Below, in pieces: positions 1 through 37,121 of a DNA stretch of 37,121 nucleotides. The stretch is from the IMG/VR virus record IMGVR_UViG_3300038701_000900, positions 1 through 37,121 of that record. The stretch is one strand, 5' to 3'. Origin of the DNA: a virus. The notes beneath the pieces are model-generated. The model saw only the letters and a program-made list of their open reading frames with translations. It was not told the origin of the DNA and made no database searches. A program made the position numbers and the translations under genes. Within the stretch, counting starts at the first letter, position 1. Each line of letters begins with the position of its first letter.

Positions 1-1
1 A

Positions 2-346
2 GATGAATTTGACTGCACGCACACTGGCAAAAATAAAATGCTGCCAGAGTTTTTGGATGTGTTGCAGGATATCAGGTCGGCTTACAATAAGCCCATGATT
101 ATCACGTCTGGCTACCGCGATAAAACCCATCCAATAGAGTCTGCGAAACAAAAGGCTGGTGAACATAGCTACGGCGCGGCTGTTGATGTTGCTGTTGAAA
201 GACTGGACGCAATGGATCTTTTCGTGATAGCATACGGCTTTGGGATCAGGCGTATTGGCCTATCTCAAAAAGGCAGTCGCCGCTTTATGCACATAGGGTA
301 TGGTGACAAATTTTTAAACTTCCCTCAGTCCCTCTGGACGTATTAG
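2..346 (+). CDS. M15-family peptidase (endolysin), 5'-truncated by window edge
   Basis: Zn-dependent D,D-/L,D-carboxypeptidase-like enzyme that cuts peptidoglycan peptides; in this position it is the likely endolysin. The frame is open to the left edge (first full codons read DEFDCTHTGKNKM), so the true start is outside the window; an ATG at 38 lies inside the conserved N-terminal part and is not the start. Family motifs visible: the C..TG.N.M motif, ITSGYR, HPIES, the zinc-site segment GEHSYGAAVDV (His, Asp) and the C-terminal FMHIGYG (His). The next gene follows 11 nt downstream and a spanin pair follows that, which supports a lysis role. Family assignment is strong; the role as endolysin is inferred from context. 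Confidence 0.85.
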   Translation, partial: DEFDCTHTGKNKMLPEFLDVLQDIRSAYNKPMIITSGYRDKTHPIESAKQKAGEHSYGAAVDVAVERLDAMDLFVIAYGFGIRRIGLSQKGSRRFMHIGYGDKFLNFPQSLWTY

Positions 347-357
347 GAGAAAACAAA

Positions 358-540
358 ATGGAATTTATTATTAACTTAGCAATTGAGCACAGCGCAACAC
401 TCGCTGTAGGCGCTGCCGCTGCTTTCGGGTTTCTTATTCGTCACCTTGCGGATTGGATTGATGCAAAAGCAAAAGAGCCACAAAAAGATTTTTATGATGT
501 ACTTAAAGAGGTTAAAGACCACTTAGAGTCCGAGCAGTGA
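358..540 (+). CDS. Small membrane protein in lysis cassette (holin candidate)
   Basis: A 60-residue protein with an Ala-rich hydrophobic segment at about residues 10-28 and a charged, probably cytoplasmic or periplasmic helical tail. A good ribosome site (AGGAGAAAACAAA) precedes the ATG. It lies between the peptidase and the spanins, where phages often keep a holin or pinholin. No family was recognised; a single transmembrane segment fits class III or pinholin-like topologies but does not prove it. Two other small membrane proteins at 36185-36573 compete for the holin role. Confidence 0.6.
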   Translation: MEFIINLAIEHSATLAVGAAAAFGFLIRHLADWIDAKAKEPQKDFYDVLKEVKDHLESEQ

Positions 541-749
541 TGTTTAATAAAACCCTGGGCATTGTTTCCTCCATTTTTAAGGCGATTCTGGTGCCGTTAG
601 GGTGGTTTTTGATCGGCATGTACCGCACTAGGGCTAAAACGTCTGAGGCGGCTTTAAAATCAGTTAGGAAAGCAAATGAAATTAAAAATAAAGTTTTGTC
701 TGATTCTAAGTACCGTGATCGTATTGAGCGGATGTTCGGCAAAAAATAA
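540..749 (+). CDS. Putative inner-membrane spanin subunit (i-spanin, Rz-like)
   Basis: A 69-residue protein with an N-terminal membrane anchor at about residues 6-28 followed by a Lys/Arg/Glu-rich helical region that could form a periplasmic coiled coil. Its ATG (540) overlaps the TGA of the gene before (TGATG), so translation is probably coupled; a GTG at 537 is a weaker alternative. The identification rests mostly on the neighbour: an out-of-frame lipoprotein gene starts inside its 3' end (676), the arrangement known from lambda Rz/Rz1. It is shorter than most Rz proteins. Function is inferred, not seen by sequence family. Confidence 0.6.
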   Translation: MFNKTLGIVSSIFKAILVPLGWFLIGMYRTRAKTSEAALKSVRKANEIKNKVLSDSKYRDRIERMFGKK

Positions 750-849
750 CGTAGGATTTTGTGAAGGATATACAGTTGTGGACTACAACGCATGCCCTGC
801 GATAGAAAACACAATCAATAACGCAATTTACTCGGAGTTATGTTTATGA
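676..849 (+). CDS. Putative outer-membrane spanin lipoprotein (o-spanin, Rz1-like)
   Basis: A 57-residue lipoprotein: basic N-terminus (MKLKIKF), hydrophobic core, and lipobox LSGC with the acylated Cys at residue 20, then a short mature part of about 38 residues containing three more Cys. It starts in the +1 frame inside the putative i-spanin gene (74 nt overlap) and runs past it, ending at TGA 847-849 just beyond the start of the next gene. Overlapping lipoprotein plus membrane-anchored partner is the hallmark of two-component spanins that fuse inner and outer membranes at lysis. Unlike classical Rz1 it is not Pro-rich. The lipobox and overlap are seen; the partnership is inferred. Confidence 0.75.
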   Translation: MKLKIKFCLILSTVIVLSGCSAKNNVGFCEGYTVVDYNACPAIENTINNAIYSELCL

Positions 850-2336
850 GTTTTGGATTTGGTATGGGCTTTGGTCTTGGATCATCTGCGGCTGCTGCAA
901 GCGCCCCAACATATGAGGGAATGCGCGTCAAATTCACGTTTGGTAGTGGTGTTCGCTCAGATGTTTACGGTGTGTTTTTAATGGATGCAGAGGGTAACAA
1001 CATTACACCAAACACGCACGTTACCAACGATGTGGGCAATAACTTTGACAGTCTTTCTGCTGGCGAAATTACTGTCGATAACAACGAGGGCAGTGGTAAT
1101 ATTTTGCCCATGACGCTAACAAAGGGTCAGTGTAGAACGGCCCTTGCTGGCGGCATTGACGTAAACATATACATGAAATTCGATGAGCCGCAGCCGTTGC
1201 CAGAATACATTTACGTCTCAAACGGTACGGATTACTGGGATACAATAACTTTTTACACCTATGTTGACGGTAAGGAGGTTGAGGTTACGCCAAGCGCATC
1301 ACCAGCCAATAGCTCAGATACAGCTGATGAGATGGACCTTTCTGGCATGGGTAGGTATTTTTACAAATATACGTTTGGCGGCAGTGTTTCTTTCCCCGCT
1401 ATCCCAGTCAAAGCAACTGGCACAGGCTACCTAGACAGCGTAATCGCTGGTGTTTGTGGCGAATACTCCCCAATGGACTTGGATAGCTTTGACCCAGACA
1501 CAGACACAACGCAGCTTGACAACCTTATTGGGACGCCTGCACTGGGTGAAAGCGTACCTTTGAAAAATGGTATTGGCGGCTCTAACGAGTGGGGCTTTAC
1601 CGGAACAAAGGGAACAACAACAGCGGCGCTGACTATGGCTGCAACAACTGATAGTTGGCTGTACTTTGATGATTTGAAAAAGGCTGTAGCTTTAAACAAT
1701 TACGGTAGAACGGACACGCCATATTGCCCTTTTTTTGTTATTTGCGGTAATTGGGCAGACAGCGGACGGCAAAAATGGTTTTTGGGGTCAAATGATCGGT
1801 CAAGCTGGGGACCAAACATATACTGCGGTACATCGCAAAACGTACACGTACAGCAGAGATTATCTAATACATCAGAAGAGACTGTCATTTTAACAGATAA
1901 TACTGTTAACCCTACTGTTTATGCGGTATTTCCAGACGGGACAGATTTTTGTTTTATAATTAGTTTAAACTTTCAAACTGGCGATATCAACTGGGCGCTG
2001 AACACAAGTACAGCTTACAACAATACTGCGCCTTGGGATATTGGAAATTATAAAAATATCTTGCAGGCCAGACAAGAGACTCAAGGCGGTGATAATGGCT
2101 TTAATCAAGCGGCGTATCCCAATGGTGGACGCTGGGGCGTAACTTGTCAGCCTGACCTTGGAAGTACAACAGAGCTATTTAAAAACGGCTTCCCTAGCGG
2201 CGACCCCGGATGGACTGATGGCGACGAATTACATAGATTCGCTTTTGGTGTTACAGACGAGATATTAGGAGATGACGAAATGGCAGCAATCATGTCGTAC
2301 ATGGAAACAGCCAACGGGAAGACATACGTTTCTTAA
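846..2336 (+). CDS. Large phage protein of unknown function, probable virion/tail-associated
   Basis: A 496-residue protein with no recognised domain. I choose the ATG at 846 rather than 840 because GGAG (834-837) is spaced 8 nt from it and only 2 nt from the other; the protein then begins MSFGFGMGFGLG, a Gly/Phe-rich N-terminus common in phage accessory virion genes. The body is rich in Thr, Asn, Gly and aromatic residues, with few Lys, as in beta-structured fibre or appendage proteins; residues from about 230 on contain many Trp and Tyr. It sits after the lysis genes, away from the main tail cluster. A receptor-binding or decoration role is possible but unproven. Confidence 0.6.
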   Translation: MSFGFGMGFGLGSSAAAASAPTYEGMRVKFTFGSGVRSDVYGVFLMDAEGNNITPNTHVTNDVGNNFDSLSAGEITVDNNEGSGNILPMTLTKGQCRTALAGGIDVNIYMKFDEPQPLPEYIYVSNGTDYWDTITFYTYVDGKEVEVTPSASPANSSDTADEMDLSGMGRYFYKYTFGGSVSFPAIPVKATGTGYLDSVIAGVCGEYSPMDLDSFDPDTDTTQLDNLIGTPALGESVPLKNGIGGSNEWGFTGTKGTTTAALTMAATTDSWLYFDDLKKAVALNNYGRTDTPYCPFFVICGNWADSGRQKWFLGSNDRSSWGPNIYCGTSQNVHVQQRLSNTSEETVILTDNTVNPTVYAVFPDGTDFCFIISLNFQTGDINWALNTSTAYNNTAPWDIGNYKNILQARQETQGGDNGFNQAAYPNGGRWGVTCQPDLGSTTELFKNGFPSGDPGWTDGDELHRFAFGVTDEILGDDEMAAIMSYMETANGKTYVS

Positions 2337-2506
2337 TTCGGCTGGTGACGAGTAGAGCGCAGTTCCTCTATTTCTTCGCGTCTCTCATTGAAAAACTTTT
2401 CCAATGCCACAGCCACACGCGCATTCTCAACCGCGTCTTTATTAGAAGCACCCGTTTGTTTAAAGTGGGCTGTTAGTCTCTCTATTTCTTTTCCTGTGTC
2501 AATCAT
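2333..2506 (-). CDS. Small charged helical protein, last gene of leftward operon
   Basis: A 57-residue hypothetical protein (MIDTGKEIERL ... STRHQPN), predicted almost entirely helical, with Glu/Arg-rich segments. Its ATG overlaps the TGA of the preceding minus-strand gene (TGATG), so it is likely translated by coupling. Its TAA (2335-2333) shares bases with the TAA of the convergent plus-strand gene ending at 2336. No function can be assigned. Confidence 0.6.
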   Translation of the reverse strand: MIDTGKEIERLTAHFKQTGASNKDAVENARVAVALEKFFNERREEIEELRSTRHQPN

Positions 2507-3021
2507 CACTCACCTCGCTTGTATTGGTTGTGTGCGGTTAGGGCTTCATAAATAGCCCCTTGCTCTTTTGGCATTACATTACTAATAACTTTAGCAGCAA
2601 TTAACATCCTTGCACCGTCCAAAGCCCCCGCCATCTTCTCCATGACCTGTTCTGTGGAGCAAACAGAGGGGATCGAACCCTCGCTTCTAGATTGGAAATC
2701 TAGCGGACTACCATTATCCGATGCTTGCGAGTCTTGTTGTTGCAGGGCGGCGCGGATTATATATGATTTATCCAGCCAAAACTGATCTAAACCCCTCTGG
2801 TGATGGTCTTGATGGAGCGCGTCCAGCTTTACTACAACAATGTCCAAGGCCTCCAAAGCCTTCTGCCTGTCTTCTGGTGGAGGTGGGTTTATCTCTGATT
2901 TATAATCATCAATAGCCCCTTCAAGGTTGTCTATATAAATCTCCCGACAAGGGATGCATTTACATGTCGGTCTTACTTTTGCTTGGTATTTCTTAAAATA
3001 TTTACATGCTGCATTCTTCAT
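2506..3021 (-). CDS. Hypothetical protein whose frame runs through a tRNA gene
   Basis: Open frame of 171 residues. I start it at the ATG at 3021, which has AAAGGAG about 8 nt upstream; a farther start at 3066 lacks this. The N-terminal part has a Cys cluster (CKCIPC, residues about 20-25) and a helical domain. Residues 98-123 are the translation of an intact tRNA-Gly on the same strand and look like tRNA artefact (Ser/Pro-rich). The last 45 residues (from ATG at 2643, MEKMAGALDGARM) resemble small helical proteins often found in phages and could be a separate gene. So this may be one protein, or two genes separated by the tRNA. Function unknown. Confidence 0.5.
   Translation of the reverse strand: MKNAACKYFKKYQAKVRPTCKCIPCREIYIDNLEGAIDDYKSEINPPPPEDRQKALEALDIVVVKLDALHQDHHQRGLDQFWLDKSYIIRAALQQQDSQASDNGSPLDFQSRSEGSIPSVCSTEQVMEKMAGALDGARMLIAAKVISNVMPKEQGAIYEALTAHNQYKRGE
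2655..2728 (-). tRNA. tRNA-Gly (anticodon UCC)
   Basis: A complete 74-nt cloverleaf with encoded CCA. Acceptor arm GCAAGCA pairs with TGTTTGC (one G-U); D arm GGAT/GTCC with loop AATGGTA; anticodon stem CTAGA/TCTAG with loop TTTCCAA, giving anticodon UCC; T arm GAGGG/CCCTC with loop TTCGATC; discriminator U, usual for bacterial tRNA-Gly. The T-C at positions 8-9 also matches bacterial tRNA-Gly(UCC). It decodes GGA codons. It lies inside, and in the same orientation as, the open frame 2506-3021, so it must be processed from that transcript or the frame is split. Confidence 0.93.
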
Positions 3022-3034
3022 TTGTTTTTCTCCT

Positions 3035-3637
3035 TTATTTGTTAGCCTTGAAAAACGACTGCGCAAAATGCGGGTCGGTCATGCTGCGCCTTGCTTGTTG
3101 CGGCTTAAAGTTATCTGGCAGAACGTATTCGTTCGGAAGGCTTGGAAGTACCCTATTATTCACCGCACACCTCGCTTTTTCTTCCTGAGTCATCTTCCTT
3201 TTAGATTTCTTTGGCATATTATAATAACCCCATAAATCAGTTCGCTTTGTGTAATTTGCGCCGTAATCGCTAGGATTAAATGTAAGCGGCGGCTTTCCAA
3301 GTAGTTGGCGCAAGTATCCCATAGGGTTCTCAAGCGCCCAAAATTTTAGCCCTTTGTGATAACGGCAATACCATATTATTTCTAAACATCTATGCACCAG
3401 CTCAAACCCACCCTCCAAGTCCCTTGGTGTCTTCGCCGTTGTTCTCGCAAGGGAAAACATCGTGCATGTCGGCGCTGCCAATATGCCATACACGCTAGGC
3501 ATTTCTTTGTATTCTTCCCAGTCAAAAACATCGTGGTGAGGGTGAGTAATTATGCGGACATCATAACCAGCGTCACTATATGGTTGTGACCAAGCGCCAG
3601 TTCCTCCACACAAGTCTAGTATTATTTTATCGACCAT
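3035..3637 (-). CDS. DNA cytosine methyltransferase-like protein
   Basis: A 200-residue protein with the SAM-binding motif I near the N-terminus (LDLCGGTGAWS, residues 8-18), a motif-IV-like segment AAPTCTMFS with Cys58 in place of the usual PPC/PCQ context, and ALENP (ENV/ENP motif, about 102-105) followed by the YTKRTDLWG segment. This combination is known from short phage C5-cytosine-methyltransferase-like proteins. It lacks a recognisable target-recognition domain, being about half the length of a standard m5C enzyme. The ATG at 3637 overlaps the upstream TGA (TGATG); a GTG at 3640 is also possible. Likely role is modification of phage DNA against host restriction, but catalytic activity is not certain given the variant motif IV. 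Confidence 0.7.
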   Translation of the reverse strand: MVDKIILDLCGGTGAWSQPYSDAGYDVRIITHPHHDVFDWEEYKEMPSVYGILAAPTCTMFSLARTTAKTPRDLEGGFELVHRCLEIIWYCRYHKGLKFWALENPMGYLRQLLGKPPLTFNPSDYGANYTKRTDLWGYYNMPKKSKRKMTQEEKARCAVNNRVLPSLPNEYVLPDNFKPQQARRSMTDPHFAQSFFKANK

Positions 3638-3885
3638 CACTCCTTCTCCAATATATCGTTTATGGCTTGGTTGTAGCCTGTACAGTAAAAACCGTTTTTC
3701 TCGGATGCTTCGGAGTGTTTCATATCCTCCAACTCAGCCCGTGATATAACGATATCGTCGGGGCTTAGGCGGACGTATTTTTTTTGACGCGGTGACATGC
3801 GTTTGTCAGTACCTTGAACATGGGAGTAGCCCCTTTGCCAAACAAAGCCGCTTACCCATATCTCTTTCTGCATTTCATCGGTCAT
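3637..3885 (-). CDS. Hypothetical protein, 82 aa
   Basis: Not recognised. Begins MTDEMQKEIWVSGFVWQRG and contains a basic central stretch (MSPRQKKYVRLSPDD). It overlaps both neighbours by translational-coupling overlaps: ATGA with the small membrane protein upstream and TGATG with the methyltransferase-like gene downstream. Cotranscription with the methyltransferase-like gene is very likely; any functional link is guesswork. Confidence 0.6.
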   Translation of the reverse strand: MTDEMQKEIWVSGFVWQRGYSHVQGTDKRMSPRQKKYVRLSPDDIVISRAELEDMKHSEASEKNGFYCTGYNQAINDILEKE

Positions 3886-4052
3886 CGCTTTATCTCCTCA
3901 AGCAGGCCCTCTAAAGCCGCCATTATAAAAACAACAGCCGTAAATATTAGCGCTGGCAGTATCAGCACCGCTGCAAAACCAAGAGCGCCAGCAGCTATAG
4001 AAAGCCCAAGGTCAAACGCCCATAAAAATGTGTCTATTGCTTTATCAATCAT
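3882..4052 (-). CDS. Small membrane protein, 56 aa
   Basis: Begins MIDKAIDTFLWAFDLG and is dominated by hydrophobic residues from about 9 to 48 (one long or two short transmembrane helices), ending in a charged tail LLEEIKR. Ribosome site AAAGGAC about 6 nt before the ATG. It overlaps the upstream gene by 8 nt and the downstream gene by ATGA. Nothing identifies a function; small membrane proteins in early phage operons sometimes act in host takeover. Confidence 0.6.
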   Translation of the reverse strand: MIDKAIDTFLWAFDLGLSIAAGALGFAAVLILPALIFTAVVFIMAALEGLLEEIKR

Positions 4053-4284
4053 CGTTTTGTCCTTTCAGTGATTGTAAATATGGATTTGCGTTGGAGCTCA
4101 ATCGAACAACCTCTTTGTTTAAAAAATCCACACGCTCCCGCAATCTCTTATTCTCATCGCGCATGGCTTTGATGGCTTCGCGGGAATTGATTGCTGTTTG
4201 CCCGAATTTAAAGGCATTCTTTCTGTTAATTATTTTATTCCCCGCCTCAATCAGCGCGTCTATTTGTTTATCGTGGTTGGTCAT
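4045..4284 (-). CDS. Hypothetical coiled-coil protein, 79 aa
   Basis: Residues about 35-65 (REAIKAMRDENKRLRERVDF and on) have heptad-like spacing of hydrophobics with dense Arg/Glu/Lys, predicting a coiled coil. It overlaps the start of the next gene by 8 nt and the end of the zinc-ribbon-like gene upstream by 17 nt. No family recognised; the coiled coil suggests oligomerisation. Confidence 0.55.
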   Translation of the reverse strand: MTNHDKQIDALIEAGNKIINRKNAFKFGQTAINSREAIKAMRDENKRLRERVDFLNKEVVRLSSNANPYLQSLKGQNDD

Positions 4285-4471
4285 TGGGTTTTGCTCCTTT
4301 AGTTTTCAATCCTGTTCCGGTGCACTCCATGCAGACATATTCATTAAACCATATATCACCGGGATCAGCGTCCATCACCGCACCCCTCCCAGCACAAACT
4401 TTGCACATTTTCTCTTTGAGATTGTCTAGTAGTATTTGATAATCAGATTGACCAGAACAAGTGTGTCTCAC
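4268..4471 (-). CDS. Small zinc-finger-like protein (two CxxCxGxG motifs)
   Basis: A 67-residue protein with paired motifs CKVCAGRG and CMECTGTG, about 25 residues apart, the spacing and glycine pattern of DnaJ-type zinc-binding repeats. It probably binds one zinc ion. Its start overlaps the upstream gene stop by 4 nt (ATGA). Such mini zinc-finger proteins are common in phage early regions and are of unknown function. Confidence 0.65.
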   Translation of the reverse strand: MRHTCSGQSDYQILLDNLKEKMCKVCAGRGAVMDADPGDIWFNEYVCMECTGTGLKTKGAKPNDQPR

Positions 4472-4794
4472 TCCCCACCCCCTATAATCTCATCAAGCTT
4501 TGACGGGGCGGCTTGGTGGACGGGCTCATCATCAAGTAAATTTACTCTCGATCCGTCTTTCCTTAAAAACTCATAAGTTACCTGTCCCCTATAAACGTCT
4601 TTTTTGATAAACTGTGCTTCTAAACAACCTCTTGTTTTATACAAGCGACCTACAATTAATTTTTCTTTCGGGACACCAAGCTCAATCTCGGCGTGTAGCA
4701 GGGTGGCTAGGTGGTTGAGAAATTTATACATGTCGTTGATTTGCTTTTCATCATCTGCGGTTAAGTCACGGCAACCAATAATCGGCGTCTCCAT
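4468..4794 (-). CDS. Hypothetical protein, 108 aa (possibly 121-122 aa from a non-standard start)
   Basis: Not recognised. From the first ATG the product is METPIIGCRDLTADDEKQ and on, ending in DEIIGGGE. The frame stays open upstream for 13 codons to position 4833 and reads INKQEYLERLEEV, which looks like a real phage N-terminus. AGGGG lies 8 nt before the ATA codon at 4833-4831, whereas the ATG at 4794 has only poorly spaced purines. Translation may therefore begin at AUA, giving 4468-4833. The start is uncertain; the coding frame is well supported by its overlaps with the neighbours. Confidence 0.6.
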   Translation of the reverse strand: METPIIGCRDLTADDEKQINDMYKFLNHLATLLHAEIELGVPKEKLIVGRLYKTRGCLEAQFIKKDVYRGQVTYEFLRKDGSRVNLLDDEPVHQAAPSKLDEIIGGGE

Positions 4795-4825
4795 AACCTC
4801 TTCAAGCCTCTCTAGGTATTCTTGT

Positions 4826-5005
4826 TTATTTATGATTTAATCCCCTCTCAAATCCACCAATGAAATACCCACGGTCAAACAATATAGACATCTCATTAAA
4901 ATGCATCGTTAGTTTACAGTCATACTTCTCCGATAATTTCCTACCAGCATTTATGCGCGGCTTATCTGGAAGCGCTTTGTCTCTGAATAGTTCGGTTGTT
5001 TTCAT
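4826..5005 (-). CDS. Hypothetical protein, 59 aa
   Basis: Product begins MKTTELFRDKALPDKPRINA and ends GGFERGLNHK. It lies between the LRR-associated protein and the 108-residue protein, in the same direction, overlapping the former by 44 nt. A basic and Gly/Phe-containing sequence with no recognised motif. The stop TAA lies just after the possible AUA start of the next gene. Confidence 0.55.
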   Translation of the reverse strand: MKTTELFRDKALPDKPRINAGRKLSEKYDCKLTMHFNEMSILFDRGYFIGGFERGLNHK

Positions 5006-5438
5006 TGGTGAAAAACTCCTTGAACGTCTTATGCCCCCACTGGTCTTTTGTAATCTCGATAAGCTCCGATAGTGTGTATTTTTTTGTAAGGTCGTGGCGA
5101 TTCATAAATTCATTTGTCCCGTACTTACAAGCACCTGTCACCATGCGATAAACAAACGCCCATTCGATCGGGTCTTTAAGTGTGTCAAGAGGCAGTCCCT
5201 TAAATTCAGAGGCGTCTCTATCACCAGCTTTGAAAGCCAGCTCTTGGGTAGCCTCCTTGATACTATCTCCATGTGCAAACAACCCTTTGCCATTCCCAAC
5301 AACATATAAAGCTGTTTTTTTCCCCGCTGGTATGATTTTTTTAACATTTGGTTTTGAATTTATAATTTTCCCCAAAATACCGTCTGCTATTGTATAACCC
5401 TTGGCATTAAATTTTAATTCGATGGACATTTTGACCAT
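4962..5438 (-). CDS. C-terminal domain of a phage leucine-rich-repeat protein, now a separate frame
   Basis: A 158-residue product beginning MVKMSIELKFNAKG. The ATG at 5438 has AGAAGGG about 9 nt upstream, so it can be translated on its own; a TTG at 5459 is an alternative. Segments such as LFAHGDSIKEA and VTGACKYGT are typical of the domain that follows LRR arrays in phage and prophage proteins. The frame continues without a stop upstream through the 60-bp repeats to two adjacent stops at 5693-5688, and the N-terminal part (5691-5891) is in the same frame. This looks like the downstream half of a gene of about 309 codons broken inside the array. Function of the domain is unknown. Confidence 0.6.
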   Translation of the reverse strand: MVKMSIELKFNAKGYTIADGILGKIINSKPNVKKIIPAGKKTALYVVGNGKGLFAHGDSIKEATQELAFKAGDRDASEFKGLPLDTLKDPIEWAFVYRMVTGACKYGTNEFMNRHDLTKKYTLSELIEITKDQWGHKTFKEFFTNENNRTIQRQSASR

Positions 5439-5481
5439 TAGGAAAAACCCTTCTGGCAAAAGATTTCTCTTTTTAGGTTGG

Positions 5482-5824
5482 TCTATCTGCGTTCCTTCGA
5501 GGTTGAGAGATCCACCGACAGTGAGGTTATCTGGCAGGGTAGTTATCTGCGTTCCTTCGAGGTTGAGAGATCCACCGACAGTGAGGTTATCTGGCAGGGT
5601 AGTTATCTGCGTTCCTTCGAGGTTGAGGTATCCACCGACAGTGAGGTTATCTGGCAGGGTAGTTATCTGCGTTCCTTCGAGGTTGAGTTATCAACCGACA
5701 GTGAGGTTATCTGGCAGGGTAGTTATCTGCGTTCCTTCGAGGTTGAGAGATCCACCGACAGTGAGGTTATCTGGCAGGGTAGTTATCTGCGTTCCTTCGA
5801 GGTTGAGAGATCCACCGACAGTGA
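5482..5824 (-). repeat. 60-bp tandem repeat array encoding 20-residue LRR-like units
   Basis: About 5.7 near-identical copies of a 60-bp unit. Read on the minus strand each gives a 20-residue unit of the pattern NLEGTQITTLPDNLTVGGSL, a short leucine-rich-repeat type. Differences between copies are confined to one short stretch: Ser TCT becomes Tyr TAC in the copy at 5581-5640, and GGA-TCT becomes TGA-TAA (two stops) in the copy at 5641-5700. DNA identity far beyond what protein selection needs points to recent unit duplication. There are no unique spacers, so it is not a CRISPR array. Confidence 0.95.
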
Positions 5825-5891
5825 TAAACCCTTTTTCGGATATTGTGTATTTAATATTGTTGTTGTCTAGGTATTTTTGTGTAAGTTTCAT
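5691..5891 (-). CDS. Truncated N-terminal half of leucine-rich-repeat protein
   Basis: A 66-residue frame, start MKLTQKYLDNNNIKYT, preceded by a purine-rich ribosome site (GAGAGAGAAGAA). After a short N-terminal cap it enters the LRR units (two complete) and stops at TGA-TAA inside the third. Removing the two stop codons would join it in frame to the rest of the array and to the 158-residue C-terminal domain. As it stands it is probably a truncated remnant, unless the short product is itself used. The full-length family is common in phages but has no settled role. Confidence 0.55.
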   Translation of the reverse strand: MKLTQKYLDNNNIKYTISEKGFITVGGSLNLEGTQITTLPDNLTVGGSLNLEGTQITTLPDNLTVG

Positions 5892-5907
5892 TTCTTCTCT
5901 CTCTGCG

Positions 5908-5988
5908 CTACTGCGCGTTAATAAATGGTGGGGGCGTCAGATAGACGTTAAGCGCTGTACTTGTCCTAGCCATTGCAGCATCCCCCAT
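5908..5988 (-). CDS. Possible micro-ORF, 26 aa
   Basis: In the 100-bp gap between two minus-strand genes an ATG frame reads MGDAAMARTSTALNVYLTPP and continues six residues to a TAG. GGGGGA lies about 8 nt before the internal ATG at 5973, which is the better start. It is too short to judge coding bias; the gap may simply be a leader for the LRR gene, containing a small GCGC hairpin near 5900-5915. Confidence 0.2.
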   Translation of the reverse strand: MGDAAMARTSTALNVYLTPPPFINAQ

Positions 5989-5991
5989 AGG

Positions 5992-6255
5992 TTATTTGTC
6001 CTGCAATCTTTTTTGAGCTGACATCTCCATTCGCTGGGTTGCCTTGTCAATTACATATTTATTCTCATCAAAATTGCAGTCCTCAATCATGCTGTCCGGA
6101 ACAGAAATATTGGTTTTGAAATTTCCTAGCGTTTCATGATTGTGTTCTAAATAATATCTAGTGCTTTTATCTTCCCAAAATTTTAGCGTGTCTGAAAGCT
6201 GATTGTAATCTTCTGGATGCAAATCACGCATTTTTCCTTTTTTAACTATTTTCAT
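5992..6255 (-). CDS. Hypothetical protein, 87 aa
   Basis: Start taken at the ATG at 6255 (MKIVKKGKMRDLHPEDYN) because GGGG lies about 7 nt upstream; an ATG four codons earlier lacks a site. Mixed charged, soluble-looking protein with no motif I recognise. It is followed closely by the small gap and LRR gene and preceded by the acidic protein at 6271-6576, so it is part of the same transcript. Confidence 0.6.
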   Translation of the reverse strand: MKIVKKGKMRDLHPEDYNQLSDTLKFWEDKSTRYYLEHNHETLGNFKTNISVPDSMIEDCNFDENKYVIDKATQRMEMSAQKRLQDK

Positions 6256-6270
6256 TATAAACCCCATAGG

Positions 6271-6576
6271 TTAAATATATTTCGATTGCATAGACTCGAC
6301 CTTAATGTGGTCATCCTCATCTGCCTGCTCTTGACGATACTCCTCAATAAATAAGTCAAATTGCTTTAAAGCCTCGTTGGCAAGGCGAAGTATTGTGTAA
6401 AATTCACCGTCAACCATAATGCCCCAATCATCGCAATATTCGCAATCATCAATGTCAACTTCGCTTTCAAATAACTCAACGCATTTAAAGTCGCCGTTTA
6501 GTTTCAGCCATACATCAAGCCCTTTAAAACTTAATACATAAAAACCAGATGTTTCTGTAAATTTAAATTTAATCAT
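6271..6576 (-). CDS. Hypothetical acidic protein, 101 aa
   Basis: A strongly acidic protein (segments VDIDDCEYCDDWG and QADEDDH) with an N-terminal beta-rich part (MIKFKFTETSGFYVLSFK). Strong ribosome site AAAAAGGGGATAAAC before the ATG, and a promoter-like element (6598-6626) immediately upstream, so it heads a sub-operon. Acidic early phage proteins can mimic DNA or bind host factors; that is only a general possibility here. Confidence 0.6.
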   Translation of the reverse strand: MIKFKFTETSGFYVLSFKGLDVWLKLNGDFKCVELFESEVDIDDCEYCDDWGIMVDGEFYTILRLANEALKQFDLFIEEYRQEQADEDDHIKVESMQSKYI

Positions 6577-6597
6577 GTTTATCCCCTTTTTAAAATA

Positions 6598-6626
6598 ACT
6601 TTAAAACAGATTTAAAATAAAATCAA
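6598..6626 (-). promoter_or_regulatory. Sigma-70-like promoter TTGATT-N17-TAAAGT
   Basis: On the minus strand TTGATT (6626-6621) is separated by exactly 17 bp from TAAAGT (6603-6598), in the 56-bp AT-rich gap between the RecT gene and the acidic protein gene. It shares its -35 and spacing with four other candidate promoters in the window. It would drive 6576 leftwards. Confidence 0.5.
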
Positions 6627-6632
6627 GCATAT

Positions 6633-7508
6633 TTATAAAATAACCGGGTCTTCATCAACAACCTCAAAAGCAGCGTCTATGTCGTCCGTTGTTTCTTCTA
6701 CGCTTTGTTTTTCAGGAATTGCCTCGTCTATGCCGTCATTTAGGTTATCAAGCAAAGATTGCGTTTTATCTGTGCGCTTATTCGGATTGTAGTTTTTTTC
6801 GTTGTCGTAATTTACAACGCCCTGTAATCCCGACAGCGCCGCAAAATGATGCTTGCACGCCGCTTTAATCGCCGCAGCCTTGGCCTTCTCTATGTAATCA
6901 CTCGACCATACATAATCTTGCTTTGCCGCCTTACGTGCGCGGTCAATGCGAGCCTTCGGTACAGGCTGGACTTTCTGCACAATCCTGCCGCTCTCGGTGT
7001 ACTTAATCACCACCAAGATTCCATCTAGGTTATCCGGCCCATCGCGCCACACATTGCTACGGTCTTTTGTGAGTGTATAGTTCTGCCCACTCTCGTTATG
7101 CTCAATATCCAATACATCGCCTTTATATATTGGTTCGACCACAAACTCTGCGTCAGGATAGTGTTCTTTGATCTTTGCGATATAGCCCCGATATCCTATC
7201 TGCAATGTGACGTTATTACCGTATGCAACCAAGTGAGCATGTTGTCTACCGTCGATTTTCATACGAAATTGTGCTGCGTCAATCATACATTGAACAATGC
7301 TCGTCGGGTCTTTGCGCGTCAGGTCTTTCTTGGGATCGCTGGCGGACTTTTGTATAGTCTGTAAGACACTGGCCTGATATTGCTTGGCCTCGTTCTTCGC
7401 CTCCGCTGTTGGTTCATTGTGACCTAACGCAAGCAGCATCTTACCGACTGTCTCTTGCGACTTTACGTGCGATTCTACGACTTGGTATGGTGTTAGTTGT
7501 TGGTTCAT
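6633..7508 (-). CDS. recT: RecT-family single-strand annealing protein
   Basis: A 291-residue ssDNA-binding protein that anneals complementary strands during phage recombination, working with the exonuclease encoded just upstream. Start at ATG 7508 (MNQQLTPYQVV), overlapping the TAA of the exonuclease gene (TAATG). RecT features: DPTSIVQCMIDAAQFRMKID with HAHLVAYGN and LQIGYRGYIA, then the basic segment AKAAAIKAACKHHFAALSG, and an acidic low-complexity C-terminal tail, all in the order and length of the family (about 270-300 residues). Pairing with a RecE-like nuclease reproduces the RecE/RecT system. Confidence 0.92.
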   Translation of the reverse strand: MNQQLTPYQVVESHVKSQETVGKMLLALGHNEPTAEAKNEAKQYQASVLQTIQKSASDPKKDLTRKDPTSIVQCMIDAAQFRMKIDGRQHAHLVAYGNNVTLQIGYRGYIAKIKEHYPDAEFVVEPIYKGDVLDIEHNESGQNYTLTKDRSNVWRDGPDNLDGILVVIKYTESGRIVQKVQPVPKARIDRARKAAKQDYVWSSDYIEKAKAAAIKAACKHHFAALSGLQGVVNYDNEKNYNPNKRTDKTQSLLDNLNDGIDEAIPEKQSVEETTDDIDAAFEVVDEDPVIL

Positions 7509-8392
7509 TATTCTGTCTCCATTTCTTCTAGTTTCTGCATCTCCCAAGGCGGCATACCTATGGGTCTGAATTTCCCGTCACCGCGCGATGGCCATCTGTC
7601 ATTCAGACGACACTCGGCAAGCTTGCGCAGTAAATATCTAAACTTAACCTCACCGGCTTGCAGCACCGTATCATCCGCAACGAAAAACCCAGTGTCATAC
7701 GGCTCTGCCTTTTCTACGCACGCCCATATAAACGCATCTGGTCGCTCGCCTGTTAGCTGAAATATCGCCTCAATATTCATAAACGCCTGTATGTCGTAAC
7801 CGTAATCACCTATCGAGCGCATGAATTTATTCTCATCCACACTCGCCGCTGTTTTGATATCACACACAAATGAATTGTCAGTCGGCACAAAATCAAGCTT
7901 AACCTTAATATCAATGTTTGTTTCTTCGTCTGTCCAGAAAATACTAGGCTCTATTAAACCCTTTTTGCCAAGTAATTTCTGCGCTGCTGGCTCTTTCCTT
8001 ATTGCGTCCGCCATGGCTCGCAGTTGTTCGGCCTGCTGTTGCTTCAAATAAGCCTTACCCTCATTCTCTTTGTCAAACTCTCCCCACCATTCAGCAAGCA
8101 ACCGAGTGCTGTCGGATGGGTTCTTTGCGTTTATTTGCGCCTTTGTAAGCTTCTTTTTATCGTCTGGTACTATCGCAGCGTAGTCTTTAAACTTCTCAGG
8201 CTCTAATATAAGGCAATGAAAAGCCGACCCCATCTCTAGCGCCTCCGTTGATTCTTGCTCATATTTTCCAGAGTGGTATTTATGCCAGTATTTCTTGGGC
8301 GATTTACTTAACTCCATGAGCATAGACCGACTCACGGATGCGTGCGCGTGGTATGCCTCGTTAGTCAAATCTTTTTTAATTATTGCCGTCAT
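7508..8392 (-). CDS. recE: RecE-like exonuclease (PD-(D/E)XK fold)
   Basis: A 294-residue nuclease resembling the C-terminal catalytic domain of exonuclease VIII (RecE). Visible: N-terminal segment SVSRSMLMELSKSPKKYWH, GSAFHCLILEP, the PD-(D/E)XK core with VKLDFVPT ... VCDIKTAASVD (catalytic Asp and D-I-K), and the GYDIQAFMN helix. It should resect dsDNA 5' ends to give 3' overhangs for RecT. Start at ATG 8392 with AAAGGGGAC upstream; two facing promoters lie in the 103-bp gap before it. Coupled to recT by TAATG overlap. Confidence 0.9.
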   Translation of the reverse strand: MTAIIKKDLTNEAYHAHASVSRSMLMELSKSPKKYWHKYHSGKYEQESTEALEMGSAFHCLILEPEKFKDYAAIVPDDKKKLTKAQINAKNPSDSTRLLAEWWGEFDKENEGKAYLKQQQAEQLRAMADAIRKEPAAQKLLGKKGLIEPSIFWTDEETNIDIKVKLDFVPTDNSFVCDIKTAASVDENKFMRSIGDYGYDIQAFMNIEAIFQLTGERPDAFIWACVEKAEPYDTGFFVADDTVLQAGEVKFRYLLRKLAECRLNDRWPSRGDGKFRPIGMPPWEMQKLEEMETE

Positions 8393-8416
8393 TTTTTGTC
8401 CCCTTTACATTTAACA

Positions 8417-8444
8417 TTGACAGATAAGCATTAATTATTATATA
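8417..8444 (+). promoter_or_regulatory. Plus-strand promoter TTGACA-N16-TATATA
   Basis: Consensus -35 TTGACA (8417-8422) with TATATA (8439-8444) 16 bp away, or TATAAA at 18 bp. It points at the ribbon-helix-helix gene starting at 8496. Confidence 0.55.
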
Positions 8445-8450
8445 AAAACA

Positions 8451-8479
8451 TTGTTAAACGAATTTTAAACAAATGTCAA
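8451..8479 (-). promoter_or_regulatory. Minus-strand promoter TTGACA-N17-TAACAA, facing the plus-strand one
   Basis: On the minus strand TTGACA (8479-8474) lies 17 bp from TAACAA (8456-8451), a weak -10. It would drive recE/recT leftwards. An imperfect dyad (TTGTTAAA ... TTTAAACAA, 8451-8472) lies within it and could be an operator. Transcripts from this and the opposing promoter overlap. Confidence 0.4.
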
Positions 8480-8495
8480 TAAAGGATTAAACAAA

Positions 8496-8672
8496 ATGAG
8501 TAAAAAAGAAAGACATTTTTTTGGCGGTCGCATCGACAAAGCAGTATATGATGAGTTCGTCGAGAATATTAATAAAGATAAGGCTAACGGCATTGTTGCG
8601 CCGTCTTCGTCTATCTCATGGGCTGTCGAAAACTTAATGCGCGAGAATAACGCTAAGCGCCGCGCTGGATAA
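8496..8672 (+). CDS. Small ribbon-helix-helix-like (Arc/CopG type) regulator
   Basis: A 58-residue protein on the plus strand inside the minus-strand block. The layout fits a ribbon-helix-helix fold: N-terminal strand HFFGGRIDKAVYDEF, helix, then SSSISWAVENLMRENN as the second helix. Good ribosome site (AAAGGATTAAACAAA). Its 3' end overlaps the VRR-NUC gene by 20 nt tail to tail, so it is antisense to that gene. Likely represses the recombination promoter and its own; that role is inferred from position and fold pattern. Confidence 0.65.
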   Translation: MSKKERHFFGGRIDKAVYDEFVENINKDKANGIVAPSSSISWAVENLMRENNAKRRAG

Positions 8673-9093
8673 TACTTACGGCCTCATCTACAGAACCAGC
8701 AAAACCAGAATACCCGCCAGACTTTTTTACAGCTCTGGCGAAATTTTGTTGTGCAATTAAGGATTTTTGTTTAGATTTTCTAGCGTGTGCAGATGTGTCC
8801 TCGTCCTTCTTTACCTCGATGGAAGTGAACACCGCTATTTGATCACCAACCATGTCCGGCGTTATCTCAACAGGTGTCCAGCCTATAATGTCGGCGCTTC
8901 CTGTATCTAACCCGCCGTGAAACCGTCTGGCGTTTTTAATAATCACATCGCCAGCCTCGCAGCGGTAAAAATTAGCTTTTGTAATATACCTAGAGCGACC
9001 AACCCATGCTTCACCCACGTTATTGCGAAACACGCGAGCACCCAGCTTGGAAAGCTCCTTCATAATTTTACGCATGAGGTTTATTTCACTCAT
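8653..9093 (-). CDS. VRR-NUC domain nuclease
   Basis: A 146-residue PD-(D/E)XK nuclease of the virus-type replication-repair family. Core motifs: GGLDTGSADIIGWTP (catalytic Asp in GSADI) and TSIEVKK (E-x-K), with SEINLMRKIMKELSKLGARVFRN as N-terminal helix-strand and a C-terminal helix pair. VRR-NUC proteins cut branched DNA and are usual partners of phage SF2 helicases, one of which is two genes upstream. Ribosome site GGAGAC before the ATG; overlaps the previous gene by 8 nt. Confidence 0.85.
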   Translation of the reverse strand: MSEINLMRKIMKELSKLGARVFRNNVGEAWVGRSRYITKANFYRCEAGDVIIKNARRFHGGLDTGSADIIGWTPVEITPDMVGDQIAVFTSIEVKKDEDTSAHARKSKQKSLIAQQNFARAVKKSGGYSGFAGSVDEAVSIIQRGA

Positions 9094-9271
9094 TAAAAAT
9101 AGTCTCCTTTTTTAGAATGACCAAGCACTCGTCGTCTGTTTTCTTTATCTTCGCATTATCCATAGTTAAGCCGCGTGACTTTGCCCACGCCACTGCTTTC
9201 GTCAGCCCTTCATCGCCGCCCTCGCCTGCATAAACCGTTGTTCCTGCCTTGATCGGGTGTAAGTCACTCAT
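9086..9271 (-). CDS. Hypothetical protein, 61 aa
   Basis: Begins MSDLHPIKAGTTVYAGEG and ends VILKKETIFNE. No motif recognised. Placed between the helicase (ATGA overlap) and the VRR-NUC nuclease (8 nt overlap), so it is almost certainly co-translated with both and may belong to the same DNA-processing unit. Confidence 0.6.
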   Translation of the reverse strand: MSDLHPIKAGTTVYAGEGGDEGLTKAVAWAKSRGLTMDNAKIKKTDDECLVILKKETIFNE

Positions 9272-10668
9272 GATTTTCTCGCTTTCTTTTGTCGTAGTTG
9301 ATATCTCATTCTAGCCCAGCCTTTCTTATATCCGCGTTCTTCAGCTATGGCCTCCCAGTCCTCTAGGGTTTCACACATACCCTCTTCGCGTCGCTTGGCT
9401 CTCTTCTCTTGTTGTATCTTAATCTCTTGCAATTCTGCGTCAATCGTTTCTAGCGGTTTTAATTCTTCCGCTGTATATACGTGACCGCAAACAGGGCAAT
9501 GTGGCGCAGGATAATGCAGGTGAAAACACTCAGGGCAGCGCTTTGTCTTCTCCGCGCCTTCCTCTGGTTCGCCGCGCTTCTTTTTCTTGCGGTCTGCCAG
9601 TGTCCATTCTCTTTCCATACACGGGATTCCGTGGGTTTCGTGATTGTTTGCGTGGTCGAATATCAGAGCGCCCTCATCTTTCATACGCAAGACCCTGCCC
9701 CATTTTTGCATCTGCAACGCAAGTGATTTTGTAGGGCGTAAGTCGCTCATAGTCTCGACAGCAACATCCATATTCACCTGCGATGCTAGGTCAAATCCGA
9801 AACACATTAAATCAACACTGGTTAAAACCCATAGCTTACGCTCTGCATAATCTCGTATAATTTTGCGGCGTTCGTGCTTCGGTGTCTCGCCGTCCATGTG
9901 GGCCGCCGGAATACCAGCCGCGTTGAACATATCAGCGGTGATTTTGCTGTGCTTGATTGATGAGCAATAAGCCAAATTTAAGCGCCCATAAGCGTGTTCT
10001 TTATAATGCTTCACCGCATCGCCGATTAGAACGCGGTCGTTTTCCATTTTATCGCGTAACTGTGACGGGCTATAATCACCGTTTACAATCTTAATCATGC
10101 TCAAGTCAGGCTTAGAAACACCGAACAGGCGATAATCAGATAGGCGCTTGTTATCAATTAGCCAGCGGATAGATTCGCCCTGCACCATTGTATCGTAATA
10201 ACACCCCAACCCCTTGCCGTCCATTTTCCATGGCGTTGCACTTAGGCCAATAACCATAGCGCCATGCGCCTTAAAAAACTCAATGATCTTGTCAAGCTGG
10301 CCTTTACCGTAGTGCGTCTCATCAATAAAAATAATTCGTGGTTTAATTGTATCCAGCCTGCGCACGAGCGTTTGCATTGAGCAAATATGATTCATGCTGT
10401 CAGGGTCGTAAAACTCGCCTGATGCAACGTAAGAATACGGGAGTTCAAAATTCTGGAATGTTTTCGCCATTTGCTCAAGCAGATCAGTTCTGGGAACAAC
10501 AAACGCGCATCGATTCCCGCGCTGGTTTGCAGACTTAATCATGTAACTTGCCATAACCGATTTACCCGCGCCTGTACACGCCTGTATCAAGATATTCTTA
10601 TGCCCTTGCGATATTTTATTGCGTGCTGCATCAACGACACGTTGCTGGTCTTGATATAGATTAATCAT
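9268..10668 (-). CDS. SF2 DNA/RNA helicase (DEAD/DEAH type) with C-terminal zinc finger
   Basis: A 466-residue superfamily 2 ATPase. Motif I CTGAGKS (31-37), motif Ia VVPRTDLLEQM, motif II DETH (117-120 region), motif III GLSATPW (141-147), and motif VI-like QKWGRVLR (321-328) are all present. The C-terminus adds a CPECFHLHYPAPHCPVCG zinc-binding pair (Cys 378, 381, 391, 394), then a basic tail. It should remodel replication or recombination intermediates with the neighbouring nucleases. Related phage proteins are described as UvsW-like or DEAD-box helicases. Length and motif order fit. Confidence 0.9.
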   Translation of the reverse strand: MINLYQDQQRVVDAARNKISQGHKNILIQACTGAGKSVMASYMIKSANQRGNRCAFVVPRTDLLEQMAKTFQNFELPYSYVASGEFYDPDSMNHICSMQTLVRRLDTIKPRIIFIDETHYGKGQLDKIIEFFKAHGAMVIGLSATPWKMDGKGLGCYYDTMVQGESIRWLIDNKRLSDYRLFGVSKPDLSMIKIVNGDYSPSQLRDKMENDRVLIGDAVKHYKEHAYGRLNLAYCSSIKHSKITADMFNAAGIPAAHMDGETPKHERRKIIRDYAERKLWVLTSVDLMCFGFDLASQVNMDVAVETMSDLRPTKSLALQMQKWGRVLRMKDEGALIFDHANNHETHGIPCMEREWTLADRKKKKRGEPEEGAEKTKRCPECFHLHYPAPHCPVCGHVYTAEELKPLETIDAELQEIKIQQEKRAKRREEGMCETLEDWEAIAEERGYKKGWARMRYQLRQKKARKS

Positions 10669-10687
10669 TTAATATCTTCTTCTTCAA

Positions 10688-13138
10688 TCAAAACTCAATC
10701 TCTTCTTGCTCTTTGTGGTCAATCTTAACCCATGCCGACGGCCTTGCGCCCCCGACTCTAGGCCTACCCCATTTAAATCCTAACGCAGACATAATTTTTC
10801 CAAGCCTAGCATTCGTGTACTTGTCACGGTGCAGCATTTTCACCCCAAGCGCTGTCCAAACATCTTCAAGGTCGTCGGATGTTACTATAGTCCTGCGCTC
10901 CACAACCTTTTTAACGGTCGGCATCCATGGGTCGAGTGTGTTACGTTTTTCCTGCGCGGCTTTTGCTAGCTCTTTCAGCTCATCCTCTAAATACAATTTT
11001 TCGCCTTTTTTAAACAAATGCACGGCCTCCGCCCATAACTGTTCTTTATCATTCGCAAGCGCTTTAACGTCCAGCTTATCGGCAACCTTTACAGGCCAAA
11101 ATCTTCTGTTACCTGTAACATCGTGCAAATAACCATCCGTTGGGTTTACCGTACCAGCCAGCACAAACTGACGTGGATACTCGCTAGGCTCATTCGCATA
11201 TTTTCGCACAATCCTATCGCTCTGCGTTGTAATCGCCTGCTTCAGCTCGTCTGAGTCCTTCTTTCTAAACCCAGATAATTCTGCAATTTCAATAATCAAA
11301 ACACCCTGCATTTTCGGTACTGTCTTGTCATTGCCCAAGTCACTGACCTTTATCGTGTCGTCAAAATATGCACGCCCGTGTATCGTCGATAACTCTTTTA
11401 ACATATACGATTTACCAGCATCCTGCGTACCTTCAAAAATAAGCATGTGGTCAAATTTCGCGCCCGGTCTGAATACGCGCGTAACCGCTGCGACCATCCA
11501 CTTACGGCCTATCGCGGCTATATAATTCGGGTCATCTTCTTCGGCTCCGCAATAATATGCCAGCCAATTATCCAAACGTTTTACGCCGTCCCATTCTAAT
11601 TTACTAAAATATTCTCGCGCTGGGTGGCGTGGCTTTTTAATTACTACAGAGTCCAGTACCTTTTTCAAATTCGCCAATGACGGCTTTAATCCCATCTGCT
11701 CCAGCTCAATCGCAAGCCTTGTGTTGTCCTCATCTTTCAGCGGCCTAACTTTAAATTTGTCAGGCGCTTCCCATGGTGGACAACTTACCAGCGTTTTTTC
11801 CTGTGAAAATTCGTCATAGCAAAATAAATCTTTAAACTTATCATGGTAGCGCAATATCAAATCAATATTGCTCAGGCTCGTGGGTGTTAGGCCCCCCTTG
11901 TCGGTGAGGTGTAGGCGCTCTTTCCAATCCTTCATCTCTTCGTCTTTTGCCGTTACCGCTTTCGTTTCGGTTTCGCCTGCGGAATATAAATCACGAACAC
12001 GCTGTGTATCCTCGCTATAAACCTCCTCATATATGTGATCTGGTATTTCGTTGAAATAATCAGGCGGGACGGGGGCGTGGTGATCGCCAGCGTCATCCTC
12101 GACGGGTTCGCTCTGCCCACCGTCCCTATCTACACGCGGGGGGACTTCCGCTTGCAGAATTCTGTTTTTGACGACCTCCAGCCCCTCTAGTGCGTGCAAA
12201 TCGTTAAAGTCTGTCGGTTTGTCTTTTACAGCTTGAAATTCAGGCCATGCAATATCACAATCACATTCAAGCGCGGTAGCAACAGCCTTTTCAATCCCCG
12301 TGTTTAATAAAAACCCCTCATCGCGCCACTCTTGCCATATTCTATCGTCGCCGCTGATGTTCTTATAATCCACAACATCTTTTCGATGCTCAAGCCTTAC
12401 CGTAAAAGCATCGTTGTCCGCCGCTATAATCAATCGAGAATCTGGAAATTTTTTACGTATCTCTGCGGTTACGGGCTTCAAATTCCCCGCGTTGTATGCC
12501 ACAATTACTGGCAGCCCCGTCGCCATACGCACCGACACGCCAGTCGCATACCCTTCAACAATAACAATCGTATCTTTCGAATCGTTCTTAAAAACGAGCG
12601 ACGCATATCCAACACAATCTCCACCGAACAGAAATCTTTTCGATCCGTCCGGCGCAATAAACTGCAAGCTCTTAAGCCGCCCCTGTGAGTAAATAGGCAG
12701 AACCAATGACCCGCTGGCGTTCTGCTTAGCGCCCAATGGCTCAATTCCTTTACGCACGCAATATTCATGATTGGTATCAGCAGGTCCGCACGCCGCCCAC
12801 AAAGTCGCAGCCTTTTCAGCCGCCTTTAATTTCTTGTTCTTCTCCTTCGCCTCGTTCGCCATTTTATCGGCTTCAATACGGGCGTTTAAAGAATCACGCT
12901 CGGCCTGCGTCAAATCTTTAGTATTCTTCGAGTGCCAACCATGACAAATACCGTCTTTAGAATATATAAAACGCCCCATGGCATAGTCGCCGGAAACATA
13001 TAGCTGATATCTTAAATCACGGCCCCTTTCGCCGTTTACGCGTGCGCGTCGCCACTTATCATCCCCGATTAATCGCTCATTCAAGGCATGCCCGTATGAT
13101 TCTATAAATTCAGAAAATTCTTGTATGAAGTCTTGCAA
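10688..13138 (-). CDS. Bifunctional primase-helicase (Toprim plus VirE/D5-type ATPase)
   Basis: An 816-residue replication protein. Start is a TTG at 13138: a TAG sits immediately upstream in frame, AAGGGG lies 8 nt before it, and the next Met is residue 53. The N-terminal part ends in a Toprim domain with IVIVEGYATG (catalytic Glu195) and IIAADND (241-243). The C-terminal part is a VirE/DUF-type helicase: EGTQDAGKS (Walker A, 569-577), VLIIEIAEL (Walker B) and an arginine-rich NRRFWPV segment. A flexible acidic linker (about 335-400) joins them. It probably primes and unwinds phage DNA at the origin. No zinc-ribbon primase motif was seen at the N-terminus. Confidence 0.88.
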   Translation of the reverse strand: MQDFIQEFSEFIESYGHALNERLIGDDKWRRARVNGERGRDLRYQLYVSGDYAMGRFIYSKDGICHGWHSKNTKDLTQAERDSLNARIEADKMANEAKEKNKKLKAAEKAATLWAACGPADTNHEYCVRKGIEPLGAKQNASGSLVLPIYSQGRLKSLQFIAPDGSKRFLFGGDCVGYASLVFKNDSKDTIVIVEGYATGVSVRMATGLPVIVAYNAGNLKPVTAEIRKKFPDSRLIIAADNDAFTVRLEHRKDVVDYKNISGDDRIWQEWRDEGFLLNTGIEKAVATALECDCDIAWPEFQAVKDKPTDFNDLHALEGLEVVKNRILQAEVPPRVDRDGGQSEPVEDDAGDHHAPVPPDYFNEIPDHIYEEVYSEDTQRVRDLYSAGETETKAVTAKDEEMKDWKERLHLTDKGGLTPTSLSNIDLILRYHDKFKDLFCYDEFSQEKTLVSCPPWEAPDKFKVRPLKDEDNTRLAIELEQMGLKPSLANLKKVLDSVVIKKPRHPAREYFSKLEWDGVKRLDNWLAYYCGAEEDDPNYIAAIGRKWMVAAVTRVFRPGAKFDHMLIFEGTQDAGKSYMLKELSTIHGRAYFDDTIKVSDLGNDKTVPKMQGVLIIEIAELSGFRKKDSDELKQAITTQSDRIVRKYANEPSEYPRQFVLAGTVNPTDGYLHDVTGNRRFWPVKVADKLDVKALANDKEQLWAEAVHLFKKGEKLYLEDELKELAKAAQEKRNTLDPWMPTVKKVVERRTIVTSDDLEDVWTALGVKMLHRDKYTNARLGKIMSALGFKWGRPRVGGARPSAWVKIDHKEQEEIEF

Positions 13139-13169
13139 CTAGATGTCCCCTTCTAGGCGTTATATTTTT

Positions 13170-13198
13170 ATATTAAACAGTGTTTACGCAGTAATCAA
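13170..13198 (-). promoter_or_regulatory. Promoter TTGATT-N17-TAATAT for the primase-helicase
   Basis: On the minus strand TTGATT (13198-13193) and TAATAT (13175-13170) are 17 bp apart in the 66-bp gap before the primase-helicase. Distance from the -10 to the TTG start leaves room for a short leader with the AAGGGG site. Confidence 0.55.
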
Positions 13199-13204
13199 AC
13201 GGTT

Positions 13205-13558
13205 TTATAAATTTATTATAGCGTCTATGTTTTTCTTTTTAGTAACATCTTTGGCTATTTTTTTATGTTCTTTTATACAGTGCTTAAGCGCGTATTCTTG
13301 TGCTGGTGTCAGCTTTGATAGCCAGTTACCATACTTTAATTCGCCGCCCTTGGCAATTTCTTGTGACTCAGACACCAGTGCCGCGCGGTCAATATCGCGC
13401 ACGCTCCCCATCGCTGGCAGCTTCAAGCCGTTCTTTTCAAATTCTTCTGCCGCATAATTCAATGCTGCCTCAATCGTCGCCTTTAAGCTCAGACTGTGAA
13501 ATTCACTTAGCGTCAATAGCCGTGCGTGCGTCTCATCGTCAATCTTAATCTGTTTCAT
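13205..13558 (-). CDS. Ribbon-helix-helix-like hypothetical protein, 117 aa
   Basis: The N-terminus MKQIKIDDETHARLLTLSEF followed by SLSLKATIEAALNYAAEEF has the strand-helix-helix pattern of ribbon-helix-helix DNA-binding proteins, with an extra basic helical tail (HCIKEHKKIAKDVTKKK). ATGA overlap with the gene upstream. As second-to-last before the promoter gap, it ends its own transcript segment before the primase-helicase promoter. Regulation of early genes is a reasonable guess only. Confidence 0.55.
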   Translation of the reverse strand: MKQIKIDDETHARLLTLSEFHSLSLKATIEAALNYAAEEFEKNGLKLPAMGSVRDIDRAALVSESQEIAKGGELKYGNWLSKLTPAQEYALKHCIKEHKKIAKDVTKKKNIDAIINL

Positions 13559-13857
13559 GCCTTGCCCTCCATATATTTACGCATCATCTCTTTTCGTCGC
13601 TTTCTTGTGTATTTGCACAAATAATAAGCAATTGTCCCAGCATCGCGATGCATCGCCCATGCAATCTTTGGAATACTGTATTCTAGCGCCCTTAACTCGC
13701 GCGCAACCGCTATCCGCTGGTTAAAATATGTATCCTTACGGCAATCGCCGCGCAACCTACGCGCACTATACCCCATTTCATCGCAAATATATTCAAAATC
13801 TGCCTTAACGTTGTTTTTCCAAATCCTGTCGCGCTCTTGTTTTTTCCATGGCCTCAT
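13555..13857 (-). CDS. DnaA domain-IV-like helix-turn-helix protein, 100 aa
   Basis: The central part (residues about 34-82: RRLRGDCRKDTYFNQRIAVA then RELRALEYSIPKIAWAMH, RDAGTIAYYL) follows the DnaA C-terminal DNA-binding signature, in which a helix-turn-helix is followed by the R-D-x-[ST]-T-V/I segment. It lacks any AAA+ domain, so it is not an initiator by itself but may bind origin sequences. Overlaps both neighbours by 4 nt (ATGA). A second protein with the same signature is encoded on the other side of the divergent region. Confidence 0.6.
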   Translation of the reverse strand: MRPWKKQERDRIWKNNVKADFEYICDEMGYSARRLRGDCRKDTYFNQRIAVARELRALEYSIPKIAWAMHRDAGTIAYYLCKYTRKRRKEMMRKYMEGKA

Positions 13858-14045
13858 TTGATCACCCCTAGTTTCATATCTATATCATAGTTTAACTTCA
13901 CCAGTGCCGATCGCTCCCTCGTCAGTAAGATCATGTCGCTTTTTACCTGCTCTAACAAAGCCTCGTACTTGCTTAACTCAACATTTATTCTTTGTATATC
14001 GGTCATATTGTGATCCCGTACAATTTTTAATTGCTTGCTGTTCAT
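13854..14045 (-). CDS. Small coiled-coil protein, 63 aa
   Basis: Predicted helical throughout (for example VELSKYEALLEQVKSDMILL) with heptad-like hydrophobics. Separated by 1 nt from the gene before and overlapping the DnaA-like gene by ATGA. Not recognised. Confidence 0.55.
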   Translation of the reverse strand: MNSKQLKIVRDHNMTDIQRINVELSKYEALLEQVKSDMILLTRERSALVKLNYDIDMKLGVIK

Positions 14046-14046
14046 G

Positions 14047-14355
14047 TCAAACGCTCCTCAGGTAATCGGTGCGAGCTTCTTTCTCCATATCTGTCTCTTC
14101 TTCTAGTTCCTTTGCGATCTGAAGCGCCCGTGTACAAAAATAATCAGCCGTTGCCTCGTAATGCTCAAAATCCACATCCAGATCAAACATAACCTCATAC
14201 TTATCGTTTTGAAATGATGGTGTGCTTAATCTAATTGTGCGCAAGTTTTTCGCCAGATCAAACATATCATTAGAAAACGAGGTTGCCTGCTCTTTTGTTT
14301 CTAAGTTATCAAGCTGTGATTCTAGCTCTTTAAATTTTTCTGCTGTGTTGTTCAT
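14047..14355 (-). CDS. Hypothetical acidic helical protein, 102 aa (first gene of leftward operon)
   Basis: First leftward gene, ribosome site AAGGGA 8 nt before the ATG, promoter-like element 14395-14424 upstream. Sequence is acidic and helical (MNNTAEKFKELESQLDNLET at the start, ELEEETDMEKEARTDYLRSV at the end). No motif recognised. Position first in the early operon suggests a regulatory or host-takeover role, unproven. Confidence 0.6.
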   Translation of the reverse strand: MNNTAEKFKELESQLDNLETKEQATSFSNDMFDLAKNLRTIRLSTPSFQNDKYEVMFDLDVDFEHYEATADYFCTRALQIAKELEEETDMEKEARTDYLRSV

Positions 14356-14394
14356 TTAGTAAGTCCCTTCTTTTTTAATAAAATAACCGTACCT

Positions 14395-14424
14395 TATATA
14401 AAAACCATTTTCAACCCCTGTTAA
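14395..14424 (-). promoter_or_regulatory. Leftward early promoter TTAACA-N18-TATATA
   Basis: On the minus strand TTAACA (14424-14419) and TATATA (14400-14395), 18 bp apart, about 40 bp before the first leftward gene. Three phased repeats lie just upstream of its -35 (14443-14484), so it is the natural target of a regulator binding them. Confidence 0.5.
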
Positions 14425-14770
14425 AACTTTTTTATTTATAGGTGGGTGACTCCAGTCACCCATTAGTCACCCATTTTGCACCCATATTTAAGGCATTACG
14501 TAAATGGACGCGCTTTTATTATAGTCCTGTATGTACCAATAAACCACAGAAAACCGCGCTTTAGCCGTGACGGTTTTTTATTTCGTCACTTTTATATATT
14601 TTTAAGGGGGGAGGTCTTATTTATTTTTTACCCCCCCCCTCCCCTTATACTCTTTCTCTTTAAAAGAAAGAAAAGAGGTGTCCAGTGCCCAAAGCCGCAG
14701 AAAACTGCGATTTAGTGGTACATCAGATGGACATGTACCTCGTCCATTTACATATCGCATAAATTTAAAC
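14425..14770. other. Divergent intergenic control region: candidate replication origin or early switch
   Basis: About 490 bp (14356-14843) without a convincing gene lie between the leftward and rightward operons. Besides the two promoters and the phased repeats it holds: a GTGACG/CGTCAC dyad (14567-14589); a G-run/C-run hairpin (14604-14646); a pyrimidine/purine dyad (14650-14677); an imperfect direct repeat of 21 bp (14544-14564 and 14695-14715, 18 of 21 identical), the second copy with a perfect CGCAG-AAAA-CTGCG hairpin; and a GGTACAT/ATGTACC dyad (14717-14739) with an overlapping ATGGAC/GTCCAT dyad (14727-14747). Density of dyads and AT-rich tracts, flanking DnaA-like genes and the position at the strand switch suggest origin or operator function. 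Frames here are short and lack ribosome sites. Confidence 0.5.
14443..14484. promoter_or_regulatory. Three 11-bp phased repeats (AGTCACCCATT) with an inverted copy: operator or iteron array
   Basis: AGTCACCCATT occurs at 14454 and 14465, with a degenerate TTGCACCCATA at 14476, exactly 11 bp apart each time, that is one helical turn. The first copy also forms a perfect 9-bp dyad with TGGGTGACT at 14443-14451. All sit 20-60 bp upstream of the leftward promoter. The spacing would place bound proteins on one face of the helix. Confidence 0.6.
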
Positions 14771-14799
14771 TTGATTTAAAATTCTTTTGTGTATATTGT
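14771..14799 (+). promoter_or_regulatory. Rightward early promoter TTGATT-N17-TATTGT
   Basis: TTGATT at 14771-14776, 17 bp spacer, TATTGT at 14794-14799. Expected transcription start near 14806, 38 bp before the first well-supported start codon (14844). This excludes the ATG at 14787 as the start of the first gene. Confidence 0.6.
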
Positions 14800-14843
14800 C
14801 TGAGATGTGGAAACGAAACAAACGACATTTAAGGGGACTAGAA

Positions 14844-14999
14844 ATGACCACCACAGAAAAAGTTACACTATCAGCAATTATTGTTTTGGCGCTTACTTTG
14901 TTGACGCTATTTGGCGGCGTTAGTCAAAAAGATATAGCCAAGTGCCAAGAAACAACAAACTACAGTGCAGAGCGTTGCTTGCATGAGATTGCGAGGTAA
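14844..14999 (+). CDS. Small membrane protein, 51 aa (first rightward gene)
   Basis: Start at ATG 14844, with AAGGGGA 6-7 nt upstream; the in-frame ATG at 14787 lies within the promoter spacer. One hydrophobic helix (residues about 7-25) after a short N-terminus MTTTEKV, then a polar tail with two Cys. Ends 3 nt before the next gene. No function assigned. Confidence 0.6.
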   Translation: MTTTEKVTLSAIIVLALTLLTLFGGVSQKDIAKCQETTNYSAERCLHEIAR

Positions 15000-15002
15000 G
15001 AA

Positions 15003-15164
15003 ATGAAAACCTATGATTTTACCACCAATACACCGCCAGAGCCAAATGTTTTTGACTTTACGCAGCCTGAGCCGCTGCTGGCGATTGATGAGAAAATAAA
15101 CTACATCGCTGACCTTTTGGAAACGGCTTTGAAAATGGAGTATTTGAGATGTACGACACGATAA
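15003..15164 (+). CDS. Hypothetical protein, 53 aa
   Basis: Starts 3 nt after the stop of the membrane protein. Pro-rich start (MKTYDFTTNTPPEPNVFDF) followed by a helix (IDEKINYIADLLETALK). Its 3' end overlaps the next gene by 16 nt in another frame. Tight packing on both sides supports it as real. Not recognised. Confidence 0.5.
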   Translation: MKTYDFTTNTPPEPNVFDFTQPEPLLAIDEKINYIADLLETALKMEYLRCTTR

Positions 15165-15304
15165 AAATTTTTTTAGCGCTGCTGATATTTGCAGCCGGTG
15201 CAGCCGCAGGACATTACCACGGCAAAGCCACAGTATATGAAAATCTGTACACAACAGCGGATCATATGTTGATTAACCCCGTAGCGATGGAGAAACTAAA
15301 ATGA
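15149..15304 (+). CDS. Small membrane-anchored protein, 51 aa
   Basis: Begins MYDTIKIFLALLIFAAGAAA, one transmembrane helix or an uncleaved signal anchor, followed by a polar C-terminus. Overlaps the previous gene by 16 nt and the next by ATGA. No lipobox. Function unknown. Confidence 0.5.
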   Translation: MYDTIKIFLALLIFAAGAAAGHYHGKATVYENLYTTADHMLINPVAMEKLK

Positions 15305-15780
15305 CCGATAAAATTACAATAGAACTAACACAAGAACAGCTTGATAAGATTAAGCCGCTGCTAGAAGAGGCTAAGCCTACTCACTGGCGTAGGTGGAAGC
15401 CTGAAAGGGATGATTGGTATTATTTTATTTCAAGCACCGCCGGAATTGATGGGTTTAGAAACAATTGTGACGAGGTAGCTCGCGGCTTAATATCATTAGG
15501 CAACGCATTCCAAACACGCAAACAGGCTGAGAAAATCCGTGACCGCAATAAATTAATACACGAGCTATGGCAAGAAGATGGTGCGCTGTTGAAGCCTGAT
15601 TGGGGTAATAGTGATCGGGATAAGTTTTCTATTTATTACGACCACGGCTTAAGAATGTGGACGCAAACCGAGGCTTATACTATGCAAGAGGCGTTTATTC
15701 TACCCCACTTCAAAACCAAAGAATCAGCCCAAGCCATCATTGAAAAATACGGTGATCGCCTAGATTTGTTACTGGATTAA
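15301..15780 (+). CDS. Conserved-looking phage hypothetical protein, 159 aa
   Basis: Helical N-terminus (TIELTQEQLDKIKPLLEEAK) then a motif of the type W+P...WYYF...G and a GNAFQTRKQAEK segment, a pattern I have seen in small proteins of many phages and whose role is not known. ATGA overlap with the preceding gene. The order of aromatic residues (W-R-R-W) suggests a globular domain, perhaps nucleic-acid binding, without firm support. Confidence 0.6.
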   Translation: MTDKITIELTQEQLDKIKPLLEEAKPTHWRRWKPERDDWYYFISSTAGIDGFRNNCDEVARGLISLGNAFQTRKQAEKIRDRNKLIHELWQEDGALLKPDWGNSDRDKFSIYYDHGLRMWTQTEAYTMQEAFILPHFKTKESAQAIIEKYGDRLDLLLD

Positions 15781-15784
15781 AACC

Positions 15785-15982
15785 ATGGGACACGAAGGCA
15801 AAACATACTATGAGGATTACGCAAAAGGCATGACATATGCCGAGATTGCGAAAAAGCACGGGCGGGGCGATGGGGCTATTGCAGGCGCTATTCATAGCTA
15901 TAGGAAGCTAGCGGGGATTAAGCCGCACGCGGACAGGGCTGGTGAAATATTTAACAAGAGGTGGAAACGAGAAAATGAATAA
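15785..15982 (+). CDS. Small helix-turn-helix-like protein, 65 aa
   Basis: The segment MTYAEIAKKHGRGDGAIAGA followed by IHSYRKLAG matches the spacing of a helix-turn-helix (helix, Gly turn, recognition helix). The remainder is basic. It overlaps the DnaA-like gene by 8 nt and follows the 159-residue gene by 4 nt. Probably a DNA-binding regulator of early rightward or replication genes. Confidence 0.5.
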   Translation: MGHEGKTYYEDYAKGMTYAEIAKKHGRGDGAIAGAIHSYRKLAGIKPHADRAGEIFNKRWKRENE

Positions 15983-16421
15983 AACATACTACAGGATAAT
16001 GCCACACCACAGGAACAATCTTGAGGTGATTCGTGATTTGTCGTCATGCAATGCGCAAGACCCTATTGAAAATCTAAAGCAGATTAGCGCCCTAATTGAA
16101 GCGGTGCTGTCTGGTTCTGTTGCGTGTAGCTACTCAGATGCAACGCTCAAAGAACAAGACGCAGAATGCTATAAGCAATTTGCAGAGCTGTGTGCGGATT
16201 TAGAGATCGATCCCGATGTTATCAGGGGCCGAAGACGACATGCACACCTCGTGGAGCATAGAAAGCACATTGCGAGGGCTTTGTATAGCGATGATAAATT
16301 CTCACTGCCACAGGTGGGGCGTGTTATGAATCGCGACCACTCCATGATTAAATATTATGTGGATGAACGATTCGCCCAACGCAAGAACGAAAAGGCGAAA
16401 GAATATCACATGACACGTTGA
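15975..16421 (+). CDS. DnaA domain-IV-like DNA-binding protein, 148 aa
   Basis: Start at ATG 15975, which has a purine-rich site (AGGTGGAAACGAGAAA) and an 8-nt overlap with the previous gene; 15942 is less likely. The C-terminal half carries a DnaA domain-IV signature: RGRRRHAHLVEHRKHIARAL (84-103), then the helix-turn-helix FSLPQVGRVMNRDHSMIKYY (109-128) with RDHS. The N-terminal half is helical and unrelated to DnaA; no AAA+ motifs. May bind DnaA-box-like or phage origin sites, or act as a transcription regulator. Last gene before a strong terminator. Confidence 0.7.
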   Translation: MNKTYYRIMPHHRNNLEVIRDLSSCNAQDPIENLKQISALIEAVLSGSVACSYSDATLKEQDAECYKQFAELCADLEIDPDVIRGRRRHAHLVEHRKHIARALYSDDKFSLPQVGRVMNRDHSMIKYYVDERFAQRKNEKAKEYHMTR

Positions 16422-16428
16422 TTTTTAT

Positions 16429-16457
16429 TTGACTAGCTATGGGCGATGTTGTATGTT
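16429..16457 (+). promoter_or_regulatory. Promoter TTGACT-N17-TATGTT just before a terminator
   Basis: TTGACT (16429-16434), 17 bp, TATGTT (16452-16457). Predicted start near 16464, only about 25 bp before the terminator stem, so it would give a short RNA rather than an mRNA. Confidence 0.35.
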
Positions 16458-16463
16458 TTACAC

Positions 16464-16534
16464 ACGCATAGGAAGAATCCCCCTCTGCCCCTCTAGCGCT
16501 TTCCTTTCCAATTGAGCCTAGAGGGGTTTTTTTT
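16464..16534 (+). ncRNA. Candidate short RNA, about 70 nt
   Basis: Region between the 16429 promoter and the intrinsic terminator. It holds no ATG frame and contains CCCCCTCTGCCCC, able to pair in more than one way with the AGAGGGG arm of the terminator, plus an AGGAAG/CTTTCC pairing. It could be a stand-alone regulatory RNA or just the end of the upstream mRNA. Strand and ends are predictions. Confidence 0.3.
16488..16534 (+). terminator. Intrinsic terminator after early-right genes
   Basis: Perfect 9-bp stem CCCCTCTAG / CTAGAGGGG with a 21-nt loop, followed by eight T and a further T-rich tract. Separates the rightward early genes from the genes starting at 16637. Confidence 0.85.
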
Positions 16535-16636
16535 ATTTTTTTTGTATTTAATGCTTGCGCTTACTCAAATAGTGTGTAATTATACTTACATGAGGTGAGG
16601 GAATTAGCCCCGCCGAAAATGTAGAAAGATAAAGAC

Positions 16637-16873
16637 ATGACTGATCTAAATTATATTACTGACGGATTTTACATTACGCTTATACCCGTGACGAAAGAGG
16701 CTGAAGCTGTTTACAATGATGTGGCCAATGCATTTGATGGCGTTGCTAAATTTCCAGTTTACATGAAGCCAAGTATCTTCAAGCAGATTAAAGATGCTGG
16801 ATACACAATACGCAAAGCTCGCAAAGCAAAGCCTATTTGTGATGATGAACTGTTAGAATTGTTGGGGGTGTAG
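16637..16873 (+). CDS. Hypothetical protein, 78 aa
   Basis: First gene after the terminator; begins MTDLNYITDGFYITLIPVTK and ends DELLELLGV. No motif recognised. A weak promoter-like TATACT at 16581-16586, with no well-spaced -35, lies in the 100-bp leader. The gene is followed by two more small genes at 6 and 3 nt spacing. Confidence 0.55.
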   Translation: MTDLNYITDGFYITLIPVTKEAEAVYNDVANAFDGVAKFPVYMKPSIFKQIKDAGYTIRKARKAKPICDDELLELLGV

Positions 16874-16879
16874 TTAGTC

Positions 16880-17107
16880 ATGAAATTATCAAGGCAACAA
16901 TTCATAGAAACAATCAAAAGCACAACAAACCTAGAAGTAGAATTTTGCGAGACATTTAACAATAATGAGCAAGACTACTATTCAATAATGCTAAAAGACA
17001 AACTTTGGGTGTCTCAAGAATACAACCAGCTTATCAGGGCGCAAAAGCAAGGCTTTCTTAAAGACGTGCAGCCGAACGGTGTGCGGCGTGTAGCGGTATG
17101 GGTATAG
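16880..17107 (+). CDS. Hypothetical protein, 75 aa
   Basis: Starts MKLSRQQFIETIKSTTNLEV, ends NGVRRVAVWV. Six nt after the preceding gene and 3 nt before the HTH gene. Alternating strand/helix pattern suggests a compact alpha/beta fold; no family recognised. Confidence 0.55.
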   Translation: MKLSRQQFIETIKSTTNLEVEFCETFNNNEQDYYSIMLKDKLWVSQEYNQLIRAQKQGFLKDVQPNGVRRVAVWV

Positions 17108-17110
17108 CCA

Positions 17111-17296
17111 ATGAACACATTCACCAACCTTTTAAAAGCGTGCGGCCTCTCAAACAAGGGGGCCGCTTACTTGCTTAACGTAAGGCCTGACACTATCCGC
17201 AACTGGAAGTACGGCAAGTGTAGAATACCTGACGGTGTTATGCTTTCAATGGAGGCTTACGCCAAAGCTGCAAAAACTATTTTCAACGTAGAATAA
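17111..17296 (+). CDS. Small helix-turn-helix protein (Cro/YdaS-like)
   Basis: A 61-residue single-domain DNA-binding protein: FTNLLKACGLSNKGAAYLLN followed by VRPDTIRNWKYGKCRIPDGV has the two-helix spacing and the R-x-W-x-x-G-x-x-x-I-P pattern of Cro/CI-type helix-turn-helix proteins. Its 3' end overlaps a perfect inverted repeat (17288-17306) that could be its own operator. Probably a transcription regulator. Confidence 0.7.
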   Translation: MNTFTNLLKACGLSNKGAAYLLNVRPDTIRNWKYGKCRIPDGVMLSMEAYAKAAKTIFNVE

Positions 17297-17306
17297 TTTA
17301 TTCTAC
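17288..17306. promoter_or_regulatory. Perfect 9-bp inverted repeat GTAGAATAA-T-TTATTCTAC
   Basis: Nineteen-base palindrome with 1-nt centre, covering the last codons of the HTH gene and the start of the 28-bp gap before the next gene. Fits a dimer operator; too AT-rich and without T-run to be a terminator. Confidence 0.5.
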
Positions 17307-17324
17307 TGTGACAAAGGAGACATT

Positions 17325-17522
17325 ATGACTGATTTTATTTTGACAATTCTAGGAGTGGCGGCGATTGTCTTTATTTACTTGCTGCCGTCTATCATATGCA
17401 CGCGCTCGCCCAGCCAACAACGCAACGGTGTGCTGCTGGTTAACCTGTTCCTAGGGTGGACTGGTGTATTCTGGTTTATTGCGCTAGTGTGGGGTTCTTG
17501 CTTACCGAAGCGCACAGCCTGA
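17325..17522 (+). CDS. Superinfection-immunity-like membrane protein
   Basis: A 65-residue protein with two transmembrane helices (about 5-24 and 37-58) and the segment NGVLLVNLFLGWTGVFWFIA, where N-L-F-L-G-W-T matches the superinfection immunity (T4 Imm-like) family. Known members block DNA entry of related phages at the inner membrane. Strong ribosome site AAAGGAGACATT. It sits alone between the HTH gene and the packaging genes, as a moron-like gene. Confidence 0.75.
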   Translation: MTDFILTILGVAAIVFIYLLPSIICTRSPSQQRNGVLLVNLFLGWTGVFWFIALVWGSCLPKRTA

Positions 17523-17604
17523 GCCAAAAAATTCGTACCCGACTATTGCTGGATAAGTTTTTGCTTTTGCTGTAATATGATTATTGACACAAAAGGAGAT
17601 TGTT

Positions 17605-17994
17605 ATGGCAAAGGTAGGAATGCCAAAAGGTAAAGCGTCTAAGTGGCCCACATCGGAGCAGCGGCGCAAGGCTTGCGAATCTTATTGCGATCATATTAAG
17701 GCTGGCTTTTCAAAGGATAGCTGGCCCGACGCAGACTTTGAAACCGTACAAAGGTACATGAAGGACTTCCCCGAAGATTTTTGCCCGCAAAAGGTCAAAG
17801 AAGCCGAGCGGTTTTCTCGTAAATTTTGGGAAGAGATTGGTATTGACGGCACTGTTGGCAAAATCAAAGGCTTTAACGCTAAGTCTTGGGAGTTCAATAT
17901 GCAGAACCGCTTAGGCTGGTCGAATAGAGTGGATAACACGCATAAAGACCTCACGCCTACCATTATCAAAGATGACATTCCAAAAGATGAATGA
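17605..17994 (+). CDS. terS: Terminase small subunit
   Basis: A 129-residue DNA-recognition subunit that starts packaging. Start at ATG 17605 (MAKVGMPKGKASKWP) with AAAGGAG 8 nt upstream, rather than the TTG at 17584. Position directly before the large terminase with ATGA overlap, plus the segment W-P-T-S-E-Q and the terminal motif FNMQNRLGWSNRVDN common to small terminases of this type, support the call. The DNA-recognition helix-turn-helix is not obvious by eye. Confidence 0.8.
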   Translation: MAKVGMPKGKASKWPTSEQRRKACESYCDHIKAGFSKDSWPDADFETVQRYMKDFPEDFCPQKVKEAERFSRKFWEEIGIDGTVGKIKGFNAKSWEFNMQNRLGWSNRVDNTHKDLTPTIIKDDIPKDE

Positions 17995-19232
17995 TAAGCC
18001 TCAAAGAAAAAATAGCGCCGCCGTTCTATAAGGTTCACAATGCAATCGAGCGTGGTGAGCGTTCGCAGATATGGCTCAAGGGCGGTCGCGGCTCAACAAA
18101 ATCATCATTTACAGCTATCGAGATTGTTCTCGGTGTTGTGCGTGACCCAAACGCAAACGCGCTGTGTCTCCGCAAGGTATCTGACACGCTGCGCACATCC
18201 ATACATGAGAATATAAGCTGGGCGATATCTGAGTTAGAGCTTGAGGAGTTTTTCGAGTCTAAGGTTTCGCCGCCTGAGTTCGTGTATAAACCAACGGGCC
18301 AGAAAATAATTCTAAAAGGGCTGGACAACCCGCAGAAGCTTAAATCGATCAAGGTCAAGCGTGGGTATTTTAAATATCTATGGTTTGAGGAGCTGGACGA
18401 GTTTGGCGGCCTTGAAGAAATACGTAACGTGCAGCAATCGGTGTTGCGTGCTGGCGATGAGTTTATTGAATTTCTTACATACAACCCACCGAATGACGTA
18501 AATAGCTGGGTGAACGAAGAAGCCAAGGCTGAGAACTCAGACCGCTATGTACACCACTCGACATATCTGGATGTTCCGCAGCACTGGCTGGGCGGTAGGT
18601 TTATCCGCGACGCTGAGCGCTTAAAGAAAAATGATTATGACGCATACCGCCATGAATATCTGGGCGATATCGTCGGGCGTGCTGACCAGATTGTTTTTTC
18701 TGGCAAATGGGAAGAGCGTGATTTCGAGGTTGATAATGCGTGGGGTGATCCGTTGTTCGGTGCTGACTGGGGGTTCTCGCAAGACCCGACAGCGTTGAAT
18801 AAAATGTACATATACGACGATGTGCTATACATAACCCATGAAGCCCACGCTATTGGATGTGACACGGTGGATACACCTGAATTGTTTGACACTGTACCAG
18901 ATTCGCGCCGCCACCTGATTTATGCAGATAATGCGCGCCCTGAAACCATCAGCCATATGAATCGTTTTGGCTTTCAAGTAACAGGCGCGTCCAAGTGGAA
19001 GGGAAGCGTTGAGGATGGCGTTGCGTTTATGCGCTCGTTTAAAAAAATTGTAATTCACTCCCGTTGCGTGCATACTATCGAAGAGTTTAAAAAATATGCC
19101 TACAAGGTGCATCGCTTAACAAAAGAGATATTACCTGATATATTGGACGAGAATAATCACCACATCGATGCTATTCGTTACGGTCTTAGCACGTTGATAC
19201 AGAACAAGGACGAGGGTTTTATAGCGCTATGA
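17991..19232 (+). CDS. terL: Terminase large subunit (packaging ATPase-nuclease)
   Basis: A 413-residue motor of the PBSX/Terminase_3 type. ATPase: Walker A GGRGSTKSS (31-39), Walker B LWFEELDEF (about 130-138), C-motif FLTYNPPND. Nuclease (RNase H-like): GADWGFSQDP (Asp259), IYADNARPET (Asp313), NHHIDAIRYG (Asp393). All expected acidic residues are present, so both activities should be intact. Couples to TerS by ATGA overlap and to the portal by ATGA. Confidence 0.97.
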   Translation: MISLKEKIAPPFYKVHNAIERGERSQIWLKGGRGSTKSSFTAIEIVLGVVRDPNANALCLRKVSDTLRTSIHENISWAISELELEEFFESKVSPPEFVYKPTGQKIILKGLDNPQKLKSIKVKRGYFKYLWFEELDEFGGLEEIRNVQQSVLRAGDEFIEFLTYNPPNDVNSWVNEEAKAENSDRYVHHSTYLDVPQHWLGGRFIRDAERLKKNDYDAYRHEYLGDIVGRADQIVFSGKWEERDFEVDNAWGDPLFGADWGFSQDPTALNKMYIYDDVLYITHEAHAIGCDTVDTPELFDTVPDSRRHLIYADNARPETISHMNRFGFQVTGASKWKGSVEDGVAFMRSFKKIVIHSRCVHTIEEFKKYAYKVHRLTKEILPDILDENNHHIDAIRYGLSTLIQNKDEGFIAL

Positions 19233-20527
19233 AGTGGCCTTTTGGAAAAACAGAGATTAAAGAGAACCCCGTTGGCAAAGCATACCTGCACAGCAATTCG
19301 CTTGGTCACGAAAAGAAAGACAAGAAAGTACTAGCAAAAGAAGGCTATGCATATAACGTCGTTGTATATCGCGCCATTGATGAAATTGTCAAAGGTTTGT
19401 CCGATATTACGATTGAAGTTAAACTTGGCAACGAATTACAAGAAAATCACCCAGCGCTGAAGCTGCTGAACGATCCTAATCCTATGCAGGGTATGGGGCA
19501 GTTTCTTAAGAATATATTTATTGATTATTTAATCAACGGCGAGATGTTTGTCGCTGGTTACCCGCTATCAACAACAAAACCCCCATCCGAGTTATGGCCC
19601 CTAAACCCGCTTGAAATGACAGTAAGGCCGGGCAAGGGGGGAATACCATCGGCTTACGTTCACATGGAGAAATCAGATAAAGAAACTGTTTTCCCTGTTG
19701 GCGCAATCACGGGCGAGTCTGACGTGTTTTATATGAAGATGTACAATCCGCTTAATTACTGGCGCGGCCTATCACCGTTAGAAGCTGCGGCGCTTGCTGG
19801 CGACACTCATAACGCTGGCATGGTTTGGAATTACTCGCTGCTTAACAACGGCGCAAGACCCTCTGGAATTGTACAGTTCGAATCATCGCCCAGCGGTGAA
19901 GTGCTTGCGCGCCTGAAAGAGTTTTTCAAGCGTCAGATACAGGGCGCTAAGAATGCAGGCGAAATACCCATCCTGACGGGTGGCGCTAAATGGCAGTCCG
20001 TAGATAACAGCCCGAAAGACATGGATTACATAAAAACAATGAAAGAGATGACAAAATATATTGCATCTGCGTTTGGTGTGCCTCTTCCGCTTGTTGATAA
20101 TGATTCCTCGTCTTACAATAATATGGAGCAGGCGAAAGAACGCCTGTGGACAGACACAATTATTCCACTGCTGGATGAATTTCTCGATTCGTTTGGCAAA
20201 TGGCTGCTCCCTCGATACGGTGAGAATCTAGAGTTCTGCGCAAACCTAGACTCTGTACAAGCCCTTGAGGGAGTAAGAACAAGGCGCTATAATCGTATGG
20301 TCGATGCTGCGAGCAAAGGCGTCATTACCATAGACGAGGCGCGCGTCGCCATAGGATATGACCCGATGGGCGGTATTGCAGAATCATTACTTGTGCCATC
20401 TTCTATGATTCCACTTGATTTTTCAGACATCCCTGATGAAGAGCGCTCGCTTGCACTAAGTATGCAGTCTATGGGATACAGCAAAAAAGAAATTGAAGAA
20501 GCGATACATGGCAAAGATAAAAGCTGA
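19229..20527 (+). CDS. Portal protein (HK97-like)
   Basis: A 432-residue dodecameric head vertex protein through which DNA enters. The N-terminus has EGYAYNVVVYRAIDEIVKGL, the HK97-type portal signature; GMGQFLKNIFIDYLINGEMF and SYNNMEQAKERLWTDTIIPL are the other expected segments. Length fits (400-430). Position between the large terminase and the head-morphogenesis gene is canonical. The 3' end overlaps the next gene by 20 nt. Confidence 0.95.
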   Translation: MKWPFGKTEIKENPVGKAYLHSNSLGHEKKDKKVLAKEGYAYNVVVYRAIDEIVKGLSDITIEVKLGNELQENHPALKLLNDPNPMQGMGQFLKNIFIDYLINGEMFVAGYPLSTTKPPSELWPLNPLEMTVRPGKGGIPSAYVHMEKSDKETVFPVGAITGESDVFYMKMYNPLNYWRGLSPLEAAALAGDTHNAGMVWNYSLLNNGARPSGIVQFESSPSGEVLARLKEFFKRQIQGAKNAGEIPILTGGAKWQSVDNSPKDMDYIKTMKEMTKYIASAFGVPLPLVDNDSSSYNNMEQAKERLWTDTIIPLLDEFLDSFGKWLLPRYGENLEFCANLDSVQALEGVRTRRYNRMVDAASKGVITIDEARVAIGYDPMGGIAESLLVPSSMIPLDFSDIPDEERSLALSMQSMGYSKKEIEEAIHGKDKS

Positions 20528-21278
20528 ATGGCTTGAATCATTAAAGCGGCAAGACAAGCTTATGACGATGGTCGAAGTTCCCTTCCGTCGTGCCGTCCTT
20601 AAAGAGAAAAACAGATTTATACGCGCTGTTGCTGTCTATGCGGCTGGCGCTCGCTCTATTAGCGATGACCTGTACGCAGAGCATAAAAGTAATATGCGCG
20701 CGGTGTTTGACAAATATTATAGCGTAGCAATCCGCGTGTTTTCTCGCGAGGTGGAAAACACCGTTTTAAAAAACCACACGCTCGCGCTGGAGAAAAAACA
20801 AGAGTTTTGGGATTTTTTATTTGTCCAATACGTGAATGAGCAGGGCGCGGAAAAGGCACAAGTCACGGCAAGCACCACACGCTCCGATATACAGTCGGCT
20901 ATCGACGCTACACTTGCTGCACCAGATGGAGTGAGTGAGACCAGACTTATAAAAAACATATTATCAGTACGCGGCATATCTGCGTTCAGGGCAAACACTA
21001 TAGCGCGCACCGAGACACACGCAGCCGCTATGTTTGCATCGATCAACACATCGAAGAAAATACAAACAGACACGGGCATTGTTAGAAAGAAAAAATGGAT
21101 TCCGGCGCTGGATGACCGCACGCGAGATGCCCACGCAGCAATGGCTACACAGCCAGCGATTGGCATGGAATCAGCGTTCAACGTCAACGGCGAAAAAATG
21201 GACAGGCCCGGCGACCCAAAAGCGAGTGCTGGCAATGTTATTAATTGCAGATGTGTGTTAGTCTACCCAGAAGAATAA
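20508..21278 (+). CDS. Phage head morphogenesis protein (Mu gpF / SPP1 gp7-like)
   Basis: A 256-residue minor head protein. Start chosen at ATG 20508 within the end of the portal gene, not the TTG at 20493. The C-terminal Mu-F domain is recognisable: RTETHAAAMFASIN, WIPALDDRTRDAHAAM, and the terminal GNVINCRCVLVYPEE with its N-C-R-C motif. Such proteins attach to the portal and join capsid assembly or DNA ejection. The N-terminal half is a long helical region. Confidence 0.88.
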   Translation: MAKIKAEWLESLKRQDKLMTMVEVPFRRAVLKEKNRFIRAVAVYAAGARSISDDLYAEHKSNMRAVFDKYYSVAIRVFSREVENTVLKNHTLALEKKQEFWDFLFVQYVNEQGAEKAQVTASTTRSDIQSAIDATLAAPDGVSETRLIKNILSVRGISAFRANTIARTETHAAAMFASINTSKKIQTDTGIVRKKKWIPALDDRTRDAHAAMATQPAIGMESAFNVNGEKMDRPGDPKASAGNVINCRCVLVYPEE

Positions 21279-21320
21279 ATAATTTGTTTGTTCGCTATAT
21301 TATGTTAGGATAGTCAAGCT

Positions 21321-22034
21321 ATGGAATATAAAAAATTATATCACAGTGTCGAACTCAAGGCTTTGCCCGACGAAGAGGGTTTTTTTGAAGGCTATGCGTC
21401 TACGTTTGGCAACGTAGATAGTACAGGCGACATTATCGAGCAAGGCGCATTCAAGGAAAGTCTCAAAAGTCGTGAACCAAAGGTGTTATGGCAGCACGAT
21501 ATGGACAAGCCAGTCGGTAAAGTGGTTGACATTAAAGAGGATGAAAAAGGCTTGTATGTTAAAGTCCGCCTTGCGATTAAAACGACACTTGGGCGCGACG
21601 CTTACGAATATATGAAGGCCGGAATCATTAATCGTCTGTCCATTGGCTTTAGAGCAAAGCAGGCAGATTATGACACAGACTCTGGCTTGAGAACGATTAA
21701 AGAAATAGAATTATTTGAATTTTCGCTTGTTACCATCCCTGCTAATGAGATGGCAGAAGTAACAGGCGTAAAATCTGAGCTGCCCTCTGATGAGCGCGGC
21801 TTTGAAAAGTTCCTTCGTGACAATGGGTATAGTCGCACAGCGGCAAAGGCCATAGCGTCACGGGGAATTAAGGGTTATCAAGATGTCCTGCGAGATGCAG
21901 GCGTGGATACTCCTAATGATGATCTGCGAGAGGCAGACGAGGCGTTAAAATCTTTGTCTAACTTATTGCAAACATTAAAAGGAGAAAACCATGTCAAAGG
22001 ACTTGGACATCAAAGAAGTAGTAGCGGGGATTGA
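21321..22034 (+). CDS. HK97-family prohead protease
   Basis: A 237-residue serine protease that cleaves the capsid scaffold domain during maturation. Catalytic residues: His59 in WQHD and Ser107 in INRLSIGF, with EIELFEFSLV for the third position. Segment EGYASTFGNVDSTGDIIEQG is the family N-terminal signature. The C-terminal about 80 residues (after TGVKSELPSDE) are beyond the minimal protease. It overlaps the major capsid gene by 44 nt. Promoter-like elements (TTGTTT, TAGGAT) in the 42-bp gap upstream are weak. Confidence 0.95.
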   Translation: MEYKKLYHSVELKALPDEEGFFEGYASTFGNVDSTGDIIEQGAFKESLKSREPKVLWQHDMDKPVGKVVDIKEDEKGLYVKVRLAIKTTLGRDAYEYMKAGIINRLSIGFRAKQADYDTDSGLRTIKEIELFEFSLVTIPANEMAEVTGVKSELPSDERGFEKFLRDNGYSRTAAKAIASRGIKGYQDVLRDAGVDTPNDDLREADEALKSLSNLLQTLKGENHVKGLGHQRSSSGD

Positions 22035-23187
22035 AGGCTCATTCGCAGACCTTAAATCTGAGCTAGCAACTATTAAGGGCAAGCAAGACTCATATGATGA
22101 GGAAAAGCTTACTCGAATTACAGACGACATCACCAAAAATCTAGAGCAGATGCAGGCAGAGCAGCAAAAAATGAAAGCTGCGATGGAGCGTCAAGAAAAA
22201 GCAAGCGAAGCAGGCGACGACATCGAAGCCAAGCACGCTGAGCAATTCAACTCATTTTTGCGTGATATTAAATCAGGCAAGGACGAAATCGAAGTTCGCT
22301 CTATGTCAACAGACGCAAACCCAGACGGTGGTTACCTAGTGCGCCCACAGTTTGTGAACAAGGTTGTTGACCGCGTATTCGAAACATCGCCCATCCGCTT
22401 GATTGCTGACACAATTTCAGGCTCTTCTAAGTCAATCGAATTGCTTATCGATGACAACGAAGCAGGCGCTGGTTGGATTGGTGAAGGTGGAACTGTTTCT
22501 GAAACAGACACACCGCAGATCGGCATTAAAGAAATTGTTGCTCATAAGGCATACGCTGACCCGAAATTGTCTGAGGAGATGATTCAGGATAGCGCTGTGA
22601 ATATTGAGCAGTGGTTGCAAAGCAAGGTTGGTGACCGCATTGGTCGTCTAGAAAATACTGCGTTCGTAAACGGTGACGGCGTTGGCAAACCACGCGGATT
22701 CCTAACTTACGCGGCTGGCGGCACGTCTTATACGCGCGGTCAAATCCAGCAGTACAATCTCGGTGCTACGAGCTTGAACGCTACAGCGACAGACGGCCTT
22801 ATTCAGTTGCAAGCGCAGCTTAAAGAGCCATACCAGTCTAATGCAGTGTTTGGCATGAAGCGTGCATCTTACGGTGCTATCTTGACTGCCAAGGGTGCTG
22901 ATACTCATTATTTCGGAGCTACGCTTCTACGTGATGGTCAAGCAATCCCAACGCTTCTAGGTAAGCAAGTTGTTCTTATGGATGACATGCCAGCCGAGGC
23001 AAGCGCAGCACTAGCAGTTGTATATGGTGACTTCACGCGAGGTTACACCATTTATGACCGTGTTGGCCTTCAGGTTCTTCGCGACCCATACAGCACAAAA
23101 GGTTTCGTAGAATACTATGTAACCAAGCGTACTGGCGGTGACGTTACTAACTTTGATGCAATCAAAATTGGTAAGCTAAGCGCGTAA
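21991..23187 (+). CDS. Major capsid protein (HK97 fold)
   Basis: A 398-residue shell subunit. Residues about 1-95 are charged and coiled-coil-like (delta/scaffold domain); the mature protein probably begins near RSMSTDANPDGGYLVRP, just past the likely protease site. HK97-fold features follow: VDRVFETSPIRLIADTIS (spine region), the WLQSKVGDRIGRLENTAFVN segment, GKPRGFL, and the C-terminal YGDFTRGYTIYDRVGLQV. The strongest ribosome site of the structural cluster (GGAGAAAACC) lies before its ATG, fitting high expression. Confidence 0.96.
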   Translation: MSKDLDIKEVVAGIEGSFADLKSELATIKGKQDSYDEEKLTRITDDITKNLEQMQAEQQKMKAAMERQEKASEAGDDIEAKHAEQFNSFLRDIKSGKDEIEVRSMSTDANPDGGYLVRPQFVNKVVDRVFETSPIRLIADTISGSSKSIELLIDDNEAGAGWIGEGGTVSETDTPQIGIKEIVAHKAYADPKLSEEMIQDSAVNIEQWLQSKVGDRIGRLENTAFVNGDGVGKPRGFLTYAAGGTSYTRGQIQQYNLGATSLNATATDGLIQLQAQLKEPYQSNAVFGMKRASYGAILTAKGADTHYFGATLLRDGQAIPTLLGKQVVLMDDMPAEASAALAVVYGDFTRGYTIYDRVGLQVLRDPYSTKGFVEYYVTKRTGGDVTNFDAIKIGKLSA

Positions 23188-23194
23188 CTAATAA

Positions 23195-23214
23195 GCGTCC
23201 CCCCACGGGGGCGC
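23195..23214 (+). terminator. GC-rich hairpin after major capsid gene
   Basis: GCGTCCCC pairs with GGGGGCGC around a 4-nt loop (8 bp including one T-G). No T-tract follows, so it is more likely an mRNA stabiliser or pause site than an efficient terminator. Confidence 0.5.
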
Positions 23215-23251
23215 ACTTTAATCTCACAGCTATTGATAAGGAGTTTTAAAA

Positions 23252-23701
23252 ATGGCTAAATTTGACGAAAGAAACAATGCGGAATATGCCCTTGGCATTT
23301 CTGCGACCCTTTCAGGCACAACAGCCTCAGCGGGTAACATTGTCGATCTTCAAGGCTTTGAAGCGGCAACACTAGTGCTTAACACAGGCACGGTAACAGA
23401 TGCTGGTACAGCAAGCGGTTTTGCGTTTGAGGTACAGGAATCTGACGACACGGCAGACGCTAACTTCACAGCAGTTGTCGACGCTGACTTGCTCGGCGCC
23501 GAGTCTGACCTCACTGTGACATCTGACGACGCAGATAACGAGCTTATCGGCTCAATCGGCTACGTAGGAAACAAGCGATATATCCGTGTTGTTGCCACTG
23601 GCACGACTGGCACAGATGCAGACGTTCACGGTACATGGACAAAGCGTCGCGGCGCTGTTCAAGGCACTGCAACGAACGCAGCGGACATCGCAGCAACTTA
23701 A
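23252..23701 (+). CDS. Putative capsid decoration or head-associated protein, 149 aa
   Basis: Directly after the capsid gene, with an AAGGAG ribosome site. Rich in Thr, Ala, Gly and Asp, low in Lys, with repeated VLNTGTVTDAG/TATGTTGTDA-type beta segments (DDADNELIGSIGYVGNKRYI), as in capsid cement or spike proteins. No family match by eye. Position and composition support a structural role; a decoration protein is inference. Confidence 0.55.
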   Translation: MAKFDERNNAEYALGISATLSGTTASAGNIVDLQGFEAATLVLNTGTVTDAGTASGFAFEVQESDDTADANFTAVVDADLLGAESDLTVTSDDADNELIGSIGYVGNKRYIRVVATGTTGTDADVHGTWTKRRGAVQGTATNAADIAAT

Positions 23702-23730
23702 TTGATTGCGAATAAATAAACTGTTATAGT
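23702..23730 (+). promoter_or_regulatory. Promoter TTGATT-N17-TATAGT overlapping a terminator region
   Basis: TTGATT 23702-23707, 17 bp, TATAGT 23725-23730, starting right after the stop codon of the previous gene. The predicted start lies inside the hairpin of the following terminator, so its own transcript escapes the full hairpin. Confidence 0.5.
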
Positions 23731-23759
23731 AAGGGGGCTTCACAGCCCCTTTATTTTTT
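23731..23759 (+). terminator. Intrinsic terminator between capsid and connector genes
   Basis: Nine-bp stem AAGGGGGCT / AGCCCCTTT (one G-T pair) with loop TCAC, then A and six T. Ends capsid-operon transcription before the 23782 gene. Confidence 0.8.
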
Positions 23760-23781
23760 ATAGGAATCTCAGGAGAAAACG

Positions 23782-24021
23782 ATGACAAAAGTTAAAATGC
23801 TAAAGAATTACCGCGTTGCAGTGGACTGCCGCACAAACACAACATATTTAAACGGCGAGGTTTACGACATCTCCGACGAGGAAACGTTGAACAACATGAT
23901 TCATGATGGTGTTGTCGAGTTGGTTGAAGATAAGCCGACACCAAAGCAGCCGGTCGAAGAAAACAAGGCCATTGAAAAAGCGCCCGAGAACAAATCTCAA
24001 GGCAAGAAAAAGAAAAAATAA
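23782..24021 (+). CDS. Hypothetical head-region protein, 79 aa
   Basis: Begins MTKVKMLKNYRVAVDCRTNT; after a small beta-rich N-terminus the rest is low complexity, Pro/Glu/Lys-rich and ends KKKKK. Head-region genes of this kind often lie between decoration and connector genes. No function assigned. Its stop shares a base with the ATG of the next gene (TAATG). Confidence 0.55.
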   Translation: MTKVKMLKNYRVAVDCRTNTTYLNGEVYDISDEETLNNMIHDGVVELVEDKPTPKQPVEENKAIEKAPENKSQGKKKKK

Positions 24022-24671
24022 TGAGATTTAACCGCAAAACAGTAAGTGTTATCACTGCGCCAGCTACGTTGGCAGTACCGCTGAGCGATATGAAAGATTA
24101 TTTGCGTGTTGATACGTCAGACGATGATACGCTTATCACTGACTTAATAAACGCAGCATCTGAGACGATTAAGCAGTATATTCGCCGCTCTTTAATCACA
24201 GAAACGCTTGAACTTAGCGCTGACGGCTTTACCGAGGTCGGAGATGAGAAGTTGCTGGCAATCGGCCCCGGTGTGCATACAGGGTCAAAGAATTATTACC
24301 TAGATTACCCCGATGAAATTGAGCTACCCTTCCTGCCGATACAATCTGTGACGTCAATCAAAACGTTCAACCGCAGCAACACAGAGGCGACGTTTTCTAG
24401 CTCGAATTATGAGCTTGATGAAAAAGGTGGGCGCGTGTATTTAAATGAGGGGCAGACATGGCCTAGCGATCTGCGTGCGCGCGAGGCGGTTAAAATTAGA
24501 TACGTTGCTGGATATGGCGATGCGTCCTCGGATATTCCAGAGCCTATATTGGCAAGCATACGCCTGTATGTTGCGAGCATGTACGATTGCAGGGGCGCTT
24601 GTGAAATGCCGGAATTATGCAAGAAAACCCTAGCGCCGTATAAAATTCTAGATAATATGGCTTATTCATGA
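24021..24671 (+). CDS. Head-tail connector protein (HK97 gp6-like)
   Basis: A 216-residue adaptor that forms a ring below the portal. N-terminal segment VPLSDMKDYLRVDTSDDDTL followed by ITDLINAASETIKQYIRRSL is the standard gp6-like helix pair; VAGYGDASSDIPEPILASIR is the C-terminal signature. Position after the capsid genes and before the H-T joining protein agrees. Confidence 0.88.
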   Translation: MRFNRKTVSVITAPATLAVPLSDMKDYLRVDTSDDDTLITDLINAASETIKQYIRRSLITETLELSADGFTEVGDEKLLAIGPGVHTGSKNYYLDYPDEIELPFLPIQSVTSIKTFNRSNTEATFSSSNYELDEKGGRVYLNEGQTWPSDLRAREAVKIRYVAGYGDASSDIPEPILASIRLYVASMYDCRGACEMPELCKKTLAPYKILDNMAYS

Positions 24672-25039
24672 AATGCACCGACTTTAGGAAAAAAGCGAAC
24701 CACCGCGTTGTTATTCAGAGTATGAGCAACACTGGTGATGATTATGGCGGCGAGTCTGTGTCGTGGCAAACGCAAAGCACTGTTTGGGCCGCTATGATGC
24801 CGTTGTCAGGGCGTGAGGTTTTCGCACAAGACCAAGACCAGAGTATGGTCAAAACCAAAATAATTATCCGGTATCAATCGGCTTTGAAGAATACCGCTAC
24901 CACGGGTGCATATAGAGTTTCTTATGATGGACGTATTTTCCCTGTTCGTTACGTTATGAATGTTGACACGAATATGAAGGATGAAGGCAAGGCTTACCAG
25001 ATTCTATATTGTGAAGAAAACGCGGCGGTTGAGCAATGA
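24668..25039 (+). CDS. Head-tail joining/adaptor protein (SPP1 gp16-like)
   Basis: A 123-residue small beta-barrel: MKCTDFRKKANHRVVIQS, WQTQSTVWAAMMPLSGREVF and KAYQILYCEE show the family pattern (variable start, W-x-x-x-x-P-L-x-G-x-E core). It joins connector and tail. ATGA overlap on both sides. Confidence 0.85.
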   Translation: MKCTDFRKKANHRVVIQSMSNTGDDYGGESVSWQTQSTVWAAMMPLSGREVFAQDQDQSMVKTKIIIRYQSALKNTATTGAYRVSYDGRIFPVRYVMNVDTNMKDEGKAYQILYCEENAAVEQ

Positions 25040-25455
25040 GCATAGAATTGATTGGCGAGAAAGAGCTGTTAGCTGCGATAGACAAGATACGGATTAAAGC
25101 GCCAGCGGAGATGAACACGATACTGGCTCGTATGGCGTTCGATACACAACAAAGCGCTGTCATTAGCATTCAAACAAGCCCAGCGAGTGGTCGAACGTAT
25201 AGACGTGGCTCTATTACGCATATAGCGTCATCGCCCGGCAACGCGCCGCGCACAGACACAGGCGAGCTTGTGAGAAATATTACACTACAAACCGAAGGAT
25301 TTGCCGATTACACAGTTGGAAGCAGGCGAGGAGCGCCACAGGGCTTTTGGATGGAGTTTGGCACGCGGAATATTTTGCCTAGACCGTGGCTGAGTCCAGC
25401 GTATAATAAAACTTTATCCAAAGTAAACACTTACATTAATCAGGCTATATTATGA
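25036..25455 (+). CDS. Tail-head junction protein (HK97 gp10-like)
   Basis: A 139-residue protein. Typical order: N-terminal helix with ELIGEKELLAAIDKIRIK, then TYRRGSITHIASSPGNAPRT, DTGELVRNI, and GFWMEFGTRNILPRPWLSPA near the end, all characteristic of the HK97-gp10/tail-completion family. Acts at the interface of tail tube and connector. Confidence 0.88.
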   Translation: MSIELIGEKELLAAIDKIRIKAPAEMNTILARMAFDTQQSAVISIQTSPASGRTYRRGSITHIASSPGNAPRTDTGELVRNITLQTEGFADYTVGSRRGAPQGFWMEFGTRNILPRPWLSPAYNKTLSKVNTYINQAIL

Positions 25456-25856
25456 GCGACACGTACTTAGATATTTTGAAAGCTGTTATTGTCAAGCTTA
25501 AGGCTACATCTGCCGTGACGGACATAACCAGCACGCGCATTTATACGGACGTACCGCAAAACGAAACTTTTCCATACATTCGTGTAAGCGTTTCTAGTGC
25601 TGATTATTCTACAAAGACCTTCACAGGCATGGAGCATACGATTCAAATATCTGTATATAGTCGTGAAAAGTCACCAAAACAGGTGGGGGATGTCAAAAAA
25701 GCTGTTTATAATGCGCTGAATAGAAACGAGAGCGGATTAACTCTAGACAACGGTACGTTATCTAATATACACTATAACGGCGTTGGCGAAGTTTTTAAAG
25801 ACCCTGACGGTGTTACATGGACAAGCGTTTCACAGTTTCGGGCAGTTGTTACATAA
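25452..25856 (+). CDS. Tail completion protein (DUF3168-type, gp17-like)
   Basis: A 134-residue tail terminator. Signature: AVIVKLKATSAVTDITSTRI then YTDVPQNETFPYIRVS and TKTFTGMEHTIQISVYSRE, as in the DUF3168 family. It caps the tail tube where the connector joins. ATGA overlap with the previous gene. Confidence 0.85.
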   Translation: MSDTYLDILKAVIVKLKATSAVTDITSTRIYTDVPQNETFPYIRVSVSSADYSTKTFTGMEHTIQISVYSREKSPKQVGDVKKAVYNALNRNESGLTLDNGTLSNIHYNGVGEVFKDPDGVTWTSVSQFRAVVT

Positions 25857-25868
25857 GGAGTTACACAA

Positions 25869-26297
25869 ATGGCAACAGGATATTCAGGAAGACTTGTACT
25901 AATTAAAAAAGGCAATGACGATGGGCCACCAGAGACATTTTCCACGATAGCGGCTTTACGTGATACAACAATCACATTCGCAGAGCAGACGGTTGACACA
26001 ACCACAAAAGATGACGGTGGCGCTCGCGCTCTTTTGTCTGGGTCTATTTTGAAGTCCATGTCAGTATCAGGCAGCGGGATTTTTACAGACGATTCAGACA
26101 AGCAAGAGCTGTTTGATGACTTTGCAGCCGGAACTCACACAAACTATGAGATTGAGGTTGTTGATAGCGCTACAAGCGGTGGTGCTACGTACACAGCCGC
26201 TTTCCGTGTTACATCGCTAGAATTTAGCGGCACGTTTGACGGCGAAGCACAATATTCTTTGTCGCTAGAATCTGATGGCGCAATCACAGCATCGTAA
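25869..26297 (+). CDS. Major tail (tube) protein
   Basis: A 142-residue tube subunit of TP901-1/HK97 type, starting 12 nt after the previous gene with AAGGAG. Middle segment TVDTTTKDDGGARALLSGSI and the C-terminal FRVTSLEFSGTFDGEAQYSL are the usual pattern. Located immediately before the tail assembly chaperone and tape measure, as in lambda V. Short but within range for the family. Confidence 0.87.
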   Translation: MATGYSGRLVLIKKGNDDGPPETFSTIAALRDTTITFAEQTVDTTTKDDGGARALLSGSILKSMSVSGSGIFTDDSDKQELFDDFAAGTHTNYEIEVVDSATSGGATYTAAFRVTSLEFSGTFDGEAQYSLSLESDGAITAS

Positions 26298-26650
26298 TGA
26301 GTGAAAATCTTTCAGGCATATTCCCCGTTGAAATTAACGGGGTTAAGCGCGACACCAAGTGTAACTTCGGTGTTGTGGAAAAGTTAGAGTGTGATGTCTT
26401 TAAACGCCCGATTATCGCGGTCCTTAACGACGCTGCGAACGGTCATATATTCATCTCCGATGTTGTTGACACTATCCTTGCTGGCTTAGAGGCAAACCGT
26501 GACACGCGGTTCAATAGAAATGATATTGGTGGCGCGGTTGTAGACAAGGGCTTGGATTTTTACGCTGAGTTTTTTATCAAGTTTTTGTCTTTTGCTATTA
26601 CCGGCAAGTCAAATCTGACTACAGAGCCTACCGCCTCTAAAAAAAAATAG
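26297..26650 (+). CDS. Tail assembly chaperone, short form (G-like)
   Basis: A 117-residue protein of the TAC type (lambda G-like): FPVEINGVKRDTKCNFGVVE at the start, helical middle and ANRDTRFNRNDIGGAVVD. The gene ends TCT-AAA-AAA-AAA-TAG; nine A in a row immediately before the stop allow a -1 shift into a downstream frame. Expected to bind the tape measure protein during assembly. Overlaps the tube stop by 1 nt. Confidence 0.8.
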   Translation: MSENLSGIFPVEINGVKRDTKCNFGVVEKLECDVFKRPIIAVLNDAANGHIFISDVVDTILAGLEANRDTRFNRNDIGGAVVDKGLDFYAEFFIKFLSFAITGKSNLTTEPTASKKK

Positions 26651-26847
26651 TTCCTGAATACTTTCCGCTAGAGAAATATTATCAATTTTTACTTGGTGTG
26701 TTACAATATACACCAGAGCAAGCGCGTGAATTTAATGTCAATACATTTAATATAGCGCATGACGGATATTTAATGTCCCAAGGTGTTAAGCCTGCAGAGG
26801 ATCGCTTTGTGTCTAGAAATGAAATGTTAGATTTGGTTGGTAAGTAA
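26297..26847 (+). CDS. Tail assembly chaperone, frameshifted long form (GT-like)
   Basis: The -1 frame after the A9 tract (26639-26647) reads on without a stop as PEYFPLEKYYQFLLGVLQYT, then PEQAREFNVNTFNIAHDGYL and RFVSRNEMLDLVGK, ending at TAA 26845-26847, whose last A is the A of the tape-measure ATG. This is the lambda G-GT arrangement: most ribosomes make the short form, some shift and make the fusion, about 183 residues. The +1 frame stops immediately, so only -1 works. There is no ribosome site for an independent gene in the gap. Slippage efficiency is not visible in sequence. Confidence 0.85.
26639..26647 (+). promoter_or_regulatory. A9 slippery site for programmed -1 frameshift
   Basis: Nine consecutive A between TCT and the TAG, containing A-AAA-AAA heptamers in the needed phase. 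See the long-form chaperone. Confidence 0.85.
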
Positions 26848-28922
26848 TGGCAACAATTAAAGAATTACTCGTTAGATTCAAGGGAGACACCAAGGGCTTG
26901 CAGGCCGCTGCGTCTAAAGCCAGCGCATCAATAGGAGCAGTCAGCGATAAGGTAAAGGAGGCATCTTTATCATATAAATCACTAAATGGGGTTAACTTAA
27001 CTACCGTTTCTGACAGCTTGCGAAGGGTGGGCGGGGCTTCATCATTTCTTTCTGAACGATCCCTTTTGGCTGTCGGGTCTATGAAAATGGCAGGCGTAGA
27101 AGCTGCAAAAACCGCTGGTATAATGAATGCTTACGAAGCGTCCATGGCTAGAGCTTCTTTTGCTAATAAAAAGTTTATATCAACGGCGGGTTTATTCCCT
27201 CGTGTCTCTTCATCACTTAAAGCCATGGTCGCCGCAGCCGCGCCGCTTGTTGGTATTTACGGCGCAATTAAGGCTGTCAAACTCAGTGACACATTCACCA
27301 ATATCGAACAGCGATTGAAAAACGTTACAAATTCAACCGAAGAATATGTCGAAGTTTCAAATAAGCTTTTTGCGATTGCTCAGGAAACGGGTTCGGAATT
27401 TACATCTGCGGCTGACGCATATGTTAAGCTAAGCGTTTCCCTTGACGACAACATTAAAAGCGCCACTGATTTAACAAAGGTTGTTGATATTTTAAACCGT
27501 GGTTTTGCTGCGTCTGGAACAACTGCCAATACAGCCGCAGGCGCAACGCTACAGCTTACACAAGGTCTTGCGACGAACTTTAAGGCCGCTGGGCAAGAGT
27601 TAAACTCCATTATTGAGGGCGCGCCATTATTGGCAAAGACCATTGCCGTGGAACTTGGTGGAAAGGGTGCGACTGATTTAAAGAAATTTGCTCAAGAAGG
27701 CAAGCTTACATCTGAAACATTCTTGCTGGCACTGCAAGCTGCCGAAGAGACTATCAAAGGATTTGAAATACCGCAAACTGTCGGTCGATCTTTTCAGGGG
27801 CTTAGAAATGAGTTTTTGCTTATGATTGGCGCTACAGATGATGCAACCGATTCAACAAATGGGTTGATTGCCTCAATTGAGTTCTTTACAAACAGAATTA
27901 AAGAAATGCGCACGACCATCCAATTAATCGGGCCATCGTTTAGGCTCATTTTCGCGCAAGTAAATGCAGCCATAAACAGCGGCGCAGTTTCTTTTCAAGA
28001 TTTCGTTATCAGTACGCGCACTGGAATTGAAAATCTTACTCGTGGACTTATCAAGTTTAAACAGCTCGATATCGGCGTTTTTAAGAAAGATTTTACCCCT
28101 CAAATTGAAGAAGCTAAAAACGAGATAGCGGGGCTTATTGAGGGTTTGAAGCAGGTTTCGGAGCAAGAAACAGCGGCTGTTGAAAAATCAAATGCTGCTA
28201 TGTCCGCGCGCGCCAAGCTTGCCGATGCTTTAGCGAGAACATCCAGCGAGCTAACAAAAGATCAAATGAAGCGACAAAAAGAGCTTTCCAAGTCTGCTAG
28301 CGAGGAAATTAAAAGGCAGCAAGAAGAGGTCAGGGAACTAAAGAACAACTTTGCAGATTTATTCTCGGAGGGAATCAACGGTTTTGATAGCCTGCGCGAC
28401 GCGGCTATATCAGCCATTACTGACATAGCCAGAAATATTGCACGCTTGCAGATTGGCGGCTCGGCGGACTCTGGCTTGGGCGGCTCTATAGCGCAGGGCT
28501 TATTCAATGTGCTTGGACAAAGTAGCACCATCGCAAACACAGCCAGTTTTTCAAGTCGATCTACTGCGTCGATTGCTGCTTCGGCTGCTTCCGGAGCCTT
28601 TGGGCCGGGGTTCGCAACTGGGGGATCTATGCGGGTCGGTGGTGTTGGCGGTACAGACTCGCAGCTTGTGCAATTCCGCGCGACTCCGAATGAAAGAATT
28701 ACTGTTGAAAAGCCCGGACAGAGCTTGGGTGGCAGCAATGTCAATGTGAACGTCATAAACAACACCGACTCACAGGCCACTGTATCAGAGGAAACAACCT
28801 CGCGTGGACGGGACATTACGGTGGTCATTGATAAGATAAGCGCCAGAAACATACAAAACCCGTCAAGCGCAACGGCACGCGCATTAAAGAACGTCGGCAA
28901 CACACCATTATCGAGAGGGTAG
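26847..28922 (+). CDS. Tape measure protein
   Basis: A 691-residue tail-length ruler. N-terminal MATIKELLVRFKGDTKGLQA, the conserved SDTFTNIEQRLKNVTNS (tape-measure domain), LTQGLATNFKAAGQELNSII, then long helices and a Gly/Ser/Asn-rich C-terminus. Hydrophobic segment at about 125-150 (MVAAAAPLVGIYGAIK). By the 0.15 nm per residue rule the tail would be near 100 nm, ordinary for a siphovirus. Directly preceded by chaperone genes, as expected. Confidence 0.93.
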   Translation: MATIKELLVRFKGDTKGLQAAASKASASIGAVSDKVKEASLSYKSLNGVNLTTVSDSLRRVGGASSFLSERSLLAVGSMKMAGVEAAKTAGIMNAYEASMARASFANKKFISTAGLFPRVSSSLKAMVAAAAPLVGIYGAIKAVKLSDTFTNIEQRLKNVTNSTEEYVEVSNKLFAIAQETGSEFTSAADAYVKLSVSLDDNIKSATDLTKVVDILNRGFAASGTTANTAAGATLQLTQGLATNFKAAGQELNSIIEGAPLLAKTIAVELGGKGATDLKKFAQEGKLTSETFLLALQAAEETIKGFEIPQTVGRSFQGLRNEFLLMIGATDDATDSTNGLIASIEFFTNRIKEMRTTIQLIGPSFRLIFAQVNAAINSGAVSFQDFVISTRTGIENLTRGLIKFKQLDIGVFKKDFTPQIEEAKNEIAGLIEGLKQVSEQETAAVEKSNAAMSARAKLADALARTSSELTKDQMKRQKELSKSASEEIKRQQEEVRELKNNFADLFSEGINGFDSLRDAAISAITDIARNIARLQIGGSADSGLGGSIAQGLFNVLGQSSTIANTASFSSRSTASIAASAASGAFGPGFATGGSMRVGGVGGTDSQLVQFRATPNERITVEKPGQSLGGSNVNVNVINNTDSQATVSEETTSRGRDITVVIDKISARNIQNPSSATARALKNVGNTPLSRG

Positions 28923-28925
28923 AAC

Positions 28926-29273
28926 ATGGCATCTTTTCCATCTACATTACCAAACCCGCTAATTAAAGGATTTCGCGATACGCCGCCAAACCTTACGATA
29001 CGGACCTCCATGGACCAAGGGCCAGCAAAGGTGCGTAAGCGCTTTACCGCTGGCGTTCGTCAAGTTTCTGTAAGCTTTATTTTAACGGAAACACAGGTGG
29101 CAACGCTTGAAACATTTTTTGTGACCACCACAAACGGCGGCGCGGATGTTTTTACTATGGAGAACCCGCGAACAGACGCAACAGAAGACTTTCGATTTAA
29201 ATCGCCACCAACATACTCGCAGCTAAGCTATAACGCTTATAATGTAACGCTTGAACTGGAGCAAATGCCGTGA
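28926..29273 (+). CDS. Tail-tip protein, gpM-like (minor tail)
   Basis: A 115-residue small minor tail protein. The pattern FPSTLPNPLIKGFRDTPPN, then KVRKRFTAGVRQVSVSF and YNVTLELEQMP near the end, is that of a lambda gpM-like tail-tip component found between tape measure and DUF1833 genes. It joins the tube end to the tip. Overlap of 4 nt with the next gene. Confidence 0.7.
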   Translation: MASFPSTLPNPLIKGFRDTPPNLTIRTSMDQGPAKVRKRFTAGVRQVSVSFILTETQVATLETFFVTTTNGGADVFTMENPRTDATEDFRFKSPPTYSQLSYNAYNVTLELEQMP

Positions 29274-29788
29274 GCAGAAGCGTAAGCAACACACTTAAGG
29301 CGCAGGTATTCGCCCAAGAGATGAGCGATGTTGCTATATATCTGGTGACTATTAGCCACGCTAACTTGGCTGAGGATATTTTGTTAAGCTCTGACCCAAC
29401 CGAGGTTCTTTCAAGCGGGGTGCGCGGGACGATATCAAACAGTTTGGAATATGTGCAGCTTCCTTTTGAAATTGTTTTTCAAGAGCAAACCGAAAACTTA
29501 TTAGCGCGCGCCGTTATTCGCATGGATAATATAAGCAGAGAGATCATGCAGGCCGTTAGACTTGCTAGCGGTAGCGCACCCAGCGTTAAAATTCAAATCG
29601 TTCTAGCCTCCGACCCTGACACCGTTGAAATAGAAATTGACGACCTTAAGATGAATAACATTAGAGGATCGGCAACAATCGTTGAAGCCGATTTACAACC
29701 GCCCATTTTACAAGGTGAGAAGTACCCAAAGAACACAATCAATCAAGCAGATTTTCCGGGTGTGTTTGGCGCGCCAACAAGGTCATAA
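29270..29788 (+). CDS. Tail-tip protein (DUF1833, gpL-like)
   Basis: A 172-residue protein; N-terminal VSNTLKAQVFAQEMSDVAIY, the central ENLLARAVIRMDNISREIMQ, and the terminal NQADFPGVFG motif are diagnostic of DUF1833, which takes the place of lambda L in many phages. Next in order before the NlpC/P60 peptidase. Confidence 0.85.
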   Translation: MSRSVSNTLKAQVFAQEMSDVAIYLVTISHANLAEDILLSSDPTEVLSSGVRGTISNSLEYVQLPFEIVFQEQTENLLARAVIRMDNISREIMQAVRLASGSAPSVKIQIVLASDPDTVEIEIDDLKMNNIRGSATIVEADLQPPILQGEKYPKNTINQADFPGVFGAPTRS

Positions 29789-29789
29789 T

Positions 29790-30200
29790 ATGGATTTTAA
29801 CAAATACGTTGAGATGAATATCCCATTCAAGGAAAAGGGCCGTGACCTAGGCGGTCTAGATTGCTGGGGCTTGGTGAAGCTGTTTTATCAAGAAGAACTT
29901 GGCATAACCCTGCCGGACTATCAAGAAAACTATAAAAAAACCAGTGATGCCGAAATTGCCGACACAATAGAGGTTGAAAGTGAAAAAGATTGGATTTCTG
30001 TTGATAGCGCAATAAACGGGGATGTGATATTATGCAGAATGCGAGGCCGTCCGATGCACGTAGGTATTTATAAGGCTCCGCATTTTATGCTACACATAGA
30101 ACGTGGTAACACTGTCGCACTAGAAAAGATTAATAATAGCAAATGGAAACACAGAATTTTACAGATAGTACGGCCCAGACAGTCAGCGTTCACGCAGTAA
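29790..30200 (+). CDS. Tail-tip NlpC/P60 peptidase (gpK-like)
   Basis: A 136-residue Cys peptidase of NlpC/P60 type: GGLDCWGLVKLFYQEELG (catalytic Cys), RPMHVGIYK (His) and a later polar site, FMLHIERG. It opens peptidoglycan locally during DNA entry. Start at ATG 29790, one nt after the previous stop. The last 58 nt overlap the J-like gene. Confidence 0.87.
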   Translation: MDFNKYVEMNIPFKEKGRDLGGLDCWGLVKLFYQEELGITLPDYQENYKKTSDAEIADTIEVESEKDWISVDSAINGDVILCRMRGRPMHVGIYKAPHFMLHIERGNTVALEKINNSKWKHRILQIVRPRQSAFTQ

Positions 30201-33200
30201 CTAACCCGTTCGGGGTTGGTCACGTAAAGCATTGCTTTGACCACGGGAGTACATTAGCGGAAATATTGGCTAGATCGTGCGGCGATTTACTCAAATACAA
30301 GCCCATTGTTTTCATAGACGATCACAAGATATACCCAGAATTTTATCATGTGATTAAGCCCAAGCCCGGTCAAATTATATCGATTCGTATGTACCCTATG
30401 GGCGGGGGTGGCGGGGATGGCAAAAACCCATTGGCAACAGTTTTGAGTATTGCGCTTGTGGTTGCTGCGCCTTACGCTGGCGCTGCGTTGGCAAGCAGTT
30501 TTGGGTTTGCTGCCACAACTGCGGCGGGTGCAGCTTCTTTTGCGACCATCGCCTTTACAGGAGCCGTGAATGCAGTAGGCGGCTTGCTGATCAATGCCCT
30601 TGCTCCACCAGCGACCCCAAAAATAAACAGCATACAATCTGGTACAGCGAGCGCCGATGTCTCGCAAACATATTTTATCCAAGGGGCGCGAAATAGCTTG
30701 ACACCATTTGGTACTGTTCCCGAGGTTTTGGGTACGCATAGAATTGTACCGCCGCTTGCCGTGCAAACCTATACGGAAGTCAGTGGCGATATTGTATATT
30801 CGCGCCAGATGTTTGCCCTTAGCAATGGCAAGCTATCAGTCAGCAATGAGCGGCTTGGCGAGACATCATTGGATGACTACACAGGAGTTTCAGAGGAGAA
30901 TTTTTTTGACGGCAACAGCACAGATGACAGCAATTTAATACCATCCATTGTCACGCAGAATGATTTGAACGTTACGCTCGATTTAGGCGGTGCGTTTGTA
31001 TCTCGAACAACGGCGGCAAATATTGATGAATTTGAGGTTGACATCAGTTTTCCGCAGGGGCTGGTAACATTTGACACAGAGCCAAACCAGAGCGGCGCAG
31101 CATCTGGCGACAAGCGCACCGCTAGCGTTACATTCACTATTGAGTACGCACCAACTGGCACTGGATCATGGACAAGCGTGAACAAGACCGTCACAAGGAC
31201 TCTGGCTGCGTCTTTTGTCAATTCGTACAGGTTTACGGTTCCGCGTGGACAATACGACGTGCGCATCAAAAAGATCAGCAGCACTGGCGAAGATACAACG
31301 GACACGACACGCGATGACGCAAGCTGGATTGTGCTGCGCAGTATCACCAATGAAAACCCTGTCAACGTTGATGGTGTTTCTCTAAAGGCGCTTAGAATAC
31401 AAGGCACAGATCAATTGAACGGGGCTGTTGACGACTATAACTGCGACGCATCCAGAAAAATACCAGACTGGAGCGGATCATCATGGGTTGCGGATCAAAT
31501 AACAAGCAACCCTGCGTCAATTTATAGATTTGTTCTGCTTTCAGACACAGCCAAAACACCCATTTCTAGCACACGAGTTGACGATAGCGCCATACAGGAC
31601 TGGCATACGTTCTGCGCAAATAAGGGGCTTACATACGATTCATATATTGATTATGACGCAGACCGAGAATCACTACTGCGCGAAATTGCTGCCGCAGGAC
31701 TTGCCACCCCTGCTATTGTCGATAACAAATATAGCGTTGTTGTTGACAATGAAAAATCAGATATTATCCAACACATTTCCCAGCGCAATAGTTTTAACTA
31801 TTCATATGAAAAAAACTTTGCAACTCAGCCGCACGCTTTTCGCATCCCGTTTTTAAACAAGGACGCTGATTATTTGCGCGACGAAATTATTGTGTATGAC
31901 GATGGGTACGACGCAACAAATGCCACCGAGCTTGAGCAAATAGATTTTCCGGGCGTTGTCACCGCTGAAAATAATTACAAACTTGGCAGGCATCGTATGG
32001 CTGAGATTAGACTGAGACCAGATGCGCACCGCGTCACAATGGATATTGAAAATATTGTAGCAACACGTGGTGATCGCGTGAAGTTTTCGCACGACGTTGC
32101 CCTGATTGGCCTTAAAACGGGCAGGGTTAAATCAGTGACCACCAGTGGCAGCGATATTACGTCTATTACTGTAGACGAGCAAATCCAGATGGAATCTGAT
32201 AAAAGCTATTCAATGGAATTTTGGCTGTCTACTGGTGAATCCTTAACCGTTGCGGTCAACACGGTAGCAGGAAACACATACAGCCTGACGTTCTCAACCC
32301 CTGTGCCAACATCAACGGGATTAGATGCGGGTGATTTGTTTAGTTTTGGAGAAACCAACAGCGTGACGATTGATGCACTTGTGCATAGCATTACACCGCA
32401 GGAGGATTTTCTTGCTGAAATCAAGCTAATTGATTATGCGCCCGGTGTTTTCACCGCAGCCGATGGAACAATCCCAACATATAACAATAACATCACCACA
32501 CCGATTGAATTTACGCGGCCTAAAGCGCCAGAGCTTGTGGCGATACAATCGGATGAGTTTGTTCAAATTAGGAATATAGACAATTCCATAAGCAGCAGAA
32601 TGGTCATCACGCTGAAAAATAATAATTTGTTTGGTGTGTCAACAAACGTGCTAATCAGAGAAATCGGCGACGATGAATATGCGCCAGCCAATACCGTGCA
32701 AAAAGACCCTGAGCGCGTTGTAATTGAGGGACTGCAACAGGGCGCTGTTTATGACATACGAATCTTTTACCGCAGACTTGGCGGTGCTGAATTAAGCAGT
32801 AATAGCTTGTCAGATTTTCTGGATATTAATGGCGAAACCTTTATCGGAGAAGGATCGCCTCCGCCAGATGTTACTGGACTAGAAATCACGGTTCGCGGAG
32901 AAAACGTGCGATTGTCGTGGTTGCCAGTCAATGTTATAGACCTTGACCATTATGAGGTTCGGTTTACGCAACAGACAAGCGGCGCAACGTGGGCCAATGG
33001 TCTTGCGCTAGATAACACGATACCCGCCAATGTTAGCTCTATTAATGTACCGTCTGGAATTGGTACATATATGATCAAAGCGGTTGACAGGCAGGGTAAT
33101 TATTCAGAAAGCCCCGCGCTTGCTGTTACCACTGTCGGCAAACTACTGAACTTAAATGTTGTGCAAACAATTACGGAAGCGCCAACATGGGCTGGAACCA

Positions 33201-33919
33201 ACAACAACACGGTTGTCGACGGCGGGGAGTTAAAGCTAGGCGGTAGTGATAATATAGACGACTGGGCGCTGGTTGATGATATCGGCCTTTGGGATTACGG
33301 CGACGCTGGTGTTGCTGAAACTGGAACTTACACATTTGCAACTAGTGTTGACCTTGGTGCGGTGTACGACAATGTTCTAAGCGCAGCGCTTAGCGTGTTT
33401 GGCGAGGGTGTCTTTGATGAGGTGGATAGCTGGGGGCTTGTTGATGATCGCGACAACTGGGATGGTGTATCACCCGACCAGTATATTGTTGAGATTCAGG
33501 TGAGAACAACCAACGACGACCCTAGTGGGTCGCCCACATGGAGCGAGTGGACACCGCTTCGACCGTTAGGAGAATACACGGCGCGTGGATTTGAGTTTAG
33601 ACTGTTTTTAGCAAGGCTTGTTGATGATGTTACCCCCGTTGTCAGTGCGGTCAGTGTTACGGTTGATATGCCAGACAGGTTGGAAGACAGTAACGGAATT
33701 AGTAGTGGTACTGGTGGAAAATCTGTTTTGTTTAATGAAGCGTTTAGAGCGGCACCAACCGTTGAGATTACCGTGAATGATTTGGATACTGGGGATTATA
33801 TGGTTGGGCCTACGAATGTAACAGCGACAGGATTTGATATAGAATTCTTCAATAGCGTCGGAACGTCTGTTGACCGCACGTTTTCTTACGTGGCAAAAGG
33901 TTATGGAAGAGTTTCATAA
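30143..33919 (+). CDS. Central tail-tip / host-specificity protein (J-like) with gpI-like N-terminus
   Basis: A 1258-residue tip protein. N-terminal part (1-85) holds VSVHAVTNPFGVGHVKHCFD, a tail-assembly gpI-type segment fused to J, followed by a Gly/Ala-rich hydrophobic stretch (about 85-155). The J core shows TYFIQGARNSLTPFGTVPEV, VGHVK-type and FNYSYEKNFATQPHAFRIPF motifs. A fibronectin type III-like domain lies around 905-1000 (VTGLEITVRGENVRLSWLPV, YMIKAVDRQGNYSESPA). The C-terminal domain, about 1010-1258, is variable and probably reads the host receptor. Start at 30143 inside the peptidase gene has weak ribosome site support. Confidence 0.9.
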   Translation: METQNFTDSTAQTVSVHAVTNPFGVGHVKHCFDHGSTLAEILARSCGDLLKYKPIVFIDDHKIYPEFYHVIKPKPGQIISIRMYPMGGGGGDGKNPLATVLSIALVVAAPYAGAALASSFGFAATTAAGAASFATIAFTGAVNAVGGLLINALAPPATPKINSIQSGTASADVSQTYFIQGARNSLTPFGTVPEVLGTHRIVPPLAVQTYTEVSGDIVYSRQMFALSNGKLSVSNERLGETSLDDYTGVSEENFFDGNSTDDSNLIPSIVTQNDLNVTLDLGGAFVSRTTAANIDEFEVDISFPQGLVTFDTEPNQSGAASGDKRTASVTFTIEYAPTGTGSWTSVNKTVTRTLAASFVNSYRFTVPRGQYDVRIKKISSTGEDTTDTTRDDASWIVLRSITNENPVNVDGVSLKALRIQGTDQLNGAVDDYNCDASRKIPDWSGSSWVADQITSNPASIYRFVLLSDTAKTPISSTRVDDSAIQDWHTFCANKGLTYDSYIDYDADRESLLREIAAAGLATPAIVDNKYSVVVDNEKSDIIQHISQRNSFNYSYEKNFATQPHAFRIPFLNKDADYLRDEIIVYDDGYDATNATELEQIDFPGVVTAENNYKLGRHRMAEIRLRPDAHRVTMDIENIVATRGDRVKFSHDVALIGLKTGRVKSVTTSGSDITSITVDEQIQMESDKSYSMEFWLSTGESLTVAVNTVAGNTYSLTFSTPVPTSTGLDAGDLFSFGETNSVTIDALVHSITPQEDFLAEIKLIDYAPGVFTAADGTIPTYNNNITTPIEFTRPKAPELVAIQSDEFVQIRNIDNSISSRMVITLKNNNLFGVSTNVLIREIGDDEYAPANTVQKDPERVVIEGLQQGAVYDIRIFYRRLGGAELSSNSLSDFLDINGETFIGEGSPPPDVTGLEITVRGENVRLSWLPVNVIDLDHYEVRFTQQTSGATWANGLALDNTIPANVSSINVPSGIGTYMIKAVDRQGNYSESPALAVTTVGKLLNLNVVQTITEAPTWAGTNNNTVVDGGELKLGGSDNIDDWALVDDIGLWDYGDAGVAETGTYTFATSVDLGAVYDNVLSAALSVFGEGVFDEVDSWGLVDDRDNWDGVSPDQYIVEIQVRTTNDDPSGSPTWSEWTPLRPLGEYTARGFEFRLFLARLVDDVTPVVSAVSVTVDMPDRLEDSNGISSGTGGKSVLFNEAFRAAPTVEITVNDLDTGDYMVGPTNVTATGFDIEFFNSVGTSVDRTFSYVAKGYGRVS

Positions 33920-33959
33920 TGTATGTTAGAATTTAAACCCGAGAATAGGAATTTTTTAA

Positions 33960-34880
33960 ATGACACAATCGACCGACATTACACTGTCTAATCAATCAGG
34001 CTCATCATACCGTGCGGAGCATAATAGTATCAACCAAGCTTTTGGAAGCTTGCACAAGGGATCAAGTGAACCGTCGTATGTCGTAACAGGCATGATGTGG
34101 ATCGACGACAGCTCTACGCCTTGGGTGGTCAAGGTTTATGATGGCACGACTTCCAATGCGTTTATGGAGATTGACCCGACCGGAAATACATTTACCTTAA
34201 TCAATCAGGGCGACGGTGATGCGCGCACTGAGTTAGGCAATATCGGTCAGGTGCAAGATGGAGGGTTTAATATTCTTAGCTCTGTCGCTGGCACAAATAC
34301 AATAACAGGGTCACTGACTCCTGCGATTACGGCCTATGCGACGGGTATGGTTATATTTTTTACACCAGCTGCCGATAATACTGGCGCTGTTACTATTAAT
34401 GTCAATAGTGTTGGTGCTAAGGCATTGCAGGTGAACGGTTCTGCACTCACTGGTGGCGAGTGTAGCACATCGTCGGTGCATGGGGTTGTTTACGATGGCA
34501 CGCAATTCCAATTAATAAACCCCGCTGTTTTAGCTTCTGAATCTGTCACAGCAAGCAATCTTGATAGAACTGTCAACGCGATTGGCTCTATTGGCGGCGG
34601 CACGCAGGATATTGATCTTGATAGCGGTAGGACAGTCACAGGAACGGTGGATACAAGCACGACCACGTTCACTTTTTCTAATCCATTAAGTGGTTCGGAT
34701 GCTTTTGACCTATACCTAACCAACGGCGGCTCACAAACCGTAAACTGGCCTGCTTCGGTTGACTGGGCTGGAGGCACTGCGCCGACACTAACAAGCAGTG
34801 GGTTGGATCATTTGGTGTTTACAACACCCGATGGCGGCACAACTTGGTATGGCTACGTTGCCGGATTGGATATGCAGTAA
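33960..34880 (+). CDS. Putative tail fibre protein, 306 aa
   Basis: Starts with AGGAA upstream. N-terminal MTQSTDITLSNQSGSSYRAE, a segment of 7-10 repeats (ITLSNQ..., ADNTGAVTINVNSVGAKALQ, GSALTGGECS) typical of trimeric tail-fibre or tail-spike shafts, and a C-terminal globular part with TWYGYVAGLDMQ. Low Lys, high Thr/Ser/Gly. Directly follows J and shares a TAATG junction with the next gene. Receptor or sugar binding is likely by position. Confidence 0.7.
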   Translation: MTQSTDITLSNQSGSSYRAEHNSINQAFGSLHKGSSEPSYVVTGMMWIDDSSTPWVVKVYDGTTSNAFMEIDPTGNTFTLINQGDGDARTELGNIGQVQDGGFNILSSVAGTNTITGSLTPAITAYATGMVIFFTPAADNTGAVTINVNSVGAKALQVNGSALTGGECSTSSVHGVVYDGTQFQLINPAVLASESVTASNLDRTVNAIGSIGGGTQDIDLDSGRTVTGTVDTSTTTFTFSNPLSGSDAFDLYLTNGGSQTVNWPASVDWAGGTAPTLTSSGLDHLVFTTPDGGTTWYGYVAGLDMQ

Positions 34881-35632
34881 TGTTGCCGTATCATAAAAAA
34901 TTGTTGAGCGCTGTTGGCTCTGGTGGTGGTGGGGCGCTAGAGGTAAATGCGGTTACGTTTAACGGCAGCACGCGCCTTTTGAGGGGCGCAGACCTCACAG
35001 GACTAAGTGACGGAAAGCAAGGAACAATTAGCTTTTGGATTAAATTGGATTCTACATCTGGGCAGATGGTTTATAAGAATTTAAATGGTAGGGTAAGACT
35101 GCAATTTGGCGGTGATGGTAAAATATACTTACTTGCTGAAAACTCTTCCTCATCCTTGATTTTATTCCTAAATAGTGACACTGCTTACACACCGTCTGAC
35201 GGGTGGCTCCATGTCATAGCATCTTGGGATTTGGCGGCAACGACAGCTTATCTATACGTCAATGACAGCAATGACGATGTTACGCCGACAACTGTAACAA
35301 ACGATACAATAGATTACACGTCCCCTAACCATGAAATAGGCTCGGATGACGGTAGTTCTTCATTTTTAGATAGCGACCTTGCTGAGTATTATTTTGCAAC
35401 AGAATATGTTGACATATCATCCGAGACTGAACGCCGTAAGTTTATAACAGCCGATGGAAAGCCAGCAGACCTTGGAGCGGACGGCTCCACGCCAACTGGC
35501 ACATCACCAGTCATGTATTTATCAAATCGCCCCGGAGATAGCGCAAGCGATTTTGCAACCAACAGAGGAACAGGCGGCGACTTTAGTATAACAGGGACGC
35601 TGACCACAGCAACAACATCACCAAGCGATTAG
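34880..35632 (+). CDS. LamG/concanavalin-like tail-associated protein, 250 aa
   Basis: Starts at ATG 34880 in TAATG overlap with the preceding fibre (the earlier ATG at 34844 is less likely). After a Gly/Ser hinge the segment FNGSTRLLRGADLTGLSDGK, SFWIKLDSTSGQM, GWLHVIASWDLAATTAYLYV and SPNHEIGSDDG fits the beta-sandwich of laminin G-like lectin domains (pattern W-H-V-x-x-x-W). Probably carbohydrate binding at the tail tip. Family assignment is from the motif only. Confidence 0.75.
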   Translation: MLPYHKKLLSAVGSGGGGALEVNAVTFNGSTRLLRGADLTGLSDGKQGTISFWIKLDSTSGQMVYKNLNGRVRLQFGGDGKIYLLAENSSSSLILFLNSDTAYTPSDGWLHVIASWDLAATTAYLYVNDSNDDVTPTTVTNDTIDYTSPNHEIGSDDGSSSFLDSDLAEYYFATEYVDISSETERRKFITADGKPADLGADGSTPTGTSPVMYLSNRPGDSASDFATNRGTGGDFSITGTLTTATTSPSD

Positions 35633-35640
35633 AGGAAAAT

Positions 35641-36174
35641 ATGTACGCACTAATAGAAAACGACACAATCACACGCACAACAAACAACCTAAAGCAGGAA
35701 TTTCCAAACACGTCTTTTCCGCGCCCCCTTCCTGACTCGCACGAAGGATGGGTCAAGGTTGTTGACGCTGGTGGTTCTGATTTTACCAAACGCGGCGATG
35801 TTACGCTGGTTGAGGGTGTGCCAACACAGCAATACGTTGCAGACGACGATTTAAAACAATCTTACCTCGCCACATACCGCGAGCAGAAAATCGTCGAAGG
35901 TATTACAGTAAGCGGCCTAGCTCTAGGCGGCGATGATAAAACACTTGTGCGCGTGGCAGGAGCAAGAATCAAGGCCGATGCAGACAGCACTTTTACAACC
36001 AAGTGGGCTGGTACAACAACGCTGAATGCCACACAAATCATTGCAGCAAGTGAGGCACTATTGGCGCATGTCGATAAGTGCTTTGAGGCATACGGGGTTG
36101 TGTTGGGTGATATAGATGATTACTCAACCAAAGCAGAAGTAGAAACCGCGTTTGATAACGCATACAACAACTAG
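35641..36174 (+). CDS. DUF4376-like tail protein (tail-fibre-associated), 177 aa
   Basis: The C-terminal half (ARIKADADSTFTTKWAGTTT then LNATQIIAASEALLAHVDKC, FEAYGVVLGDI) has the helical pattern of DUF4376 domains, found next to phage fibre genes and probably involved in fibre assembly. The N-terminal half is Thr/Asn/Pro-rich (FPNTSFPRPLPDSHEGWV). Ribosome site AGAGGAAA. Function uncertain. Confidence 0.65.
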   Translation: MYALIENDTITRTTNNLKQEFPNTSFPRPLPDSHEGWVKVVDAGGSDFTKRGDVTLVEGVPTQQYVADDDLKQSYLATYREQKIVEGITVSGLALGGDDKTLVRVAGARIKADADSTFTTKWAGTTTLNATQIIAASEALLAHVDKCFEAYGVVLGDIDDYSTKAEVETAFDNAYNN

Positions 36175-36184
36175 GAGAACGACT

Positions 36185-36358
36185 ATGAAACTATTTGACG
36201 GTGGAATGCTATTTATTATCAGCCTTATTATTTTTGCGAAGCTGGTTGCTGTTCCTTTGGAGCAGGCCGCAGATGCAAAAGGTAATGTCACAAAAGAAGC
36301 CTACGTCCAAGCGATTGGCCCTGTTGAAGGGTTAGATTACGAGAAGTTAAACAAGTGA
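36185..36358 (+). CDS. Small membrane protein, 57 aa
   Basis: Start at ATG 36185 with AGGAGAACG upstream. N-terminal transmembrane segment at about residues 8-24 (MLFIISLIIFAKLVAVPL), then a short polar tail with EGLDYEKLNK. Followed by TGATG overlap with the next membrane gene. It could be part of the lysis system or a virion-associated small protein. Confidence 0.5.
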   Translation: MKLFDGGMLFIISLIIFAKLVAVPLEQAADAKGNVTKEAYVQAIGPVEGLDYEKLNK

Positions 36359-36573
36359 TGATTGACCCCCAAGAATTTGGCAGATTATGCGGAAACGTTG
36401 AAAGCATCTTAGAGCATGTCAAGGAAAACAAAGCAAGGCTTGATACCGTTGAGGATAAGGTCGAAGGCATTCAGCGTTGGCAGGCCTATATTATTGGGGG
36501 GTTTACCGCTGTAGGCGGTATTCTTGGGGCGTTCATGACAAAAGCCTCTGATGTCATGCACAAGATTTTTTGA
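36358..36573 (+). CDS. Holin-like membrane protein (XhlA/BhlA topology)
   Basis: A 71-residue protein with an N-terminal coiled coil (HVKENKARLDTVEDKVEGI) and a C-terminal transmembrane helix at about residues 42-62 (WQAYIIGGFTAVGGILGAFM), the XhlA/BhlA-type layout seen in phage haemolysin-like holins and accessory holins. Start ATG at 36358 overlaps the TGA upstream; GTG at 36355 is alternative. Functional assignment is tentative. Confidence 0.6.
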   Translation: MIDPQEFGRLCGNVESILEHVKENKARLDTVEDKVEGIQRWQAYIIGGFTAVGGILGAFMTKASDVMHKIF

Positions 36574-36598
36574 TTGTTTTCCAAATATATGCTATAAG
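36570..36598 (+). promoter_or_regulatory. Promoter TTGATT-N17-TATAAG
   Basis: TTGATT 36570-36575 overlaps the stop codon of the previous gene; TATAAG 36593-36598 lies 17 bp away. It would drive the phosphoesterase gene at 36642. Confidence 0.6.
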
Positions 36599-36641
36599 GG
36601 TGTCACTGCGTAACTGCGTTTAACCATAACGAAAGCGCTAT

Positions 36642-37121
36642 ATGAGCCAGCCTTATCCAGAAAGTTTCAAGCTTAAGTCTGTTCAGGACTATATAGATTC
36701 CGGCCTATCGCAAGAGGATTTTTCATCGCAAATTGGCATTGGTAGTGCCACCCTATTTAGGTGGGTAAAAAAATACAAGCCACAAATAGAATATAATGTC
36801 GGAGAATTGGAATCTTTAAAAGGGGTTTCGACTCTTTATGATTCTGATGGGAATGTAAAACAACGATGGGTCAAGACCAGTGTTGCGCTTGAAGAACAGC
36901 AAGAAAGGTTTGAATCTTTTCTTGAAAGCCTGACTAAAGACATCAAGCCAGTTAAGCCGAAAACTTTTAAAAAGCCTGTTCGCGATTTGCTGATGACGGA
37001 TTACATTATCAGCGATTTTCATTTAGGTCAGTATTCGGACGCATTTGAGACTGGCAATAAGTGGGATCTGGATACAGCGCACGATGTTTTATTAGATTAC
37101 ATGCAGGAGGCCATAGACAGC
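36642..37121 (+). CDS. HTH-metallophosphoesterase protein, 3'-truncated by window end
   Basis: Open frame of 160 codons running off the right edge. N-terminal part MSQPYPESFKLKSVQDYIDS, then GLSQEDFSSQIGIGSATLFR, W-V-K-K is a transposase-like helix-turn-helix. After a linker the segment DLLMTDYIISDFHLGQYSDA (residues about 119-138) has the S-D-x-H-L-G metal-binding motif of calcineurin-like phosphoesterases. Phages carry similar HTH-phosphoesterase proteins near their structural or lysis genes. The remaining active site (GDxxD, GNHD, GH) is beyond the edge. Substrate unknown. Confidence 0.75.
   Translation, partial: MSQPYPESFKLKSVQDYIDSGLSQEDFSSQIGIGSATLFRWVKKYKPQIEYNVGELESLKGVSTLYDSDGNVKQRWVKTSVALEEQQERFESFLESLTKDIKPVKPKTFKKPVRDLLMTDYIISDFHLGQYSDAFETGNKWDLDTAHDVLLDYMQEAIDS

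What the first reader, a model, noticed from the sequence alone, without database searches (positions are those of the whole stretch)
14443..14484. Helically phased 11-bp repeats upstream of the leftward early promoter
Three units (two exact AGTCACCCATT, one degenerate) with strict 11-bp spacing, one in a perfect 9-bp dyad, immediately upstream of the first leftward promoter. Spacing by one helical turn is typical of cooperative regulators or iterons. No repressor-type gene is obvious, so its binder is unknown; the two DnaA-domain-IV-like proteins and two RHH/HTH proteins are candidates.
Basis: partly seen in the sequence, partly recalled or inferred. Interest (0 to 1): 0.6.

Follow-up and report, generated by a model that had tools for sequence, protein, structure and literature searches.

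The report
Phased binding-site array beside replication genes
A short stretch of viral DNA carries four copies of an 11-base word lined up along one face of the double helix, at the head of the genes that copy the virus's DNA; it is most likely a docking array for a viral protein that starts or controls DNA copying, a new example of a known kind of device.

Summary
The array is real. It has four units, not three: an inverted AGTCACCCACC (14441-14451), a CC spacer, two exact AGTCACCCATT (14454-14475) and a degenerate TTGCACCCATA (14476-14486). An exact tandem 10-12-mer plus a 9-bp inverted copy occurred in 0 of 300 simulated 37-kb sequences. It sits in the 488-bp gap between the leftward replication operon (RHH gene, VapE primase-helicase, helicase, nuclease, exonuclease, RecT) and the rightward genes. 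The only close relative found is a 42.5-kb phage contig filed in a Thalassobium MAG (VapE 58% identical). Its homologous gap shares several boxes. At the array's place it lacks AGTCACCCATT but has five GGGT cores on the same strand, all on one helical face (spacings 42, 22, 9, 11; P about 0.0006-0.004). In both phages the gap holds the genome-wide minimum of cumulative GC skew. So helical phasing and a GGGT core look conserved; the 11-bp unit is not. Best reading: origin-proximal iteron/operator array for a protein of the replication operon (VapE winged-helix tail or RHH protein); the binder is unresolved. Two RHH genes (13205, 8496) have relatives in the other phage; the DnaA-like genes were not found there. 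The nearby promoter is weak and unproven.

The parts
14441..14451 (-). Unit 1, inverted (AGTCACCCACC on the - strand); left arm of the 9-bp dyad
14454..14464 (+). Unit 2, AGTCACCCATT; right arm of the dyad (AATGGGTGACT in operon direction)
14465..14475 (+). Unit 3, AGTCACCCATT, exact tandem copy 11 bp on
14476..14486 (+). Unit 4, degenerate TTGCACCCATA, in 11-bp phase
   Evidence: the CACCC/GGGT core is kept
14356..14843 (.). Divergent non-coding region, probable origin and early control region; homologous to L138 1683-2313
   Evidence: 9 shared exact matches of 10 bp or more against a maximum of 6 in 300 shuffles; cumulative GC-skew minimum of both genomes lies here
14497..14510 (-). Flanking box CGTCCATTTACGTA, array-side copy of the conserved inverted pair
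   Evidence: L138 2105-2117 GTCCATTTACATA
14741..14754 (+). Flanking box CGTCCATTTACATA, distal copy
   Evidence: L138 1768-1778 TATGTAAATGG
14677..14687 (+). Conserved box GGTGTCCAGTG (two exact copies in L138, at 1807 and 1873)
14603..14647 (.). G-tract/C-tract inverted repeat with a counterpart in L138 (1919-1994)
14394..14405 (-). GTTTTTATATAA, possible -10-like element; identical 12-mer upstream of the exonuclease gene at 8438-8449
13205..13558 (-). RHH-like protein directly upstream of VapE; candidate binder, homolog in L138
   Evidence: NF041200 BfmA N-terminal domain E 4e-5, just under its cut-off; own fold model poor
10688..13138 (-). Toprim primase plus VapE-type helicase with C-terminal winged-helix-like domain; candidate initiator
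8496..8672 (+). 58-aa RHH-like protein on the opposite strand, homolog at the same place in L138; candidate binder

Best explanation
The array is a set of short, helically phased protein-binding sites (core GGGT on the operon-direction strand, ACCC on the other) inside a conserved origin-like and early control region at the head of the phage's replication operon. A phage protein made by that operon binds the units cooperatively on one face of the DNA, next to the AT-rich stretch at about 14356-14440. The most likely binder is the VapE primase-helicase through its C-terminal winged helix, with the RHH protein 13205 as co-binder or alternative. The bound complex loads the helicase there and so starts replication; because the same stretch carries the operon's upstream sequences, it probably also sets operon transcription. 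Shown here: the array, its position, the conserved boxes around it, the conserved phase and core in one relative, and the GC-skew minimum. Inferred: origin function, cooperativity, identity of the binder, effect on transcription.
For: Array beyond chance. Homologous region in L138 with shared boxes. Five GGGT cores in L138 at the homologous place on one helical face, R = 0.958, P 0.0006 (0.004 with free period), count P 0.006 by Markov shuffles; the highest same-strand GGGT counts per 100 bp in each genome fall here. Cumulative GC-skew minimum of both genomes inside this region (window 14658; relative 14418 of its contig). VapE helicase domain resembles PDB 7pds, 'Similar to D. nodosus vapE' (E 8.5e-38); related mobile-element Rep helicases recognise short iterons beside their own genes through a C-terminal domain (PMC7581432). 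C-terminal domain of this VapE modelled at pLDDT 85 with winged-helix topology. Distant Toprim-replicase phages carry phased direct plus inverted 9-10-bp arrays just 3' of the replicase gene.
Against: Only four units, one of them degenerate. SaPI origins lie downstream of rep, whereas this array is upstream of the operon and 1.3 kb from the VapE start. The skew minimum coincides with the switch in gene direction, which alone can produce it. Only one close relative exists for comparison, and the GGGT core was chosen by eye after seeing both sequences, so the P values are somewhat optimistic. In the window the GGGT count alone is not unusual for the region's composition. L002 and L003, with VapE about 45% identical, do not have the GGGT array. 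The winged-helix call is by topology; no PDB hit is significant. No binding or replication data.
Confidence: 0.42

Rival explanations
1. Purely transcriptional operator: an RHH protein (13205, fourth gene of the operon, or the lone opposite-strand 8496) binds the dyad and the direct units as cooperating dimers and represses or activates the leftward operon, with no role in replication.
For: RHH genes in both phages. The predicted DNA-contacting strand of 13205 is identical in the relative (MKQIKI), which fits a short conserved core. In L002 and L003 a different RHH protein with a zinc ribbon sits directly upstream of VapE, with dyad repeats close upstream of its start codon. RHH proteins such as ParB(pSM)/omega bind short direct and inverted repeats cooperatively over promoters (PMC9499535).
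Against: The array lies 86-131 bp upstream of the first start codon and about 27 bp upstream of the best, weak promoter candidate, not over a strong promoter. RHH arrays of the omega type are contiguous heptads, while L138 units are 9-42 bp apart. The presumed operator of 8496 beside its own promoter is a TTGACA/TGTCAA dyad, not this motif.
Confidence: 0.33
2. The units are modified DnaA-type boxes, spaced 11 bp like head-to-tail DnaA sites, read by the phage DnaA-domain-IV-like proteins (13555, 15942) or by host DnaA.
For: Protein 15942 matches the DnaA C-terminal domain at E 1.1e-5. Around unit 4 the sequence TTTTGCACC is one base off TTWTNCACA, and the unit 2/3 junction reads TTAGTCACC. The proteins and the exact unit sequence are both absent from the relative.
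Against: Both matches stay below Pfam's curated cut-off; 13555 is only E 0.018. The proteins were not found in the relative's contig at E 0.01, yet a phased GGGT array is there. DnaA-box near-matches are common by chance.
Confidence: 0.12
3. The strand-biased G clusters act as nucleic acid, not as protein sites: they favour an R-loop or G-rich structure when the leftward operon is transcribed.
For: G runs are enriched on the operon-direction strand in both regions (GGG 16 against 7; 21 against 11).
Against: Does not explain the exact 11-bp duplication, the perfect dyad or the one-face phasing.
Confidence: 0.05
4. Local slippage duplication with no function.
For: An exact tandem 10-12-mer alone appears in about 3% of simulated 37-kb sequences.
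Against: The inverted copy, the fourth phased unit, the place in a conserved control region and the phased cores in the relative.
Confidence: 0.06

Closest known systems
SaPI / SCCmec Rep-helicase iteron origins (SaPI Rep, Cch2)
   Same: Helicase with a C-terminal winged-helix-like domain; short repeats near the replicase operon; direct plus inverted repeats in one non-coding region. This VapE matches the PDB chain 'Similar to D. nodosus vapE'.
   Different: Those origins lie directly downstream of rep (PMC7581432); this array is upstream of the operon, has 11-bp units and sits next to the early genes. Binding is untested.
RHH operators and centromeres (omega/ParB of pSM19035; from memory also Arc, CopG, MetJ)
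   Same: Several short units, direct and inverted, near the start of an operon that encodes an RHH protein.
   Different: Unit is 11 bp, not 7; units in the relative are not contiguous but lie about whole helical turns apart; binder not shown.
oriC DnaA-box arrays (9-mers 2 bp apart, 11-bp pitch; from memory)
   Same: 11-bp head-to-tail pitch next to AT-rich DNA.
   Different: Sequence is CACCC, not CACA; the phage proteins were matched only to the DNA-binding domain of DnaA.

Membership tests
Iteron-type replication origin of a VapE/Rep helicase | Several copies of a short repeat in a non-coding region at the replicase operon | tested here: met
   Four units at 14441-14486 in the 488-bp gap at the operon head
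Iteron-type replication origin of a VapE/Rep helicase | Repeat conserved with its replicase in relatives | tested here: inconclusive
   Core and phase kept in the one close relative, unit sequence not; absent from L002 and L003
Iteron-type replication origin of a VapE/Rep helicase | Replicase has a dsDNA-binding C-terminal domain | tested here: inconclusive
   Winged-helix topology at pLDDT 85; PDB matches not significant; binding not testable here
Iteron-type replication origin of a VapE/Rep helicase | Origin lies directly downstream of rep (SaPI arrangement) | tested here: not met
   The array is upstream of the operon, 1.3 kb before the VapE start
Iteron-type replication origin of a VapE/Rep helicase | Autonomous replication in cis | not testable with these tools
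   Needs a plasmid assay or infected-cell coverage
RHH operator | Linked gene for an RHH protein | tested here: met
   13205-13558, RHH-like by a profile match just under its cut-off, homolog in L138
RHH operator | Sites overlap the promoter they control | tested here: inconclusive
   No convincing promoter; best candidate about 27 bp from the array
RHH operator | RHH protein binds the sites | not testable with these tools
   Needs a gel shift or footprint
DnaA-box array | TTWTNCACA boxes | tested here: not met
   Read from the sequence: the box at unit 4 is one base off, the others two or more; no exact box in the array

The most novel reading that the evidence does not exclude
A phage origin in which only the helical face of tiny GGGT cores is under selection: unit sequence and spacing drift freely by whole turns, so a replicase or RHH protein reads a phase rather than a fixed repeat.
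Probability: 0.12. Interest if true: 0.6.

Novelty: new member of a known kind. Interest (0 to 1): 0.4.

Why it matters
Cis-acting control regions of phages with VapE-type primase-helicases are little studied: one paper in the held library combines VapE, phage and replication origin, and its title and abstract concern streptococcal pathogenicity islands, not such an origin. A conserved, compact region with phased sites, flanking inverted boxes and a short list of candidate binders gives a direct bench test of where and how such phages start replication.

Tried and rejected
DNA similarity of the region to annotated phages: none. Exact double unit in IMG/VR: none. Direct IMG/VR searches with window VapE, 13555 and 15942: none. 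L143 is the same phage as L138, 100% identical, so not independent. Search of 392 genomes of G001's order for VapE: no second close relative. Rfam: only sub-threshold chance hits. Exact array motif in L138: not above chance. GGGT array in L002 and L003: absent. A generic 9-12-bp tandem scan does not single out the L138 region; only the GGGT-core test does. AlphaFold model of RHH 13205: too poor to use.

Full report
What is there. The array at 14441-14486 reads GGTGGGTGACT-CC-AGTCACCCATT-AGTCACCCATT-TTGCACCCATA. It holds one inverted unit (14441-14451), two exact direct units (14454-14475) and a fourth degenerate unit in the same 11-bp register. Exact tandem 10-12-mers appear in 10 of 300 simulated 37-kb sequences, and none of the 300 also had a 9-bp inverted copy close by. 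The array is therefore real and more than chance.

Where it is. It lies in a 488-bp non-coding gap between a leftward operon and rightward genes. The leftward operon encodes small proteins, an RHH-like protein (13205-13558), a Toprim-VapE primase-helicase (10688-13138), a helicase, a nuclease of the VRR-NUC kind (named from its sequence, no profile search run), an ExoVIII-like exonuclease and a RecT-like protein (RecT also by its homolog's place in the annotated L002). The window is a virus record of 37,121 bp. No similar DNA was found for 13500-16500 among annotated phages.

Relatives. The closest relative found is contig NVUW01000016.1 (42,489 bp), filed in a Thalassobium MAG. It has a 99-bp terminal direct repeat, so it is likely a complete phage genome. 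VapE is 58% identical, helicase 66%, exonuclease 58%, RecT 52%, large terminase 59%, RHH 53%. More distant are MW202485.1 (L002; VapE 44% by tblastn) and L003 (42%).

The homologous region. L138 1683-2313 is the same divergent gap. Nine exact matches of 10 bp or more are shared, against at most six in 300 shuffles. In the same orientation and order are TATGTAAATGG, AAAGAGTATA, GGGGGTAAAAA and GTCCATTTAC; GGTGTCCAGTG is shared in the opposite orientation. A flanking inverted pair built on CCATTTAC encloses the middle part in both. The exact AGTCACCCATT is absent from L138.

Phase test. Units read in operon direction share the core GGGT. In the window, cores start at 14483, 14472, 14461 and 14417 (spacings 11, 11, 44). 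In L138, between the GTCCATTTAC box and the first gene, five cores start at 2122, 2164, 2186, 2195 and 2206 (spacings 42, 22, 9, 11). All five lie on one face of a 10.5-bp helix (R 0.958; P 0.0006 for random positions, 0.004 if the period may vary; P 0.006 for five or more cores). The highest same-strand GGGT counts per 100 bp in each genome fall in this region, although in the window the count alone is not unusual for the region's composition (P 0.39 for the total, 0.10 for the maximum). The core is short, was picked after both regions had been looked at, and rests on one relative, so the P values are somewhat optimistic. L002 and L003 lack the array.

Origin signs. The cumulative GC skew has its genome-wide minimum at 14658 in the window and at 14418 in the relative's contig, both inside this gap. 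Gene direction switches there too, so this is supportive and not decisive. AT-rich stretches flank the array.

Candidate binders. (a) VapE: the helicase domain matches PDB 7pds, 'Similar to D. nodosus vapE', and the last ~80 residues are modelled as a winged-helix-like domain at pLDDT 85, without a significant PDB match. SaPI Rep and Cch2 use C-terminal domains to read iterons (PMC7581432). (b) RHH 13205: in L138 too, with an identical predicted DNA-contact strand MKQIKI. (c) RHH 8496: a 58-aa protein encoded against the operon, with a counterpart at the same place in L138 (37% over 46 aa); a TTGACA/TGTCAA dyad near its own promoter in both phages suggests a different operator. Its RHH assignment is by reading the sequence; no profile matched. 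(d) DnaA-like 13555 and 15942: not found in L138's contig.

Promoter. No strong sigma-70 promoter lies next to the array. A 12-mer GTTTTTATATAA at 14394-14405 recurs upstream of the exonuclease gene at 8438-8449 and may mark a shared phage promoter type; this is inference.

Analogy. Marine phages with a Toprim replicase (L031, L044, L047 and kin) have 9-10-bp direct and inverted arrays just 3' of the replicase gene. They show that phased short repeats near such genes recur with unrelated sequences.

Judgement. The array is a genuine, probably functional set of phased sites in an origin-like and early control region. Whether it primarily starts replication (0.42) or only controls transcription through an RHH protein (0.33) cannot be decided without binding data. 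It is a new member of a known kind.

Noticed in passing
window 8496-8672 (+); L138 13247-13423 (-): Homologous 58-aa RHH-like genes encoded against the replication operon between the VRR-NUC and exonuclease genes, each with a sigma-70-like promoter and a TTGACA/TGTCAA dyad; a likely regulator.
   Followed up: partly
L044 9549-9765; L047 5160-5390; L031 8690-8850 (and kin among L032, L042-L063): Dense 9-10-bp direct and inverted repeat arrays (TGGTACGCTT, GTAACACCC) directly 3' of a Toprim-ATPase replicase gene in marine phages; look like iteron origins with replaceable unit sequence.
   Followed up: partly
L002 13197-13439 (-) and 13451-13477; L003 7724-7966 (+) and 7691-7708: A conserved RHH plus zinc-ribbon protein (78% identical between the two) sits directly upstream of VapE, with dyad repeats close upstream of its start codon; probable autoregulator.
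   Followed up: partly
window 5484-5824: 5.7 tandem copies of a 60-bp unit that read on the - strand as a 20-aa repeat (TVGGSLNLEGTQITTLPDNL); one copy (near 5686-5694) carries two stop codons in that frame, so the repeat protein looks interrupted.
   Followed up: no
NVUW01000016.1 (L138, L140-L142): A contig of a Thalassobium MAG is a complete-looking 42.5-kb phage with a 99-bp terminal repeat; a 7.6-kb IMG/VR contig (L143) is 100% identical to part of it.
   Followed up: yes
L004 5754-7955: The helicase gene downstream of VapE reads as one 733-aa frame with an intein-like insert (starting CFVSGTKVSTLSGD, ending VHNC before HWG) in the DE-H motif.
   Followed up: no
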